64,000 bases of DNA, taken from assembly GCF_000264455.2 (NCBI RefSeq), contig NC_017956.1, forward strand, positions 727,501 through 791,500, written 5' to 3'. The position numbers and the translations under genes were made by a program. The notes beneath the pieces were generated by a model. The model searched no databases. It saw nothing but the letters and a program-made list of their open reading frames with translations, and was not told the origin of the DNA. The DNA is from Tistrella mobilis KA081020-065 (GTDB lineage Bacteria > Pseudomonadota > Alphaproteobacteria > Tistrellales > Tistrellaceae). Shown one piece after another: positions 1 to 64,000 of this stretch; within the stretch, counting starts at the first letter, position 1, and each line of letters begins with the position of its first letter.

Positions 1-1904
1 TAGCCGACGCCGCCGGCACGGCGGTTGCGGTAGTTGGCGTCGATCAGCGGGGCGACCTCGGCCTTCACCTTGTCGTGCAGCCCCTTGCCCCAGTCGCCCG
101 GGTGCTGGAAGTTGCTCATGATGTAGGCGAAGCCGTTGACGTCGTCGACCGCCTGCAGGCCGGTCGACTCGGCGCCGGCCGGGCAGGACAGCAGCCGCGA
201 CAGGCGGCCGGTATCGACCTCATAGGCCCAGAGGAAGTTGTTGACGTGGTTGCCGCTGTCCTCGCCGATGAACAGCGTGCGCAGCCGCTCCGAGAACTTC
301 ACGTTGTCGGGATTGGCGACCAGGTCGACATCGGCGGTATTGCCGGTGGCGTCGGGTTCCGCCAGATCGCGGCCGACCAGGGCCGGGACGGCCGAGAAAT
401 GCACCGGCACCCAGTCGCTGTCGATGGCGTTGCCGGCGGCATCCTTGCGGCCGCCTTCCATCGGCAGCTGATAGACCGCACCGGCATCGATCTTGTCGAC
501 CTTGATGCCGCTCTTGCCGTCGCTCATCGACTTGTAGATGTAGGACACGGCCATATAGGCGGTCTTGTCCTTGGCGTTGACGGTCACGCCTTCCAGCTTG
601 CTCAGCGCCAGCGTGGCCCCCTGCAGCGGCGCCCAGCGATGGGTTTCGAGGAAGGCCGCCGCCTTCTCCATGCCCGGCTTGAAGCGCACCCACTGGGCCT
701 TGCCGTTGAAGCCGATCTGGGTGAACGAGGCGTCTTTCGGATCCTCTTTCACCACCTCGACGATGTCGGCGGCGGTCAGCGTGTCGGCGAGCTTGCGGAT
801 CTCGTCGCTGGTCGCATGGCCGAGCTTCACCCAGGTCAGATCGAACGAACCGCCCTTGTCGATGTCGACGCCCGCGCGCTGCGCCAGCTTCGCCGCATAA
901 AGCGTGCCGGCCGACAGATCGGCGGGCTTGTCGGCGATGAACATGAACAGGCCGCCATTGGTGGCGTCGTCACCCATCAGCACGGTGCGCTGGTCAGGCA
1001 TCACCTGCACCAGCTCGTGCGAGATGCGGCCCATGCAATAGTGCTTGGTGATGGTGCCGGTGCCGTCGGCATTCACCTTCACCTCGGGCAGATGGCCGTA
1101 GTGATAGGGGTTGGCCTTATCCGGATCGCCGAACAGGTTCTGGCTGAAGGCGCGGAACTGCTCGTCGGTCCTGGCGAAGGGCGCGTCGGGCTCGTACTCT
1201 TCGCTCGACAGATGGGTGTTCCAGGGCGACAGGCTGGCGCCGCAGGTGATCCACAGGCCGTGCACCCGGCTGGTGTCGACATTGTGGTACTGCACCAGCT
1301 TCAGCGCGCCGGTCGCCGGATCCTGGTCCAGCGTCAGCACCGCGATGGGCGAGGGCAGGCGGCCATACATGTCCTTATCGGCGGCATCGCGGGTGGTGTA
1401 TTCGAACTGCACCACCGCGAACACGGTGTTGCCCTTCACGCCCGCGACCTTCGCGTCCATCGGCATCAGCATGTTGCAGCCGTCCGGGCAGTCGGAGAAG
1501 AACTGCACCGGCTTCTCGCCCGAGGCGTCCATGATCGGCTTGCCGTTGATGTCGACATAGCCGCCGGCCAGCACCTTGCCGCCCTTGCCGTCGGGCAGGT
1601 CGTCGCCGGTGATGAACAGCGGCTCGTAGCCCAGCGCGAAATTCTGCGTCTTGCCGTCGGCATAGGTCACCACCATCGACGAGCCGACCGTGGTGGTGGC
1701 CTGTGCCGCCGCGGTGGCAGGCGCCGACATGGCGACGAACTCCACCGACCTGGGCGCCGCGGCGGCGCCACCGGTCGCGGCGAAAGCGGTGCGGCCGAAG
1801 GCGGTCGCCGTCGAGCCGGCGGCAAGCCCCGCCACGGGCAGAAGCGGCATGCCCGCCAGCAGGCGGAGAACCGTGCGGCGCGAAGCCTCGGGCAGAGTGG
1901 ACAT
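1..1904 (-). CDS. phoX: PhoX-family alkaline phosphatase, 3' end missing
   Basis: Secreted phosphatase of the PhoX (DUF839) family, which releases phosphate from phosphomonoesters outside the cytoplasm using Ca/Fe cofactors. The protein opens with a twin-arginine signal (SRRTVL at residues 8-13, then a hydrophobic stretch and an Ala-rich region), so it should be exported folded by Tat. Family-like segments follow, such as HGLWITCGASLSPWNTHLSS and the later FIGEDSGNHVNNF. The start at 1904 is chosen because the Tat motif follows directly; a longer frame-shifted reading upstream makes no sense. About 634 codons are present and the gene runs off the left edge, so the C-terminus is not seen. I found no convincing Pho box upstream. 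Confidence 0.9.
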   Translation of the reverse strand, partial: MSTLPEASRRTVLRLLAGMPLLPVAGLAAGSTATAFGRTAFAATGGAAAAPRSVEFVAMSAPATAAAQATTTVGSSMVVTYADGKTQNFALGYEPLFITGDDLPDGKGGKVLAGGYVDINGKPIMDASGEKPVQFFSDCPDGCNMLMPMDAKVAGVKGNTVFAVVQFEYTTRDAADKDMYGRLPSPIAVLTLDQDPATGALKLVQYHNVDTSRVHGLWITCGASLSPWNTHLSSEEYEPDAPFARTDEQFRAFSQNLFGDPDKANPYHYGHLPEVKVNADGTGTITKHYCMGRISHELVQVMPDQRTVLMGDDATNGGLFMFIADKPADLSAGTLYAAKLAQRAGVDIDKGGSFDLTWVKLGHATSDEIRKLADTLTAADIVEVVKEDPKDASFTQIGFNGKAQWVRFKPGMEKAAAFLETHRWAPLQGATLALSKLEGVTVNAKDKTAYMAVSYIYKSMSDGKSGIKVDKIDAGAVYQLPMEGGRKDAAGNAIDSDWVPVHFSAVPALVGRDLAEPDATGNTADVDLVANPDNVKFSERLRTLFIGEDSGNHVNNFLWAYEVDTGRLSRLLSCPAGAESTGLQAVDDVNGFAYIMSNFQHPGDWGKGLHDKVKAEVAPLIDANYRNRRAGGVG

Positions 1905-2030
1905 GGAACAGATCTCCGAACATCCAGGACAGGGTCGGTCGTGCGGCCGGCCGGGCGCAGATGCTAGTCCTGGTATGTTACGGTTCTGGTGCTATGCGTG
2001 AGGTGGATGGATGACGGCGGTCGATGCAGG

Positions 2031-2501
2031 TCACGCCGCCCGGCTCTGCCACCCGCCACGCTCTTCCATCACCACATCCATCCGGCCTCCGCCGGCCGTC
2101 TCTGCCGCGAAGGCCGACAGCCGCTCGGTCAGGCGTGGTGTGTTCTCCGCACCGGCATGTTCGGTGAAGATCAGCTTCAGGACCCGTTCGGCGAGCGGAT
2201 CGATGTTGCTCTCACCCCGTTCCCATCGACCGACGGTCTGCTTGTCGCGGCCAAGCAGCCGGGCCAGCTCTTCCTGTGACCAGCCGAGCTCGACCCTCAG
2301 AAACCTGAGCTCGGCACCGCTCAGCCCGCCTGGCCTGCGAACCAGGGCAAGACCGATCGCCCGATGCAGGCGGTCGATGTCGTGGATGGCGAGCGTCTCG
2401 CCATAGGGTGTCTCGCGCAGGGTGTAGCCGTTGGCGAGATAGACGTTATCCAGCCCGCATTCGGTGTAGGGGTAGAGGGTGTCGGTCACGGCTGCCTCCA
2501 T
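2031..2501 (-). CDS. XRE-family HTH regulator, antitoxin-like
   Basis: A 156-residue protein with an N-terminal segment containing TECGLDNVYLANGY and a C-terminal XRE-type helix-turn-helix (LGWSQEELARLLGRDKQTVG, then RWERGES), about residues 70-120. This layout is common in antitoxin-like regulators that bind their own promoter. The ATG at 2501 is preferred over an in-frame start further upstream because the conserved region begins just after it and because the upstream reading would translate the operator palindrome. No toxin gene is adjacent: phoX lies downstream and a terminator lies upstream. It could be a solo regulator or an orphan antitoxin. The target is unknown. Confidence 0.8.
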   Translation of the reverse strand: MEAAVTDTLYPYTECGLDNVYLANGYTLRETPYGETLAIHDIDRLHRAIGLALVRRPGGLSGAELRFLRVELGWSQEELARLLGRDKQTVGRWERGESNIDPLAERVLKLIFTEHAGAENTPRLTERLSAFAAETAGGGRMDVVMEERGGWQSRAA

Positions 2502-2512
2502 CGTGATTGAGA

Positions 2513-2525
2513 TATCATTATGATA
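2513..2525 (-). promoter_or_regulatory. Palindromic operator candidate upstream of the XRE gene
   Basis: TATCAT-T-ATGATA is a perfect inverted repeat centred about 18 bases upstream of the XRE gene start, in a short AT-rich patch of GC-rich DNA. Position and symmetry fit autoregulation by the HTH protein. The palindrome is seen directly; the binding is inferred. Confidence 0.45.
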
Positions 2526-2573
2526 CTTTTCACAAGAGGCAAGAGCGAGGGGGCAGTGGGGCCGCGACACACG

Positions 2574-2603
2574 AAAACCCCCCGTCCGCAGCCGGACGGG
2601 GGG
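2574..2603 (-). terminator. Rho-independent terminator of the acyl-CoA dehydrogenase
   Basis: A perfect 11-bp stem (2578-2588 with 2593-2603, loop CAGC) is followed on the minus strand by TTTT. It lies about 60 bases past the stop of the leftward acyl-CoA dehydrogenase gene and insulates the XRE gene. Confidence 0.8.
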
Positions 2604-2662
2604 TTCCGAAGGCAGTCCGGCCTCGCTCGCGGTGCAGGCGGGGCCGGTGGTCTGATCAAGGA

Positions 2663-3874
<1,212 letters not shown>

Positions 3875-3935
3875 GGGGGCTTCCTCCTGATCTGGCCGGA
3901 CCTTCGGGGCCCGGCTGGCTTGCCAACACTTGTAT

Positions 3936-3950
3936 CAAACAAACGTTTTA
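3936..3950. promoter_or_regulatory. PsrA-like operator, acyl-CoA dehydrogenase side
   Basis: CAAAC-AAAC-GTTTT fits the G/CAAAC-N4-GTTTG/C pattern known for the TetR-family fatty-acid regulator PsrA. It lies in the 376-bp divergent region 3875-4250, on the acyl-CoA dehydrogenase side. A related box sits at 4123-4136 on the regulator side. I see nothing else in this region apart from AT-rich promoter-like patches. Confidence 0.5.
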
Positions 3951-4122
3951 TCTAGGCTGTGATAGCACAGGGCTTGGGGCGTTGTCGATGGAGAAACCGC
4001 AAGAGAGGTGAGGGCCGGGGAGGCGACGCAGGCAGCGGGCGGTGATGGCGGGCTGGATCGCCCCGCTGTCCGGACATGCATGTTTTACATTGTCGCGCCG
4101 TCACGCCTGTGTCATCGATATT

Positions 4123-4136
4123 CGAACGAACGTTGA
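4123..4136. promoter_or_regulatory. PsrA-like operator, tetR side
   Basis: CGAAC-GAAC-GTTGA resembles the box at 3936-3950 (shared core AAC-N2-ACGTT, 11 of 16 aligned positions) and lies about 115 bases upstream of the tetR start. A pair of related boxes, one per divergent gene, suggests one regulator controls both. Confidence 0.4.
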
Positions 4137-4250
4137 TTTAAAACGTCGCCTGAAACGAATGGCCATGGAGCGCCCGCATGTGATGCCCCCGCATTGCATC
4201 GCTGGTCCGGCCGCCGCAACGGGCGAACAGCATCGGATGGGAACGCATCG

Positions 4251-4979
4251 ATGGCGGGCACCGACACCAAGGAGAGGATTCTGGACGCGGCCGAGCGTCT
4301 GTTCGCCGAGCACACCTATGCCGGTGTGTCGCTCCGCACCATCACGGCCGAAGCGAACGTCAATCTGGCGGCGGTGAACTATCATTTCGGATCGAAGGAT
4401 GCGCTGCTGCAGGCGGTGTTTCACCGTCGGGCGCGCGACCTCAACCGCGAGCGCGTGGCGCTGCTGGCCGAGATCGAGGCCAAGTCCGGCGACCGGCCGC
4501 TGCCGCTGGAAGAGGTGCTCTACGCCCTTCTGGCGCCGCCGATGCGCTGGATGTCGGATCCCGGGCGCGGGCTGTCGGTTTTCGTGCAGTTTCTGGCCCG
4601 CTGCCGCGCCGACGGCACGCCCGAAATGAAGGCGCTGCTGGACCGCGACGTGCGCCACCTGCACCGCTTCGTGCCGGCCCTGCAGCGGGCGCTGCCGGAC
4701 CTGGCGGCCGAGGAGATCTATTGGCGGCTGCATTTCTCGCTGGGCATGATGCACTACACCATCACCGATCTCAGCCGCCTGGAGGCGATTTCGCAGGGCG
4801 TCTGCGATCTGGAGGATTACGACGCGCTGATCCGGCGGATGGTGGCCTTTGCCGCGGCGGGCTTCCGCAATGCGCCGCCGCTGCACCAGATACCCGTCTT
4901 CACCCTTGGCCAGAACGCCCCGGCGGCGTCGCCGCGCGCGCAGGCGGAAGAGGATGAGGCGGTAGAGGCGGCGTCCTGA
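4251..4979 (+). CDS. TetR-family transcriptional regulator
   Basis: A 242-residue TetR-type repressor. The N-terminal helix-turn-helix is clear (KERILDAAERLFAEHTYAGV, then NVNLAAVNYHFGSKDALLQA, residues about 7-52), followed by a helical ligand-binding region. The ATG at 4251 puts the HTH directly at the N-terminus as is usual for TetR proteins; the earlier in-frame ATG adds an unconserved tail. It lies divergent from the acyl-CoA dehydrogenase and 56 bases upstream of the quinone oxidoreductase, which it may co-transcribe with. The PsrA-like boxes nearby and the neighbour gene suggest an acyl-CoA or fatty-acid ligand; that is inference. Confidence 0.9.
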   Translation: MAGTDTKERILDAAERLFAEHTYAGVSLRTITAEANVNLAAVNYHFGSKDALLQAVFHRRARDLNRERVALLAEIEAKSGDRPLPLEEVLYALLAPPMRWMSDPGRGLSVFVQFLARCRADGTPEMKALLDRDVRHLHRFVPALQRALPDLAAEEIYWRLHFSLGMMHYTITDLSRLEAISQGVCDLEDYDALIRRMVAFAAAGFRNAPPLHQIPVFTLGQNAPAASPRAQAEEDEAVEAAS

Positions 4980-5035
4980 CGGGCGCTCAAGACTGAAACG
5001 GATACGGATCGAAACCGGTCGAACGGAGGAAAGAC

Positions 5036-6010
5036 GTGATCAAGGCGGTTCTGTGCACGAAGCTGGGTGGCCCTGAGGATCTTGAGATCAAGGAGATTCA
5101 GGCGCCCGAGATGAAGCCCGGCCATGTGCGGGTGCGGGTGCGGGCGGCGGGTGTGAACTTCGCCGACACGCTGATCATCCAGGGCAAGTACCAGGTGCGG
5201 CCCGAACTGCCCTTCTCGCCCGGCATCGAACTGGCGGGCGAGGTGATGGAAGTGGCGGCCGACGTGACCCATCTGAAGCCCGGGCAGCGGGTGATGGGCA
5301 TGGCGCAGAGCGGTGCCTACACCCAGGAAGTCGTGCTGCCGGCGACCGCCGTCGTGCCGATCCCGGACATGATGGATTTCGCAAGCGCCGCCGCCTTCCC
5401 GGTCGCCTATGGCACCTCGCATGTGGCGCTTGACCATCGGGCGCATCTGAAGGCGGGTGAGAAGCTTCTGGTGCTGGGGGCTGCCGGTGGCGTCGGCCTG
5501 ACGGCGGTGGAGATCGGCGCCGCCATGGGTGCCGAGGTGGTCGCGGTGGCGAGCAGCCCCGAGAAGCTGGAAGTCGCCCGCGCCCATGGCGCCACCCATC
5601 TGATCGACTATTCGAAGGATGATCTGCGCGAAAAGGTGAAGGAGCTGGTCGGCGGCGTCGACGTGGTCTACGACCCGGTCGGTGGTGCCGCCTTCGATGC
5701 TTCGCTCCGCTGCATCAACTGGGAAGGCCGTATCCTGGTCATCGGCTTCGCCAGCGGCACCATCCCGCAGATCCCCGCCAACCTGCTGCTGGTCAAGAAC
5801 GTGTCGGTCGTCGGCACCTTCTGGGGCGCCTATATGCACAAGGATCCCAAGGTGCTGGGCGACAGCCTGAAGACCCTGCTCGGCTGGTATGCCGAAGGCA
5901 AGCTCAAGCCGCATGTCTCCGAGACCTTCCCGATGGTCGAAGCGCCCAAGGCGCTCAGGGCCCTGATGGAGCGGCGCTCGACCGGCAAGGTCGTCATCGA
6001 CCTCAACTGA
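5036..6010 (+). CDS. NADPH:quinone oxidoreductase family protein
   Basis: A medium-chain dehydrogenase/reductase of the quinone oxidoreductase (zeta-crystallin) group, which reduces quinones or enoyl compounds with NADPH. The catalytic-domain segment GVNFADTLIIQGKYQVRPEL appears near residue 40 and the Rossmann nucleotide site LGAAGGVGLTAVEIGAA near 145-160. The zinc ligands of alcohol dehydrogenases are absent, as expected. Translation starts with GTG at 5036, supported by a good Shine-Dalgarno (ACGGAGGAAAGAC). At 324 residues the length is normal. It follows the TetR gene on the same strand, so it is probably in the same regulon as the divergent acyl-CoA dehydrogenase and may reduce an enoyl-CoA or a quinone. 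Confidence 0.88.
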   Translation: MIKAVLCTKLGGPEDLEIKEIQAPEMKPGHVRVRVRAAGVNFADTLIIQGKYQVRPELPFSPGIELAGEVMEVAADVTHLKPGQRVMGMAQSGAYTQEVVLPATAVVPIPDMMDFASAAAFPVAYGTSHVALDHRAHLKAGEKLLVLGAAGGVGLTAVEIGAAMGAEVVAVASSPEKLEVARAHGATHLIDYSKDDLREKVKELVGGVDVVYDPVGGAAFDASLRCINWEGRILVIGFASGTIPQIPANLLLVKNVSVVGTFWGAYMHKDPKVLGDSLKTLLGWYAEGKLKPHVSETFPMVEAPKALRALMERRSTGKVVIDLN

Positions 6011-6291
6011 TCCGGGAACCCTCGCCAGAGCTGCATCCGGAAGCATGGCCGGTCGTGGATTATGGTCTGCGGCCGGTTTCATTTAGCTAAAATACGATGC
6101 ATATGCGAATTGCGACGCATTTTCGTGCCCGTCGTGGCGATTTGCCTGCCGATCCTAACAAATGATTAACTTCTCCCCTGCGATAACTTCCGACCGGGGG
6201 GAGTTTCGGGATATTGAACAGTGGGCATGGCGGGTCCGGGCTGGCAGTGAGAGACCCGCTCACGGGACATCTTGGGAAGAGGGACACCGAT

Positions 6292-8445
6292 ATGGCGGCT
6301 GCGGCGCGTGGGCTGCGCATCGTTCATAAAATTCCCGGTGCCATCGTGGCTGCGGTCGCGATCACATCCATCGTACTCGGCGTCGTCGCCTATCTGGTGT
6401 CGTCGCGCGAGCTGGTGGAGGCATCGGAAACCAAGCTGGAAGCGATCACCGAGGGCCGCAAGGCCCGTCTGAACGACTATCTGGAACGGGTGCGGTCCGA
6501 TGTGGCGGTGCTGGCCGACAATTCGGTGCTGCGCCAGACCCTGATCGACTTCACCTACGCCTTCGAGCTGATCTCGCTTATGGACGATAAGCCCGATCAG
6601 ATCCTTCAGAAGTCGTATATCACCGACAATCCCGAAACCGACCGGGCGGTGCTGAACAAGGCCGGTGACGGCACCTTCTTCAGCGACAGTCACGAGCGCT
6701 ATCATCCCTGGCTGCGGGCAGCCTCACGATCCAAGGGCTATGCCGATCTCTATCTCGTCGACAAGAACGGCTGGGTGGTCTACTCGGTCGAGAAGAACAC
6801 GGATTTTGCGGTCAAGCTCGACGAGAGCGATGTCGGCCAGACCGGTCTCGGCCGCGCCGTCGCCGCCGCGCAGGCGGCCACCGAACCGGGCCAGGTGTCG
6901 CTGATCGACTTCACCTATCACCCCCAGGCCAACAACGAAGTCAGCGCCTTCCTGGCGGTGCCGGTCTTCGGTGACGGCGGCTATGTCGGTGCCGTGGTCG
7001 TGCGTCTGTCGGTCAACGGCGTCGACAACGTCATGCAGAGCGCCCAGGGTCTGGGCGAGACCGGCGAGACCTATCTGGTCGGCTCCGACGGCTATATGCG
7101 GTCCAACTCGCGGCTGTCGGCCGATACAACCGTGCTGGAGCGGCAGGTCAATACCGACGCCGTTGCGGCGGCTCTTGCCGGAAAGAGTGGCTCGGTACGG
7201 GATGTCGGGCCCGGTGGCTATGCCGTGCTGAGCGCCTATCAGCCGCTCGAATTCCTGGGGCAGCGCTGGGCGGTGATCGCCGACGTCGCCGAGGACGAGA
7301 TCCTGGCGCCGGTCGTCGACATGCGTAACATGATCGCTGCGGTGGCCGTCGGCCTGATCGTGATCGTCGGCTCCATCGGCATGTTGGTCGCCCGCGGCGT
7401 TACCCGCCCGCTCGGCCGGATGACCGGAGCGATGAAGGAACTCTCGAACGGCAACCTCTCGATCGACATTCCCGATCGCGACCGCAGCGACGAGATCGGC
7501 GAAATGGCCGCCTCGGTGCAGGTCTTCAAGGACGCCATGGTCGAAAGCCAGCGCCTTGCCGAGGCTCAGCGGCTTGATCAGGAAGAGAAGTCGAAGCGCG
7601 CCGAGGAACTGGTGCGCCTCACCCGCGGTTTCGACGACCGGGTCAGCGGCGTGCTGCGCGGGGTGACGGCGGCCGCGACCGAGCTGGATGCCACCGCCCG
7701 CTCGATGTCGTCTACCGCCGATGGCGCCCGCCATCAGTCGGACGAGGTGGCCCATGCCACCGCCCAGGCGACCGAGAACGTGCAGACGGTGGCAGCTGCC
7801 GCTGAAGAGCTGTCGCATTCGATCTCCGAGATCGGCCGGCAGGTCCACAAGTCCTCGACCATCGCCGGCCGCGCGGTCGACGAGGCCGAGCGCACCAACC
7901 AGACCGTCTATGGCCTGGCGGCCGCGGCCGAGAAGATCGGCGACGTGGTGCGGCTGATCACCGACATTGCCGAGCAGACCAACCTTCTGGCGCTCAACGC
8001 CACCATCGAGGCGGCCCGGGCGGGCGAAGCCGGCAAGGGCTTCGCGGTCGTGGCCTCCGAGGTCAAGAGCCTCGCCAACCAGACGGCGCGGGCGACCGAG
8101 GAAATCTCGACCCAGATCGCGGCGGTGCGCGGCGAGACCAACCAGGCGATCGGCGCGATCGAGGGTATCCGCAAGATCATCGTCGAGATCAACGACATCG
8201 CCACCTCGATCGCCAGCGCGGTCGAACAGCAGAGTGCCGCGACTCAGGAGATCGCCTCGAACGTTCAGGCGGCCGCCCGCGGTACCGAGCAGGTCAGCCG
8301 CAGCGTCGACGACATGCGCGATGCCGCCCAGGCCACCGGCAGCGCCTCGCAGCAGATCCTGTCCTCGGCCGGCGAACTCGCCCGCCAGGCCACCGATCTG
8401 GACAGCGAAGTCCGCAGCTTCCTTGAAGCGGTGCGCGCCGGCTGA
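6292..8445 (+). CDS. Methyl-accepting chemotaxis protein
   Basis: A transmembrane chemoreceptor of 717 residues. TM1 is at about 14-34. A periplasmic double-Cache-like sensor follows (with [20 protein letters not shown] and [14 protein letters not shown]), then TM2 at about 346-368, a HAMP domain ([20 protein letters not shown]) and the cytoplasmic signalling domain. Its conserved hairpin tip, [20 protein letters not shown], lies near 556-580 and contacts CheA/CheW. No C-terminal CheR-binding pentapeptide is present. The ATG at 6292 has a purine-rich site (GGAAGAGGGA) and puts TM1 at the N-terminus. It is monocistronic with a strong terminator downstream. The ligand is unknown; Cache sensors often bind amino or organic acids. 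Confidence 0.95.
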
Positions 8446-8470
8446 GCCGGTTTACCGCACGCCTGACGGC

Positions 8471-8508
8471 GAAGACGCCCCGGACGGGAAACCGTCCGGG
8501 GCGTCTTC
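8471..8508 (+). terminator. Terminator after the chemoreceptor gene
   Basis: A perfect 17-bp inverted repeat (8471-8487 with 8492-8508) with a GAAA tetraloop, 26 bases past the chemoreceptor stop. It lacks a long T-tract, but the stem is very stable. Confidence 0.75.
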
Positions 8509-8606
8509 ATGCGGAGATGGTGTTCTCGCCGCCCTGAATTGGGGATGCCGGGGGGCATGGCCGGTGCTAGTCTCCAGGCTTCGCCGACCCATCCCGAAAG
8601 GTCCCG

Positions 8607-9188
8607 ATGCTCCGCCGCCTCTACGACCGGACCATGGCGCTTGCCGGCCATCGTCACGCCGAACGTGCCCTCGGTGTCGTCAGCTTCGCCGAAAGCTCGT
8701 TCTTCCCGATCCCGCCGGACGTGATCCTCGCCCCCATGGTGCTGGCCCAGCGCTCCAAGGCCTGGCGGTTCGCGCTCATCTGCACCCTCACCTCGGTGGC
8801 GGGGGCGGTGCTGGGCTATCTGATCGGCTATCTGCTGTTTGAAAGCGTCGGCCAGGCGATCCTCGATATCTATGGTCTGCGCGAGGACTTCGCCGCCGCC
8901 GCCGCACGCTATAACGAGCTGGGCTGGGTGATGGTCCTGCTGGCCGGCATCACGCCGATCCCGTTCAAGGTGATCACCATCACCAGCGGCGTCACGGCCA
9001 TGAATGTCGTCAGCTTCATTCTGTCGGCGATCGTGGCGCGCGGTATCCGGTTCTATGCGGTGACCGCGATCATCTACTGGTTCGGGCCCAAGACCCTTGC
9101 CATCGTCGAGAAGCGGCTCGGCCTGTTCACGGTTCTGTTCTGCGTCCTGCTGGTCGGTGGTTTCGTGCTGATGCGCTACATCCTCTGA
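8607..9188 (+). CDS. yqaA: YqaA-type DedA-family membrane protein
   Basis: A 193-residue inner-membrane protein of the SNARE-associated/DedA superfamily, YqaA branch. Visible features are the re-entrant segment SFAESSFFPIPPDVILAPM (about 26-44), the conserved GITPIPFKVITITSGVTAMN segment (about 114-133) typical of YqaA proteins, and several hydrophobic helices. DedA proteins are implicated in lipid flipping or proton-dependent membrane homeostasis; the exact role of YqaA is unknown. The ATG at 8607 is preceded by GAAAGG. The gene stands alone between two terminators. Confidence 0.88.
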   Translation: MLRRLYDRTMALAGHRHAERALGVVSFAESSFFPIPPDVILAPMVLAQRSKAWRFALICTLTSVAGAVLGYLIGYLLFESVGQAILDIYGLREDFAAAAARYNELGWVMVLLAGITPIPFKVITITSGVTAMNVVSFILSAIVARGIRFYAVTAIIYWFGPKTLAIVEKRLGLFTVLFCVLLVGGFVLMRYIL

Positions 9189-9218
9189 CCGACCGATCCA
9201 TCCGTATCCCGACATGAC

Positions 9219-9250
9219 ACGGGCCCCGCGGGAAACCGCAGGGCCCGTTT
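9219..9250 (+). terminator. Terminator after yqaA
   Basis: A hairpin pairs ACGGGCCC-C-GCGG with CCGC-A-GGGCCCGT around a GAAA loop, followed by TTTCC. It lies 30 bases past the yqaA stop and separates it from the convergent molybdenum hydroxylase gene. Confidence 0.7.
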
Positions 9251-9270
9251 CCGTTCATGGAGGCATCTGA

Positions 9271-11592
9271 TCAGGCTGCGGCAGTGCTGCGTGCAGCACC
9301 CAGTGCCGCCCAGACGCGGGCCGGGGTTGCCGGCATGTCGATCTCGCCCGCGCCCTCGGCGATCAGGGCGTCGTTGATCGCGTTCATGATCGCCGGGCAG
9401 GCGCCGATGGTGCCGGCCTCGCCGCATCCCTTGGAGCCGAGGCCGCTCGACGCCGTCGGCAGATCCTCGTAGAGCCGGATGTCGAGGAAGATCATGTCCT
9501 CGGCGCGGGGCATGCCGTAATCCATGAAGCTGCCGGTGAGCAGCTGTCCGCTGTCCTCGTCATAGACGGCATGTTCCATCAGCGCCTGGCCCAGCCCCTG
9601 GGCGACGCCGCCCTGCACCTGGCCCATCACGATCATCGGGTTGACCACCTTGCCGAAATCGTCGGCGACCACATAGCGCACCGGTTCCACCCGGCCGGTC
9701 TCGGGGTCGATTTCGACCTCGGCGACATGGCAGCCATTGGGGAAGGTGGGGGCGGGGCGGTCGAAGGTCCGGCTTTCGTCGAGCGGCGCGCCGGCATCCA
9801 GCGCGATCTGCGCCACCGCCTCCATATCCATCCCGAGATCGGTGCCCGCAACCGTGAAGCGGCCGTCTTCGAACACCAGATCCTCCGCCGCGGCCTCGAG
9901 CTTTTCGGCCGCGATCGACCGTGCCCGTTCCACCACCGCCTCGGACGCCAGACGGATCGCCGAGCCCGCCATCTGCAGCGAGCGGGAGCCGCCGGTGCCG
10001 CCGCCGGTCTTCACCCGGGCGGTATCGCCCATCACCACCTGCACCTTTTCGAAGGGCATGCCCAGCAGTTCGGCCGCCACCTGGGCGAAAGATGTCTCGT
10101 GGCCCTGGCCGTTGGACTGGGTCCCGACCAGCACGGTGGCGCTGCCATCGGCTTCGAAGCGGATCCGCACCTCTTCCTTGGGGTTGCCCTGGGTCCATTC
10201 GATATAGCTGGCCATGCCGATGCCGCGCAGGCGGCCTTTGGCCGCCGACTGCCGGCGGCGCTCGGCGAAGCCGGCCATGTCGGCCGCTTCCAGCGCGCGG
10301 GATTGCATCAGGGCAAAGTCGCCGCAGTCATAGGTGGTGCCCATGGCGTTGGTATAGGGCATCGCGGTCGCAGGGATATAGTTGATCCGGCGCAGTTCCG
10401 CCGGACTGCGGCCGGTGGCACGGGCGGCGGTGTCGATCAGCCGCTCGATCAGGTAATTCGCCTCGGGCCGGCCGGCGCCGCGATAGGCATCGACCGGGGC
10501 GGTGTTGGTGAAGACGCCCTTCACATGCAGGGCCGCCACGGGGATCGCATAGACCGTGGTGGCAAGGCCGGCTGCGGCCGAGGTCGGGATCATCGCGCCG
10601 AACTGCGAAGCATAGGCACCCAGATTGGCGACGGTCGAGACCTCGAAGGCGGTGAAGCGGCCATCGGCATCCAGCCCCAGTCGGGCATGGGTGCGCAGAT
10701 CGCGGCCGTGGGCGTCGGTCAGCAGGCTTTCCGAGCGGTCGCCGGTCCACTTCACCGGCCGGCGCAGCTTGCGGGCGGCATAGATCACGGCGACATGTTC
10801 GGGGTAGAGGAAGATCTTCATGCCGAAGCCGCCGCCGACATCCGGCATCACCACCCGGAATTCGTCTGCCGGCACCTTGAACACGGCATCGGCCAGGATG
10901 CCGCGCAGCCCATGCACGCCCTGGCCATTGGTATAGACCACGGTCTGGCCGGTTTCGGCATCGATGGTCGCGTTCACCGCCCGCGGTTCCAGCGGATTGG
11001 CCGATACCCGGTTGTTGACGATGTCGATCTCGACCACCTGGTGCGCGGCCGCCATCGCCGTCTCCACCTCGGCCGCCTTGCCCTGGCGCCAGTCGAAACA
11101 GAGGTTCGAGGGGGTGCCGTCATGCACGACCACCGCATCCTCTTCCACTGCCTTCAGCGGATCGACCACGGCCGGGCGCTCGTCATAATCCACCACCACC
11201 AGCTCGGCGGCATCGCGGGCGGCGACCGGATCGGTCGCGACCACCATCGCCACCGCTTCGCCTGCAAAATGCACGGCATCGGCGGCAAGCGCCGGACGCT
11301 TCGGCGCCTGCATGCCGCTGCCGTCGGCATTCTTCACCCGCGCGACCGCCGGCACGCCGCCGACGCCGTCGGCATCCAGATCGGCGCCGGTGAAGACGGC
11401 GACCACGCCCTCGGCGGCCGCCGCATCGGCGGTATCGACCGCCAGGATGCGGGCCGCGGCATGGGGGCTGCGCACGAAGGCCACATGCAGCTGGCCTTCG
11501 AAGGAAATGTCGTCGGTATAGCGGCCATGGCCGGTCAGAAAGCGCCGGTCCTCGACGCGACGCACGGCCTGGCCGATTCCGAATTTCAGCAT
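9271..11592 (-). CDS. Xanthine dehydrogenase family molybdopterin-binding subunit (form II CoxL-like)
   Basis: Large, molybdenum-cofactor subunit of a xanthine-oxidase-family hydroxylase (773 residues, the usual length). The active-site loop near residue 366 reads AYRGAGRPE, the form II CoxL signature; true CO dehydrogenases carry AYRCSFR. The catalytic Glu is present near 720 (SKGCGEAGTIG), as is the VMPDVGGGFGMKIFLYPEH cofactor region. The ATG at 11592 starts at the family N-terminus (MLKFGIGQAVRRVEDRRFLTG minus its last residue is the usual opening). The FAD and 2Fe-2S subunits are not adjacent on either side, so the enzyme must be assembled from subunits encoded elsewhere, or the gene is an orphan. 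The substrate is unknown: an aldehyde, purine or other heteroaromatic compound is possible. Confidence 0.9.
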   Translation of the reverse strand: MLKFGIGQAVRRVEDRRFLTGHGRYTDDISFEGQLHVAFVRSPHAAARILAVDTADAAAAEGVVAVFTGADLDADGVGGVPAVARVKNADGSGMQAPKRPALAADAVHFAGEAVAMVVATDPVAARDAAELVVVDYDERPAVVDPLKAVEEDAVVVHDGTPSNLCFDWRQGKAAEVETAMAAAHQVVEIDIVNNRVSANPLEPRAVNATIDAETGQTVVYTNGQGVHGLRGILADAVFKVPADEFRVVMPDVGGGFGMKIFLYPEHVAVIYAARKLRRPVKWTGDRSESLLTDAHGRDLRTHARLGLDADGRFTAFEVSTVANLGAYASQFGAMIPTSAAAGLATTVYAIPVAALHVKGVFTNTAPVDAYRGAGRPEANYLIERLIDTAARATGRSPAELRRINYIPATAMPYTNAMGTTYDCGDFALMQSRALEAADMAGFAERRRQSAAKGRLRGIGMASYIEWTQGNPKEEVRIRFEADGSATVLVGTQSNGQGHETSFAQVAAELLGMPFEKVQVVMGDTARVKTGGGTGGSRSLQMAGSAIRLASEAVVERARSIAAEKLEAAAEDLVFEDGRFTVAGTDLGMDMEAVAQIALDAGAPLDESRTFDRPAPTFPNGCHVAEVEIDPETGRVEPVRYVVADDFGKVVNPMIVMGQVQGGVAQGLGQALMEHAVYDEDSGQLLTGSFMDYGMPRAEDMIFLDIRLYEDLPTASSGLGSKGCGEAGTIGACPAIMNAINDALIAEGAGEIDMPATPARVWAALGAARSTAAA

Positions 11593-11843
11593 GGGGCGAT
11601 CTTCCCTGACGTATCTGTCCGGCGGGTCACTTCGGAACGGTAGCCGATCCCGGCGCGGCGGCGCAATGCTGCCGGTGGCAGGGTCCACGCCGCGGAACCA
11701 GAGGCGGGGTTTTCAGGCATCGGCGGGCGATTCAGGCATCAGCGGGAGATCATGATGATTTCATGACGCCCGCGGCCCGGATTGCCAGGGCGCCAGGTCG
11801 AACGATATCGTCCCCGCGAAAGATAGCGGCGCGGGGGCGAGGC

Positions 11844-13043
11844 ATGGGCACAGGCAGCGACGGCAGTGCGGGCGAGGTCTTCCGGGCCTTCCTGAAGCTG
11901 GGCCTGACGGCTTTTGGCGGCCCCGTGGCGCATCTGGGGTTTTTCCGCACCGAATTCGTCGCCCGCCGCGGCTGGCTGGACGACGAGGCCTATGCGCGGA
12001 TCGTGGCGCTCTGCCAGTTCCTGCCGGGGCCTGCAAGCAGCCAGGTCGGCATCGCTCTCGGCTTCGGCCGTGCCGGCTGGGCGGGGGCCGCCGCCGCCTG
12101 GGCCGGCTTTACCCTGCCCTCCGCCTTGCTGATGATCCTGGCCGGGCTTGCCATCGGTGCCGGTGCCGAGGCGGGCCGGCTGCCCGAGGGACTGACCACC
12201 GGGCTTAAGATCGCGGCGCTGGCCGTGGTGGTTCAGGCGGTGGCCGGCATGGCGGGCAGTCTGGCGCCCGATCGCGCCCGGCGAAGCGTGGCCGCCGTCG
12301 CGGCCGTGGTCGCCCTGACCCTGCCCGGGCTGGCCGGGCAGCTCGGCGCCATCCTGATCGGGCTTCTGGCCGTTCCGCTTCTGGATCCGCCGGCGACACC
12401 CGCCGCCGCGGCTCCCGCCGGCCGGCGCCCCCTGAAGCGGGCCGGGGCAGCAGCCCTGCTCATCTTCCTGGCCGGGCTGATCCTGCTGCCGCTCTGGGCG
12501 GCCACGGGCGATGCCACCGGCCGGCTGGTCGACGGCATGTATCGGGCCGGCAGTCTGGTCTTCGGCGGTGGCCATGTGGTTCTGCCGCTGCTGGCCGCGG
12601 AAACCGGCGGCCATGTCGATGGCCAGGCCTTCCTGGCCGGCTATGGTCTGGCCCAGGCGGTGCCGGGGCCGCTGTTCACCTTCTCGGCCTTTCTGGGGGC
12701 CGCCGGCATCTGGGGCGGGCTGCCGGGATGGCTGGCGGGGATCATCGCCCTGATCGCGATCTTCGTGCCGGCGGCGCTGCTGTTGGTGGCGGCGCTTCCC
12801 TTCTGGGACCGCATCGCCGGCCATCCGGGGGCGCGGCGGGCTGTGGCTGGGGTCAATGCCGCGGTGCTGGGGCTGCTTGCCGCGGCGCTCTACGATCCGG
12901 TCTTCGTCACAGCTGTCTCCGGCCCACGGGACGCCGCGCTCGCCATTCTGGTCCTGCTGGCGCTGCTGGTCTGGCGGCTGCCGGTCTGGGTGCTGGTGCC
13001 GCTGGCCGCCGCCGCCGGTATGGCGGTGGCTGCCCTCGGTTGA
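11844..13043 (+). CDS. chrA: Chromate transporter ChrA
   Basis: A CHR-family efflux protein that exports chromate, of the long two-domain type (399 residues). Both halves carry the family motif: FRAFLKLGLTAFGGPVAHLG near residue 15-35 and AGSLVFGGGHVVLPLLAAET near 235-255. About ten hydrophobic segments are visible. The first half has the conserved ALCQFLPGPASSQVG, mirrored by AQAVPGPLFTFSAFLG in the second. The ATG at 11844 is chosen because the protein then begins just before the first CHR domain; an earlier in-frame start adds an Arg-rich tail. It is convergent with the Fis-type regulator and only 10 bases separate the stops. No ChrB regulator is adjacent. Confidence 0.92.
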   Translation: MGTGSDGSAGEVFRAFLKLGLTAFGGPVAHLGFFRTEFVARRGWLDDEAYARIVALCQFLPGPASSQVGIALGFGRAGWAGAAAAWAGFTLPSALLMILAGLAIGAGAEAGRLPEGLTTGLKIAALAVVVQAVAGMAGSLAPDRARRSVAAVAAVVALTLPGLAGQLGAILIGLLAVPLLDPPATPAAAAPAGRRPLKRAGAAALLIFLAGLILLPLWAATGDATGRLVDGMYRAGSLVFGGGHVVLPLLAAETGGHVDGQAFLAGYGLAQAVPGPLFTFSAFLGAAGIWGGLPGWLAGIIALIAIFVPAALLLVAALPFWDRIAGHPGARRAVAGVNAAVLGLLAAALYDPVFVTAVSGPRDAALAILVLLALLVWRLPVWVLVPLAAAAGMAVAALG

Positions 13044-13053
13044 CGGGTGCAGG

Positions 13054-13638
13054 TCAATCGGCTGCGTTCCCGGCCCGGCGCTCCCGGCGCCGATAGATGG
13101 TGGAGCTGCTGATGCCCAGCAGCTGGGCGGCCCGGGTGACATTGCCCTGGCAGAGCAGGATCGCGCGTTCGATCGTCTCGTCGATCACGTCGTCCAGCGG
13201 CCGGATCAGCTGTGCCGGATCGTCCTCGGGCAGGGCGAGGGAGCCGGCCCGCCAGGTCATGGCCATGGTGACCGCATGGGCGATGCGGCTTGGAGAGGCG
13301 TCCTGCGGCACCACGTCGATGGCGCCGGCGCGCATGGCACCGACCACCACCTCGTCGTCGTCTTCGGGCAGCCGCACGAAAATCGGCCGGATGTCCGGGA
13401 CGATGGCGATCAGCCGCTGGATCAGCCCGGCGCGCGGCATGTCGTCGAAGCGCCCCACGATCACCACCGGCGGGTGGGAGACGCGGATGGCGGCAAGCGC
13501 GCGCTGGGCGTCGGGCACGGCTGTGCGCGGCATCCGCATCAGCGACCCCGAGGCCTGATCGAACACCGGAAAGCTGTCGCCACGGCCGACGAGCAGCAGG
13601 GCGGGGCGGCGATCGGTGACAGGTGTCATACGGTTCAT
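13054..13638 (-). CDS. Fis-type HTH regulator with degenerate receiver domain
   Basis: A 194-residue regulator. The C-terminus is a Fis-type DNA-binding helix-turn-helix (ILLCQGNVTRAAQLLGISSS, then TIYRRRERR, about 160-190) as in NtrC proteins. The N-terminus (residues 5-125) has the β/α pattern of a response-regulator receiver but lacks the phospho-acceptor Asp in its β3 strand (PPVVIVGRFDDM) and the Lys of β5 (VVPQDASPSRI). It is therefore probably not controlled by phosphorylation. No AAA+ domain is present, so it does not activate sigma-54. Start codons at 13644, 13638 or 13629 are possible; 13638 has a GACGAG at good spacing. There is no histidine kinase nearby. Confidence 0.75.
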   Translation of the reverse strand: MNRMTPVTDRRPALLLVGRGDSFPVFDQASGSLMRMPRTAVPDAQRALAAIRVSHPPVVIVGRFDDMPRAGLIQRLIAIVPDIRPIFVRLPEDDDEVVVGAMRAGAIDVVPQDASPSRIAHAVTMAMTWRAGSLALPEDDPAQLIRPLDDVIDETIERAILLCQGNVTRAAQLLGISSSTIYRRRERRAGNAAD

Positions 13639-14139
13639 CAGCATCTCGTCTTTCAAGGGCAAAGCCCCGGACTGTGGACAGGCGGATGGCGGCGGGCGCT
13701 GTGTCTTCGTCACCGAGACGCAACTTGCAACGATCACTGCGATACGCGTCGCATTCCGCGAGGCGGGGCGCAGAAATCCGGCCCTGCCGGCCATGTCCGG
13801 CATTGATTGAGGGCAAAAGCGCAAGTCCTGTGCCACCCGGTCCCCCGTGAACAGGGGGGCGAGCGGAGGCGCATGAGCGGTCGGGGCGCCCGCGGCAAAG
13901 CACCGCATGGTTTCGCCCCCGGGCGGCGCGCATGCTCAACCTCCCTACGCCGTCGATGAGCCGGATGGATGCAGCTTTGCCGAGGGTCTTTTCCGGGCCC
14001 GGCACAGACATGCAACGGTCACGGGGGGATCCCTTGCCCTTGCGTCCGCGACACCCCATTTTGACGTGATACATGCCGTCCGGATGCCGACCGCCGGGTC
14101 CGGCCGCATCTTCGGTCTCGACGACGAAAGGAGAAGGTC
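13639..14139. other. 500-bp intergenic region between divergent regulator and rpoH
   Basis: No credible coding sequence. It holds the upstream region of the Fis-type regulator on the left (including an AT-rich patch near 13725-13760) and the rpoH leader on the right. A short CCCCC/GGGGG hairpin lies near 13843-13860. The only clear signal is the sigma-32-like promoter at 14033-14061. Confidence 0.6.
14033..14061 (+). promoter_or_regulatory. Sigma-32-type promoter of rpoH
   Basis: CTTGCC (14033-14038), 15-base spacer, then CCCCATTT (14054-14061). The -10 box matches the sigma-32 consensus CCCCATNT exactly, and the -35 matches four of six in CTTGAA. Transcription would start near 14068, giving a leader of about 70 bases. 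This predicts autoregulation of rpoH, as known in Caulobacter. Confidence 0.6.
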
Positions 14140-15087
14140 TTGGTCGCTCAACTTCCCGCCATATCGGGCGGCAGTAATCTGTCGACCTATCTGAACGAGA
14201 TTCAGAAGTACCCGATCCTGACCGCCGACGAGGAGTTTATGCTCGCCTGCCGGTGGCGGGACCATGCCGATGCCGACGCCGCGCGCCGGTTGATCACCAG
14301 CCATCTGCGCCTGGTCGCCAAGATCGCCCTGGGCTATCGCGGCTATGGTCTGCCGCTGGAAGACGTCATCGCCGAGGGCAATGTCGGCCTGATGCAGGCG
14401 GTCAAGCGGTTCGATCCCGACCGTGGTTTCCGCCTGTCGACCTATGCCATGTGGTGGGTCCGTGCCTCGATCCAGGAGTTCATCCTGCGCTCGTGGTCGC
14501 TGGTCAAGATGGGCACCACCGCCGCCCAGAAGAAGCTGTTCTTCAACCTGCGCCGGCTGAAGAACCAGATGAATGCCATTGAGGCCGGCGACCTGCCGCC
14601 CGAGGTGGTGAAGAAGATCGCGACCGAGCTGGATGTGGGCGAGCACGAGGTGGTGGAGATGAACCGCCGCTTCGCCGGTCCCGACCAGTCGCTGAACGCA
14701 CCGGTCTCGGCCGAGGGTGATGCCGAATGGCAGGACTGGTTGACCGACAGCCGGCCCAGCCAGGAAACCATGGTGGCCGAGGACGAGGAGCAGTCAAAGC
14801 GCCTGGGCCTGATGCAGTCGGCGCTGGAAGACCTGAACGAGCGCGAGCGCCACATCTTCACCGAGCGCTGCCTGAAAGAGCCGGCGGCGACGCTGGAGGA
14901 TCTGGCCCAGGTCTACGGCATCAGCCGCGAGCGGGTGCGCCAGATCGAGGTGAGGGCCTTCGAGAAGGTGCAGAAGAAGACGCTGGAACTGGCCATTGCC
15001 GACGGCGTGGTCAACGAGGATCAGATGATTGCCGCCCGTGCGGCGGGTGGCCATCGTCAGCTGCGCGGCAGCACCCAGCCGAACTGA
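14140..15087 (+). CDS. rpoH: RNA polymerase sigma-32 (heat-shock) factor
   Basis: Heat-shock sigma factor that directs RNA polymerase to chaperone and protease promoters. The 315-residue protein has region 2 (GLPLEDVIAEGNVGLMQAVK, then FDPDRGFRLSTYAMWWVRAS), the diagnostic RpoH box QKKLFFNLRRLK at about 129-140, and region 4.2 (TLEDLAQVYGISRERVRQIE, near 252-271). The start is an unusual TTG at 14140, fixed by a strong Shine-Dalgarno (AAAGGAGAAGG) and by the expected N-terminus; no ATG suits. It is monocistronic, with a sigma-32-like promoter upstream and a strong terminator downstream. Confidence 0.97.
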   Translation: MVAQLPAISGGSNLSTYLNEIQKYPILTADEEFMLACRWRDHADADAARRLITSHLRLVAKIALGYRGYGLPLEDVIAEGNVGLMQAVKRFDPDRGFRLSTYAMWWVRASIQEFILRSWSLVKMGTTAAQKKLFFNLRRLKNQMNAIEAGDLPPEVVKKIATELDVGEHEVVEMNRRFAGPDQSLNAPVSAEGDAEWQDWLTDSRPSQETMVAEDEEQSKRLGLMQSALEDLNERERHIFTERCLKEPAATLEDLAQVYGISRERVRQIEVRAFEKVQKKTLELAIADGVVNEDQMIAARAAGGHRQLRGSTQPN

Positions 15088-15114
15088 TCCGCCAGTCTCT
15101 GCCGGCCGGATGTG

Positions 15115-15147
15115 CCCGCACCCGCCTTTTGGCGGGTGCGGGTTTTT
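15115..15147 (+). terminator. Terminator of rpoH
   Basis: A perfect 12-bp GC stem (15115-15126 with 15131-15142), TTTT loop, followed by TTTTT. Classic Rho-independent terminator. Confidence 0.92.
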
Positions 15148-15159
15148 CGTGGCGGAACG

Positions 15160-16095
15160 TTAGTTCAGCCCGATCGCCCCGTTGGGGCGCATCATGCGCA
15201 GAACCTGACCGCTGGGTGCACGATAGACCCCGCGGGTCGAACTGGTGACGGGGCCGAGCGTGGCGCCGCGGGCGGGAGAGGGCATATGCACCCGCGGGGC
15301 GGCGGGGCGGGGGGCGATGGCGCCCGGTGCGTCGTCAGCGCCGGCAGTCTCGGGCGCCATGTCGGCGGCGGCAAGCTGGGTCTCGTCAGCCGCCGGTGCC
15401 TGGCGCTGTGCGGCATCCTCGGCGGCGGTCGTGATCGCCGGCGTGCGCTTGCCCGAAGCCGAGCCGGCCGGGGCATGGCCGTTGCGCTCCAGCCAGAAAT
15501 CCAGCACCCGGTTGCGGTAGGGCTTGGAGTTGGAAGGCGTGCGGCTGTGATAGAAGCCGACCGCTTCGGTCCAGGTCGCGGTCTCGCCCTGGAGATCTTT
15601 CAGAAAGCGGGCGGCGTAGTCGGCATTGTAGGCAGGATCGATCATCTGGTTGATGTCGTCGAACTGTTCGCCATGGAAGTGGAAGTTCACCTGCATGCAG
15701 CCGATATCGATGTTCCGGACCCCTTTGGCGCGCAGGCCGCGGATCTCCGCCAGGGCAGCCGCTTTGCTCGGCAGGTAGCGGCCTCGGCCCTCGGCATAGA
15801 TGGTCCAGGGCCAGGCAGTTCTTGCCGAGCGCTCCTTGCTCCAGCGGCCCGATTCCGCCAGGGCGATCGCCGCCAGAAGCCCGTCGGGCAGGCCGTGGCG
15901 ACGCTCCGCCGCCGAGATGGCCTGGTCGCAGAGCATCCAGTCCCGGGCCTTTCCGTCGGGGTCGCCACCGGCCCGGGCGGGGGCGGAGCCCAGGAAAGCT
16001 GCCAATCCGGCCACGAGGATGGCGGTCAGCACCGCGCCGCGGCGTGCGGCATGGCGGGGGCGTTCCGGGCTGGTCGGGCGGGGGGTCTCGGACAT
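15160..16095 (-). CDS. Lytic transglycosylase SLT domain protein
   Basis: A periplasmic enzyme expected to cleave peptidoglycan glycan strands without water. The 311-residue protein has an Arg-rich N-terminus, a hydrophobic signal segment (residues 20-43, ending ARAG), and an SLT-like catalytic domain. The likely catalytic Glu is E81 in AIALAESGRW, followed by GCMQVNFHFHG and YNADYAARFLKDL, typical of the fold. Beyond residue 215 is an Ala/Pro-rich tail of low complexity that may span the envelope. It is convergent with rpoH. The promoter must lie in 16096-16250, next to the sRNA array. Confidence 0.85.
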   Translation of the reverse strand: MSETPRPTSPERPRHAARRGAVLTAILVAGLAAFLGSAPARAGGDPDGKARDWMLCDQAISAAERRHGLPDGLLAAIALAESGRWSKERSARTAWPWTIYAEGRGRYLPSKAAALAEIRGLRAKGVRNIDIGCMQVNFHFHGEQFDDINQMIDPAYNADYAARFLKDLQGETATWTEAVGFYHSRTPSNSKPYRNRVLDFWLERNGHAPAGSASGKRTPAITTAAEDAAQRQAPAADETQLAAADMAPETAGADDAPGAIAPRPAAPRVHMPSPARGATLGPVTSSTRGVYRAPSGQVLRMMRPNGAIGLN

Positions 16096-16229
16096 GATCG
16101 GCGGATCCGGGTGGCGTTGGAGGGGCTGCAGCGGGGCTGCCGGTGCAGCTCCGTTCTTTCAAATCCCGTGCCAACCGTCGGGAGAGGCGGTTGCAGAGCT
16201 GCTGCTCAATATCGAGGCACGAAATCTTC

Positions 16230-16258
16230 TTGCCTCATTCGCGGGCAGGCTCTATATG
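16230..16258 (+). promoter_or_regulatory. Sigma-70 promoter of sRNA copy 1
   Basis: TTGCCT (16230-16235), exactly 17 bases, TATATG (16253-16258). Predicted transcription start near 16265. Confidence 0.75.
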
Positions 16259-16264
16259 TTGCAG

Positions 16265-16368
16265 CGCGGCAGGTGAACGCTCAGGCGTTCGCGGCCGCTG
16301 CCCAGATCCTTGGGCGTTTCCTCCCTAGACTTAGGGCCGTGTCAGTCTGCTGGCGCGGCCTTTTTTTT
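16265..16368 (+). ncRNA. mmgR/αr8-like trans-acting sRNA, tandem copy 1
   Basis: First of three related intergenic transcripts in 16096-17002, a 907-base stretch without protein genes. It has a 5' hairpin (GAACGC/GCGTTC, 16275-16290), the conserved single-stranded core GCGTTTCCTCCCTAGACTT containing the anti-Shine-Dalgarno-like TTTCCTCCCT, and a terminator hairpin (11-bp stem, 16335-16360) followed by eight Ts. The decamer UUUCCUCCCU is what I associate with the mmgR (αr8, Rfam suhB) family that limits polyhydroxybutyrate storage in Sinorhizobium. AbcR/αr15 is the main alternative. Such RNAs act by pairing with ribosome-binding sites, usually with Hfq. RNA status is near certain; family identity is likely. 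Confidence 0.8.
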
Positions 16369-16521
16369 GCGCCGGACGTCTGACGCGTATCAGGTCGGAA
16401 GATGTTCGTGCTGCACCTGCACAGATGCCCGGTTGGCATGCAGGGCATGCGGCACCGGCATAACCCCCCGGAATTCCTGGACCTCCCCGGCGTTTTTTGT
16501 CCATTCCACCCGAGAAGGCCC

Positions 16522-16550
16522 TTGACCGTTTGTGCGCCGCAACGTATCTT
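16522..16550 (+). promoter_or_regulatory. Sigma-70 promoter of sRNA copy 2
   Basis: TTGACC (16522-16527), 17 bases, TATCTT (16545-16550). Predicted transcription start near 16557. Confidence 0.75.
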
Positions 16551-16556
16551 CATGCC

Positions 16557-16654
16557 TGTAACGGGCGCTTGGCGGCGCCGCTGTTGCAGCCCAGTTTTTG
16601 GGCGTTTCCTCCCTAGACTTTGGGCCGTACCGATTGCTGGTACGGCCTTTTTTT
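16557..16654 (+). ncRNA. mmgR/αr8-like trans-acting sRNA, tandem copy 2
   Basis: Second copy, about 98 nucleotides. It has a 5' hairpin (GGCGC/GCGCC, 16564-16579) whose sequence differs from copies 1 and 3, the same core GCGTTTCCTCCCTAGACTT, and a terminator whose 9-bp stem GGCCGTACC/GGTACGGCC is followed by nine Ts. The sequence between copies is unrelated, so only the RNA unit and its promoter are conserved. Confidence 0.82.
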
Positions 16655-16748
16655 TGTCTCGATGGTGCGTCGCGAAGGGCCGGCGGGTCTGTGATTTCGC
16701 AAATGCGAAGGCCCGTTTCGCGCGTGTGAAACCGATTACAATTCCCTC

Positions 16749-16777
16749 TTGACCGCTGCTGCGTCGCAGCGTATATA
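16749..16777 (+). promoter_or_regulatory. Sigma-70 promoter of sRNA copy 3
   Basis: TTGACC (16749-16754), 17 bases, TATATA (16772-16777): the strongest of the three promoters. Predicted start near 16784. Confidence 0.78.
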
Positions 16778-16783
16778 TTGCAG

Positions 16784-16884
16784 TGCGTCATAAGACGCTT
16801 CGCGTCTGGTGATGCTGCCCATCTTCTTGGGCGTTTCCTCCCTAGACTTGGGCCGTATCAGATTGCTGGTACGGCCTTTTTTTT
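16784..16884 (+). ncRNA. mmgR/αr8-like trans-acting sRNA, tandem copy 3
   Basis: Third copy, about 100 nucleotides. It has a perfect 5' hairpin (AGACGC-TTC-GCGTCT, 16793-16807), the shared core GCGTTTCCTCCCTAGACTT, and a terminator with an 11-bp stem containing one G-U pair, followed by eight Ts. Each copy has its own promoter, so dosage or differential expression of three near-equivalent regulators is expected. Confidence 0.82.
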
Positions 16885-16948
16885 GTCCGGACCTCTGGCT
16901 GGGGCGAGGTGGTCAGACTTGTGTTGCACTTGCGAAATGTGCCTATGC

Positions 16949-16977
16949 AAAACCCCGTCATCCGGGGGATGACGGGG
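16949..16977 (-). terminator. Terminator of phhA
   Basis: A perfect 11-bp stem (16953-16963 with 16967-16977) followed on the minus strand by TTTT, 25 bases past the phhA stop. It also blocks read-through into the sRNA array. Confidence 0.85.
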
Positions 16978-17002
16978 TGCAAAGCTGCCGATGGCCCGGT
17001 GG

Positions 17003-17851
17003 TCAGGCGGCTTCGGCGCCCGGTGGGTTGGGCTGGTACAGCCGGTCCTCGGGCAGGACGTCGCCGGGGCCATAGTCGCCGGCGCTGGCCATCTCGTCAT
17101 AGATCGGCTGGAAGTCCTGCGCGGTCTCTTCGAACAGCTCTTCGAAGGACCGGATGACGAAATAGGTCTCCTGGAAATCGTCGATGCGATAGCGGGTGCG
17201 CATCACCCGCCGCAGGTCGAAGCCCAGCCGGTTGGGGCGCCGATCCTCCAGCGCATAGATCGATTCCCCCTTCGACGAGGCGATGCCCGATCCGTAGATG
17301 CGCAGGCCGTCATCCGTGGCGATCAGGCCGAACTCCACCGTGTACCAGTAGAGCCGGGCCAGATTGTGCAGGCAGTGACGGGCATCGGCCCTGAGCCCGG
17401 CCTGGCCATAGGCCTGCATGTAATCGGCAAAAACCGGGTTCATCAGCAGCGGCACATGGCCGTAGATGTCGTGGAAAACGTCGGGTTCCTGCAGATAGTC
17501 CAGCTGCTCGCGGGTGCGGATGAAGCTGGTGGAGGGGAAGCGGCGTTCCGACAGGTGGCGGAAGAACACGTCGTCCGGTACCAGCCCCGGCACGCAGACG
17601 ATCCGCCAGCCGGTGGTCTTTTCCAGAACGTCGGAGAGGCGCTCGAATTCCGGCACGCCGTCTGCGGCAATGCCCAGGCCTGAAAGCCCGTCGATGAAGG
17701 CCGGAACGGCCCGGTCGCGCAGAATCCGGGCCTGGCGTTCGAACAGAAAGCGCCAGATCGCGTGCTCCTCCTGGGTCAGCTTCTCCCAATGCTGATCCCT
17801 GGTGAAGTCGTCCCGGATCTCTGCCGCGTGGTCGCGATAACCCTGGGTCAT
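17003..17851 (-). CDS. phhA: Phenylalanine 4-monooxygenase
   Basis: Iron- and tetrahydropterin-dependent hydroxylation of phenylalanine to tyrosine. The 282-residue length is that of bacterial single-domain enzymes. The iron ligands are visible: H127 and H132 in VFHDIYGHVPLL and E173 in LYWYTVEFGL. The segment TSFIRTREQLDYLQEPDVFH is typical of the family. The ATG at 17851 is preferred over an upstream in-frame TTG because it matches the usual N-terminus and has GAGGA at an acceptable distance. The pterin recycling enzyme (phhB) and an aromatic aminotransferase are not adjacent. A GTTTC/GAAAC inverted repeat lies 85-100 bases upstream. Confidence 0.94.
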   Translation of the reverse strand: MTQGYRDHAAEIRDDFTRDQHWEKLTQEEHAIWRFLFERQARILRDRAVPAFIDGLSGLGIAADGVPEFERLSDVLEKTTGWRIVCVPGLVPDDVFFRHLSERRFPSTSFIRTREQLDYLQEPDVFHDIYGHVPLLMNPVFADYMQAYGQAGLRADARHCLHNLARLYWYTVEFGLIATDDGLRIYGSGIASSKGESIYALEDRRPNRLGFDLRRVMRTRYRIDDFQETYFVIRSFEELFEETAQDFQPIYDEMASAGDYGPGDVLPEDRLYQPNPPGAEAA

Positions 17852-17935
17852 GGTCGTCAAGTCCTCGTCGCACCGTTGAAGGGGGCGTTTGAGGACGAGT
17901 CTGCGTGCGTCCCGCGGCTTTTTCAAGCCGAGAAA

Positions 17936-17949
17936 GTTTCAAATGAAAC
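17936..17949. promoter_or_regulatory. Inverted repeat upstream of phhA
   Basis: GTTTC-AAAT-GAAAC, in the 122-bp gap between phhA and the upstream acetyltransferase. A small hairpin CGGCTT-TTTC-AAGCCG lies next to it (17915-17930). Candidate regulator site for phhA; the regulator is unknown. Confidence 0.35.
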
Positions 17950-17973
17950 GAATTTCGGGTTGAGAGTCCGGGC

Positions 17974-18549
17974 TCAATCTTCCGGCGCGGTGGAAGAGCC
18001 TTCGCCCAGGCTGCGCTGAAGCATGATCGCGTCGATCCAGCGGCCGAACTTGTAGCCGATCGCCTTGAATTCGCCCGCATGGGTGAAGCCCAGCCCCTGG
18101 TGCAGCGCCAGAGAGGCCGGATTGCCCGGATGGCCGATCACCGCCACCATCTGCCGGAAACCCGCCGCCGTGCAGCGCCGGACCAGTTCGGCCAGCACCG
18201 CCCGCCCCAGCCCCCGCCCGGTCTGGCCCCGGCCGACATAGACCGAGTTCTCGACCGTGAAACGATAGGCGGCACGCATCCGGAAGGGTGAGGCATAGGC
18301 GAAGGCCTTCACCTCGCCCGCTTCGACCGCGACCAGAAAGGGCAGGCCGCGATCCAGCGCCGCCAGCCGCCGGGCCCGCATCTCGTTCAGATCCGGTGCC
18401 GCCAGTTCGAAGCTGACCGTGGTGTTGGAGACGTAATAGCTGTAGATCGCATGCACCTGGGCCATATCGGCCTCGGTGGCGTCGCGGACGACGACCCCGG
18501 GTTGGGGAAGCGGATGACGATCGGGTTTGGGCATGGTGAGCACGGCCAT
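17974..18549 (-). CDS. GNAT-family N-acetyltransferase, phosphinothricin-acetyltransferase-like
   Basis: An acetyl-CoA-dependent N-acetyltransferase of the Pat/Bar-like group (191 residues), which acetylates phosphinothricin, methionine sulfoximine or related amino acids. Visible features are VVRDATEADMAQVHAIYSYY at the N-terminus, the substrate segment FRMRAAYRFTVENSVYV (about 90-107), the acetyl-CoA loop GQTGRGLGRAVLAEL, and the C-terminal AVIGHPGNPASLALHQGLGF motif of the group. The start at 18549 (MAVLT) is one of two close ATGs; 18534 is possible. It may share a transcript with phhA downstream (gap 122 bases). The substrate is not established. Confidence 0.85.
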   Translation of the reverse strand: MAVLTMPKPDRHPLPQPGVVVRDATEADMAQVHAIYSYYVSNTTVSFELAAPDLNEMRARRLAALDRGLPFLVAVEAGEVKAFAYASPFRMRAAYRFTVENSVYVGRGQTGRGLGRAVLAELVRRCTAAGFRQMVAVIGHPGNPASLALHQGLGFTHAGEFKAIGYKFGRWIDAIMLQRSLGEGSSTAPED

Positions 18550-18686
18550 CTGATCGGGGCGCCCTTCGAAATGCGTCGAGGCTGGCAGCGGAGCCGACCG
18601 CGGGCGACGGTCGGACCCATGAGCGGGCATCCGCAAGGGATGCCGGGGTGCCGGGACGGCGGCAGAGGGCCGGCGAACCGCGGCGG

Positions 18687-19643
18687 TCAGCCTCGTCGTT
18701 CCACGCCGAGGGCGGCGAGCAGGGCGCTGTCGCGACCCAATGTCTCGATCAGCAGGGTGAGGTCGGCGGCGACCCGCGCCAACTCCGGCAGCGGCTCCAC
18801 CACGCTCTCATCCATATAGAGGGCGCGGTTGATCTCGACCTGCAGGGCGTGCACGCCCGTGACCGGGCGGCCGTAATGTTCGGTCACATGGCCGCCGGCA
18901 TAGGGCCGGTTGCGGGCGACGTTATAGCCCATCCCCTCCAGCACCTGCTGGGCGGCATCGATCACCCGGGGGGCGCAGGCGGCGCCGAAACGGTCGCCCA
19001 GCACGAAATCCACCCGCCGGTCGCCCGGATCGTGATCCATCGGCCCGCCCACCGAAGGCATGGAGTGGCAATCGACCAGCAGCACGCCACCGAACCGGCT
19101 GCGCACCTCTTCGATGGTCGCCTTCAGCGCCGCATGATAGGGGAAGTAGTAGCGGGCGATGCGCAGCTCCGCCTCAGCCCAGAACAGCTTGCGACCATAG
19201 ATCTCCAGGCCGTTGGTTACGACGCGCGCGATGGTGCCGAGCCCTCCCATCACCCGCCGGGACGTGGCGTTGACGAAAGACGGTACCGCATCGGCAAACA
19301 TCTGCGGGTCGATTTCCCAGGGCTCGCGGTTGACGTCGACATAGGCCCTGGGGAAGCGCGCGCGGATCAGCGGCGCCCCCAGCGCCGGGGCGGCGGCCCA
19401 CAGCCGGTCGACGAACGCGTCTTCGGAATTGCGCAGCGTCAGCGGATCGAGCTTCGACGAGGCCTGAAAGCCTGCGGGATAGCAGTTCCCGGAATGGGGC
19501 GAGGCGAAGACGAAGGGCAGCCGGAGCTCGGCCGGGCGCAGCACCTCGACCGCCGGATCGACCCAGTCGTCGAACCCGGTCCCGGTCGTCGCTGCCCCCG
19601 CCATCTCCAGGCGGTCTTCCGTATCGAAGCCCAAATCGGCCAT
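18687..19643 (-). CDS. N-formylglutamate amidohydrolase
   Basis: A zinc-type hydrolase of the FGase family (PF05013), which releases formate from N-formyl-L-glutamate in the five-step histidine degradation route or acts on related formyl or acyl amino acids. The 318-residue protein has the family segments FVFASPHSGNCYPAGF (about 44-59), LIRARFPRAYVDVNREPWEI, VLLVDCHSMPS and the C-terminal GVHALQVEINRALYMDE. The ATG at 19643 follows a GGGGGA site. No other hut genes are adjacent, so the pathway link is uncertain. Confidence 0.88.
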   Translation of the reverse strand: MADLGFDTEDRLEMAGAATTGTGFDDWVDPAVEVLRPAELRLPFVFASPHSGNCYPAGFQASSKLDPLTLRNSEDAFVDRLWAAAPALGAPLIRARFPRAYVDVNREPWEIDPQMFADAVPSFVNATSRRVMGGLGTIARVVTNGLEIYGRKLFWAEAELRIARYYFPYHAALKATIEEVRSRFGGVLLVDCHSMPSVGGPMDHDPGDRRVDFVLGDRFGAACAPRVIDAAQQVLEGMGYNVARNRPYAGGHVTEHYGRPVTGVHALQVEINRALYMDESVVEPLPELARVAADLTLLIETLGRDSALLAALGVERRG

Positions 19644-19961
19644 CGGTCGGTCTTGTCCCCCGATCTGCCGCCGATGCCCGCTGCCCGGTCCCATCCGGGT
19701 GCCGCATCGATCCAGGCCCACATGAATACGGCATTCCGCCCCCCATGTCATGCCATTCGGTCCCCGCGACCGGCTCGCGCGGCACAGGGCGGTCATGTCC
19801 GCGTCGCATGGGCAACACCTTGCGGCGCCGGCGCATTCCCGGGGCGGCGACACGGAACCGTCACGGGGCTGCATTTCCGGGCTTGCACGGCCTTTCGGGC
19901 TGCGTTATATGAACGCCCACACCGACACCGGGTGCAGACAAGCCCCATGCGGTGCGGACAT
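19644..19961. other. 318-bp intergenic region before tRNA-Val
   Basis: No protein gene recognised. It contains the upstream region of the leftward amidohydrolase and, at its right end, the tRNA promoter at 19883-19911. Nothing else is apparent. Confidence 0.6.
19883..19911 (+). promoter_or_regulatory. Promoter of tRNA-Val
   Basis: TTGCAC (19883-19888), 17 bases, TATATG (19906-19911), about 50 bases upstream of the mature tRNA. Confidence 0.65.
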
Positions 19962-20036
19962 GGACGCGTAGCTCAGCGGTAGAGCACCACGTTGACATCG
20001 TGGGGGTCACAAGTTCAATCCTTGTCGCGTCCACCA
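19962..20036 (+). tRNA. tRNA-Val (anticodon GAC)
   Basis: A full cloverleaf: acceptor GGACGCG pairs with CGCGTCC, D arm GCTCAGCGGTAGAGC, anticodon stem CCACG/CGTGG with loop TTGACAT (anticodon GAC, valine), T arm ACAAG-TTCAATC-CTTGT, discriminator A and an encoded CCA end. It is the only tRNA in the window. Confidence 0.97.
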
Positions 20037-20037
20037 T

Positions 20038-20067
20038 CGAAACCCCTTGGGAAACCAAGGGGTTTCG
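20038..20067 (+). terminator. Terminator of tRNA-Val
   Basis: A perfect 13-bp stem (20038-20050 with 20055-20067) with a GAAA loop, followed by TCGTTTT, starting one base after the CCA end. Confidence 0.9.
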
Positions 20068-20197
20068 TCGTTTTCAGGCTGTGGGAAAGGCCACAGCCCG
20101 TTCATGCCGATGCTGGGCGCCACAGGCCGCGTCAACCACATCCCGGGCAGTGCACCGCGTCACGACAGCTTGTGCCGCTCAATCGGGGAGACGTTTC

Positions 20198-20545
20198 ATG
20201 CGCATCGCAACTGCGGCCGCCTTCCTTGCGCTCGCCATTCCCGCCGTCGCCTATGCTCACCATGGCTGGAGCAGCTACGATGCCTCCAGGCCCATGGTCG
20301 TCACCGGGCCGGTGGTCTCATCAACCTATGGCAACCCCCATGGCTCTCTCGAAATCCGGCACGAGGGCGCGCTCTGGAGCGTGGTTCTGGCGCCCCCGTC
20401 GCGCATGACCGCCCGTGGGCTTTCGGCCGACATGATTGCCGAAGGCCGTGAAGTGACGGTGGAGGGCTATCCGCGCAAGGATGGGACCCCGGAAATCCGG
20501 GCCGAGCGCATCACGGCTGAAGGCAAAACCATCGAACTGCGCTGA
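20198..20545 (+). CDS. Exported DUF6152-family protein
   Basis: A 115-residue exported protein of unknown function. It has a signal peptide (MRIATAAAFLALAIPAVAYA) cleaved before HHGWSSYD. The mature part begins with the HHGWSSYD motif and continues as a small β-rich domain (VVTGPVVSSTYGNPHGSLEI, VEGYPRKDGTPEIRAERI), which fits the DUF6152 family. The two N-terminal histidines could bind metal, a guess based on similar HHGWS proteins. The ATG at 20198 follows GGGGAG. Its stop overlaps the start of the next gene (TGATG). Confidence 0.78.
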   Translation: MRIATAAAFLALAIPAVAYAHHGWSSYDASRPMVVTGPVVSSTYGNPHGSLEIRHEGALWSVVLAPPSRMTARGLSADMIAEGREVTVEGYPRKDGTPEIRAERITAEGKTIELR

Positions 20546-21039
20546 TGGCGGGGGTGCTGACGGAGCTCACCGCGGCGGCTGTCGAGGCCTCGGCAGCAGG
20601 CACGTTCATGCGCGGATCCATTCTCGCCTACCCGCTCGCAAATCTGGTTCATCTGGCGGGGCTGGTCCTGCTGATCGGCTGTATCGGCCTGCTCGATCTC
20701 CGTCTGTTGGGAGCGGTGCGTGCCCTGCCGGTAGCGGCGATGATACGCTATATGGTGCCGGCTGCGGGCTTGGGACTGGTCCTGCTGATCGCCTCGGGCA
20801 TTGCCATGTTTGCCGCCGATGCGACGGCACTGGCGAAGCATGACGGCTTCCGGCTGAAGCTTCTGCTGATCCTGGCCGGGGTGATGAATGCCGGCCTGGT
20901 GCATGCCATCTGGCTGCGTCGATCCGCCTGGCAGGAGCCCGGCCGGCAAATGCCGCCGGGGCTCCGCATTCAGGCGGCGGTGTCGCTTGCCCTCTGGTGC
21001 TGGGTCGCGGTCGAGGGACGGATGATTGCCTATGGCTGA
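20545..21039 (+). CDS. DUF6644-like small integral membrane protein
   Basis: A 164-residue membrane protein with about four hydrophobic helices (near 28-52, 64-88, 101-120 and 142-160). It resembles the DUF6644 membrane proteins that often follow DUF6152 genes, and here it overlaps that gene by one base, so the two are translationally coupled. The function is unknown; the pairing suggests a small envelope complex, perhaps linked to copper or another metal. Its last ten bases overlap the convergent Ldh_2 gene. Confidence 0.72.
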   Translation: MAGVLTELTAAAVEASAAGTFMRGSILAYPLANLVHLAGLVLLIGCIGLLDLRLLGAVRALPVAAMIRYMVPAAGLGLVLLIASGIAMFAADATALAKHDGFRLKLLLILAGVMNAGLVHAIWLRRSAWQEPGRQMPPGLRIQAAVSLALWCWVAVEGRMIAYG

Positions 21040-22109
21040 AGGTCGAGTCCAAGCGCATCGAGCCGCGCGGCGGACATTCCCGCCGCCAGCCCGGCCGCAC
21101 GCAGCTGGCCGAAGGTAGTGTCGTCGATCGGGATGCCCCCGGCCCGCCGGGCGGCGCGGGCGGCGATCTCGGGCTCGCCCGGGATCAGCACCGGTTGCCG
21201 CGGGGCCGAGCGGGAGGATCGCATGTGGTCGAGCAGGGCGCGGGTCTCGGCCGCGAGCCAGGCGGTGTCGACCAGCCGGCCGGGTTCGATCACGATCGCG
21301 AACATGCTGTTCAGGATGGCGTCGGAGCGGGGATTGCCGGGCTGGGAGGTTCCGGCACCGGTGAGCGCGCCGGCCAGAAGTTCACAGAACAGGGCCAGCC
21401 CGTAACCCTTGTGGCCGGCCATGGGCAGCAGCGCGCCCTGGGGCTCGGCGAACATCACCCCCGGATCGGTGGTCGGCCGGCCCTCGGCATCGATCAGCAG
21501 CCCCTCCGCCATCGGCTCGCCCTTGTTCATCGCCACCCGGCATTTGCCGAGCGCGACGCCGCTGGTGGCCGCGTCGAAGATCACCGGCGGCGCACCATCG
21601 GCGCCGGGGAAGGACAGGCAGATCGGGTTGGTGGAAAAGCGCGGGTCGAACCCCGCATGCGGCGCCACCAGCGACGGCGAGCCGGTGACGTTCACGAACA
21701 TCAGCCCCACCTGGCCGGCGGCCGCCACCTGCTCACCATAGCTGCCGATCCGGCCCATATGGTGACAGTTGCGCAGCGCCAGCACGGCGGCCCCGGTCTC
21801 GCGGGCGCGGGCGATCGCCGTCTCGGTGGCGGCTTTCGCGATCACCTGGCCATATCCCTGTTCGCCGTCGATCACGATCATGACGCCGGCATCGGCCACG
21901 ACCCGCCCCGTGCGGCCCGGGTGGAGAACGCCGGCGGCGGCATTCTGCAGATAGCGCGGGATCATGCCCACACCATGGCTGTCATGGCCGGCGAGGTTCG
22001 CCTCGACCAGGTGGCGGGCGACGACGCCTGCCTCTTCGGGCGAGCTGCCGCCCGCCTCGATCAGCGCCGCTGCCGCGGCACGCAAGACCTCGTGATCGAT
22101 GATCCGCAT
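21030..22109 (-). CDS. Ldh_2-family malate/lactate/ureidoglycolate-type dehydrogenase
   Basis: An NAD(P)-dependent 2-hydroxyacid dehydrogenase of the Ldh_2 fold (359 residues), a family that includes malate, sulfolactate and ureidoglycolate dehydrogenases. Family segments are HLVEANLAGHDSHGVGMIPR (about 30-49, with the catalytic His), LRNCHHMGRIGSYGEQVAAA, STNPICLSFPG and GHKGYGLALFCELLAGALTG. The ATG at 22109 follows AGAGGAGCAGAACGAG. It is divergent from a GntR regulator that leads into a TRAP transporter, so it probably oxidises the imported hydroxy acid. Confidence 0.88.
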   Translation of the reverse strand: MRIIDHEVLRAAAAALIEAGGSSPEEAGVVARHLVEANLAGHDSHGVGMIPRYLQNAAAGVLHPGRTGRVVADAGVMIVIDGEQGYGQVIAKAATETAIARARETGAAVLALRNCHHMGRIGSYGEQVAAAGQVGLMFVNVTGSPSLVAPHAGFDPRFSTNPICLSFPGADGAPPVIFDAATSGVALGKCRVAMNKGEPMAEGLLIDAEGRPTTDPGVMFAEPQGALLPMAGHKGYGLALFCELLAGALTGAGTSQPGNPRSDAILNSMFAIVIEPGRLVDTAWLAAETRALLDHMRSSRSAPRQPVLIPGEPEIAARAARRAGGIPIDDTTFGQLRAAGLAAGMSAARLDALGLDLQP

Positions 22110-22179
22110 CTCGTTCTGCTCCTCTGCGCGGGCAAGGGATCGCCGGTCCTCCGGCGAATTCCCTTGCGCGACCGGCAGA

Positions 22180-22189
22180 TGGTATACCA
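22180..22189. promoter_or_regulatory. GntR operator candidate
   Basis: TGGTATACCA, a perfect 10-bp palindrome in the 116-bp divergent region between the Ldh_2 gene and gntR. It has the T-N-GT-N-AC-N-A form common to FadR-branch GntR proteins. Confidence 0.55.
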
Positions 22190-22225
22190 CTCTCTGAGCA
22201 ACGCCCCCAGCGAACCCGGACCCCG

Positions 22226-22933
22226 ATGACCGCGACACGCGACCGCAGCCCCAGCCTGACCCAGACCCAATCCGTCTACCAGTCGCTGCGCGATGCGATC
22301 CTGGGCGTGGAATTGCGGCCGGGTGAGGCGATCTCGGAACGCTGGCTGGAAGGGCGGCTGGCGGCGTCGCGCACGCCGGTGCGCTCGGCTCTGGTCCGGC
22401 TGGAGGGCGAGGGGCTGGTGCAGCGCCAGGGCCGCGGCTATGTGGTGACGCCGATCGATATCGGTGAAATCGAGCAGGCCTATGTCTTCCGCGAGACCAT
22501 CGAGACCACGGTCGTGCGGCTTGCCGCCGCGCGCGCCGATGCGCTCGACCTGTCGGGTATCGAACCGCTGATCCTGCCCGAGGTCCGGGACACCTCCAGC
22601 GACGAGTGGTTCGACATCGGCATCGCTTTCCATGTCGAGCTGGCGCGGCTTGCCGGCAACGCCTTTTTCGTACGCGCGATCGACGATGTGATGACCCGCA
22701 TCGCCCGCGGCCGTTGGCTGGAGATCTGGTCGACCGGCGGGCGGGAGCGTGCCTTCATCGAACATGAACGGATCGTGGAGCTGGTCAAGGCCGGGGATGG
22801 AGAGGCGGCGGCCGCTGCCATCCAGTCCCATGTCCGCCATGGTCGCGACCGGCTGCTCGATGCCCTGAAGACACAGCGCCGCGGCTTCGCGGTACGCGGT
22901 TTTGCCGTCCTCGATGGGACCGAGGCGGATTGA
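22226..22933 (+). CDS. GntR-family regulator, FadR/FCD subfamily
   Basis: A 235-residue regulator with an N-terminal winged helix (SVYQSLRDAILGVELRPGEA, then SERWLEGRLAASRTPVRSAL, about 17-75) and an all-helical FCD ligand domain with the metal-binding His pattern (IAFHVELARLAGN; QSHVRHGRDRL). FCD members bind small carboxylic acids. It is divergent from the Ldh_2 dehydrogenase and 97 bases upstream of the TRAP genes on the same strand, so it is likely the local repressor of hydroxy-acid uptake and oxidation. Confidence 0.92.
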   Translation: MTATRDRSPSLTQTQSVYQSLRDAILGVELRPGEAISERWLEGRLAASRTPVRSALVRLEGEGLVQRQGRGYVVTPIDIGEIEQAYVFRETIETTVVRLAAARADALDLSGIEPLILPEVRDTSSDEWFDIGIAFHVELARLAGNAFFVRAIDDVMTRIARGRWLEIWSTGGRERAFIEHERIVELVKAGDGEAAAAAIQSHVRHGRDRLLDALKTQRRGFAVRGFAVLDGTEAD

Positions 22934-23030
22934 CGACGGGGCGGCGGTAACCGGCCCGCATGAGGCCGGACCCGTGACCGGCCCTCATTTCAGACGATCA
23001 ACGAGACGATCCAAGGGGAGACGAAACGTC

Positions 23031-24077
23031 ATGACCACGCCTGCCGACACCCGGCTGTCTGCCGCAAAGCGGCCGCTGCGCAAGCATCTCGCGGGGCTTC
23101 TTTCTGCGGCGGCCTTCGCCGTGGCACTGGTCGCCGGCCAGGGCGCCGATGCCGCCGATCCGGTGGTGATGCGGATCAGCCACCAGCTGCCGCCCGCGCA
23201 TCACATCGCGCAGCTGATCGACCAGTTCGCGGCCGATGTCGAAGCGAAGAGCAACGGCGCCATCGACGTCCAGATCTTCGGGGCCGAGCAGGCCTACAAG
23301 GCCAATCAGAATCACCCGGCCGTGGCCCGCGGCCAGGTCGAGGCGGCAGTGTCGACGAATTTCCAGTGGGGCAACACCATCCCCGAGATGAACGTCGTCA
23401 CGCTGCCCTATTTCTTCACGAAGCTGGAGCGGATCGAGAAGTTCCCGGGCTCGCCCGCCGAAGAGCTGCTTGATCAGAAGCTGCTCGAAAAGGGCGTGCG
23501 CAACATCGCCTGGTTCTACACCACCCGCCAGTCGATCTTTACCTCGGCCGCAAAGCCGCTGGTCGCGGTCGACGACTTCAAGGGCATCAAGATCCGCGGC
23601 CTGAACAAGCTGGTCGACGAAGGGCTGATCGCTGCCGGTGCTGCACCGGCGGCCATGCCGGGCTCGGAAGTCTATCAGGCGTTGCAGACCGGCGTGATCG
23701 ATGCCGGCCTGACCGACGTGTCGGCCGCGTATAGCCGCCGGTTCTACGAAGTGCAGAAATACGGCACGGTTTCGCCCTTCTTCAGCGTCTATTTCCATCT
23801 CTACGTCAACCCGTCCTGGTATGACGGCCTGGCGCCGGAGCTGCGCAAGGTGGTCGACGATGCCGCGCAGTCGGCCGAGGCGGCGTCGATCCCGCTGACC
23901 GAGAAGACCGCTGAAGATGCGATCCGTCAGCTTCAGGAGAAGGGCATGACCATCCATGTCCAGACCCCCGAAGAGGCGGCCGCTTTCGAAGCGGTGATGC
24001 AGCCGCCGGTCATGGAGGCCTTCAAGGCGTCCAGCCCCGATGCGGCGAAGCTCGTCGACCTCGTCAACGCGCTCTGA
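23031..24077 (+). CDS. TRAP transporter solute-binding protein DctP
   Basis: A periplasmic binding protein (348 residues) of a tripartite ATP-independent transporter. It has a signal peptide with a long n-region, cleaved near DAADPVV (about residue 42), then DctP segments such as RISHQLPPAHHIAQLIDQFA, NTIPEMNVVTLPYFFT, IKIRGLNKLVDEGLIAAGA and the carboxylate-binding region GSEVYQALQTGVIDAGLTDV. The ATG at 23031 follows AAGGGGAGA. It is the first gene of the dctPQM operon behind gntR. The substrate is probably a small organic acid, by its neighbours. Confidence 0.93.
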   Translation: MTTPADTRLSAAKRPLRKHLAGLLSAAAFAVALVAGQGADAADPVVMRISHQLPPAHHIAQLIDQFAADVEAKSNGAIDVQIFGAEQAYKANQNHPAVARGQVEAAVSTNFQWGNTIPEMNVVTLPYFFTKLERIEKFPGSPAEELLDQKLLEKGVRNIAWFYTTRQSIFTSAAKPLVAVDDFKGIKIRGLNKLVDEGLIAAGAAPAAMPGSEVYQALQTGVIDAGLTDVSAAYSRRFYEVQKYGTVSPFFSVYFHLYVNPSWYDGLAPELRKVVDDAAQSAEAASIPLTEKTAEDAIRQLQEKGMTIHVQTPEEAAAFEAVMQPPVMEAFKASSPDAAKLVDLVNAL

Positions 24078-24107
24078 GCGGGGAAGACAAGGGGACGCTC
24101 CCGGCCG

Positions 24108-24719
24108 ATGTCGCATGAACCGACCGGTCACCGCCCGCCGCCACCATCCCCGGTGGTCGCGGGCGGTCTCGCCCGCCTGCTGCTCGGTTTCGACCGGGTG
24201 GTGCGCCTGATCTCGCTTCTGGCCGCCGGGATCGCGGCGGTGATGCTGCTCACGGCCTTCGTGCTGATCTGCTGGTCGATCGTGCAGCGCTATTTCGCCG
24301 GCCGGCCGGTGGTCTGGACCGATGAACTGGTCGGCTACGGCCTGGTTGCGATCGTGATGCTGGGGGCGCTGGATGCGCTGCGCCGCGGTGAGCACATCTC
24401 GGTCGACGTGCTGACCCAGCGGCTGGGCCGCCGGGCCGGGGCCGCGGTCGCCGCGGCGGGGCTGGTCGCCGTCGGCATCGTCGGCGTGATCCTGATCATC
24501 GAGGCCTGGGAAATGGTCTCCTTCACCCGGATGATCGGCATCGTCTCGACCGGTTATCTGGCCATGCCGATGGAATATCCCCAGGCCTTCGTCGGGATCG
24601 GCGGCATCCTGCTGGTGCTGGGCGCCCTCGGCGGCCTTGCCCGCATGGCGGCCGGGCTGTCCCCGATCGACGAGCCGGGCACGCCCGCGGCACCGGGAGA
24701 GGGGGGCCTGCGTCCATGA
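24108..24719 (+). CDS. TRAP transporter small permease DctQ
   Basis: The four-helix small membrane subunit (203 residues) that bridges binding protein and large permease. Hydrophobic segments lie near 28-52, 68-90, 102-125 and 150-175, with the DctQ segment RYFAGRPVVWTDELVGYGLV. It lies 30 bases after dctP, and its stop overlaps the dctM start (ATGA). Both termini are hydrophilic. Confidence 0.9.
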   Translation: MSHEPTGHRPPPPSPVVAGGLARLLLGFDRVVRLISLLAAGIAAVMLLTAFVLICWSIVQRYFAGRPVVWTDELVGYGLVAIVMLGALDALRRGEHISVDVLTQRLGRRAGAAVAAAGLVAVGIVGVILIIEAWEMVSFTRMIGIVSTGYLAMPMEYPQAFVGIGGILLVLGALGGLARMAAGLSPIDEPGTPAAPGEGGLRP

Positions 24720-25984
24720 CCTTCCTGCTCATCCTGGTCGGTGTGGTGCTGGTGCTGCTGACCGGCCTGCCGGTCTTCACCGGCCTCGGCCTGTTCGCCG
24801 GCGGGTTGCTGCTTGTAACCCAGGGGGATCTGGGGGCACTCGGCGAGGTGGTGTTCGGCCAGCTGGACAGCTATCTGCTGGTCGCGATCCCGCTTTTCAC
24901 CCTGATGGCCCATATCATGATCCGCGGCCGGGTGGTGGACGATCTCTATGGCACCGCCCATACCCTGCTGCGGCACCTGCCCGGCGGTATCGGCATCGCC
25001 ACGGTCTTCGCCTGCACCATCTTCGCGGCCATCTCGGGCTCCAGCATCGCCACGGCGCTGACCGTGGGGGCCGTGGCCATCCCGCAGATGATCCATTACG
25101 GCTACAAGCCGCGCGTCGCCTATGGGGTGGTGGCGGCCGGCGGCACGCTCGGCATTCTGATCCCGCCCTCGGGGCCGATGGTGCTCTATGGCGTGATCAG
25201 CGACACCTCGATCGGCGGCCTGTTCATGGCGGGCATTCTGCCCGGGCTGATGATCGCGGTGCTCTTCGCCGTCTGGTGTGCGGTCAACGATCGCGGGACG
25301 CTCCGTCAGCCGCGGGCCTCTCTGTGGGAGATGGGCCGGGCGCTGCGCAAATCCGGCTGGGCCCTGTCGCTGCCGGTCTTCGTGCTGGGCGGCATGTATG
25401 CGGGCGTCTTCACCGCCACCGAGGCGGCGGCGGCCGGTGCGCTGGCGGCGCTGGTCGTCTCGGCCGTCATCTATCGCAATTTCGGCCTGCGCGATCTCTG
25501 GGCGTCGGCGATGGATTCGGTCCGCACCTCGGCCATGCTGTTCATGATCCTGGCGGCGGCGGGCGTCTTCGGCCATGTGCTGACCAAGATGCGCGTGCCG
25601 CAGCAGATCGTCGAGCTGGTGGTCCATTGGGATGTGGGCGTTGCCGGCTTCCTGATCGCGATGATGGTGCTGATCGCGCTGCTCGGCATGTTCCTCGAGA
25701 CGATCTCGATCATCCTGATCACCACGCCGGTGGTGCTGCCGGTGATGGCCCATCTGGGCATCAACCCGATCTGGTACGGCATCCTGCTGACCATCAACCT
25801 GGAACTGGCGCTGATCACGCCGCCGGTGGGCATGAACCTGTTCACCATCAAGGCGGTCGCGAAGGCGCCGATGGGCGAGGTGATCCGCGGCGTCGCGCCT
25901 TATGTGTTCCTGATGGTGATCGGCCTGGTCCTGGTCATGATCTGGCCCGACATCGCGCTCTGGCTGCCGTCGACCATGCGGTGA
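24716..25984 (+). CDS. TRAP transporter large permease DctM
   Basis: A sodium-coupled transport subunit (422 residues, about 12 hydrophobic segments). Family motifs include FACTIFAAISGSSIATALTV (about 97-116), AAGGTLGILIPPSGPMVLYG, GMFLETISIILITTPVVLPV and the C-terminal ELALITPPVGMNLFTIKAVA. It is translationally coupled to dctQ by the ATGA overlap. The convergent methyltransferase ends 36 bases away and I see no clear terminator. Confidence 0.94.
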   Translation: MTFLLILVGVVLVLLTGLPVFTGLGLFAGGLLLVTQGDLGALGEVVFGQLDSYLLVAIPLFTLMAHIMIRGRVVDDLYGTAHTLLRHLPGGIGIATVFACTIFAAISGSSIATALTVGAVAIPQMIHYGYKPRVAYGVVAAGGTLGILIPPSGPMVLYGVISDTSIGGLFMAGILPGLMIAVLFAVWCAVNDRGTLRQPRASLWEMGRALRKSGWALSLPVFVLGGMYAGVFTATEAAAAGALAALVVSAVIYRNFGLRDLWASAMDSVRTSAMLFMILAAAGVFGHVLTKMRVPQQIVELVVHWDVGVAGFLIAMMVLIALLGMFLETISIILITTPVVLPVMAHLGINPIWYGILLTINLELALITPPVGMNLFTIKAVAKAPMGEVIRGVAPYVFLMVIGLVLVMIWPDIALWLPSTMR

Positions 25985-26020
25985 CGGCAGCCGGTGTGCG
26001 GGCCGGGTCCCCGCAGATGG

Positions 26021-26866
26021 TCATTTCTCGCGGCCCATGATTTTCAAAGCCCAGGCCGCGAGAGAAGGCCGTGTCTTCACGAAGGCCTTGAGCTGCATCA
26101 CATGGCGTTCAGTCTCGGCGCGCATGGAAAACCGGCCGATACCAAGGATGGCTACGGACGCGCCGTACATCTCGGCCTGCTTCTCGAATGAGGTCGGGAA
26201 GGCCGCGGTCAGGACGCCGCGCCAGGTCTCCGACCATTCCGGGGCGCAGAGGAAGACCTTGCCCGGGGTGATGGCGAAGGGGCGCAGTGGCGACTGGTCG
26301 ACGAAGATGTGCCGACCGAGGCCGGCGGCGACATCCGGCCAATAGGGGTTGAAGTGGTCGTCGAGGACCACAATCCCGCCTTCGGCAAGCGAGTCGGCCG
26401 CCAGTTTGAGGTCGTTCGCCGTGAGCGCCTCGGTATGGCCGCCATCGACACTGAACAGGCGCACAGGACCGACTGTCGCCCGGATCTCGCTGGCCGCGAC
26501 ATCGGTGGAGCTGCAGGCGCGGACCACCACCCCATCCTCCGAACCACAATGCTTGCGAAGGTTTTCGAGAAACCGGGACCGGTCTCCACGCCCGGACCGA
26601 TCGATGTTCAGCTCCTGCTGCTCGAAAAGATCGATCGCCAGCCCTTGTTCATCGGCCCGGGTGGTGAGCTGCAGCACCAGAAACAGTTTGCCGCGATGGA
26701 CGCCGATCTCGGCCACCGCACCGGCGACGCCGTGATCGGCCTGCGCTTCACCAAGCCTTGCGATTGCCCTGGCGCTGAAGCCGTCGAGCCAGCCGTGGAC
26801 TGCGTTGATCCCATTGTCCAGGTAGCGGGAGAGAGCGGCCTCCGGATAGCGGCGCGGACTTGGCAT
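26021..26866 (-). CDS. Class I SAM-dependent methyltransferase
   Basis: A 281-residue protein with the Methyltransf_24-type fold: VAEIGVHRGKLFLVLQLTTR (SAM-binding motif I, about 50-69), LAIDLFEQQELNIDRSGRGD (motif II region) and LFSVDGGHTEALTANDLKLA followed by GGIVVLDDHFNPYWPDVAAG. This group methylates sugars, small metabolites or natural products. The ATG at 26866 follows GAGGTGAC. Base composition looks slightly lower in GC than the flanks. It is divergent from the putative RiPP precursor, 257 bases apart, so a shared role in tailoring is possible but unproven. Confidence 0.8.
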   Translation of the reverse strand: MPSPRRYPEAALSRYLDNGINAVHGWLDGFSARAIARLGEAQADHGVAGAVAEIGVHRGKLFLVLQLTTRADEQGLAIDLFEQQELNIDRSGRGDRSRFLENLRKHCGSEDGVVVRACSSTDVAASEIRATVGPVRLFSVDGGHTEALTANDLKLAADSLAEGGIVVLDDHFNPYWPDVAAGLGRHIFVDQSPLRPFAITPGKVFLCAPEWSETWRGVLTAAFPTSFEKQAEMYGASVAILGIGRFSMRAETERHVMQLKAFVKTRPSLAAWALKIMGREK

Positions 26867-27123
26867 GCATGTCACCTCGAGGCACATATGGATCATCTGT
26901 CTGCCGGACGACGATGCAGGTCTTCTCGCGGCCCTGCAAGAGTTGAAGCGGCCACTGCCGCGGGATGCGATTAACCGCGATTGATCGGCGACACGGGATC
27001 TCTGGCCGCACCCCATAATACACTGCCATGGTCACATGTCGGTGCGGGGGGCGCCCTTCCGGCCGATGCCTCATTCTTCGCCTGCCTCTGTATTCGCCAT
27101 CACCGCCCGCGCCGGGGTGCCAC

Positions 27124-27705
27124 ATGACCGTCCCGCCACTCGTCCTGCCGGATCCGGATGTGCTGCGCGCCGCCCTGGCGCGTGCGGTGACCGATGACGG
27201 CTATCACGACCTCTTTCTTTCGGACCCGGCCACGGCGCTTGCTACCATGGGGATCCTGCTGCCTGAAGGCGCGCAGCTCAGGGTCCACAGGCCGCGGCGC
27301 GGCCGGCTGCTGCTGACCCTGCCGCCCTTCACCGATGCGCCCGTACCGGCGGGGCTCGGGCCGCTTGAGGCCGCGATGTGGCGGGCGGCGACGGATCCGG
27401 TCTTCCGGGCCGATCTGCGGGTGGCACCCGTTGCGACCCTCAGGGCGCAGGGGGTCGAGATGGCGGCCGGGCTGGTCGTCGACGTGATCGATGCCGAACC
27501 CGGGCTGATCGATATCATTCTGCCGGAACGGGTGCCGGCGATGGCCGGGCGGCGGGCGGGTGCCGACGATCTCGAATTCGACGACGAGGATCTGGATCTG
27601 GTGGCGGGCGGTGTCGCTCCGCCCGATCCGGGCAGCCTGGTCGATGCCTCCACCTGGCTGACGCTCGGCGGCATTATGGCCTATGGCATCGGGACCGCAT
27701 CCTGA
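27124..27705 (+). CDS. Putative RiPP precursor with duplicated NHLP (nitrile-hydratase-like) leader
   Basis: A 193-residue protein I do not recognise as an enzyme. It contains two tandem copies of a pattern typical of NHLP leader peptides: DDGYHDLFLSDPATALATMG + LLPEGAQLRV + LLTLPP (24-68) and DPVFRADLRVAPVATLRAQG + VVDVIDAE + DIILPE (91-135). An acidic linker (DDLEFDDEDLDLVAGG, 148-163) follows, ending in a double-glycine cleavage site, then a 30-residue tail with Ser, Thr, Gly and Tyr but no Cys (positions 164-193). This is the layout of leader, GG site and core. Normal NHLP leaders have one repeat; two are unusual. No cyclodehydratase, LanM or peptidase-transporter gene is visible in the window. 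The RiPP role is inferred. Confidence 0.6.
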   Translation: MTVPPLVLPDPDVLRAALARAVTDDGYHDLFLSDPATALATMGILLPEGAQLRVHRPRRGRLLLTLPPFTDAPVPAGLGPLEAAMWRAATDPVFRADLRVAPVATLRAQGVEMAAGLVVDVIDAEPGLIDIILPERVPAMAGRRAGADDLEFDDEDLDLVAGGVAPPDPGSLVDASTWLTLGGIMAYGIGTAS

Positions 27706-27774
27706 CGGAACCTCGGTCCGGATGTGTGATGCACGAGCCGTCACAGACTGGTTACCGCGGTGCCGGCCGGTTTC

Positions 27775-27783
27775 TGCTATGAT
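27775..27783 (+). promoter_or_regulatory. Extended -10 promoter of the antiporter gene
   Basis: TGC-TATGAT, an extended -10 element 39 bases upstream of the antiporter start, without a clear -35. The promoter would lie after the NHLP-like gene, so the antiporter is probably independently transcribed. Confidence 0.4.
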
Positions 27784-27821
27784 CCGGCGGCGTTCGGGCG
27801 GCTGACGGGGGAGAGCGACGG

Positions 27822-30347
27822 GTGACGACGGGCGGAATTACGGGACTGGTACTGACGCTCGCCGTTCTGCTGGTCATCATTGCAGGGATACAACCGCTGG
27901 CCCGCCGCCTCGGCGTGGCATCCAACGTGCTGCTGGCGGCCGTGGGCGTGGCCATCGGAGCGCTGGCGGCCTTTCTGCTCTTCACCTCCTTCACCGACGT
28001 CTTCAACGAAGCCGCCCGTGCCGTCGTCTATCTCAGGATCGAGAGCCAGACGGTCATCACCATTTTCCTGCCGCTGCTGCTGTTCCAGACGGCGCTCACC
28101 ATCGATGTGCGGCGGCTGGTGGAAGACATCGCCCCCATCCTGCTGCTCGCCGTGGTGGCGGTGGTGCTGACCACCGCCTCGATCGGCCTCGGGCTCTCGG
28201 CGGTGTTCGGCGTGCCGATCCTGGGCTGCCTGCTACTCGGCGCGATCGTGGCCACCACCGATCCGGCGGCGGTGGTCGCGATCTTCCGCGATATCGGCGC
28301 CCCCGGCCGCCTGACCCGGCTGGTCGAAGGCGAGAGCATTCTCAACGATGCCACCGCCATCGCCTTGTTCACCGTGCTGATGGGGGCGCTGGTTACCGCG
28401 CGTGCTACCGGTATCGAAGAGCCCAATGCCGACATGGCCTGGCAGGCCTTGAGCGATCTGGGCATCGGCCTGATCGGTGGTGCCCTGTTCGGCGCCCTGA
28501 CGGGGCGGCTGGTCGTGATGCTGCTGCCGCTCCTGGACGATATCAAGCCGGCCGAGGCGACGCTGACCGTGGCGGCGGCCTATATCATCTTCGTCACCGG
28601 CGAATACGGCATCGGTGTGTCGGGTGTGGTGGCGGCCGTGGTGGCGGGGCTGGTGGTCTCGGCCCAGGGCCGGGCGCATATCTCGCCCGAAAACTGGCGC
28701 CATCTGCTGGCGGTCTGGGATCAGATCGCCTTCTGGGCCGGGTCGATGATCTTCGTGCTCGCCGCCCTGGTGGTGCCGCGGCTGATGGCGGATGTCGATC
28801 TCTACGACGTGCTGACCATCCTGGCGCTGGCGCTTTTCGCGCTGATCGGCCGGGCGATCACCCTCTGGCTGCTGCTGCCGGTGCTCAGCATGTTGAAGCT
28901 GTCCACCCGGGTGACCCATCGCTATCGGGCGGTGATCCTCTGGGGCGGGCTGCGCGGCGCGCTGACCCTGGTTCTGGCCCTCGGCGTCGTCGAGGCGCCG
29001 GGCCTCTCCGACGGCCTCAAGCGTTTCGTGGCTGTGACCGCCACAGGCTATGTGCTCTTCACCCTGTTCGTGAACGGCACCACGCTCCGGCCGCTGATCT
29101 CGTGGCTGGGGCTCGACCGGCTGTCGCCGGTGGGCGAGGTGCTGCGCCGTCAGGTTCTGGCCCTGTCGCTGACCGATGTCCGCGGCGCGGTCGAAGAGGC
29201 CGGCCGGCGCTATGACGTCAGCCCCAGCGTGGTGCGCGAGATCGCCCAGTCCTATGCCCGCCGCGCCGATCAGGTGACCAGCGACACCGATGTCGAGGCC
29301 GAAATCGCCGATCGCGAGCGTCTGGGCGTGGGGCTGGTGGCGCTGGCGGTGCGCGAGCGCGGCCTGATCCTGGACCTTCACGACCGGCGGACCTTGTCCA
29401 CCGCCACCGTCGACCGACTGCTGCGGCTGACCGAAGCGCTGCTCGAAGGCGGGCGCAATGAAGGCCGTCTCGGCTATATGCGCGTGGTGCGCACCGCGCT
29501 CGATTTCGAACGCGGCTTCCGCTTCGCCTACTGGCTGCACCGCCGGCTGCGCATGGACCGGCCGCTCGCCCGCCGGCTCGCCAACCGTTTCGAGATGCTG
29601 CTCGCCTTCCGCCTCGCGATCCAGGAATTGCGGCCCTATGTCGACGAGCGGATCCGGCCGATGCTGGGCCGGCGCATCGCCGAGTTGATCGCCGATATGC
29701 TCGACGGCCGCGCCCGACAGGTGGCGGGCGCGCTCGACGCCATGCGCCTGCAGTATCCCGATTACGCCGAGGCGCTGGAGCGGCGTTTCCTGGCCCGGAT
29801 GGCCGAACGGCACGAGCTTGCCCGCTATGACACGCTCGCCCAGGAAGGCCTGCTCGATGCCGAGCTCTACGACGATCTCTATCGGGGCGTCACCCGGGCG
29901 CAGTCGCGCCGGGACGACCTGCCCCGGCTGGATCTGGGCCTCGACACCGACGAACTGATGCGCCGCCTGCCGCTTTTCGCCGATCTCGGCGACGAGCTGC
30001 GGGCCCGAGTGCGTCAGCTGTTGCGGCCGGTCTTCGTGCTGCCGCGCACGGTGATCTTCCGGCAGGGGGACAAGGGCGACGGCGTCTATTTCATCTCGTC
30101 GGGCGCCGTCGAGGTCCGGATCGAGGATCGCCGCATCCGGCTCGGCCGCGGCGACTTCTTCGGCGAGATGGCCCTGCTCGACAACCGCCCGCGCAGCGCC
30201 GAGATCGCCGCCCTCGGCTATTGCCAGCTGCTCTTCCTGGATGCCGATGATTTCCGCCGGCTGATGCGCCGCGACCCCGACCTGCTCGAAACCTTCGAAA
30301 GCATCGCCCGCGCCCGCGCGGCGCAGAACCGGAGTGCGGCGACCTGA
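27822..30347 (+). CDS. CPA1-type Na+/H+ antiporter with C-terminal cyclic-nucleotide-binding domain
   Basis: An 841-residue membrane protein. The first 420 residues form a CPA1 (NhaP-like) antiporter with about 12 helices and the ion-site segments GAIVATTDPAAVVAIFRDIG (about 139-158) and EGESILNDATAIALFTVLMG (about 169-188). A long cytosolic helical part follows. The C-terminus (about 735-830) is a cNMP-binding domain with an intact phosphate-binding cassette, FFGEMALLDNRPRSAEIAAL, so cAMP or cGMP binding is likely. It starts with GTG at 27822 after GGGGGAGAG. Such proteins couple pH or cation homeostasis to cyclic-nucleotide signals. It is convergent with vapC, four bases away. Confidence 0.92.
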   Translation: MTTGGITGLVLTLAVLLVIIAGIQPLARRLGVASNVLLAAVGVAIGALAAFLLFTSFTDVFNEAARAVVYLRIESQTVITIFLPLLLFQTALTIDVRRLVEDIAPILLLAVVAVVLTTASIGLGLSAVFGVPILGCLLLGAIVATTDPAAVVAIFRDIGAPGRLTRLVEGESILNDATAIALFTVLMGALVTARATGIEEPNADMAWQALSDLGIGLIGGALFGALTGRLVVMLLPLLDDIKPAEATLTVAAAYIIFVTGEYGIGVSGVVAAVVAGLVVSAQGRAHISPENWRHLLAVWDQIAFWAGSMIFVLAALVVPRLMADVDLYDVLTILALALFALIGRAITLWLLLPVLSMLKLSTRVTHRYRAVILWGGLRGALTLVLALGVVEAPGLSDGLKRFVAVTATGYVLFTLFVNGTTLRPLISWLGLDRLSPVGEVLRRQVLALSLTDVRGAVEEAGRRYDVSPSVVREIAQSYARRADQVTSDTDVEAEIADRERLGVGLVALAVRERGLILDLHDRRTLSTATVDRLLRLTEALLEGGRNEGRLGYMRVVRTALDFERGFRFAYWLHRRLRMDRPLARRLANRFEMLLAFRLAIQELRPYVDERIRPMLGRRIAELIADMLDGRARQVAGALDAMRLQYPDYAEALERRFLARMAERHELARYDTLAQEGLLDAELYDDLYRGVTRAQSRRDDLPRLDLGLDTDELMRRLPLFADLGDELRARVRQLLRPVFVLPRTVIFRQGDKGDGVYFISSGAVEVRIEDRRIRLGRGDFFGEMALLDNRPRSAEIAALGYCQLLFLDADDFRRLMRRDPDLLETFESIARARAAQNRSAAT

Positions 30348-30351
30348 GACG

Positions 30352-30735
30352 TCACCTGAGGAGCGTGATCGTCAGCCCGAGTGCGTCAGAAAATCGCTGC
30401 CAAGCCCGATCGGCGGTCAGCACCTCGGCCGCCTGCAGTTTTGCGAGGGCAAGACAGGACCGGTCGCCGAGCGACAGCCCGCTCTTGCGGGTGATGTCCG
30501 CCAGCTGCCCGGTCAGCACGGCCTGCGCGTGATCGAAGGCGACGACGTTGATCCCGGTTTCCGTGAAAAATGCGTCGATTGCGCCGACGGGAAGACGATT
30601 GACCGTCGCATAGGTATAGACCTCGGCGACATTGACCGAACTGACCAGCGCATCGTCGAGGTGATCGAAAACACGATCGCCACCCGTCTCGCCGAGGATG
30701 GCGGCCAGGATTGCGGAGGCGTCGACGACGATCAC
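30352..30735 (-). CDS. vapC: VapC-type PIN-domain toxin ribonuclease
   Basis: A 127-residue PIN-domain RNase, the toxin of a type II toxin-antitoxin pair. Four acidic residues expected at the metal site are in place: D5 (MIVVDASAIL), E38 (NVAEVYT), D91 (LSLGDRSCLALA) and D109 (LTADRAW). It probably cleaves tRNA or rRNA when the antitoxin is lost. It overlaps the upstream antitoxin gene by four bases (ATGA). Length and motifs are normal, so it is likely active. Confidence 0.92.
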   Translation of the reverse strand: MIVVDASAILAAILGETGGDRVFDHLDDALVSSVNVAEVYTYATVNRLPVGAIDAFFTETGINVVAFDHAQAVLTGQLADITRKSGLSLGDRSCLALAKLQAAEVLTADRAWQRFSDALGLTITLLR

Positions 30736-31043
30736 GCGTCGTCCGCCTCGCCCGTTTCCTGCTGACGCTCCTTCTCTCGCCAGTTCAGGAAATCGGCAAC
30801 GCTGGCCTTGTCGCTCAGGCCGCTGTCGCGTGCCAGGGCCCGGATGTGCTCCTTCACGTCCTTCATGGTCTGGATCCTGATCGAACCATCGACGATTTCA
30901 AGCCGCACGGGCCCGCCCCGTTCGAGGCCGACGGCACGACGTAATTCTGCGGGAAGCTGGAGCCGCCCCGTCTCGCTCACATGGCCGCGCAGGCCGGTTG
31001 TCTCGGACGGCGGAGCCGAACTCTGCTTGCGGGATGCGACCAT
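30732..31043 (-). CDS. vapB: VapB-type antitoxin with AbrB/MazE fold
   Basis: A 103-residue antitoxin with a SpoVT/AbrB swapped-hairpin DNA-binding domain (GHVSETGRLQLPAELRRAVG and GGPVRLEIVDGSIRIQTM, about 19-57) and a C-terminal helical toxin-binding tail (DKASVADFLNWREKERQQE). The start at 31043 is chosen because a TATATT -10 box lies just upstream of the other candidate ATG at 31076, which would leave that one without a leader. Overlap with vapC gives coupled translation. It should repress its own promoter. Confidence 0.85.
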   Translation of the reverse strand: MVASRKQSSAPPSETTGLRGHVSETGRLQLPAELRRAVGLERGGPVRLEIVDGSIRIQTMKDVKEHIRALARDSGLSDKASVADFLNWREKERQQETGEADDA

Positions 31044-31160
31044 GAGACCCTGAGACTCCCTGTCTGTCGCCCTCATCTTACGAATATAGAGCGGTCCCCC
31101 TGTGCGTGCCACGCCGCCGGTGAAGACGACATGGGAAGGGCGCTGATCAGGCCGACAGTG

Positions 31161-32453
31161 TCAGCCCCGCCCCAGCCGGCACCGTGTGGTCCGGGTCTCG
31201 TCGCCCAGCATCAGCGTGGTCTCGGCGGGGGCCGTGCGGGCGATGACGCGGCCGGCCCGGATCACAGAGAGGCGGGTGGCGCTGAGGCGCAGCGCCTCCA
31301 CCGGGTCGCCCGCATCCAGGATCACCATGTCGGCGCGGCAGCCGGCGGCCAGGCCATAGCCTTCCAGACCCAGCAGTCGGGCCGGGTTGGTGGTGACGGC
31401 GTCGAAGCAGCTCCGCATCTGGTCGAGCCCGGTCATCTGGGCGACATGCAGACCCATGGCGGCGACGCTCAGCATGTCGCCCGAGCCCAGCGGATACCAG
31501 GGGTCCATGGCGCAGTCCTGGCCGAAGGCGACGGTCAGCCCGGCCGCCATCAATTCCGGCACCCGGGTCATGCCCCGGCGCTTGGGATAGGTATCGTGAC
31601 GGCCCTGGAGGGTGATGTTGATCAGCGGGTTGGCGATGGCGCCCAGATCCGCCTCGGCCATCAGCGCGATCAGCTTCGAGACGTAGTAATTGTCCATGGA
31701 ATGCATGGAGGTGAGGTGCGAGCCGGTCACCCGGCCGTGCAGCCCCAGCCGCTGGGTTTCATAAGCGAGCGTCTCGACGTGGCGCGAGAGCGGGTCGTCG
31801 CTTTCGTCGCAATGCATGTCGACCCTGAGGCCGCGCTCGGCCGCGATCTCGCACAGCCGGCGGACGCTTGCCGCACCATCGGCCATGCTGCGCTCGAAAT
31901 GCGGGATGCCGCCGACCACGTCCACACCCCGGTTCAGCGCCTCGATCAGCAGGTCTTCCGATCCCGGCCGGCGATAAAGCCCGTCCTGGGGGAAGGCGAC
32001 CAGCTGCAGGTCAATATAGGGGGCGACCTTCGCCTTCACCTCAAGCAGCGCATCGACCGCCAGCAGGCGCGGATCGCAAACATCGACATGGCTGCGGATG
32101 GCGAGCAGGCCCCGGGCGACCGCCCAGTCGCAATAGAGGAGCGCCCGCTCCACCAGAGCCTCATGGGTCAGCTCGGGCTTGAGTTCGTTCCAGAGCGCGA
32201 TGCCCTCGAGCAGCGTGCCCGAGCGGTTGATCCGCGGCATGCCGTAGGAGAGGGTCGAATCCATGTGGAAATGGGCATCGACGAAGGGCGGCGAGACCAG
32301 GTTGCCGGCAGCGTCGATGGTCTCGGCAGCCGGGGTGCCGCGGGCCGCGATGCCGGGCGCCACCTCGACGATCCGCCCGTCCCTGACTGCGATGTCGACG
32401 GGCGTGCCGCCCTCGGGCAGGCGGGCATTCAGGATCAACAGGTCGAGGGACAT
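31161..32453 (-). CDS. Cytosine-deaminase-like amidohydrolase
   Basis: A metal-dependent hydrolase (430 residues) closest in motifs to cytosine deaminase/CodA. Metal ligands include H61 and H63 (FVDAHFHMDST), a His near 214 in VDMHCDESDD, a His in VTGSHLTSMHSMDNYY and the catalytic Asp near 314 in FGQDCAMDPWYPLGSGDML. The expected reaction is cytosine to uracil plus ammonia, or a related nucleobase. It is the last gene of the BMP-type ABC transporter operon, three bases after the second permease, so it should act on the imported base. An isocytosine or hydantoin substrate cannot be excluded. Confidence 0.88.
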   Translation of the reverse strand: MSLDLLILNARLPEGGTPVDIAVRDGRIVEVAPGIAARGTPAAETIDAAGNLVSPPFVDAHFHMDSTLSYGMPRINRSGTLLEGIALWNELKPELTHEALVERALLYCDWAVARGLLAIRSHVDVCDPRLLAVDALLEVKAKVAPYIDLQLVAFPQDGLYRRPGSEDLLIEALNRGVDVVGGIPHFERSMADGAASVRRLCEIAAERGLRVDMHCDESDDPLSRHVETLAYETQRLGLHGRVTGSHLTSMHSMDNYYVSKLIALMAEADLGAIANPLINITLQGRHDTYPKRRGMTRVPELMAAGLTVAFGQDCAMDPWYPLGSGDMLSVAAMGLHVAQMTGLDQMRSCFDAVTTNPARLLGLEGYGLAAGCRADMVILDAGDPVEALRLSATRLSVIRAGRVIARTAPAETTLMLGDETRTTRCRLGRG

Positions 32454-32456
32454 GGC

Positions 32457-33398
32457 TCAACGTTCTCCCTTGCGGAAGGGCACCATCAGTGCCTGGGGAT
32501 AGGCGGCACGGCGCGACATCACCACCAGCGCCAGGATGCTGAGCAGATAGGGCAGCATCAGGAACAGCTGATAGGGCAGGGCGCCGCCGGTCATCTGCTG
32601 CAGGCGGGTCTGCACGGCATCGAAAAAGGCGAAGAGCAGCGCGCCGAGCAGGGCCTTGCCGGGCCGCCACGAGGCGAAGACCACCAGCGCGATGCAGATC
32701 CAGCCGCGTCCGCCCATCATGTTGAAGAAGAAGGCGTTGAAGGCGGACAGCGTCAGGAAGGCGCCGCCCACCGCCATCAGCGCCGAGCCGGCCATCACGG
32801 CTGCCAGCCGCACGCCGGTGACCGAAATGCCCTGGGCATCGGCTGCGGCCGGGTTCTCGCCCACCATCCGCACCGCGAGGCCGGCGGGGGTGCGGTAGAG
32901 CACCCAGGCGACCAGCGCGACCAGGGCCAGGGCCAGCAGGGTGGGCGCGGTCTGCTGGCCGATCACCTCGCCCAGCCAGGGCACCGCCTGCCACCAGCCG
33001 TCGCCCAGCGGTGCGAAGGGGGTGATCGAGGGCGGGGTGGTGGTCTCGGGCAGCAGCAGGCGATAGGCGAAATAGGACAGGCTGGTCGCGAGCATGGTGA
33101 TGCCAAGGCCGGTGACATGCTGCGACAGGCCGAGCGGCACGGTCAGCAGGCCGTGAAGCAGGCCGACCAGCAGGCCGGCCGCAGCCGCGACCGCGAGGCC
33201 GGTCCAGAGATCGGCGCCCTGGAAAACCGCCATCCAGCCGACCATGGCGCCCATGGTCATGATGCCTTCGATGCCGAGATTGAGCACGCCGGCCCGTTCA
33301 CAGATCAGCTCGCCCAGCGTGCCGAAGATCAGGGGGGTCGCGATGCGGAGCACCGTGGCCCAGAGACCGGCGGAGATCAGGAGGTCGATGAATTCCAT
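32457..33398 (-). CDS. ABC transporter permease, BMP/nucleoside family (second)
   Basis: A 313-residue integral membrane permease of the branched-chain/BMP superfamily with 8-9 hydrophobic segments. It has the family segments TLGELICERAGVLNLGIEGI (about 27-46) and GENPAAADAQGISVTGVRLA (about 180-200), shared with nucleoside transporters of the NupQ/YufQ type. It forms the channel with the other permease, 18 bases upstream. Confidence 0.9.
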   Translation of the reverse strand: MEFIDLLISAGLWATVLRIATPLIFGTLGELICERAGVLNLGIEGIMTMGAMVGWMAVFQGADLWTGLAVAAAAGLLVGLLHGLLTVPLGLSQHVTGLGITMLATSLSYFAYRLLLPETTTPPSITPFAPLGDGWWQAVPWLGEVIGQQTAPTLLALALVALVAWVLYRTPAGLAVRMVGENPAAADAQGISVTGVRLAAVMAGSALMAVGGAFLTLSAFNAFFFNMMGGRGWICIALVVFASWRPGKALLGALLFAFFDAVQTRLQQMTGGALPYQLFLMLPYLLSILALVVMSRRAAYPQALMVPFRKGER

Positions 33399-33416
33399 GG
33401 GATCGGGACCTCCGGA

Positions 33417-34466
33417 TCAGCCGCGACGCAGGCGATAGCGGGCGAAGAGCATGGCGGTCAGCATGCAGAGCAGCGACACGGCGACCAGCACATCGGCGAT
33501 ATAGGTGGGCACCCCCACCGCGCGGCTCATCGCATCGGCGCCGACGAAAATGCTGGCGACCATCAGCGCTCCCAGTACCACGCCCAGAGGGTGCAACTGG
33601 GCGAGCATGGCGACCACCACACCGCCGGTGCCATAGCCCGGCGACATGTCGAGGGTGAGATAGCCGGTGCGGCCGGCCACCTCGCTCACGCCGGCGAGAC
33701 CGGCGAGACCGCCCGAGATCAGCGCCACCAGCAGCATCACCCGGCCGACCCCCATGCCGGCGAAGCGCGCCGCCCGCGGGCTGGCGCCCACCGCCCGCAT
33801 CTCGAAGCCCAGCACGGTGCGGGTCATCATCACATAGATCAGCCCGGCCGCGACCAGCGCCATGATCAGCCCGGCATGCAGGCGGGTGCGCGGGATCAGC
33901 CGGGGTAGTTCCGCCGCCATCGGCAGGGTCTCGCTCTGTGGCCAGCCCATGGCCATGGGGTCCTTCATCGGCCCTTCGATCATCATCGAGACGAAGAGCA
34001 GCACGATGAAATTGAGCAGCAGGGTCGTCACCACCTCGTCGACGCCGAAACGGGTTTTGAGCACCGCGGGGCCGAGCAGCAGCAGACCGCCCGCGACGGC
34101 GCCGGCCAGGATCACCGCCGGCAGCAGCAGGGTATCGGGAATGCCGAGCGGCGCCGTGCCGATCCAGACGGCCGCCAGCGCGCCGCCATAGAGCTGGCCC
34201 TCGGCGCCGATATTCCACAGCCGGGCGCGGAAGGCGACCGCGGCGGCAAGCCCGGTCAGCATCAGCGGTGCGGCGCGGGTCAGGGTTTCGGTCAGCGCGA
34301 ACCGGCTGCCGAAGGCGCCCTCGGCCATCGCGGCATAGGCGGCGGGCACCGAGGCGCCCGAGATCATGATCAGCAGGGTGCCGATGATGAAGGCGGCGAG
34401 CAGTGCCAGCACCGGCACCGCCACCGACAGAAGCGGCGGGGTTTCGGCGCGGCGTTCAAGACGCAT
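33417..34466 (-). CDS. ABC transporter permease, BMP/nucleoside family (first)
   Basis: A 349-residue permease of the NupP/YufP type with about eight hydrophobic segments, and the segments RARLWNIGAEGQLYGGALAA (about 75-95) and GFEMRAVGASPRAARFAGMG (about 210-230). The ATG at 34466 overlaps the stop of the ATP-binding subunit by 11 bases and follows AGAGG; longer in-frame starts would overlap that gene further. Confidence 0.9.
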   Translation of the reverse strand: MRLERRAETPPLLSVAVPVLALLAAFIIGTLLIMISGASVPAAYAAMAEGAFGSRFALTETLTRAAPLMLTGLAAAVAFRARLWNIGAEGQLYGGALAAVWIGTAPLGIPDTLLLPAVILAGAVAGGLLLLGPAVLKTRFGVDEVVTTLLLNFIVLLFVSMMIEGPMKDPMAMGWPQSETLPMAAELPRLIPRTRLHAGLIMALVAAGLIYVMMTRTVLGFEMRAVGASPRAARFAGMGVGRVMLLVALISGGLAGLAGVSEVAGRTGYLTLDMSPGYGTGGVVVAMLAQLHPLGVVLGALMVASIFVGADAMSRAVGVPTYIADVLVAVSLLCMLTAMLFARYRLRRG

Positions 34467-36066
34467 GGGCGGCCTCTGGCGTGGTCGGGTGGGGATCGCC
34501 GGCATCGGGATCACCGGCGCCGGCCATCAGCAGGCCGAGGCCCGAGACGGTGACCTCGGCCCTGGGGCGGGCGGGGGTCAGATGGCCGGCATGGATCACC
34601 GCCACCCGGTCCGAAAGGGCCAGGATCTCGTCCAGATCCTCGGAAATCAGCAGGATCGCGGCGCCGCCGTCGCGGGCTTCGAGCAGGCGCTGATGGACAT
34701 AGGCGACCGCGCCGATATCCAGGCCGCGGGTCGGCTGATTGGCCAGGATCAGCCCCGGATGCAGGGCGAGCGCGCGACCAAGGATCAGCTTCTGCATGTT
34801 GCCGCCCGACAGCTGGCGCACGGTCGCATCGACCGACGGGCAGCGCACCTCGAAATCACGCACCAACTCGGCGGCATGGGCGCGGGCGGTGGCGCGGCGC
34901 AGAAAGCCCCAGCGCGAGAATTCCGGGCGGTTGCGCCGCTCGGCGATCACGTTCTCCCAGACATTCATGTCGCCGACCAGCCCCTCGGCATGGCGGTCTT
35001 CCGGGATGCGGCCCACGCCCAGCCGGACCATCGCCGCCGGATCGGGTCTGCGGGTCTCGTGGTCCAGGATGGTCAGCCGGCCGGCCTCGACCCGGGCCAT
35101 GCCGGCCGCCAGGTCGGCCAACAGCGACTGACCATTGCCCGAGACGCCGGCGATGCCGACGATCTCGCCCGCATGCACGGTCAGCGACACCTCGTGCAGT
35201 TTCGGCTTGCCGCCGGCGCCGGTGGCCGAGACCCGGTCGAAGACCAGAGCCGGGGCCCCCGGGTTTGCCGCGGTATGGCGGGGCCTTGAGACCTTGCGGC
35301 CGACCATCAGCTCGGCCAGCGTGGCCCGGTCGAGGCCGGCGGCCGGGCGCTGATCGATCATCCGGCCGGCGCGCAGCACCGCGACCCGGTCGCTCACCGC
35401 CATCACCTCGGGCAGTTTGTGGCTGATGAAGATGATCGACAGCCCGTCGGCGACCATGGCACGCAGCGTGACGAACAGGCGTTCGCTTTCCTGCGGGGTC
35501 AGCACGGCGGTGGGCTCGTCCAGGATCAGGATCCGGGCATCGCGATAGAGCGCCTTCAGGATCTCGACCTTCTGCCGCTCGCCCACCGACAGCGCGCCCA
35601 CCCGGGCATCGGGATCGACGGCCAGGCCGAAGCGCTGCCCCAGCTCTGCGATCCGTCGGCGGGCGCCGGCGCGGTCGCGCCCGGGTTTCCACAGCGGCTC
35701 GGTGCCGATGGTGACGTTGTCGAGCACCGACAGGTTCTCGGCCAGGGTGAAATGCTGGTGGACCATGCCGAGCCCGGCCGCGATCGCAGCCTTGGGCGAG
35801 CCTGCGGGCAGAGGGTCGCCGAAGACCTCGATCCGGCCCTCGTCGGCCACGTAATGGCCGAACAGGATGCTCATCAGCGTGGTCTTGCCGGCGCCGTTCT
35901 CGCCCAACAGGGCCAGAATCTCGCCGCGGCGCAGATCGAGGTCGATCGCGTCATTGGCGGTCAGCGCGCCGAACCGCTTGGTGATGCCCGAGAGCCGGAG
36001 CACGGTTTCCGGTGCCCTTTCCGCTCCGGATGGCTCAGTGACGGACGGGTCGGCAGATCTGGTCAT
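34456..36066 (-). CDS. ABC transporter ATP-binding protein, two-domain nucleoside type
   Basis: A 536-residue energy subunit with two fused ATPase domains. The first has a full Walker A (GENGAGKTTL), signature LSVGERQ and Walker B ILILDEPTAVLT. The second has a degenerate Walker A (GVSGNGQS), signature LSGGNMQKLIL and LILANQPTRGLD, the usual asymmetry of this family. The ATG at 36066 follows AAGGG and puts the first β-strand near residue 22. It works with the two permeases and the BMP protein. Confidence 0.92.
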   Translation of the reverse strand: MTRSADPSVTEPSGAERAPETVLRLSGITKRFGALTANDAIDLDLRRGEILALLGENGAGKTTLMSILFGHYVADEGRIEVFGDPLPAGSPKAAIAAGLGMVHQHFTLAENLSVLDNVTIGTEPLWKPGRDRAGARRRIAELGQRFGLAVDPDARVGALSVGERQKVEILKALYRDARILILDEPTAVLTPQESERLFVTLRAMVADGLSIIFISHKLPEVMAVSDRVAVLRAGRMIDQRPAAGLDRATLAELMVGRKVSRPRHTAANPGAPALVFDRVSATGAGGKPKLHEVSLTVHAGEIVGIAGVSGNGQSLLADLAAGMARVEAGRLTILDHETRRPDPAAMVRLGVGRIPEDRHAEGLVGDMNVWENVIAERRNRPEFSRWGFLRRATARAHAAELVRDFEVRCPSVDATVRQLSGGNMQKLILGRALALHPGLILANQPTRGLDIGAVAYVHQRLLEARDGGAAILLISEDLDEILALSDRVAVIHAGHLTPARPRAEVTVSGLGLLMAGAGDPDAGDPHPTTPEAAHAS

Positions 36067-36147
36067 GAGGCCCTTCGCGTTTCTGGACCGTCGCGTTTCT
36101 GGCCTGCCGCATGTGTGACACGCCGCCGGCGGGATCCCGGATGGCGA

Positions 36148-36169
36148 GAGGGGCGGTCGCCCGCCCCTC
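36148..36169 (-). terminator. Intercistronic hairpin after the BMP gene
   Basis: A 9-bp GC stem (36148-36156 with 36161-36169, loop TCGC) between the BMP gene and the ATP-binding gene, without a T-tract. It probably allows partial read-through and raises the level of binding protein over the membrane parts. Confidence 0.5.
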
Positions 36170-36199
36170 CCAAGGTCGTTCATGGCCGGGCCTGAAAGC

Positions 36200-37195
36200 T
36201 CACATCGTGGGCTTCGGTTCGGCGTCGTTCACCTCGACCGTGAAGCTGCCGTCCAGGATCGCCGCCTTCTTCGCCTCGACCTTCGCCTTCAGCTCCGCCG
36301 GGATCTTGTCCTCGAAGGTGCCATAGGGGGCAAGCGAGGCGCCGCCCGGCTTCATGTTGGAATAGTGGCCGTAATCCTCGGCCTTGAAGCTCTTGGCCTT
36401 CACCGCCGCGATCGCCGCGTCGATGGTGGGTTCCATATGCCAGAGCGCCGAGGCCACGACGGTGTCGGGATACTGGGCCTGGGTGTCGATCACGTTGCCG
36501 ATCGCCAGAACGCCGCGCTCCTTGGCGGCATCCGACACGCCGAAGCGTTCGGCATAGAGCACGTCGGCCTTGCGCTCGATCATGGCAAAAGCGGCTTCCT
36601 TGGCCTTCGGCGGATCGAACCACGAGCCGATGAAGCTGACCATGAACTTGACGTCCGGATTGACCTCCAGCGCGCCGGCCATGAAGGCGTTCATCAGCCG
36701 GTTGACCTCGGGGATCGGGAAGCCGCCGACCACGCCGATCACGTTCGACTTCGTCATGCCGCCCGCGATCATGCCGGTCAGATAGGCCGGCTCCTGGATG
36801 TAGTTGTCGAAGACCGAGAAGTTCGGCGCCTGCGGCTTGAAGGACGAGCCCATCAGGAAGGCGGTCTCAGGATAGTCGCGGGCGACGCGGCGGGCAGCCT
36901 GTTCCACGGCGAAGGCCTCGCCGACCACCATGTCGACGCCCTTTTCGGCATATTCACGCATCACGCGCTCATAGTCGGCATTCGAGACCGATTCTGACCA
37001 TTCATAGTCGATGTCGCCGCGCTTGGCCGCGGCATCGAGGGCGATGTGGATGCGGCTCACCCACTGCTGCTCGATCGGCACGGTGTAGACGCTGGCGACC
37101 TTGATCTTGTCGGCGGCCGATGCCTCGGCGGCGGTCAGTGCCGCCAGGGCGACCGAAGCGGCAACGGCCGCGGCCTTGAGCTTTGCGAGCAACAT
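36200..37195 (-). CDS. BMP-family ABC transporter substrate-binding protein
   Basis: A basic-membrane-protein-type binding protein (331 residues) with a signal peptide (residues 1-26, ending AEASAADK). Typical segments are KIKVASVYTVPIEQQWVSRI, VGEAFAVEQAARRVARDYPE, IGVVGGFPIPEVNRLMNAFM and the aromatic region SFIGSWFDPPKAKEAAFAMI. The family binds nucleosides or nucleobases. It is the first gene of a five-gene operon that ends in a cytosine-deaminase-like enzyme, and a RutR-like operator lies about 170 bases upstream. A pyrimidine ligand is therefore likely. Confidence 0.92.
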   Translation of the reverse strand: MLLAKLKAAAVAASVALAALTAAEASAADKIKVASVYTVPIEQQWVSRIHIALDAAAKRGDIDYEWSESVSNADYERVMREYAEKGVDMVVGEAFAVEQAARRVARDYPETAFLMGSSFKPQAPNFSVFDNYIQEPAYLTGMIAGGMTKSNVIGVVGGFPIPEVNRLMNAFMAGALEVNPDVKFMVSFIGSWFDPPKAKEAAFAMIERKADVLYAERFGVSDAAKERGVLAIGNVIDTQAQYPDTVVASALWHMEPTIDAAIAAVKAKSFKAEDYGHYSNMKPGGASLAPYGTFEDKIPAELKAKVEAKKAAILDGSFTVEVNDAEPKPTM

Positions 37196-37360
37196 GGACG
37201 AGCGATCTCCGAAGGGTGTCGCGGAACTTGCATGATAACGCAAGGACCGGGCCAGTACCGCCAAAACCGCAGGCCGCCGCGTGGGAATCCGGTGGCCCGG
37301 CGCATGACCGGCGGTAATTGCCTGCGGCATGGGCAGCGGCTGCGCCGGATCGCTCGAATT

Positions 37361-37376
37361 TTGACCAAATGGTCTC
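37361..37376. promoter_or_regulatory. RutR-like operator upstream of the BMP operon
   Basis: TTGACCA-AA-TGGTCTC matches 14 of 16 bases of the RutR consensus TTGACCA-NN-TGGTCAA, with a perfect inner repeat GACCA-AA-TGGTC (37363-37374). RutR is the TetR-family pyrimidine regulator released by uracil. The operon downstream on the minus strand imports and deaminates nucleobases, which agrees. Confidence 0.65.
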
Positions 37377-37416
37377 TAATTGGAAGGGCGAAATGTCCCG
37401 GGCCGGCCCCGGCGGT

Positions 37417-38325
37417 TCAGCGGCCGCCGCCCATGCCGAGCACATCGCCGTCATCGGCCGCCTGTTCCGCATCCCGGACCGGCCATCGGCCATGTTCCGT
37501 GGCGGCGAAGAAGTCGGCGAGCAGGCGATTGACCAGCTCCGGCTCTTCCAGATTGGCGGCATGGCCGGTCATCGGCAGCACGGCCAGCCCGGCCGAGGGC
37601 AGGGTTTCTTTCAGGAACAGATTGGCGCGGATCGCCGGGGTGTCGGTATCGCCGACGATCAGCAGCACCGGAACGGTCATGGTCCGGAACCGGTCTTCCA
37701 GCGCGAAAAGCGACGGCCGGCGTGCCTGGTAGCGGCGCAGCGTCAGTGCCGCGCCCAGCGGCGAATGGTCCAGGAACACCCGGAAGGCCTCGTTGGCGCC
37801 GCGCGGATCCTTGGTCGCGAAGGGCCGGCGGCCGGGGGAATTCATGTAGCTCCGCCCCGCGGCTTCCAGCCCGTCGGCCAGAATCCGGTCGGCCGTGGCC
37901 TCGCAATTGGCGGCAAAGCTCTCGCGCAGCTCGGGCTCGGCGCCATAGCCTGCCCCGATCGCGGTGATCGACAGGGCGCGCGCCGGATGGGTCAGGCCGA
38001 AATGCAGCACCGCGAACCCGCCCATGCTGCATCCCACCAGATGGGCCCGATCGATGCCGAGGCCATCCATCACCGCCCGGATGTCGTCGACGGCCATCTC
38101 CTGGCCATAGGCGTCGGGCTCTTCGGGCACGTCCGAGGGCGGATAGCCGCGGGCGTCATAGGCGATGACGCGGTGGCTGCGGGCGAAGCGCCGCATCTGC
38201 GGCTCCCAGCTCCGCCGGTCGCCGGCGAATTCATGCACGAAGATCACCGGCTCGCCCTGGCCCGCCTCGATCACATGCAGCCTGACCGGTCCGTTGGCGA
38301 TGAAGCGCCCCTCGATCCCATCCAT
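37417..38325 (-). CDS. α/β-hydrolase fold protein
   Basis: A 302-residue serine hydrolase. The nucleophile elbow is GCSMGG (about residue 98-103), the oxyanion-hole segment is VIFVHEFAGDRRSWEPQM near the N-terminus, the acid is probably the Asp in VGDTDTPAIRANLFL, and the catalytic His is in PMTGHAANLEEPE. It resembles 3-oxoadipate enol-lactonase or epoxide-hydrolase-type enzymes, but the substrate is not clear. The ATG at 38325 follows GAGGAGG. No obvious pathway partner is adjacent. Confidence 0.85.
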   Translation of the reverse strand: MDGIEGRFIANGPVRLHVIEAGQGEPVIFVHEFAGDRRSWEPQMRRFARSHRVIAYDARGYPPSDVPEEPDAYGQEMAVDDIRAVMDGLGIDRAHLVGCSMGGFAVLHFGLTHPARALSITAIGAGYGAEPELRESFAANCEATADRILADGLEAAGRSYMNSPGRRPFATKDPRGANEAFRVFLDHSPLGAALTLRRYQARRPSLFALEDRFRTMTVPVLLIVGDTDTPAIRANLFLKETLPSAGLAVLPMTGHAANLEEPELVNRLLADFFAATEHGRWPVRDAEQAADDGDVLGMGGGR

Positions 38326-38419
38326 TCGGGCATCCTCCTCATGCGGCTGCGTGGACGCCGTGCAGCAGACCCGCGCCTGTTCTGGTGGAGGTGCAGGATA
38401 GATCGGGCAGGTGACCGCG

Positions 38420-39013
38420 TCACCCCCGGTGGGTCACCACGCGATAGACATAGACCAGCACCAGTGCCGCGACGATGACCTTCGAGGCCGGATCCATATA
38501 GGCGGCGACCAGTTCGTACTGGCTTTCCAACGCATAGCCCGCGCCGGCCAGCAGGGCGGTCCAGATGGCGGAGCCCGCCGTGGACCAGGCCAGATAGCGC
38601 GGCAGCGGCATGCGGGCGATGCCGGCCGGTACCGAGATCAGGGTGCGGATCGCCGGGATCAGCCGGCCGAAGAACACCGCGCTGCCGCCATGACGCTCGA
38701 ACCAGCCATTGGCCTTGTCGACCTCGTCGGGCGATACCGTCGCCCACCGGCCCCACCGTTCGGCCAGGCGGCGGATGCGGGCCAGGCCGAAGGCGCGGCC
38801 CAGCCAGTACCAGGGCAGGGTGCCCGCCACCGATCCCGCCGTGCCGGCGGCGATCACGCCCAGGATGTCCAGCTCGCCGCGCGCCGCCACGAAACCTGCC
38901 AGAGGCATGATCAGTTCCGAGGGGATCGGGGGGAAGATGTTCTCCGCCGCCATCAGCAGAAAGACACCGATATAGCCGGCGGACGAGACCGTCGACACGA
39001 TCCACTCGAACAT
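38420..39013 (-). CDS. DedA-family membrane protein
   Basis: A 197-residue inner-membrane protein of the DedA/SNARE-associated family. It has the re-entrant motif AENIFPPIPSELIMPLAGF (about 23-41), the conserved FFGRLIPAIRTLISVPAGIA with its key Arg residues (near 115-134), and several hydrophobic helices. DedA proteins are undecaprenyl-phosphate or phospholipid flippases or flippase-like. The ATG at 39013 follows GGAG at six bases. Confidence 0.9.
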   Translation of the reverse strand: MFEWIVSTVSSAGYIGVFLLMAAENIFPPIPSELIMPLAGFVAARGELDILGVIAAGTAGSVAGTLPWYWLGRAFGLARIRRLAERWGRWATVSPDEVDKANGWFERHGGSAVFFGRLIPAIRTLISVPAGIARMPLPRYLAWSTAGSAIWTALLAGAGYALESQYELVAAYMDPASKVIVAALVLVYVYRVVTHRG

Positions 39014-39197
39014 GAAGGCTCCGTCGTTGATGAGGCGAGCCCGCGTCAGGTGGGCACAGGTGACGGGAGGGACAAGGCCGGTCACCGAAAAGCCCCGGTC
39101 ATCGACGAAGCTGGGTGCCACTTCGCCGCAGCCAGCGGCCGCGCGGGACGTTATCGTAGATCGATACCGTTGAACCGCCTGGAATGTTCCCGCAGCC

Positions 39198-40085
39198 ATG
39201 ACCGATTTCGAACCCCGCCCCGCCATCGATGCCGAACGCGAATACAATGCCCGGGCCGCCGTGCCCGATCACGCCCGGATCTTTGCCCGCTGGGCCGCGG
39301 AGGCGGCGGCGGCCCGGCAGGATTTCGAACGGGCTGGCCTGTTGCGGCGCGGGCTGGTCTACGGCCGGCGGGCGGATCAGCTGCTGGACCTGATCCTGCC
39401 GCCGTCACGCACCGGCGCCGGACCGGTGCCGCTGATGGTGTTCTTCCACGGCGGCTACTGGCAGGCCATGGGGCGGGATGATTTCACCCATCTGGCCCGG
39501 CCCTATGTTGTGCGCGGCGCAGCGGTGGCGGTAGTGGACTACACCCTCTGCCCGGCGACCACGGTGGCCGGCATCACCGCGGAAGCGCGTGAGGCGGTGC
39601 TGTTGCTCTGGCGTCTGGCGCCGGTGCTGGGCATCGACCGCAGCCGGATCGTGGTTACCGGCCATTCGGCGGGCGGGCAGATCGTGGGCCAGCTGGCAGC
39701 CACGCCCTGGCAGGCATATGCCCCTGAGATCGAGGGCAGCCCGATTGCCGGCGGCGTCGCGATCAGCGGCGTGTTCGATCTGGAGCCGCTGATCGATACC
39801 ACCATCAACGCCCGCCTGGGGCTGACCCCCGCCACGGCGCGTGCCGCCAGCCCGCATTTTGCCGTGCCGGGCCCGGATACCCGGCTGGTTTTGGCAGTGG
39901 GCGGGGATGAATCGGCCGAGTTCCATCGCCAGAGCCGGGATTTCGCCCGCCGCTGGTCGGCTGCGGGCGCACGCATCGCCACCGTCGATCTGCCCGGCCG
40001 CCATCACATGAGCGCAGTGGAAGCGCTGGGCGAAGACGGCCATCCACTGACCGGGGCGACGCTTGCGCTGATGGAGATCGGCTGA
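39198..40085 (+). CDS. α/β-hydrolase, kynurenine-formamidase-like
   Basis: A 295-residue esterase/formamidase-type hydrolase. The oxyanion motif is HGGYW (FFHGGYWQAMGRDDFTHLAR, near 77), the nucleophile elbow is GHSAGG (near 155), and candidates for the acid and base are the Asp in LAVGGDESAEF and His in PGRHHMSAVE. The HGGXW form is typical of arylformamidases of the AFMID type and of some carboxylesterases. No other kyn genes are near, so the tryptophan pathway link is only a possibility. It is convergent with hldE. Confidence 0.82.
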   Translation: MTDFEPRPAIDAEREYNARAAVPDHARIFARWAAEAAAARQDFERAGLLRRGLVYGRRADQLLDLILPPSRTGAGPVPLMVFFHGGYWQAMGRDDFTHLARPYVVRGAAVAVVDYTLCPATTVAGITAEAREAVLLLWRLAPVLGIDRSRIVVTGHSAGGQIVGQLAATPWQAYAPEIEGSPIAGGVAISGVFDLEPLIDTTINARLGLTPATARAASPHFAVPGPDTRLVLAVGGDESAEFHRQSRDFARRWSAAGARIATVDLPGRHHMSAVEALGEDGHPLTGATLALMEIG

Positions 40086-40089
40086 CGCG

Positions 40090-41604
40090 TCAGTCGCCGC
40101 CGGCAGCGATGCGGGCGACGGTGGCCGTGGTCGAATGGCCGGGCAGGATCGGCACGATCATCACCCGGCCGCCGCGGGCGGTCACCACATCGGCGCCGAC
40201 CACGGTTTCGGGTGTGTAGTCGCCGCCCTTGACCAGCAGATCGGGGCCGATCGCCCTGATCAGCCCGGCCGGGGTTTCTTCGGCGAAGATCAGCACCAGA
40301 TCGACATCGGCTAGCGCCGCCAGCACCGCGGCGCGGGTCTCCTGGTCCTGGACCGGCCGGGTCGGGCCCTTCAGCCGCCTGACCGAGACATCCGCATTGA
40401 CCGCCACCACCAGCCGGTCGCAGGCGGCCCGTGCCCGGGCGATGACGTCCAGATGGCCGCGATGCAGCAGGTCGAAACAGCCATTGGTGACACCGACCTT
40501 CAGGCCTTCGGCCTGCCAGGCGGCGGTAAGCCGGGCCGCCGCGGCGGCATCGGTGAAGACCGGCGCATGGCGGGCGGCACCGCCGGCTGCGACCGATTTC
40601 GCCTCGGCATCGCCCGCCACGGCCGCCCGCACCTCGGTGGGGGTGACCGTGGCGGTGCCGAGCTTGCCGACCACCACGCCGGCGGCGGCATTGGCGTACT
40701 GGACCGCATCGACGATCGATCCGCCGGCCGCAAGGCCGCAGGCCAGGGCCGCCACCAGCGTATCGCCGGCGCCGGAGACGTCGAACACTTCGCGCGCCCG
40801 GGCCGGCAGATGCACCGCCGACCCGTCCGCGCCCACGATGCTGACGCCATGGGCCCCGCGGGTGGCGACCAGATAGGGAAAGCCGTTGGCGCGCACCAGC
40901 CCCAGGGCCGCGCGGCTCACGGCATGATCATCGGCCGGGTCGACCGGTTCACCCGCTGCGGCTGCGAGTTCGACCGCGTTCGGGGTCAGCACCATGGCGC
41001 CCCGATAGCGACTGAGATCCCGCGCCTTGGGGTCGACCACGACCGGCCGCCCTGCGGCGGCACAGCGCGTCATGATCGCGGTCACGATGTCGGGGGCCAG
41101 CACGCCCTTGCCGTAATCCGACAGCAGCACGATGCCGGCATCGGCAATCGCCGCGTCGACCGCCGCCAGCAGCCCGGCGCGGGCGGCCGGCGACAGGCGG
41201 CCGGTGCCGTCTTCGTCCGAGCGCAGCAGCTGCTGGCTTTGCGCCACATAGCGGGTCTTGACGATGGTGCCGCCCTCGGGGTCGACGGCCAGATCGCCGC
41301 TGATCCGGGCTTCGGCATCGAACAGGCCGCGCAGCTCGTCGGCTGCGGCATCGGGCCCGACCACCGCCACCAGCCGGGCGGTCGCACCAAGCGAGGCGAC
41401 ATTGCGGGCGGCGTTGCCGGCCCCGCCGATCATGGTGGTGCGGCGGTCGACCCGCAGCACCGGGATCGGCGCCTCGGGCGAGATCCGCTCCACCTTGCCA
41501 TAGACGAACCGATCGAGCATCACATCGCCGATCACCGCCACATTGACCGCAGCGAAGCCGCGGTCGAGATCGAGGAAGTCGGCACGGGCGGGGCGGATCG
41601 TCAT
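40090..41604 (-). CDS. hldE: Bifunctional heptose-7-phosphate kinase / heptose-1-phosphate adenylyltransferase
   Basis: Makes ADP-heptose for the lipopolysaccharide core. The N-terminal ribokinase-like domain (residues 1-330, with TMIGGAGNAARNVASLGATA and the anion-hole motif VFDVSGAGDTLVAALA near 270) phosphorylates heptose-7-phosphate at C1. The C-terminal nucleotidyltransferase domain (about 365-504, with GVTNGCFDLLHRGHLDVI) transfers AMP. At 504 residues it is full length. The ATG at 41604 matches the family N-terminus. It follows gmhA by 40 bases in one operon. Confidence 0.95.
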   Translation of the reverse strand: MTIRPARADFLDLDRGFAAVNVAVIGDVMLDRFVYGKVERISPEAPIPVLRVDRRTTMIGGAGNAARNVASLGATARLVAVVGPDAAADELRGLFDAEARISGDLAVDPEGGTIVKTRYVAQSQQLLRSDEDGTGRLSPAARAGLLAAVDAAIADAGIVLLSDYGKGVLAPDIVTAIMTRCAAAGRPVVVDPKARDLSRYRGAMVLTPNAVELAAAAGEPVDPADDHAVSRAALGLVRANGFPYLVATRGAHGVSIVGADGSAVHLPARAREVFDVSGAGDTLVAALACGLAAGGSIVDAVQYANAAAGVVVGKLGTATVTPTEVRAAVAGDAEAKSVAAGGAARHAPVFTDAAAAARLTAAWQAEGLKVGVTNGCFDLLHRGHLDVIARARAACDRLVVAVNADVSVRRLKGPTRPVQDQETRAAVLAALADVDLVLIFAEETPAGLIRAIGPDLLVKGGDYTPETVVGADVVTARGGRVMIVPILPGHSTTATVARIAAGGD

Positions 41605-41644
41605 CGGGTCGGGGTCCGGTCTGAAAGGTGGGGCAATGTGCCGG

Positions 41645-42259
41645 TCAGGCGCGCGGTTCTTGGGCCACCAGGCCGAGGCCGATTTCGAGCGCACCGCAGA
41701 GCATCTGGCCCAGCATGATGTGCATCTCCTGGATGCGGGCGGTGGTCTCGCTCGGCACCACCAGGGCCAGATCGGCGCGGCTCAGCGTGTCGCCGCCGTC
41801 GCGGCCGGTGAGGGCGACGGTGGTGATGCCGGCAGTGCGGGCGGCATCCAGGCCGATCAGCACATTGGGGCTGCGGCCCGAGGTGGTGATGCCCACCGCC
41901 ATGTCGCCCGACCGACCCAGCGCCAGGATCTGGCGGGCAAAGAGCTGATCGAAGCCCATATCGTTGCCGATGGCGGTGAGTGCCGAGGTATCCGTGGTCA
42001 GCGCAAGGCCAGCGATCGGCGCGCGGTCGCGGCGATAGCGCACCGCCAGTTCGGTCGCCAGATGCTGGGCGTCCGAGGCCGAGCCGCCATTGCCGAAGAA
42101 CATGATCTTGCCGCCGCCCTGGATCGTGGCCAGCGCCATCTCCACCCAGCGGATGAAGGGCTGCTTCAGGGCCGCGCGGGTGCGGGCGGCGACCTGTGCA
42201 TGTTCCTCCAGTTCTGCATCGAAGAAGGCGTCGGCATCGAAGGCGGCGTCGAGATCCAT
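41645..42259 (-). CDS. gmhA: Sedoheptulose-7-phosphate isomerase
   Basis: Converts sedoheptulose-7-phosphate to D-glycero-manno-heptose-7-phosphate, the first step of ADP-heptose synthesis. The 204-residue SIS-domain protein shows KIMFFGNGGSASDAQHLATE (substrate site), LTTDTSALTAIGNDMGFDQL and the phosphate-binding GITTSGRSPNVL. The ATG at 42259 is chosen because the protein then has the normal length; the longer frame reads into the cupin region. Confidence 0.93.
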   Translation of the reverse strand: MDLDAAFDADAFFDAELEEHAQVAARTRAALKQPFIRWVEMALATIQGGGKIMFFGNGGSASDAQHLATELAVRYRRDRAPIAGLALTTDTSALTAIGNDMGFDQLFARQILALGRSGDMAVGITTSGRSPNVLIGLDAARTAGITTVALTGRDGGDTLSRADLALVVPSETTARIQEMHIMLGQMLCGALEIGLGLVAQEPRA

Positions 42260-42445
42260 GAGCCCGGTCCTGGCTGATCGGCCGGCCATCTGCCGGCTGC
42301 GGCCACGATAGGGGGCGGGACCGCGGGTGACAAGACGCGGCCATCGCTCGAACGCTCGTTTGACGCCGTCTCCCCGGCAGCCGATGATCATGGGCAAGGG
42401 AACATGCCGCCGGACGAAGCGGCCGCCAGGGAGGACAGAACCGTC

Positions 42446-42877
42446 ATGACCGTCGCCACCGCCACGACCACACCCGCAGATGCGCCGGCAGATGCATCGG
42501 AGGCGGGCCCGCGGGTCACCATCGCCCGCGCCGCCGAGGGGCATTTCGAGGGGGACGGCCTCAGGGCCTTCTTCACCTATCGCGACCTTGCGATCGGCAC
42601 CGCCACCCGGGGCCGCTTCCACGCCCATGTCATCCGGGCCTCGGAAGCCGTCACCGGCGGCACCGGCCGCCATGCTCATAGGCTGGACTTTCAGATGGTC
42701 TACGTCCTGAAGGGCTGGGTGCGGTTCTGGTACGAAGGCACCGGTCAGGTGACGCTTGCCGCCGGCGACTGTGTCTATCAGCCGCCTGGCATCGCCCATG
42801 AACTGGAGGCCGGCTCCGACGATCTCGAAATGCTCGAAATCACTTCGCCGGCCGAGTTCTCGACCACCGCCGTCTGA
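42446..42877 (+). CDS. Cupin-domain protein
   Basis: A 143-residue single cupin on the opposite strand to the heptose genes on both sides. Cupin signatures are GGTGRHAHRLDFQMVYVLKG (about 70-90) and GDCVYQPPGIAHELEAGSDD (about 110-130), with His residues that could bind metal. It is a small cytosolic β-barrel, perhaps a metal-dependent isomerase or binding protein. The start at 42446 follows GGAGG; an ATG at 42404 is also possible. Substrate unknown. Confidence 0.82.
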   Translation: MTVATATTTPADAPADASEAGPRVTIARAAEGHFEGDGLRAFFTYRDLAIGTATRGRFHAHVIRASEAVTGGTGRHAHRLDFQMVYVLKGWVRFWYEGTGQVTLAAGDCVYQPPGIAHELEAGSDDLEMLEITSPAEFSTTAV

Positions 42878-42887
42878 TCCACGGCCC

Positions 42888-43874
42888 TCAGACGTAAGGG
42901 TCGGCGTTCAGAAGATAATCCCGGACATAGGAGGCGATGCCGTCCTCAAGCTCGGTCGTGGGCCGGGTGAAGCCGGCGGCGCGCAGGCGGCCGATCTTTG
43001 CCTCGGTGAAGTACTGATACTTCTCGCGCAGATGTTCGGGCATGTCGACGAACTCGATCTCGGGCTTCAGGTTCATCGCGGCATAGACGGCGCGGGCGAG
43101 GTCGGCAAAGCTGCGGGCCTTGCCCGAGCCGACATTGAACAGGCCGCTGGCTTCGGGTGTTTCCAGCAGCCATTCGACCACGGCCACGCAGTCGCCCACC
43201 CAGACGAAATCGCGCAGCTGTCCGCCATGGGGATAGTCGGGGCGGTGGCTGCGGAACAGCCGGGCATGGCCGCCGTCGCGGATCCGGCAGAACACCTGAT
43301 GGGCGACGCTGCGCTGGCCGCCCTTGTGGTATTCGTTGGGCCCGTAGACGTTGAAGAATTTGAGACCGGCCCATTGCGGCGGCAGGGCGGCGCCCCGGGC
43401 GCGGAGCGCGGTGATCCGCCGGTCGACCATGTGCTTCGACCAGCCATAGGCGTTCAGCGGCTGCAGGCCGGCCAGCGCGCCCGCCTCGCCATCATCGTCG
43501 AAGCCGAGTGCGCCATCGCCATAGGTGGCTGCCGAGGAGGCATAGATCAGCCGTACGCCATGGCGCGCGCACCAGTCGACCAGATCGAGCGTCAGACGGA
43601 TATTGTTGGCGACGATCACGTCGGCGTCGCGCTCTTCGGTCGAGGAAATGGCGCCCATATGGACCACGGCCTCGATCTCGCCTGCCCGTGCATTCAGGAA
43701 ATCGAAGATCCGCTCAGGGCGCACCACATCGGCAAGTGCACGCTTGGCGATGTTGCGCCACTTGTCGTCGGTGCCCAGGGTATCGACCACCACCAGGTCG
43801 TCATGGCCGCGGGCTTCAAGCCCGGCCAGAATGTTGGAGCCGATGAAGCCGGCGCCGCCGGTCACGACGATCAT
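42888..43874 (-). CDS. hldD: ADP-L-glycero-D-manno-heptose 6-epimerase
   Basis: Last step of ADP-heptose synthesis, an NADP-dependent C6 epimerisation. This extended SDR protein of 328 residues has the nucleotide site IVVTGGAGFIGSNILAGLEA at the N-terminus, YASSAATYG, the catalytic YGWSK (near 140) and FFNVYGPNEYHKGGQRSVAH, which is diagnostic of HldD. The ATG at 43874 follows CAGGAGAAA. It is separated from gmhA-hldE by the reverse-strand cupin gene. Confidence 0.95.
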   Translation of the reverse strand: MIVVTGGAGFIGSNILAGLEARGHDDLVVVDTLGTDDKWRNIAKRALADVVRPERIFDFLNARAGEIEAVVHMGAISSTEERDADVIVANNIRLTLDLVDWCARHGVRLIYASSAATYGDGALGFDDDGEAGALAGLQPLNAYGWSKHMVDRRITALRARGAALPPQWAGLKFFNVYGPNEYHKGGQRSVAHQVFCRIRDGGHARLFRSHRPDYPHGGQLRDFVWVGDCVAVVEWLLETPEASGLFNVGSGKARSFADLARAVYAAMNLKPEIEFVDMPEHLREKYQYFTEAKIGRLRAAGFTRPTTELEDGIASYVRDYLLNADPYV

Positions 43875-43934
43875 GGCATTTCTCCTGCGCTGCTGCGCCT
43901 TCTGTCATACCGGCCCTGCGCCGGTCGGCGTTTC

Positions 43935-43963
43935 TGCATAACCTGTTGCATCTCTGCAATCAA
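43935..43963 (-). promoter_or_regulatory. Promoter candidate of hldD
   Basis: On the minus strand, TTGATT (43963-43958), 17 bases, TATGCA (43940-43935), giving a start about 50 bases upstream of hldD. Confidence 0.4.
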
Positions 43964-44063
43964 TCGGCCCGTGCCGCGGAAAACTCACACCTGCGGCCCC
44001 GCCCCGGGGGTGGACTCAGCCCTGCTGTGCAATGCAGCATGGGTATTGCGACACGGTATCGGG

Positions 44064-44093
44064 TTGCCCGGCGGCACGCGCGTGCCGTATAAC
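44064..44093 (+). promoter_or_regulatory. Promoter of the GfcA-like gene
   Basis: TTGCCC (44064-44069), 18 bases, TATAAC (44088-44093), giving a leader of about 40 bases. Confidence 0.45.
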
Positions 44094-44139
44094 TGTTAAC
44101 GCTAGCACCTACCCCATGGGGAATATCGGAGATCATATC

Positions 44140-44388
44140 ATGATCAAGACCTCGATCCGCGCTCTTGCGGTTGCGCTCGCTCTCGCGGGCTCGGCCGGCA
44201 TCGCGCTGGCGCAGACTCCGCCGCCGGCGAACAACACCGACGATGAGGCGGGCTATCTGTTCGACGACGAGCTGACCGGCCTGGCCGTCGGTGGTGGCGC
44301 TGCCGCCGCCGTGGCGATTGCCATCATTGCCTCGGACGACGACGATAGCGGCACTTCGACCTCGACTGCGACCAGCACTGCTCGCTGA
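44140..44388 (+). CDS. Small exported GfcA/YjbE-like protein
   Basis: An 82-residue exported protein: signal peptide (residues 1-25, ending GIALAQ), an acidic stretch, a hydrophobic Ala/Gly-rich segment (LAVGGGAAAAVAIAIIASDD, about 48-67) and a Ser/Thr-rich end (SGTSTSTATSTAR). This order matches the GfcA/YjbE proteins of group 4 capsule and Yjb operons, which also end in a Thr/Ser-rich tail. The ATG at 44140 follows GGAG. It converges on a GfcB/YjbF-like lipoprotein gene, supporting the assignment. Function is unknown even in the model organism. Confidence 0.65.
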   Translation: MIKTSIRALAVALALAGSAGIALAQTPPPANNTDDEAGYLFDDELTGLAVGGGAAAAVAIAIIASDDDDSGTSTSTATSTAR

Positions 44389-44412
44389 TCCGTCGATGGT
44401 TTGACGAGACGG

Positions 44413-44440
44413 AAGGCGGCCCTGGAAACGGGGCCGCCTT
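44413..44440. terminator. Terminator between the GfcA- and GfcB-like genes
   Basis: A perfect 10-bp stem, AAGGCGGCCC (44413-44422) with GGGCCGCCTT (44431-44440), between two convergent genes. It can serve both, though the T-tracts are short. Confidence 0.75.
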
Positions 44441-44476
44441 TCGTCTGTTCAAGGGAGAGCTTTCAGGCCGTCCCGC

Positions 44477-45154
44477 TCAGGGAATTTGCGCAGGGCGTAG
44501 CAGTGTGATTTCCATGGTGCCCAGTTCCGGGGAGATGACCTGCCGGCTCCGCCAGATCCGCTTGCTTTCAGACTCGTACCAGTACCGGTTCGTGAACCGC
44601 CAGCGCATGCTTTCGACCGTGCAGTCTTCGTCATAGACGCTGGTATCGAACGTGTACTTGCCCACGGTCACCTGCTCCTGTCCGGCCTCTTCCAACTTGC
44701 AGTCGGCACGGATGTCGTACAGCCTCCGGCTTGGCATATCGAACAGCCTGATATACCCGCCAGCACCGGCTGCATCGGGAACCGGCGTAGTGAGACCGCC
44801 AGGCAGACCTTCGAACCTGACGACTCGCAGATTGTCCGGCAGTCCGACGGTACGGACCAGGATGCCCTGACGGGTGTGGACTTCCGCGCGGTCGCGGGCC
44901 CGCCAGACCAGCGTGCCATCCCGGGTATCGGCCAGTGCGACACGAGCCGAGCCACGGCCGAACTCCACCAGGATGGCAGAGACCGGCAGCTTGTCCACGT
45001 CGATCTCTTCCGCCGTTGGCGCCGAATTCCGAAAGAAGACTGCCTGGAGGGTATCGAAGGGCGCAGGCAATTCACCTTTGCCCGTGCAGGCGGAGAGCAG
45101 CAGGGCCGGCAGCAGCAGGATCGAACGGAAACGTCTTGTGGCAGAATGGCTCAT
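44477..45154 (-). CDS. GfcB/YjbF-family lipoprotein
   Basis: A 225-residue outer-membrane lipoprotein of the YjbF/GfcB family linked to capsule or exopolysaccharide export. The signal peptide ends in the lipobox LLLSAC (Cys near residue 23). The mature part has NSAPTAEEIDVDKLPVSAIL and the typical C-terminal RWRFTNRYWYESESKRIWRS with VISPELGTMEITLLRP. The ATG at 45154 gives a normal n-region. The partners GfcC/GfcD (YjbG/YjbH) are absent here, so this is a minimal pair. Its GC content is visibly lower than the window average. Confidence 0.82.
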   Translation of the reverse strand: MSHSATRRFRSILLLPALLLSACTGKGELPAPFDTLQAVFFRNSAPTAEEIDVDKLPVSAILVEFGRGSARVALADTRDGTLVWRARDRAEVHTRQGILVRTVGLPDNLRVVRFEGLPGGLTTPVPDAAGAGGYIRLFDMPSRRLYDIRADCKLEEAGQEQVTVGKYTFDTSVYDEDCTVESMRWRFTNRYWYESESKRIWRSRQVISPELGTMEITLLRPAQIP

Positions 45155-45240
45155 ATCAGGCGGACCCTCTGGTCGCATCGCATGGAAAGCGCGCCAAAGC
45201 TACAGCATCCGCGCCCGCGATGCAGCATCCGCCCCCGGCA

Positions 45241-45284
45241 TCAAAAAACAAATATTAATTGTTAAATAAATCAATATCCGATTA
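45241..45284. other. Very AT-rich island between the YjbF-like gene and cysD
   Basis: Only 7 of 44 bases are G or C, in a window that is otherwise strongly GC-rich. It contains TTAA-TTG-TTAA. It may hold the promoters of the divergent lipoprotein and cysD genes or bind a nucleoid protein. I could not assign a clean -35/-10 pair. Confidence 0.5.
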
Positions 45285-45420
45285 GGGCCTGGACAATCTG
45301 TCGGGAACATGATTTCTGTGGGGCCGGAAACCACATCCACCGCCCGCACCCGAACCCCGCCCGCCTGTCCGCCAGCCTCGTTCGCCGACGCCAGCCTGGG
45401 CATGAGGAGCGAAGGATTCC

Positions 45421-46224
45421 ATGGATCATCTCGACCGTCTTGAGGCGCAGAGCATCTACATCCTGCGCGAGGCGTTCAACCGCATCGACAAGCTCGCAAT
45501 GCTGTGGTCGATCGGCAAGGACAGCAATGTCATGGTCTGGCTGGCCCGCAAGGCCTTCTTCGGCCATGTGCCTTTCCCCGTGCTCCACGTCGACACCTCG
45601 TACAAGATCCCCGAGATGATCGAATTTCGCGACCGGATGGCGCGGGAATGGGGGCTGAACCTGATCGTCGGCCAGAACCGGGCGGCGCTGGATGCGGGTA
45701 TGAACCACACCCGCGGCCGCGTGGTCTGCTGCTCGGCGCTGAAGACCGAGGGGCTGAAGTCGCTGCTCGACACTCACGGCTTCACCGGCGTCATCGCCGG
45801 CATCCGCCGCGATGAAGAGGGCACGCGCGCGAAGGAGCGTGTGTTCAGCCCGCGCGGCCAGGACAATGCCTGGAACGTCAAGGATCAGCCGCCGGAGTTC
45901 TGGGACCAGTTCAAGACCGAATTCCCGGCCGGCACCTCGGTGCGCATCCATCCGCTGCTGCACTGGACCGAGGTCGACATCTGGCGCTACATCCAGCGCG
46001 AGGAGATCCCGGTGGTGACCCTCTATTTCGCCAATCAGGACGGGCTGCGCTACCGCTCGCTCGGCTGCGCGCCCTGCACCCTGCCGATCCGCAGCACGGC
46101 ATCGACCGTGGCCGAGATCGTGGCGGAGCTTGAGACCACCCGCACCTCCGAGCGCGCCGGCCGTGCCCAGGACAAGGAATCCGAAGATGCCTTCGAGCGC
46201 CTGCGCGCCGAAGGCTATATGTGA
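45421..46224 (+). CDS. cysD: Sulfate adenylyltransferase small subunit
   Basis: ATP sulfurylase subunit 2 (267 residues), which forms adenylyl sulfate from sulfate and ATP together with the GTPase CysN. It has the PP-loop [19 protein letters not shown] (about 29-47), the substrate segment [40 protein letters not shown] and the C-terminal [19 protein letters not shown]. Its ATG follows GCGAAGGATTCC. It lies 19 bases upstream of cysNC in one operon. Confidence 0.96.
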
Positions 46225-46243
46225 TCGGGACGGAGCCCAGCCC

Positions 46244-48174
46244 ATGACTGCCGATACCCTCCAGCCCGTCCTGGCAGAAGACGACGATCTGCGCGCCGCG
46301 ATCGACCGCCGGCTGATGCGCATCGTGATCGTCGGCCATGTCGATCATGGCAAGTCGACCCTGGTCGGCCGCCTGCTCAACGACAGCGGCTCGCTGCCCG
46401 AAGGCCGGGTCGATGCCATCCGCGCGATGAGCGAGCGCCGGGGCATGCCTTTCGAATGGTCTTTCGTCATGGATGCGCTCAAGGCCGAGCGCGACCAGGG
46501 CATCACCATCGATTCGGCCCAGATCTGGTTCAAATCCGCGCGCCGCGACTACGTCATCATCGATGCGCCGGGGCACAAGGAATTCCTGAAGAACATGATC
46601 ACCGGCGCCGCCGCGGCCGAGGCCGCGGTGCTGGTGATCGATGCGGCCGAGGGCGTGCGCGAGCAGTCGCGCCGCCATGGCTATCTGCTGCACCTGCTGG
46701 GCTTGCGCCAGATCGCGGTGGTCGTCAACAAGATGGATCTGGTCGGCTACGACCAGGCCCGTTATGACGCGGTGGTCGCCGAATATACCGACTATCTGGC
46801 CGGGATCGGCGTCACGGCCACCTATTTCGGCCGGTGGCGGCGCGCGAGGGCGGCAATATCGTCGAGCGGGCGCGCGACACCATGCCCTGGTACAGCGGCC
46901 CGACCGTGTTGGACGCGCTGGACGGTTTCGTACCGGCCCCGGCGCTTGACGACCGGCCGCTGCGCCTGCCGGTGCAGGATGTCTATAAATTCGACGAGCG
47001 CCGGATCATCGTCGGCCGGATCGAAAGTGGCCGGCTGGCGGTCGGCGATACGATCATGGTGTCCCCCGCCAACAAGACCGTGCGGGTGCAGACGATCGAG
47101 CATTGGGGCAAGGGCGTGCCGCCGGTCGTGGCCGGCACCGGGCGCAGCGTCGGGATCACCTTCGACGAGCAGATCTTCATCGAACGCGGTGACGTGATCA
47201 GCCATGTCGAAATGCCGCCGGTCGAGACCGACGTGTTCCGCGCGCGGCTGTTCTGGCTGGGGCGTACGCCGCTCACCGTCGGTGCCGGTTACCTGATGAA
47301 ACTCGCCACCCGTCAGGTGCGGGTGACGGTCGACCGGATCGAGAAGGTGATCGATGCCGGCAGCCTGGCCGGGGCGGATCAGGGGGATCAGCCGCAGGTG
47401 GTGGAACGCAACGCGGTCGCCGAAGTGGTGCTGCGCTCGCGCGGCCTGCTGGCGCTGGATGAATTCCGCGACCTGCCCAATACCGGCCGCTTCGTGCTGA
47501 TCGAAGACTACGATACCGTCGGCGGCGGCATCATCGCGATGGACGGCTATCCCGATCAGCGCAGCGCCGTGACCCGTAAATCGACCAACATCACCGCGGT
47601 CGAACACCGGGTGACCGCCGAGGCGCGGGCGCGGCGCAACGGCCATACCGGCGGGGTGCTCTGGCTGACCGGCCTGTCGGGGGCCGGCAAGTCGACGCTG
47701 GCGATCGAGCTGGAACAGCGGCTCTTTGCCAAGGGCTATCAGGTCTTCGTGCTCGACGGCGACAATGTCCGCCACGGCCTGAACGCCAATCTGGGCTTCA
47801 GCCCCGAGGACCGCACCGAAAACATCCGCCGGGTGGGCGAGGTCGCGGCCCTGTTCGCCGAAGCCGGCTTCCTGGTGCTGACCGCCTTCATCTCGCCCTA
47901 CAGGGCCGATCGCGAGCGGGCCCGATCCGCTGCCGGGGCGGGCTTTCACGAGGTCCATGTCCGCGCCGATCTGGATGTCTGCGAGGGCCGCGACCCGAAG
48001 GGGCTCTATGCCAAGGCGCGGCGCGGCGAGATCCGCGACTTCACCGGCATCGACGCCCCTTACGAGCCGCCGGCGGCGCCCGAACTGGTGGTGGATACCG
48101 GCCGTCTGTCGATCGAAGAGGCGGTGCAGTCGGTGATGGACTATATCGAGCGGCGCTTCGCGATCGCCCGCTGA
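46244..48174 (+). pseudogene. cysNC: Sulfate adenylyltransferase large subunit fused to APS kinase (CysNC), with an apparent frameshift
   Basis: The CysN GTPase (GHVDHGKSTLVGRLLNDSGS near residue 28, DAPGHKEFLKNM, NKMD) fused to the APS kinase CysC (TGLSGAGKSTLAIEL, DGDNVRHGLNANLGFSPEDR), the usual alphaproteobacterial fusion. The frame breaks after Phe195 (46826-46828). The next five bases GGCCG (46829-46833) precede GTGGCGGCGCGCGAG, which continues CysN as VAAREGG in the other frame to 48174. Restoring one T (TTCGTGCCGGTG for TTCGGCCGGTG) gives the expected FVPVAAREGG. So one base seems lost: a real null mutation, recoding, or a sequencing error. All the rest of both domains is intact. Confidence 0.88.
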
Positions 48175-48186
48175 TGGCGCAACCCT

Positions 48187-48237
48187 TGAACGCAGAACGC
48201 CCCGGCCTGCAATGCGGGCCGGGGCGTTCTGCGTTCA
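48187..48237. terminator. 21-bp perfect inverted repeat between cysNC and the acyl-CoA ligase
   Basis: 48187-48207 pairs perfectly with 48217-48237 around a nine-base loop, starting 12 bases past the cysNC stop. The right arm includes the stop codon of the leftward ligase gene. It is GC-rich with no T-tract, so it probably terminates both convergent genes. Confidence 0.65.
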
Positions 48238-49776
48238 GGCGGTCGCCTTCGCCCAATAGGGCGCGCGCAGTTCCCGCTTCAGCACCTTGCCGATCTCGCT
48301 GCGCGGCAGGCTGTCGCGCAGTTCTACCGCCGACAGCCGCTGGGTCTTGCCCAGCTGCGCATTCGCGTGGTCGCACAGCGCCTGGGGCGTGGCATCGTGG
48401 CCCGGCCGCAGCACCACCAGGCCGAGCGGGGTTTCCCCCCAGGCATCGCTCGGCACGCCGATCACCGCCACATCGGCCACGGCCGGGTGGCTGCGCAGCG
48501 CCGCTTCCAGGTCGGTCGCATAGATGTTGAAGCCGCCCGAGATGATCATGTCCTTCTTGCGGTCGAGCAGCTGCAGGAAGCCGTCGGCGTCGAAACGGCC
48601 CATATCGCCCGAGCGTATGAAATCCAGCCCCTCCGGGCTCCGCCAGATGATCTCGGCGGTTTTCTCTGGCTGGTTGTGATAGCGCTGCATCATCGCGCCG
48701 GAGCGGCCGACGATCTCGCCGAACGCCCCCGGCGGCAGCTCGTTGCCGTCCTCGTCGATGATCCGGATATCGGCACCGGGCGAGGGGCGGCCGACGGTGT
48801 CGAGCTTGTCGGGATGGGCCGCGCAGTCGAGCATCACCGACACCCCGCCTTCGGTCATGCCGTAGAGCTCGATCAGATTGCCGGGCCAGCGTGCCATCAC
48901 CTGCGCCTTCATCGCGGCCGGCAGCGGCGCCGAGGTGGAGAATTTGCAGACGAAAGTGGAAAGATTGGCCGCATCGAAGCCCGGCGTGTCCATCAGCCGC
49001 GTGTATTGCACCGGCACCAGCACGGCATGGGTCACATGTTCGACCTGGGCGACCTCCAGGAAGCGCGTCGTATCGAACCTGCTCATCGAGATCAGAGTGG
49101 CCCCGCTCGCGAGGGTCGGCAGGGCCAGGAACAGCGTGGTGTTGGAATAGAGCGGCGTCGAGATCAGCGACCGCGCGCCCGGCCTCACGCCATACTGCGC
49201 GACCCGCCCGGCCTGGCGCGCCCGGAAGCGCTGGTCGTGCACGATGCCCTTGGGCGCACCGGTCGTGCCCGAGGAATAGATCATGTTGATCAGAGCGGTG
49301 GGCCGCACGTCGACCGGCTGGATGGGGCGGGCCCAGCTGATCCAGTTTTCCAGCGCCTCGACCATCACCAGCTCTTCGGCACCGAGCCGGCGGGCCGTTT
49401 CGGCATGGGCGGCCGAGGCGAACAGGATGCGGGCGCCGCAATCCTTGAGCATCAGTTGCAGCGCCGCCTCGGTGGCGCTCCAGGGCAGCGGCACCACGCA
49501 GGCGCCGGCGTGGATGATCGCGCAATAGACCGCGATATGCTCAACCGAGTTCGAGGCGAGGGTCGCCACCATGTCGCCACGGCCGATGCCGTGCATCGTC
49601 AGTCCGCCGGCAATACGGGCGACCAGTTCTGCGAAACTGCCCCAGTCGAGGCGGCGGTTTTCGTCGATCACCGCCGGTGCGCCCGGGAAGCGGGCGGCAT
49701 TGTTCGCCAGACGACGGGCAAAGCCGATGAAGGCTTCGCCCGGAATCGCGGGCGGAATCAACTGTGGCTGAGGCAT
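48235..49776 (-). CDS. AMP-forming acyl-CoA synthetase
   Basis: ATP-dependent CoA ligase of the ANL superfamily (513 residues), which activates a carboxylic acid. Motifs are A3 YSSGTTGAPKG (about 169-179), A5 ELYGMTEGG, A7 RSGDMGRFDADGF and A8 DRKKDMIISGGFNIY (near 405), and the catalytic Lys in EIGKVLKREL near the C-terminus. It is the last gene of the leftward operon. The activated acid is unknown but presumably enters the β-oxidation steps encoded upstream. Confidence 0.9.
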   Translation of the reverse strand: MPQPQLIPPAIPGEAFIGFARRLANNAARFPGAPAVIDENRRLDWGSFAELVARIAGGLTMHGIGRGDMVATLASNSVEHIAVYCAIIHAGACVVPLPWSATEAALQLMLKDCGARILFASAAHAETARRLGAEELVMVEALENWISWARPIQPVDVRPTALINMIYSSGTTGAPKGIVHDQRFRARQAGRVAQYGVRPGARSLISTPLYSNTTLFLALPTLASGATLISMSRFDTTRFLEVAQVEHVTHAVLVPVQYTRLMDTPGFDAANLSTFVCKFSTSAPLPAAMKAQVMARWPGNLIELYGMTEGGVSVMLDCAAHPDKLDTVGRPSPGADIRIIDEDGNELPPGAFGEIVGRSGAMMQRYHNQPEKTAEIIWRSPEGLDFIRSGDMGRFDADGFLQLLDRKKDMIISGGFNIYATDLEAALRSHPAVADVAVIGVPSDAWGETPLGLVVLRPGHDATPQALCDHANAQLGKTQRLSAVELRDSLPRSEIGKVLKRELRAPYWAKATA

Positions 49777-49817
49777 GATGGCGTTTCCCTGGTCTTGTCA
49801 GTTGAGTTCAGATCAGA

Positions 49818-50627
49818 TCAGACCCCGACGATGTCGGCAAGCCGGCCGGGCATCGGGTTCAGGATCGACCCGCCATCCACCGGGATCACTGCGCCGGTGA
49901 TCCACGAGGCGCGGTCCGATGCCAGGAAGCCGCAGAGGTTGGCGACGTCCTGCGTGGTGCCCATGCGCCGAAGCGGGATGGCGTCCATTTTTGCGCGGGC
50001 ACTCGCCGCGTCCGGCATCAGCCGGCGCACGCCCTCGGTATCGGCGATCGGCCCCGGGACCACCGAATTCACCCGCACCCCCGCCGGGCCCCATTCCAGC
50101 GCCAGTGTCCGGGTGATCATGTCGACCCCGGCCTTGGCGGCGCAGACATGGGCCTGGCCGATCATGGCAACGCTCGCCTGTGCGGCCGAGACGTTGATGA
50201 CCACGGCCCCCGGCTTCCTCAGATACGGCCAGGCCGCCCGCATCACGTGATGGGTGCCGAGCAGGTCGATCTCCAGCACCGCACGAAAGCCGTTGGAGCT
50301 GATATCGGCGGCGCGGGCGACGAAATTGCCCGCAGCGCCCGAGACCAGCACATCGATCGGCCCGAAGCGGTCGGCCGCGGCGGCGAGCGCCGCCTCGACC
50401 GCTGCGGCGTCACGGACATCGGCGGCAATGCCGTCGGCCCCGGCGCCGGAGCCTGCAAGTTCCGCCACCGCCGCACGGACCTTGTCGGCGCTGCGCGAGA
50501 AGACGAAGACCCGCGCACCTTCCGCGGCGAAATGACGGGCGATGCCCAGATTGATGCCGCTGGTTCCCCCTGAGACCACCACCGTGCGGCCGTCGAAATC
50601 CCCGCGCGATCTCAGATCCCGGCTCAC
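49818..50627 (-). CDS. SDR oxidoreductase, 2,4-dienoyl-CoA-reductase-like
   Basis: A 269-residue short-chain dehydrogenase with the nucleotide site VVVSGGTSGINLGIARHFA. The segments LVSGAAGNFVARAADISSNG and HVCAAKAGVDMITRTLALEW resemble peroxisomal 2,4-dienoyl-CoA reductases. As in those enzymes, the usual YxxxK lacks its Tyr (a Val sits four residues before the Lys). It probably reduces a dienoyl-CoA with NADPH. The GTG at 50627 overlaps the thiolase stop (GTGA), with GGAGGA at good spacing. Confidence 0.78.
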   Translation of the reverse strand: MSRDLRSRGDFDGRTVVVSGGTSGINLGIARHFAAEGARVFVFSRSADKVRAAVAELAGSGAGADGIAADVRDAAAVEAALAAAADRFGPIDVLVSGAAGNFVARAADISSNGFRAVLEIDLLGTHHVMRAAWPYLRKPGAVVINVSAAQASVAMIGQAHVCAAKAGVDMITRTLALEWGPAGVRVNSVVPGPIADTEGVRRLMPDAASARAKMDAIPLRRMGTTQDVANLCGFLASDRASWITGAVIPVDGGSILNPMPGRLADIVGV

Positions 50628-51769
50628 CACCGGTCCTCCGAGGTCAGCACGGCGGTTGCCGCGGCCGAGAACATGCCGCCCACGCCATGGACGACCGAGA
50701 CTTTCACCTCGCCGGCCTGGGCGGGCGAGGTACCGCGCACCTGGCGCACACCTTCCTGCAGGGCGAACATGCCGTACATGCCCGAATGGGCGTAGCTCAA
50801 CCCGCCGCCATTGGTATTCATCGGCAGCCTGCCGCCCGGGCGGGTATGGCCCTCGGCGATGAAGGCTCCCCCCTCGCCGCGGCCGACGAAGCCCAGATCT
50901 TCCAGCCCGTAGATCGGCAGATGGGCGAAGGCGTCGTAGATCATCAGATGGTCGACATCGGCATGGGTGATGCCGGCACTTTCGAACGCCAGCCGCCCGG
51001 AGGTGCGGAAGGCGCGCGAGGAGGTGAAATCCTCCATCTGCGAGACCATCGGCCCCTCGGCGCTTTCGCCCCCGGTGCCGCGCAGATAGACCGGCTTCGT
51101 TGGAAAATCCCCGGCCCGCTCGGCCGAGGTCAGCACCAGCGCGCCGCCGCCATCCGAGACCAGGCAGCACATCAGCAGACGGAAGGGCCATGCGATCATC
51201 CGGCTGCCGAGCACGTCGTCGACGGTGATCGGGTCGCGGAAGCCGGCACGGGGATGTTTCGACGCCCAGTCCCGCTGGGCCACCGCTACCGCCGCCAGCT
51301 GTTCTTCCGTCAGCCCATCCTTCGCCATCTTGCGCGCGACCGGCAGGGTGAAGCGGGTCGGGGGCAGGGTGACGCCATAGGGGGTTTCGAATTCCTGCTG
51401 CTGCATGGCCGGGAAGATCGGCCGGTGGCCGCGATGGCCGCTGCGGCCGCTTTCACCATGGGTGATCAGCACCGTGCGGCACAGCCCCGCCTCGATCGCG
51501 GCCGCGGCATGGCGGACATGGGCGATGAAGCTGCAGCCGCCGACCGAGGTCCCGTCGAGCCAGGTGGGGGTGAGGCCCAGATACTGAGCGATTTCGGCGG
51601 CATCATGGCCGGCGGTGGCGATGCCGTCGACATCGCGGACGGTGAGGCCGCAATCGGCCAGCGCGTTGAGGGCGGCATCGGCATGCAGCCCGGTCTGGCT
51701 GAGGTCGGGGATCTTGCCCAGGCGGGTGGTCTCGGCGGCACCGACGATGGCGATGCGGGCGCGGGTCAT
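50624..51769 (-). CDS. SCP2-thiolase-like (lipid-transfer) protein
   Basis: A thiolase-fold protein of 381 residues of the lipid-transfer/Ltp group. It carries MIYDAFAHLPIYGLEDLGFV and NTNGGGLSYAHSGMYGMFAL in place of thiolase His/Cys loops. At the usual nucleophile site the sequence is TSVGGCSFIAH, which I align with Ser rather than Cys at the catalytic position. With the adjacent DUF35 protein this resembles the Ltp2-ChsH2-type retro-aldolase pairs of steroid side-chain degradation. It may cleave a β-hydroxy-acyl-CoA rather than perform thiolysis. Start and stop overlap both neighbours by four bases. Confidence 0.75.
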   Translation of the reverse strand: MTRARIAIVGAAETTRLGKIPDLSQTGLHADAALNALADCGLTVRDVDGIATAGHDAAEIAQYLGLTPTWLDGTSVGGCSFIAHVRHAAAAIEAGLCRTVLITHGESGRSGHRGHRPIFPAMQQQEFETPYGVTLPPTRFTLPVARKMAKDGLTEEQLAAVAVAQRDWASKHPRAGFRDPITVDDVLGSRMIAWPFRLLMCCLVSDGGGALVLTSAERAGDFPTKPVYLRGTGGESAEGPMVSQMEDFTSSRAFRTSGRLAFESAGITHADVDHLMIYDAFAHLPIYGLEDLGFVGRGEGGAFIAEGHTRPGGRLPMNTNGGGLSYAHSGMYGMFALQEGVRQVRGTSPAQAGEVKVSVVHGVGGMFSAAATAVLTSEDRW

Positions 51770-52185
51770 CGGGCGTCTCCCCGAACGGGCCGGAACTGGG
51801 GCACGGTGATCTCGTCGGTGCGCCGTTCGAAGGTCACCTCAAGCGGCATGTCGATGGCAAGCGCGGCCGGGTCGGCCGGGCAGTCGACGATGTTGGCCAT
51901 CATCCGCGGCCCTTCCTCCAGCTCCACCGCCGCCACGATGAACGGCCCGTCATAGCCGGGGGCGGGCAGGTGGTTGATGATGAAGCTGTACAGCCGGCCG
52001 CGGCCGCTGGCGTCGAAGGTCTTCACCGCGCGGGATCCGCAGTGCGGGCAGAAGGGCCGCGGGGGGAAATAGGCGGTGGTGCAGTCCTGGCAGGACTGGA
52101 GGACCAGCCGGCCTTCGCGGGCGCCCTCCCAGTAATGCCGGGTTTCGGGCATGGGTTTGGGCAGGGGGCGGTCGGCCAAGCTCAT
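51766..52185 (-). CDS. DUF35-type Zn-ribbon/OB-fold protein
   Basis: A 139-residue partner protein of thiolase-like or aldolase enzymes. The rubredoxin-like zinc ribbon has four cysteines (SCQDCTTAYFPPRPFCPHCG, about 31-50). The OB-fold follows (RGRLYSFIINHLPAPGYDGP, FIVAAVELEEGPRMMANIVD). Such proteins bind acyl-CoA and complex with SCP2-thiolase-like subunits. It overlaps the hydratase upstream and the thiolase downstream by four bases each. Confidence 0.88.
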   Translation of the reverse strand: MSLADRPLPKPMPETRHYWEGAREGRLVLQSCQDCTTAYFPPRPFCPHCGSRAVKTFDASGRGRLYSFIINHLPAPGYDGPFIVAAVELEEGPRMMANIVDCPADPAALAIDMPLEVTFERRTDEITVPQFRPVRGDAR

Positions 52186-53096
52186 CGGGCGGATCCTTCG
52201 GTCGGGCGGGCGGAGTCGGAAGAGCGGGCAGAGGCGGCAAGGCGCGCCCGGCCGTGGCTGAGCACGGTCACGTCGCGGGCGGGAACGCGGGTGCGGAAGG
52301 CGTAATCTTCCGGTCCTTCGCGCCAGATCTCGGTGCGGAGCGTCTCGCCCGGGAAAACCGGGGACGAGAACCGGGCCGACAGCGCGGTCAGCCGGGCCGG
52401 ATCGCCGCCGCCGGTCGCCTGCAGGATCGACCAGCCGGCGACGCCATAGCTGCACAGCCCGTGCAGGATCGGCCGGTCGAACCCGGCCTCCCGCGCCACA
52501 GCCGGGTCGGCATGCAGCGGGTTGGGATCGCCCGACAGCCGGTAGATCAGGGCCGATTGCGGCAGGGTGGCGTGTTCGTGCACGGCATCGGGTGCGCGCT
52601 CCGGCGTGGGCTGGGGGGTCTTGACCGGGCCGGCCGGGCCGCCGAAGCCGCCATCGGCACGGGCGAAGCTGGTGACCTCGATGGTGGCGATCAGCCGGCC
52701 CGTGGCAGTATCGGTCAGGCTGCGCTCGGAGTAGATCAGCGCGCCACGACCCGGCCCTTTGTCGACGATGCCGGTGATCCGGGTGCGGCCGGTCAGCCGG
52801 CCGGCCGGCGGCAGGGAGCCATGCAGGGTGATCGCCTGTTCGCCATGCAGCAGCTGCTGCCAGGTGATGCCGGTGTCGGGCTCCATCGCCCAGAACCCGG
52901 ACGAGCCCAGAACCACGACCATGGTCGGCAGGGCGGCGAAATCCGGGGCGCGTTCATAGGTGACGCCCAGCGCGGCCGGGTTCAGCGGGTCGCTGCCGAT
53001 GCCGAGACCGAGGGCATAGAGAATGCTGTCGCGATGGTCATAGACCTGCTCGACCGGCGGGAACGTCCGCGCGAGCAGGCGGTCGTGATCGATCAT
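52182..53096 (-). CDS. MaoC-like (hydratase 2) enoyl-CoA hydratase
   Basis: A 304-residue double-hotdog hydratase of the MFE-2 hydratase-2 type, which adds water to an enoyl-CoA to give a (3R)-hydroxyacyl-CoA. The hydratase-2 motif is in the C-terminal half (SGDPNPLHADPAVAREAGFD then RPILHGLC, about 185-212, with catalytic Asp and His). The N-terminal half is a degenerate hotdog domain. It starts the tight four-gene block with DUF35, thiolase-like and SDR genes. Confidence 0.88.
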   Translation of the reverse strand: MIDHDRLLARTFPPVEQVYDHRDSILYALGLGIGSDPLNPAALGVTYERAPDFAALPTMVVVLGSSGFWAMEPDTGITWQQLLHGEQAITLHGSLPPAGRLTGRTRITGIVDKGPGRGALIYSERSLTDTATGRLIATIEVTSFARADGGFGGPAGPVKTPQPTPERAPDAVHEHATLPQSALIYRLSGDPNPLHADPAVAREAGFDRPILHGLCSYGVAGWSILQATGGGDPARLTALSARFSSPVFPGETLRTEIWREGPEDYAFRTRVPARDVTVLSHGRARLAASARSSDSARPTEGSAR

Positions 53097-53185
53097 CGTT
53101 TCCTCCCGGACGGTTGATCCGTCTTATCAGGCTCAATTTGAGCAAGCTCATCATGCCGGCGCAAGCAGCCGGTAGCGGAGGGGGC

Positions 53186-54334
53186 TCAGCCGGTTTTGGA
53201 AAAGCCGAGCTGCGCCAGCAGGGCCGGATCCAGGCCCCAGTCGGCAAGGGCGGTTGCGGTATCGGCCCCCGGCACCGGCGGCGGGGCGGGCAGGGGCGTG
53301 CGGGCCTCGGCGAAGCGCGGGGCCGGCGCCGGCTGGACCACGCCGTCGCGGGTGACGAAGATGCCGCGGACACGGTTGTGGGGGTGGTCCGGTGCTTCCA
53401 TGGGCGAGAGCACCGGCGCGAAGCAGACATCGGTGTTCTCAAGCAGCGCCTGCCAATGGGCGCGGGGCCGGCCTGCGAAGGTCTCGGCCAGGATGCTGCG
53501 CATCCGCGGCCAGTCCTCGCGCCGGTTCCGGTCGCCGATCGCCGCGGGATCGAGCCCCAGCCTGTCCAGCAGCAGGGCCCAGAATTTGGGTTCCAGCGCG
53601 CCGATGGTGATCCAGCCGTCATCGGCACAGCGATAGACGCCGTACCAGGGCGCCCCGCCATCCAGCTTGTTGTCGGCGCGTCGGTCCGACCAGAGGCCGG
53701 CGGCGCGCATCGAAAAGGTCATCGCCATCAGTACCGCGGTGCCATCGCAGATCGCCGCATCGACCACGTCGCCCCGGCCGGTGCGGGCGGCTTTCAGCAG
53801 GGCCGTGACCATGCCGAAGGCCAGCAGCATGCCGCCGCCGCCGAAATCACCGACGATGTTGAGCGGCACCGGCGGCGGCCGGTCGGCATCGCCCATCGCC
53901 CAGAGCGCACCCGAGAGCGCGATGTAATTGAGGTCATGTCCCGCGGCGGCCGCAGCGGGGCCGGTCTGGCCCCAGCCGGTCATCCGGCCATAGACCAGCC
54001 GGGGATTGCGGGCCCGGCAGATGTCGGGGCCGAGGCCCAGACGTTCCATAACGCCCGGGCGGTAGCCCTCCATCATCGCATCCGCGCGGTCGATGAGGGC
54101 AAGGGCCGCCGCGCGGCCGGCATCGGTCTTGAGGTCGAGGGCGACGGAGCGGCGGCCGCGGGCGAGCACGTCGGTGGCGGCCCCCGGCCGCATGTCGCCC
54201 GCCCGCTCGACCCTGAGCACCTCGGCCCCCATGTCGGCGAGCATCATGCCCGCGAAGGGGCCGGGCCCGATACCGGCGAACTCGACCACGCGCAGCCCCG
54301 CAAGAGGGGGCGCGCCCGGATCAGTCTCGGTCAT
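53186..54334 (-). CDS. CaiB/BaiF-family α-methylacyl-CoA racemase-like protein
   Basis: A 382-residue family III CoA-transferase fold protein. It has the racemase-type catalytic pair: H133 in AGHDLNYIALSGALW and D163 in NIVGDFGGGGMLLA, as in α-methylacyl-CoA racemase. Formyl-CoA-transferase-type enzymes differ there. It would invert the 2-methyl centre so that β-oxidation can proceed on a branched acyl-CoA. The ATG at 54334 matches the family N-terminus. It is 26 bases downstream of the MarR gene and 89 bases upstream of the hydratase. Confidence 0.85.
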   Translation of the reverse strand: MTETDPGAPPLAGLRVVEFAGIGPGPFAGMMLADMGAEVLRVERAGDMRPGAATDVLARGRRSVALDLKTDAGRAAALALIDRADAMMEGYRPGVMERLGLGPDICRARNPRLVYGRMTGWGQTGPAAAAAGHDLNYIALSGALWAMGDADRPPPVPLNIVGDFGGGGMLLAFGMVTALLKAARTGRGDVVDAAICDGTAVLMAMTFSMRAAGLWSDRRADNKLDGGAPWYGVYRCADDGWITIGALEPKFWALLLDRLGLDPAAIGDRNRREDWPRMRSILAETFAGRPRAHWQALLENTDVCFAPVLSPMEAPDHPHNRVRGIFVTRDGVVQPAPAPRFAEARTPLPAPPPVPGADTATALADWGLDPALLAQLGFSKTG

Positions 54335-54360
54335 GTGTGATACCCGTGCGGGGGGCCGGT

Positions 54361-54810
54361 TCAGCCCCGGTTGCACGCCTTCAGCAGGTTCTCGCGGACG
54401 AGATCCAGACGGTCGCGCATGAAGGCGACGTCCTCGTCGCTCATGCCTGCGAAGGCGATCTTGTCGACCTCGCCGATGCAGCGGGTCAGGAACTTGACCG
54501 CCGGCTTGGCGAGGTCGGTGGCGAAGACCAGCTTCGCCCGGCGATCCTCGGGATGGGGGCGGCGCTCCACGAAGCCGCGTTCTTCCAGCCGGTCGATCAG
54601 CTTGCCGGTGGTGACGGTCGCAATCTCCAGCCGGTTGGCGAGTTCCGACTGGCTGAGCCCGTTCTCGCGCAACAGATGCACCAGAACCCAGCCCTGGGAC
54701 ATGGTCAGATCATGCGGCTTCAGCAGCCGGTCGAAGATCAGCGCACGAAAGCGTGCGATGTCCTGGAAGACGGGGTTGTCCTTGTCTGCTTTGGCGCGGG
54801 CCTTCGACAT
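54361..54810 (-). CDS. MarR-family transcriptional regulator
   Basis: A 149-residue winged-helix regulator. The recognition region is SQSELANRLEIATVTTGKLI, and the wing is ERRPHPEDRRAKLVFATD (about 75-95). MarR proteins usually repress and release DNA on binding an aromatic or acyl compound. It is embedded in the leftward operon between the SDR and racemase genes. Overlapping inverted repeats in the divergent promoter at 55899-55925 are likely targets. The ATG at 54810 has GGAA at eight bases. Confidence 0.9.
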   Translation of the reverse strand: MSKARAKADKDNPVFQDIARFRALIFDRLLKPHDLTMSQGWVLVHLLRENGLSQSELANRLEIATVTTGKLIDRLEERGFVERRPHPEDRRAKLVFATDLAKPAVKFLTRCIGEVDKIAFAGMSDEDVAFMRDRLDLVRENLLKACNRG

Positions 54811-54933
54811 GCGTGTCATTCCGGCAGAGGGCTTTCGGAGAGGAGCGGTCCCCAATCTATGGCGCAGCGGCGGGGGCGGCAAGCGACCGGCCCCCGATGT
54901 TGCAGACCGGGTTGGATCGGGTGGGGCGGAGGA

Positions 54934-55839
54934 TCAGACGGGATCCCACGAGAAGACGTCGCCCGAACGTTCGAGCGGGGTGAAACCGGCGCGCATGGCC
55001 GGCAGCGCGTGGGAGAGCACGGTCTCGGCCGTCCAGCCTTCCGAGCGATGGGCCGAGCGCACCGGACGCGGCTGGCTCATCAGGAAGATCTCGTTGTTGC
55101 GCACGGTGAAGATCTGGCCGGTGACGTCGGCCGACTGGTCCGAGAGCAGGGCCGCGACCAGGGGCGCGATCTTGTTCGGCGTCATTTCTTTGATCCGTTG
55201 CACCCGTGCCATCTCGGCCTCGTTGGTCACCGGGATGGTGCCGATCAGCCGGCTCCAGGCGAAGGGGGCGATGCAGTTCGAGGTGACGCCGAAGCGGGCC
55301 ATGTCGAGCGCGATCGACCGGGACAGGCCGACGATGCCGAGCTTGGCGGCGGCGTAGTTCGCCTGGCCGTAATTGCCGATCAGCCCCGAGGTCGAGGTGA
55401 AGTGCACGAAACGGCCCGAGCCTTGCTCGCGGAAATGGCGGGCAGCGGCATAGGAGGTGTTGAACGATCCGTTCAAATGCACCGAGATGACCGCCTGCCA
55501 GGCTTCGGGGGTCATCTTGTGGAAGATCATGTCGCGCAGGATGCCGGCATTGTTGACCACGCCGTCGATCCGGCCGAACTGGCGGACGGCGGTCTCGATC
55601 ATCGCCTCGGCATCGTCCAGCTGCGAGACGTCGCCGAAATCGGCGACCGCTTCGCCGCCCGCGGCCTCGATTTCGCGGACCACCTCGCGCGCCGGCGCAT
55701 CGTCGGCACCGTCGCCCTTGTCCGAGCCGCCGAGGTCGTTGACCATCACCTTAGCACCCTTGGCGGCGAGCAGAAGGGCTATGTCGCGGCCGATGCCGCG
55801 CCCGGCGCCGGTGACGACGACGGATTTACCTTCGAGCAT
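54934..55839 (-). CDS. SDR oxidoreductase, 3-hydroxyacyl-CoA-dehydrogenase-like
   Basis: A 301-residue SDR with the nucleotide site VVVTGAGRGIGRDIALLLAA, the MVNDLGG motif of MFE-2-type (17β-HSD4-like) dehydrogenases, NNAGILRDM, and the catalytic YGQANYAAAKLG. The extended C-terminal part of about 60 residues is typical for this group. It likely oxidises a (3R)-hydroxyacyl-CoA made by the MaoC hydratase. The ATG at 55839 follows AGGGAGGAG. First gene of the leftward operon, divergent from the acyl-CoA dehydrogenase. Confidence 0.88.
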   Translation of the reverse strand: MLEGKSVVVTGAGRGIGRDIALLLAAKGAKVMVNDLGGSDKGDGADDAPAREVVREIEAAGGEAVADFGDVSQLDDAEAMIETAVRQFGRIDGVVNNAGILRDMIFHKMTPEAWQAVISVHLNGSFNTSYAAARHFREQGSGRFVHFTSTSGLIGNYGQANYAAAKLGIVGLSRSIALDMARFGVTSNCIAPFAWSRLIGTIPVTNEAEMARVQRIKEMTPNKIAPLVAALLSDQSADVTGQIFTVRNNEIFLMSQPRPVRSAHRSEGWTAETVLSHALPAMRAGFTPLERSGDVFSWDPV

Positions 55840-55898
55840 GCGTCTCCTCCCTGATCGTGTGTTTTCTGGCGGAATACAGCCGTTTTCCGTATTCAATT

Positions 55899-55925
55899 AG
55901 CATGATCATAATATGCTTGATTATG
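55899..55925. promoter_or_regulatory. Overlapping inverted repeats in the divergent promoter (MarR operator candidate)
   Basis: Two 19-bp imperfect palindromes overlap: AGCAT-N9-ATGCT (55899-55917) and CATAAT-N7-ATTATG (55907-55925). They lie in the AT-rich middle of the 167-bp gap between the SDR and acyl-CoA dehydrogenase starts. The size suits a MarR dimer controlling both directions. Confidence 0.45.
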
Positions 55926-56006
55926 CTTTTCAAGCTGCCTAACCTCGATCTTGCCCGGCAGGCAGACACGACCGCCGGAGAAAAAATGCCAGGGAGGACG
56001 TCTGGG

Positions 56007-57158
56007 ATGTTCACCAGACAGATTTTCACGGAGGAGCACGAGCTTTTCCGCGAACAGGTGCGCCGATTCGTCGAGCGGGAGATCACCCCCAACCACGCCG
56101 CCTGGGAGAAGGCCGGTGCCGTCGACCGCGACGCCTGGAGGAAGGCGGGTGAGGCGGGGCTGCTCTGTGCCGCCATGCCCGAGGTCTATGGCGGTGCCGG
56201 TGCCGACTTCCTGTTTTCGATGGTGGTGATGGAGGAACTGGCGCGGGCGGGGGCGATGGGGCCCGGTTTCTCGCTGCATTCCGACATCGTCGCCCCCTAC
56301 ATCCTTCATTACGGCTCGGAAGAGCTGAAGCGGCACTGGCTGCCGCGCATGGCACGGGGCGAGGCGATCGGCGCCGTGGGCATGACCGAGCCTGCCGCCG
56401 GATCCGACCTTCAGGGCATCCGCACCACGGCGGTCCGCGACGGCAACGACTGGGTGATCAACGGCCAGAAGGTGTTCATCACCAATGGCGGCAATTGCGA
56501 CCTGATCGTGCTGGCCTGCAAGACCGACCCCGCCGCGGGCGCAAAGGGGGTGAGCCTGATCCTGGTCGAGGCCGACCGGCCGGGCTTCACCAAGGGCCGG
56601 CTGCTCGACAAGGTCGGCTGGAAGGCCCAGGACACGGCCGAGCTGTTCTTCGAGGATGTGCGCGTGCCGGCCGGCAATCTGCTGGGCCGCGAAGGCCGCG
56701 GCTTCGTGCAGCTGATGGAGCAGCTGCCGCAGGAACGCCTGCTTCAGGCGGTCCGGGCCGCGGCGGCGCTGGAGGCGGCGCTCGACTGGACGGTCGCCCA
56801 CACCACCGACCGCAAGGCCTTCGGTCGGCCGATCGCCCAGTTCCAGAACACCCGCTTCAAGCTGGCCGAGGTCAAAGCCCAGGCGGTGGTGATGCGGGTC
56901 TTCGTCGACCGCTGCCTTGAGATGCATCTGAAGGGTGAGCTGGACGCGGTCGATGCCGCGCTCGCCAAGATGGTCAGCTCCGAAACCCTGTTCCAATGCC
57001 TCGATGTCTGCATGCAGATGCATGGCGGCTACGGCTATATGTGGGAATATCCGATCGCCCGCGCCTGGGCCGATTCCCGTGTCGGCCGCATCGCCGGCGG
57101 TACGGGTGAGATCATGCGCGAGATCATCGGCCGCGCCCTGGTGGGGAGGTCGGAATGA
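56007..57158 (+). CDS. Acyl-CoA dehydrogenase
   Basis: A 383-residue flavoenzyme that introduces the α,β double bond. Motifs are AVGMTEPAAGSDLQGIRTTA (about 121-140), the segments VINGQKVFITNGGNCDLIVL and DRKAFGRPIAQFQNTRFKLA, MHGGYGYMWEYPIARAWADS, and the C-terminal GGTGEIMREIIGRAL with the probable catalytic-base Glu. The ATG at 56007 has GGAGG nine bases away; 55986 is a weaker in-frame option. It overlaps the ligase downstream by four bases. Confidence 0.93.
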   Translation: MFTRQIFTEEHELFREQVRRFVEREITPNHAAWEKAGAVDRDAWRKAGEAGLLCAAMPEVYGGAGADFLFSMVVMEELARAGAMGPGFSLHSDIVAPYILHYGSEELKRHWLPRMARGEAIGAVGMTEPAAGSDLQGIRTTAVRDGNDWVINGQKVFITNGGNCDLIVLACKTDPAAGAKGVSLILVEADRPGFTKGRLLDKVGWKAQDTAELFFEDVRVPAGNLLGREGRGFVQLMEQLPQERLLQAVRAAAALEAALDWTVAHTTDRKAFGRPIAQFQNTRFKLAEVKAQAVVMRVFVDRCLEMHLKGELDAVDAALAKMVSSETLFQCLDVCMQMHGGYGYMWEYPIARAWADSRVGRIAGGTGEIMREIIGRALVGRSE

Positions 57159-58738
57159 TCCGCATCCCCGACCTGTTGCGCAAATACGCGGCCGCAGCCC
57201 CCGATCGCCGCGCCCTGCATTTCGAAGGCCGCGATTTCACCTGGAGCCAGACGAATGATCGTGTGCACCGCATGGCATCGGTGCTGCACGGTTTCGGCGT
57301 CGGCCCCGGCGACCGGGTCGCCTTTCTGGGCTGGAATTCCCACTGGCTGGTCGAGACTTATCTCTCGCCCTCGGTGATCGGCGCCATTCCGGTGCCGCTG
57401 AACCACCGGCTGGGGTTCCCCGAACTGGTGGGGCTGATCGCCGACTGCACGCCGAAGATCCTGATCGTGGACCGCCATATGGCCGAGACCGGCGCCCGGC
57501 TGATGGCGGCCTGTCCGGCGCTCGACCGGCTGATCTTCGCCGACTGGGACGGCAGCCATCCGGCCCTGCCGCCCGGCACGCTCTCTTACGACGCGCTGAT
57601 CACCGCCGGGCCGCCGGTCGCCGAGGATCGCTTCGACCATCTGGCCTCCTGCGACGGTGACACGCTGATCCTCTATTACACCTCGGGCACCACCGGCGTG
57701 CCGAAGGGGGTGATGCTGTCGCATCTGAACCTTTTCGCCAATGCCGCCGGCACCGGGCCGCTCTACGAGTTCTCGGCGGAGGACGTGCTGCTGCTCTCGG
57801 GGCCGCTGTTCCATCTGGGCACCGGATCGCGGGTCTTTACCGCCCTGGTCTTCGGCGCCGGCATGGTCGTCCAGCCGCGCTTCCGGGTGGAAGAGACCAT
57901 GCAGCTGATCCAGGACTGCCGGGTCACGACCGTCACCCTGGTGCCGACCATGCTGCGGATGATCCTGGACCATCCCGAGTTCGACCGGTTCGACTTCTCG
58001 TCGATCCGCTGCTTCACCTATGGCGCGGCGCCGATGCCGGTGCGCCTGATGGAGCGCGCGATCGAGAAGGTGCCGGGTGTCACCTTCTGCCAGGGCTATG
58101 GCATGACCGAGGCCTCGCCGGTGCTGTCGGTGCTGACCTGGAAGGATCATGTGCCGGGCAGCCGCTTCTTCGACAAGCTGGGCTCGGTGGGCCGGCCGAT
58201 CCATTACGGCGATCTGCGCATCGTCGATGCCGATGGCCGGCAGCTGCCGGTGGGGGAGGTGGGCGAGATCGTCATCCGCGGCCCCCAGGTCATGACCGGC
58301 TACTGGAACCGCCCCGACGAGACCGCGCGCGCCATCCGGAACGGTTTCTACCACACCGGCGATGCCGGCTATCTGGATGAAGACGGCTATCTGTTCCTTG
58401 CCGGCCGCACCAAGGAGATGATCATCTCGGGCGGCGAGAACGTCTATCCGATCGAGACCGAGAACTGCCTGTCGCGCCATCCGGCCGTGGCCCAATGCGC
58501 CGTCTTCGGCCTGCCGGACGAGCTGTGGGGCGAACGGGTGCATGCGGCTGTGGCCCTGCACGATGGCGTCGAGGCCGATGCGGCCGAGCTGATCGCCTGG
58601 TGCCGCAGCCAGATCGCCGACTTCAAATCGCCGCGCAGCATTGACATCTTCCGCGAGCCGCTGCCGCTGTCGCCCACCAACAAGATCGACAAGACCCTGT
58701 TGCGCGCCCGGGCGCTGGCGCCGAAGGAGGAGGCATGA
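57155..58738 (+). CDS. AMP-forming acyl-CoA synthetase
   Basis: A second CoA ligase (527 residues) for the rightward operon. It has YYTSGTTGVPKGVMLSH (A3, about 175-191), GYGMTEASPV, HTGDAGYLDEDGYLFLAGRT then KEMIISGGENVYPIE (A8), and the catalytic Lys near LSPTNKIDKTLL. It resembles fatty-acyl or 4-coumarate-type ligases; the substrate is unknown. Both ends overlap neighbours (ATGA). Confidence 0.92.
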   Translation: MIRIPDLLRKYAAAAPDRRALHFEGRDFTWSQTNDRVHRMASVLHGFGVGPGDRVAFLGWNSHWLVETYLSPSVIGAIPVPLNHRLGFPELVGLIADCTPKILIVDRHMAETGARLMAACPALDRLIFADWDGSHPALPPGTLSYDALITAGPPVAEDRFDHLASCDGDTLILYYTSGTTGVPKGVMLSHLNLFANAAGTGPLYEFSAEDVLLLSGPLFHLGTGSRVFTALVFGAGMVVQPRFRVEETMQLIQDCRVTTVTLVPTMLRMILDHPEFDRFDFSSIRCFTYGAAPMPVRLMERAIEKVPGVTFCQGYGMTEASPVLSVLTWKDHVPGSRFFDKLGSVGRPIHYGDLRIVDADGRQLPVGEVGEIVIRGPQVMTGYWNRPDETARAIRNGFYHTGDAGYLDEDGYLFLAGRTKEMIISGGENVYPIETENCLSRHPAVAQCAVFGLPDELWGERVHAAVALHDGVEADAAELIAWCRSQIADFKSPRSIDIFREPLPLSPTNKIDKTLLRARALAPKEEA

Positions 58739-59538
58739 CCGAACCGCTCCCGATCGAGCGCAGGGGGGCGGTCGCGATCCTGCGCATGCAGGATCAGGCC
58801 ACCCGCAACGCCCTGACCGATGCCATGAAGACCGCCCTTGCCGATGCGGTGGCCGGGCTGGAGGCCGATCCGGAATTGAGGGCGGTGGTGCTGACCGGCA
58901 CGGGGGCCGCGTTCAGCTCCGGCGGTGACCTGAAAGGCATGCTCGCCCGCCATCGGGCGGCCGGTGGTGCGGGCGAGAGCCCCGAGAGCATCGCCGGGCG
59001 GTTCGAGGTGCTGCATGGCTGGCTGCGCCGGTTGAGGGATCTGCCGGTGCCGGTGATCTCGGCGGTGAACGGCGTCGCCTATGGGGCGGGGTTCGGCCTG
59101 GCGCTGACCGCCGACATCGTGCTCGCCTCGGAAGAGGCGCGGTTCTGTGCCTCGTTCTGCAAGCTGGGTGCCGTGCCCGATTTCAACCTGTTCTGCACCC
59201 TGCCGCGGATGGCGGGGGTGCAGCGTGCCCGGATGATGTTCCTGACCGGTCGTGAGATCGACGCGCGCGAGGCCGAAGCCTGGGGCATCGTCATGGAGGT
59301 GACGGCACCGGACGCCCTGGAAGAGCGGGCGATCGCCATGGCCGAGGCCCTGGCGCTCGCCTCGCCGCTTGCGGTGCGCTGGACCAAGCAGGTGACGGGC
59401 CGGGCCTTCGATCTGGACGGCGAGGCCCTGCTTGCGGCCGAGGCCGAGGCCCAGGCCGACTGCCTGACCAGCGCCTATCATCTGGAGGCGCTGGAGCGCT
59501 TCACCCGCAAGCTGCCGCCGCTGTTTCCGGGCATCTGA
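58735..59538 (+). CDS. Enoyl-CoA hydratase/isomerase family protein
   Basis: A 267-residue crotonase. The oxyanion-hole segments are present: AAFSSGGDLKGM (about 60) and VNGVAYGAGFGLALTADIVL (about 111-130). The position of the usual catalytic Glu reads KLGAVPDFNLFCTLPRMAG, with Asp and Asn instead, so it may be an isomerase or another crotonase activity rather than a standard hydratase. It is last of the rightward operon and followed by a terminator. Confidence 0.87.
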   Translation: MTEPLPIERRGAVAILRMQDQATRNALTDAMKTALADAVAGLEADPELRAVVLTGTGAAFSSGGDLKGMLARHRAAGGAGESPESIAGRFEVLHGWLRRLRDLPVPVISAVNGVAYGAGFGLALTADIVLASEEARFCASFCKLGAVPDFNLFCTLPRMAGVQRARMMFLTGREIDAREAEAWGIVMEVTAPDALEERAIAMAEALALASPLAVRWTKQVTGRAFDLDGEALLAAEAEAQADCLTSAYHLEALERFTRKLPPLFPGI

Positions 59539-59562
59539 GAAACGATCGTCTGCCTGACAAAA

Positions 59563-59596
59563 AAGGGCCGCTCCCTGTCGCCGGGGAGCGGCCCTT
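59563..59596. terminator. Bidirectional terminator between the acyl-CoA operon and the TRAP operon
   Basis: A perfect 13-bp stem (59563-59575 with 59584-59596, eight-base loop). A run of A precedes it on the plus strand, giving a T-tract for the leftward TRAP operon. The rightward T-tract is short (TTGTTCTTG). Confidence 0.85.
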
Positions 59597-59612
59597 GTTC
59601 TTGTGTGTGCCG

Positions 59613-60953
59613 TCAGCGCATGGTCAGCGGCACGATCAGCGAGATCGACGGGATGGCGATCAGCAGGGCCAGAACCACCAGATCCATGGCCAGGAAGCGG
59701 GTGATGCCGGCGAAGATCCGCCCGATCTGCACCTTGTCCTCGATCACGGCCGCGAGCACGAAGACGTTGAGGCCGACCGGCGGCGTGATCAGGCCGATTT
59801 CCAGCAGCTTCACGATCACCACGCCGAACCAGATCAGATCCATGCCGTAGCTTTCGACCATCGGGATCATCAGCGGCAGGGTCAGCACCATGATGCCCAC
59901 GGGGTCGAGAAACATGCCGAGCACCAGATAGATCACCACCACTGCCGCCAGAAAGGCCCAGGGGCCGAATTCGGCGGCGCCCACCGCGGTGACCATCTGG
60001 TTGGACAGGCCGGTCAGCGAGATGAAGGCGACGAAGGTCTTGGCGCAGGCGGCGATGAAGAAGATCGCGGCCGTGGTCTTCGCGGTCTCGCGCATGGTGG
60101 GCACGATGTCGGCCAGCCGCATCCGGCCGCGCCCCAGCCCGACCAGGGTAGCGAAGAGCAGGGTGAGGGCAGCGGCCTCGGTGGCCGTGAAGATGCCGCC
60201 ATAGATGCCGCCGACCACGATCGCGAACATCACCACCGCCGGCCAGGACCGGGCGGCGGCAACCAGCTTCTCGCGAAGCGGGATGGTCTCGGCCGGCACC
60301 GGCGCGATCGACGGATCCCGCCGCACCCAGATCATGATCGCGGCCGCATAGCCCGCCATCGACAGCAGCCCGGGCAGGATGCCCGCCAGGAACAGCTGAT
60401 TGATCGAGGTTTCGGTGAAGATGCCGTAGATGATGAACAGCACCGAGGGCGGGATCAGCGAGCCCAGCGTGCCGCCCGCCGCCACGCTGGCGGTGGCGAG
60501 CCGCGGATCATAGTTCAGGCGCAGCATTTCGGGCGTGCAGATCCGCCCCATGGTCGAGGCGCAGGCGATCGACGAGCCCGAGATGGCCGAGAACCCGCCG
60601 CAGCCGGCGACCGAGGCGATGGCGACACCGCCCGGCAGGCGCACCAGCCAGACCCTGGCGGTTTCGTAGATTTCGGTGGTGATCCCGGCCCGATGGGCGA
60701 CGTGACCGAGCGCGATGAACAGCGGGATCATCGACAGGTCGTAGCTGTGCACCAGATCGTAGGTGCTGGCGAAAATCAGCGACAGGGTGGCGCGGATCGC
60801 GCGTTCGGGCATGAAGTTGCCGGTCCGCCAGGCGAACAGCAGGAAGATCGCGGTCACCGCGACGCCGCCCAGCGCAAACGAGATCGGCACGCGCAGGGCA
60901 AGCAGAGAGAGCATCACGCCGAAGGCGATGATGCCATAGATCCAAAGCTCCAT
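59613..60953 (-). CDS. TRAP transporter large permease DctM
   Basis: A 446-residue, roughly 12-helix TRAP membrane subunit. Motifs are VAGCGGFSAISGSSIACAST (about 116-135), AAGGTLGSLIPPSVLFIIYG and the C-terminal EIGLITPPVGLNVFVLAAVI. It is distinct from the DctM at 24.7-26.0 kb. It lies three bases after the DctQ gene, and the operon ends at the terminator at 59563-59596. Confidence 0.94.
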   Translation of the reverse strand: MELWIYGIIAFGVMLSLLALRVPISFALGGVAVTAIFLLFAWRTGNFMPERAIRATLSLIFASTYDLVHSYDLSMIPLFIALGHVAHRAGITTEIYETARVWLVRLPGGVAIASVAGCGGFSAISGSSIACASTMGRICTPEMLRLNYDPRLATASVAAGGTLGSLIPPSVLFIIYGIFTETSINQLFLAGILPGLLSMAGYAAAIMIWVRRDPSIAPVPAETIPLREKLVAAARSWPAVVMFAIVVGGIYGGIFTATEAAALTLLFATLVGLGRGRMRLADIVPTMRETAKTTAAIFFIAACAKTFVAFISLTGLSNQMVTAVGAAEFGPWAFLAAVVVIYLVLGMFLDPVGIMVLTLPLMIPMVESYGMDLIWFGVVIVKLLEIGLITPPVGLNVFVLAAVIEDKVQIGRIFAGITRFLAMDLVVLALLIAIPSISLIVPLTMR

Positions 60954-60956
60954 TGG

Positions 60957-61463
60957 TCAGTTCCCCTGCGGATCGGTGCGGGGCGTGTCCTGGCCGCGCA
61001 GGGCGGCGGCCAGATCGATCGCCGCCACGTGCATCAGGCGCAGCGCGAACATGGTGAGCGCGATCACGAACAGCGCCCGTCCCGGCCATTTTGGCAGGCC
61101 CAGATCGCCGGTGAACAGCGCGCCGCTGCCGAAGGCATCGGTGAATTCGCGCCAGCCCGCCCAGAGCAGCGGCAGCACGATCACCAGCCCGATGAGTGCT
61201 GCCAGCACCGCCATCCAGCGCGCCAGCGCCGGGGGGAAGAACTGGGCCACCACCTCGATCGCGACATGGGCGCGCGCGGCGGTGGCCGAGGCGAGGGGGA
61301 AAAGGATTGCCGGCACCATCAGCTCGCGCACCAGCACCATGGCGTCGGGCACGCCGGCGCCGAAGAAGATGCGGCCGGCGACATTGGCGGTGATCAGCAG
61401 ACAGAGCGCCACGACCGAAAGCGTGGCGATCGTGTTCATCAGGGTTTCGATGCGGGTCATCAT
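60957..61463 (-). CDS. TRAP transporter small permease DctQ
   Basis: A 168-residue four-helix TRAP subunit. It has LITANVAGRIFFGAGVPDAM then VLVRELMVPAIL (about 23-55) and hydrophobic segments near 12-30, 45-65, 85-105 and 128-150. Two adjacent ATGs start the gene (61463 and 61460). Gap to dctP is 74 bases. Confidence 0.85.
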   Translation of the reverse strand: MMTRIETLMNTIATLSVVALCLLITANVAGRIFFGAGVPDAMVLVRELMVPAILFPLASATAARAHVAIEVVAQFFPPALARWMAVLAALIGLVIVLPLLWAGWREFTDAFGSGALFTGDLGLPKWPGRALFVIALTMFALRLMHVAAIDLAAALRGQDTPRTDPQGN

Positions 61464-61537
61464 CCGCGGGGCCTCCGGGCCGGCCGGCTGCCCGCCGCCG
61501 GGGAAGCGTGACACGCTTCCGGCAGCGGGCGCCGGTC

Positions 61538-62596
61538 TCAGCCGCGCTCCCAGGGATAGCCCTGCGTGTCGCGGATCTTTGCCCATTTGTCGAGCAGTCG
61601 CTTGTACTCGGCAAGCAGCGCCTCGGCATCGAAGCCTTTGGCGGTGGCGGAGGCCTTCCACTGCGTGATCACCGGCTGGGCGGCCTCCAGGATCCGGGCA
61701 TCGTCTTCGGCGCTGAGATCGTAGATGACCACTGGCTTTTCGCGGGTGGTCATCTTTTTGATCGCATCGGCATCGGCCTTGCTCAGCCGTTCTGCGAAGT
61801 GGTCGATCACCTCGGCACGCAGCCCCTCCAGCACCTTGCGATGCTCGGGCGACAGATCCTCGAACACATCGCGGTTCATGAAGGTGGCGACACTGCTCGC
61901 CGGGCTGAGCTTGATCGGGGTCAGGCTGTCGAGCATTTCGTCCAGCTTGGTCGCGACCGCGAAATAGGCATAGGTGGGGGTACAGTCGATCAGCCCGGTC
62001 TCCATGCCCTGGAAGGTGTCGTAGATCGACATCTCGACCATGTTGCCGCCCAGCGCCGAGAAGACCGGCCCGTAGACGCCGCCATAGCGCATCTTCATGC
62101 CCTTGACGTCATCGACCGTGGTCAGCGCGTCGTTGCGGCAGCCGATCTGCAGCGGCGAGGTCGCATAGATGCCGAGATAGGCCAGGTTCTTGTCCGCCAG
62201 CGCCGTCTGAACGGCGGGATAGGACGACAGGATCTCGTTCATCGCATGCATGGTGACCCAGGGATCGCGCTCCGACAGCGGCAGGTCGCCCATATACAGC
62301 TCGGGGAATTCGGATTCGAGATAGGACCCGACGATCAGCCCGCTATCCGCCACGCCGTTTGAGATAGAGGTCAGCGCGGCATTGGCGCCGAACAGCGCCC
62401 CGCCCCAATGGATGTCGAAGGCCAGCTCGCCGCCGCTGCGGCGCGCGGCCTCGCCGATCCACCATTCGGTGGCCTCGGCACGCACGCCGCGGTTCGGCCC
62501 GGGTTCGGCATGGATCAGACGGGTCTCGGCTGCGGCGGGCAGGGCTGCCGCAAGGGTGCAGGCTGCTGCCAGAAACGGCCCGGCAAGACGTTTCAT
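61538..62596 (-). CDS. TRAP transporter solute-binding protein DctP
   Basis: A 352-residue periplasmic binding protein with a signal peptide (residues 1-23, ending LPAAAETR). It has HAEPGPNRGVRAEATEWWIG, VKGMKMRYGGVYGPVFSALG (about 168-187) and MEMSIYDTFQ-type carboxylate region with TGLIDCTPTYAYF. It is first of the leftward dctPQM operon, behind a strong promoter with an overlapping palindrome. Closeness to the acyl-CoA genes suggests it imports the acid they activate. Confidence 0.92.
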   Translation of the reverse strand: MKRLAGPFLAAACTLAAALPAAAETRLIHAEPGPNRGVRAEATEWWIGEAARRSGGELAFDIHWGGALFGANAALTSISNGVADSGLIVGSYLESEFPELYMGDLPLSERDPWVTMHAMNEILSSYPAVQTALADKNLAYLGIYATSPLQIGCRNDALTTVDDVKGMKMRYGGVYGPVFSALGGNMVEMSIYDTFQGMETGLIDCTPTYAYFAVATKLDEMLDSLTPIKLSPASSVATFMNRDVFEDLSPEHRKVLEGLRAEVIDHFAERLSKADADAIKKMTTREKPVVIYDLSAEDDARILEAAQPVITQWKASATAKGFDAEALLAEYKRLLDKWAKIRDTQGYPWERG

Positions 62597-62660
62597 CTGT
62601 TTCCTCCCTCATTTTTTTAAGCCGTCGCGTCAGATGGTTATCCGCGCGTCGGATCAGAAA

Positions 62661-62689
62661 AAGATATTAAGCTAATTATCATCTAGCAA
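62661..62689 (-). promoter_or_regulatory. Promoter with overlapping operator upstream of the second dctP
   Basis: On the minus strand, TTGCTA (62689-62684), 17 bases, TATCTT (62666-62661). A palindrome GCTA-N9-TAGC (62671-62687) covers the spacer, an ideal place for a repressor. The surrounding DNA is AT-rich. The regulator is unknown; the local MarR is one candidate, though its palindromes differ. Confidence 0.6.
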
Positions 62690-62737
62690 CATAAATTGTC
62701 GCGAATACGCCAGGGAACGACGATCCGGGCGAGCATG

Positions 62738-62767
62738 AAAAACCCCCGCCGGACGGGCCGGCGGGGG
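62738..62767 (-). terminator. Terminator after cysW
   Basis: A perfect 10-bp stem (62743-62752 with 62758-62767) followed on the minus strand by TTTTT, 32 bases past the cysW stop. It ends the sulfate permease operon, so cysA is not downstream. Confidence 0.9.
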
Positions 62768-62799
62768 CATGGAATATCGGGTTGGGAAGGACCCTATGG

Positions 62800-63654
62800 T
62801 CAGTGGGCGCCGGTCCGGCGATGGCCGCGTTCCAGCAGGGCCTTCACCACCAGCGTGACCAGCGCCAGCAGGGCCAGCAGCGACGCCACGGCGAAGGCGC
62901 CCACATAGTCGTACTCGTTGTAGAGGATCTCGATATGCAGGGGCATGGTGTTGGTCAGGCCGCGGATATGGCCCGAGACCACCGAGACCGCGCCGAATTC
63001 ACCCATCGCCCGGGCATTGCACAGCAGGATGCCGGCCAGCAGGCCGTTGCGGACATTGGGCAGGGTCACCCGGCGCATGATGGTGAACCAGCCGGCCCCC
63101 AGGGTCAGCGCCGCCTCTTCCTCGTCGCGCCCCTGGGCCAGCATCAGCGGGATCAGCTCGCGGGCGACGAAGGGGAAGGTGACGAAGATCGTCGCCAGCA
63201 CCAGCCCCGGCACCGCGAACACGATCTTGAGCCCGTGCGCCGCAAGCCAGGGCCCGAACCAGCCATGGGCGCCGAACAGCAGAACCCAGACCAGGCCCGA
63301 AATCACCGGTGAGACCGAAAACGGCAGGTCGATCAGCGAGATCAGCAGGTTGCGGCCGCGGAAGTCGAAGCGGGTGATCGCCCAGGCCGCGGCGATGCCG
63401 AAGATCAGATTGGCGGGCACGGCGATCGCCGCGACCAGCAGGGTCAGCCGGATCGCCGCCAGGGCATCGGGTTCCCGGATCGCCTCCAGGAAGGCGCCGG
63501 TGCCTTTCGCGAGGGCCTGTGCAAAGACGCTGCCCAGCGGCAGCACCAGGAAGGCCGCCAGGATGCCGAGGGCGGCCACCACCGCCAGGACGCGAACCGG
63601 TCGGCTTTCGGTCAGCGGCACCGAGGGCGTGGGGGTATTGGGGATGTCGGTCAT
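62800..63654 (-). CDS. cysW: Sulfate/thiosulfate ABC transporter permease CysW
   Basis: An inner-membrane permease (284 residues, about six helices) of the sulfate/thiosulfate importer. It has [20 protein letters not shown] then [20 protein letters not shown] (about 95-135), the ATPase-contact EAA loop [20 protein letters not shown], and [19 protein letters not shown], typical of CysW. The ATG at 63654 lies four bases after the cysT stop. The binding protein and CysA are not in the window. Confidence 0.93.
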
Positions 63655-63658
63655 CGGT

Positions 63659-64000
63659 TCACCCCTCCATGGCCCGGCGGCGGCGGGCATCCAGGCCGTT
63701 GACGATCAGCAGCAGGATGAACGAGGCGATCAGCATCACGGCTGCGATTGCCGAGGCACCGGCATAATCGTACTGCTCCAGGCTGGTCACGATCAGCAGC
63801 GGCGCGATTTCGCTGACCCCGGGCATGTTGCCGGCGATGAAGATGACCGAACCGTATTCCCCCACCGCCCGCGCGAAGGCGAGGGCAAAACCGGCGGAGA
63901 GGCCCGGTGCCAGGGCGGGCAGGATCACCCGCCACAGGATCTGCCCGCGGCCGGCGCCGAGCGAGGCGGCGGCCTCTTCGACCTCTCGATCCAGATCCTC
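63659..64000 (-). CDS. cysT: Sulfate/thiosulfate ABC transporter permease CysT, N-terminus missing
   Basis: The C-terminal 113 codons of CysT (CysU). They include the EAA-loop region ([20 protein letters not shown]), [20 protein letters not shown] and the closing helix. The gene enters from the right edge. It pairs with CysW to form the sulfate channel; the start, and probably the binding-protein gene, lie outside. Confidence 0.92.

Follow-up and report, generated by a model that had tools for sequence, protein, structure and literature searches.

Three tandem αr8 small RNA genes with putative PhaR boxes in their promoters in Tistrella mobilis

Judged from their sequence, three tandem units in Tistrella mobilis are genuine αr8 small RNA genes, and the array that they form, which spans positions 16229-16885 of the 64-kb window (the whole stretch of DNA that was analyzed) with all units on the + strand, is real and beyond chance. 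We consider it likely, taking the parts jointly, that this tripled αr8 locus is repressed by PhaR and induced by PHB, and that the core of its RNAs blocks the translation of carbon-use mRNAs. Transcription, PhaR binding, the targets and the physiology are what we infer within this best explanation. The αr8 family, its core, its multiple copies and its control by PhaR in Sinorhizobium meliloti are already published.

Layout and family identity of the array

The promoters and the RNAs of the three units (RNA ends as predicted) are located as follows:
16229-16257, + strand, promoter of unit 1, CTTGCC-N17-CTATAT, 11 of 12 bases of the alpha consensus
16264-16369, + strand, RNA of unit 1; RF00519 match 16293-16375, core 16310-16332, terminator stem 16333-16362
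16521-16549, + strand, promoter of unit 2, CTTGAC-N17-GTATCT, 10 of 12 bases of the alpha consensus
16556-16655, + strand, RNA of unit 2; RF00519 match 16582-16662, core 16598-16620, terminator stem 16622-16648
16748-16776, + strand, promoter of unit 3, CTTGAC-N17-GTATAT, 11 of 12 bases of the alpha consensus
16783-16885, + strand, RNA of unit 3; RF00519 match 16810-16891, core 16827-16849, terminator stem 16850-16877

The covariance search showed that the window contains three matches to RF00519 (suhB/mmgR, the αr8 family; threshold 41 bits) and no others. All three are full length (model positions 1-77), with scores of 60.9 bits for unit 1 and 66.5 bits for each of units 2 and 3 (E-values 4.3e-10 to 1.6e-11). 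The original prediction, which was made from the letters of the sequence, had described three tandem mmgR/αr8-like units, and both the number and the identity hold, given the three matches within 16229-16891, the αr8 core, the terminators and the neighboring gene described below. The units have in common an identical core of 23 bases, TTGGGCGTTTCCTCCCTAGACTT, which contains the identical 19-base core of that prediction, and the αr8 10-mer core UUUCCUCCCU is present in all three, between a weak hairpin and the Rho-independent terminator. In one set of predicted folds the 10-mer is unpaired, while in alternative folds it is partly paired in units 1 and 2. The expected 5′ hairpin is predicted in every unit, with sequences that differ among the three. 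Each unit is closed by a G+C-rich hairpin followed by a T run, in agreement with the T-rich terminators foreseen, and these three terminators have the most base pairs among the 6 terminator-like sites found, where shuffled sequences give 1.9. Spacers 1 and 2, which had been called unrelated, are indeed unlike each other.

The promoters were scored against the α-proteobacterial consensus CTTGAC-N17-CTATAT (12 bases) on both strands of the window, and the three unit promoters are the only sites on either strand that score at least 10 of 12. With scores of 11, 10 and 11 and spacers of 17 bases they match the predicted sigma-70-type promoters, and a strict scan of the E. coli type (TTGACA/TATAAT) detects only that of unit 2. 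Upstream of the unit 3 promoter, and of no other, lies an imperfect dyad, TGAAACCGATTACA (16727-16740), which is kept in three genomes of the genus and which we take to resemble a LacI-type operator.

The covariance model library should include a model named αr15. The 17 matches with E-values up to 5 included no family so named, and the proposed αr15 check thus gave no support; the αr15/AbcR identity was rejected on this ground, and AbcR belongs to another family than the array. The NmsRb and Betaproteobacteria_toxic_sRNA models reach 20.5-23.3 bits in the array, where their thresholds are 50-52, and they also represent other families. A fourth RF00519 match in the genome (C4:125847; L036:4810-4925) scored 40.6 bits, below the threshold of 41, and 41.2 bits with the SorX model, below its threshold of 46.6. 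It was left out because it is sub-threshold, contains several CUCCC hairpins and is without the αr8 core. This sRNA-like element has a terminator, and a nearly identical copy is found in another genome of the genus (G001).

Members of the αr8 family typically act in trans as Hfq-bound repressors of mRNAs. The closest known system is MmgR of S. meliloti (αr8, RF00519), which resembles the array in the covariance model, the anti-Shine-Dalgarno core and the terminator, and in a promoter with a PhaR/AniA box (PMC12542648, PMC7143759, PMC8401924). The MmgR gene is present in a single copy and its RNA is 77 nt long, whereas the array has three adjacent copies with RNAs predicted to be about 100 nt long, each with an additional 5′ hairpin. 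The SisA-D RNAs of Caulobacter crescentus, which are αr8 siblings sponged by CrfA, are similar to the array in having several αr8 copies per genome, an identical 10-nt core and one copy adjoining an N-formylglutamate amidohydrolase (FGase) gene (PMC12559287). They differ in being dispersed and, as reported, in having no common promoter motif (PMC12559287), while the copies of the array are adjacent and have recurring PhaR-type boxes. Sibling anti-Shine-Dalgarno RNAs are also known from AbcR1/AbcR2 (αr15), which are encoded in tandem as the array units are (PMC7143759), and from NmsRa/b of Neisseria.

Conservation, genomic neighborhood and rarity

The three units are in unchanged order in all three genus genomes examined, which are that of the window (G000) and the other two found (G001 and G096). 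When G000 is compared with G001, the identity is 96, 99 and 97% for the RNA segments of units 1, 2 and 3, and 90, 97 and 97% for their promoters, while it is 63% upstream of unit 1, 66% in spacer 2 and 70% downstream of the array. The RNA differences between these two genomes are mostly in unpaired positions, and those at 16298 and 16869 preserve a pair; a single deletion (16595) falls in a T run, which one predicted fold shows as paired and another as a loop. Spacer 1 (16385-16505), at 83%, is above both spacer 2 (66%) and the downstream flank (70%). It has long conserved blocks, its 3′ end, TTTTTTGTCC, is like the unit terminators, and it possibly holds another element or a decayed unit.

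None of 88 copies taken from other genomes is as similar to the units as these are to one another, which suggests that the units probably arose by tandem duplication within their own lineage before the three genomes diverged. The neighborhood of the array includes the following gene:
18687-19874, − strand, FGase gene (PF05013, E=1.7e-78), convergent with the array
This gene lies 1.8 kb past unit 3, with a biopterin-dependent hydroxylase gene and a GNAT gene in between, so that the array has the neighbor typical of αr8. Of 28 αr8 loci in other families, 25 have an FGase gene no more than 1.5 kb away (in L028 at just 25% identity), and the same linkage has been reported in the Caulobacter study (PMC12559287). 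On the evidence of this linkage, the array is the ancestral αr8 locus, tripled in tandem.

Exact 16-base cores 80-500 nt apart were found in three of 385 class genomes, all of them of the genus itself. The search with the 10-base core returned seven of the 385, which were the three of the genus, G205, G166, G056 and G179. The G205 locus is a true pair of two near-identical αr8 copies; G166, G056 and G179 were rejected as tandem αr8, since by eye their printed sequence is without αr8 features. No αr8 triple was found outside the genus in the 385 class genomes by this core pattern search, which would miss pairs with an altered core or other spacing. Dispersed αr8 copies are present in many genomes, with ten and seven RF00519 matches in G347 and G051 (family f51), respectively, among the matches listed. 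In one locus (L029 of G053, about 1500-1540), an αr8 copy contains two instances of the core TTTCCTCCCT at a distance of 22 nt, apparently within one RNA. Adjacent αr8 copies have already been mentioned in print (PMC12559287). Hence, tandem αr8 genes are already known, while the triple arrangement is new and rare.

Putative PhaR boxes in αr8 promoters

The PhaR protein of S. meliloti is a PHB-sensing repressor that binds YGCRNYGCR, and its site in the mmgR promoter was proven by gel shift (PMC12542648). A conserved dyadic motif between the −35 and −10 elements of the mmgR promoter was previously known (PMC8401924), and for this reason a box in the promoter spacer is not a new discovery. Four perfect matches to this PhaR-regulon motif are distributed over the three promoters of the array (slots are given as the position of the box center, with counting from the base that directly follows the −10 element):
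16260-16268, + strand, putative PhaR box of unit 1, TGCAGCGCG, start-site slot (+6)
16533-16541, + strand, putative PhaR box of unit 2, TGCGCCGCA, spacer slot (−13)
16760-16768, + strand, putative PhaR box of unit 3, TGCGTCGCA, spacer slot (−13)
16779-16787, + strand, second putative PhaR box of unit 3, TGCAGTGCG, start-site slot (+6)

The box positions are identical in G000, G096 and G001, and both substitutions within boxes between orthologs (2 of 2) fall on the free position of the motif. The motif is loose, with 57 occurrences in 64 kb, and for 0.9% of anchors placed at random in the window a box falls in the slots. The genome itself has one PhaR (PF07879) gene and three phasin genes; boxes are present upstream of the PhaR gene and of two phasin genes, and none was found upstream of the third.

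The boxes recur in other αr8 loci. The comparison set consisted of the best αr8 match from each of 60 other families among the matches listed, with the genus itself excluded and families with weaker matches mostly left out. In 43 of the 60 families the 75 nt upstream contained a box, while 500 shuffles gave 5.4 (sd 2.2, maximum 13) and control stretches had a box in 15 of 60 and 10 of 60 cases. The dyad TGC-N3-GCA was the commonest of 576 palindromic dyads, being present at 29 of 60 loci. Promoters in this set were placed by the best consensus match (L149 was kept although it has no CTCCC), and the slots were counted without three loci that have a weak promoter (L125, L130 and L132). In the remaining 57 promoters, a box occupied the two fixed slots in 33 (15 at the start site only, 7 in the spacer only and 11 in both), as compared to 0 of 57 in a control stretch that lies further upstream and was read with the same offsets; the slots were empty in 24. 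Among 15 further αr8 copies, mostly from multi-copy genomes, 11 had a box within 75 nt.

The distribution of PhaR itself was also compared. Of 165 αr8 genomes, 154 have a PF07879 match, as do 77 of 220 other genomes, but ancestry and genome size are confounders of this co-occurrence; the 165 were defined by an E cut, and 163 genomes exceed the RF00519 threshold among the matches listed. In eleven αr8 genomes no PhaR was found, and the promoters of nine were read (G125 and G158 being outside this number). A box was present in four (G067, G350, G291, G205) and absent from five (G026, G121, G114, G258, G305). The box rate of 43/58 with PhaR against 4/9 where none was found is a weak difference, and some of the genomes are incomplete. 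In the open-access literature searched, no paper was found on a class-wide link between PhaR and αr8 or on a small RNA of Tistrella.

The original prediction had suggested dosage control or differential use of the core, and either may contribute. The identical core, the conservation of the copies as distinct units in three genomes and the putative PhaR boxes in differing slots suggest that the units share a single signal, possibly at different thresholds. A different explanation would be that the units are independent siblings with the same targets, each promoter being governed, as has been suggested for SisA-D, by a regulator of its own, so that the boxes matter little. The report that sisA-D have no shared upstream motif and are each expressed distinctly (PMC12559287) is consistent with this explanation, as is the dyad-like sequence conserved in the three genomes upstream of the unit 3 promoter alone. 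We regard it as rather unlikely, since the same box occupies the same two slots across all units and the three genomes, and the chance of slot occupancy is 0.9% per promoter. Alternatively, the copies could be redundant and serve only to provide more RNA, with no control by PhaR and with the start-site box being part of the 5′ hairpin. Such a pure dosage effect could account for the identical core and for the overlap of the start-site box with the predicted 5′ end of the RNA; it is quite improbable, because the spacer-slot box, which would not be transcribed from its own promoter, is nonetheless conserved and recurs in 18 of the 57 promoters from other families, and because the changes within boxes between orthologs fall on the free position in 2 of 2 cases. 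That the units are non-functional, either decayed or chance copies, is hardly credible considering the covariance E-values of 4.3e-10 to 1.6e-11 and the presence of promoters, terminators and conservation.

Predicted targets and proposed role

The complement of the 10-base core, AGGGAGGAAA, occurs 12 times in G000, three of these being the sRNA genes themselves. Of the other nine sites, eight are located 2-9 nt ahead of a start codon that opens a long frame; the ninth is not. One site in the window is the following:
62600-62609, − strand, Shine-Dalgarno sequence AGGGAGGAAA of a TRAP (DctP) binding-protein gene, with the start codon 3 nt on; predicted target
The eight start sites include those of three DctP genes and of genes for an E1 dehydrogenase, an FGGY kinase, an FMN oxidoreductase and an enoyl-CoA hydratase, and the eighth belongs to a putative ABC sugar-binding protein gene. 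Seven of the eight recur in both G096 and G001. At the best site, upstream of DctP at C1:618974, the core complement extends over 14 nt in G096 and G001, and 13 of these 14 match in G000. The 14-nt core complement (up to 2 mismatches) was not enriched in G000, where it had 17 sites and the reversed pattern 27. A control word, AGGAGGAAA, had 13 sites, of which three are plausibly placed ahead of the start of a frame longer than 50 aa, and DctP accounts for one of these three, this being a small control; the duplex energies overlap. The genome has 43 DctP matches, and one of them (C3:488505-489297) is split by TGA. Targeting specific to DctP is not claimed (3 of 8 core-complementary start sites versus 1 of 3 in the control), because a strong Shine-Dalgarno sequence resembles AGGGAGGAAA and the control also yields DctP. 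On the other hand, SisA represses through the same core, and it acts on TonB-dependent receptors (PMC12559287), which makes genes of uptake and catabolism plausible targets by analogy.

In the mechanism that we favor, each unit would be transcribed from its own housekeeping-sigma promoter into an RNA of about 100 nt, and the PHB-sensing repressor PhaR (AniA) would repress every one of these promoters. Repression would act through the start-site box in unit 1 and the promoter-spacer box in unit 2, while unit 3 would use both. PHB granules would titrate PhaR, and the three RNAs would then accumulate together. Their single-stranded UUUCCUCCCU core may pair with purine-rich Shine-Dalgarno sites and block translation, with the blocked mRNAs probably being those of carbon-uptake and catabolic genes, so that the RNAs would serve as a signal that stores are full. 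The copy number would add dosage, while the differing operator layouts could grade the response.

Two further readings, which we hold jointly as a tentative and on balance doubtful possibility, are that the array is a graded reserve gauge and that, across Alphaproteobacteria, the PhaR circuit has its RNA arm in the αr8 RNAs. If the former is true, one polymer-sensing repressor would act on three operator layouts, and the output would step up as PHB accumulates. If the latter is true, αr8 RNAs would shut off carbon uptake at full reserves, from operators whose two fixed slots are separated by about 19-20 bp, which would explain the PhaR-activated transporters of S. meliloti despite the rarity of boxes among PhaR-activated genes.

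Why a bacterium has several near-identical regulatory RNAs is described as an open question in the Caulobacter αr8 paper (PMC12559287). The array offers a clean natural test, as it combines one targeting core with three promoters, one candidate repressor and three operator layouts. What most deserves further attention is the recurrence of the operator slots. If these slots are real PhaR operators, αr8 RNAs would generally report carbon storage, and this would unite MmgR, with its control of PHB, and SisA, with its role in feast and famine, in one circuit.
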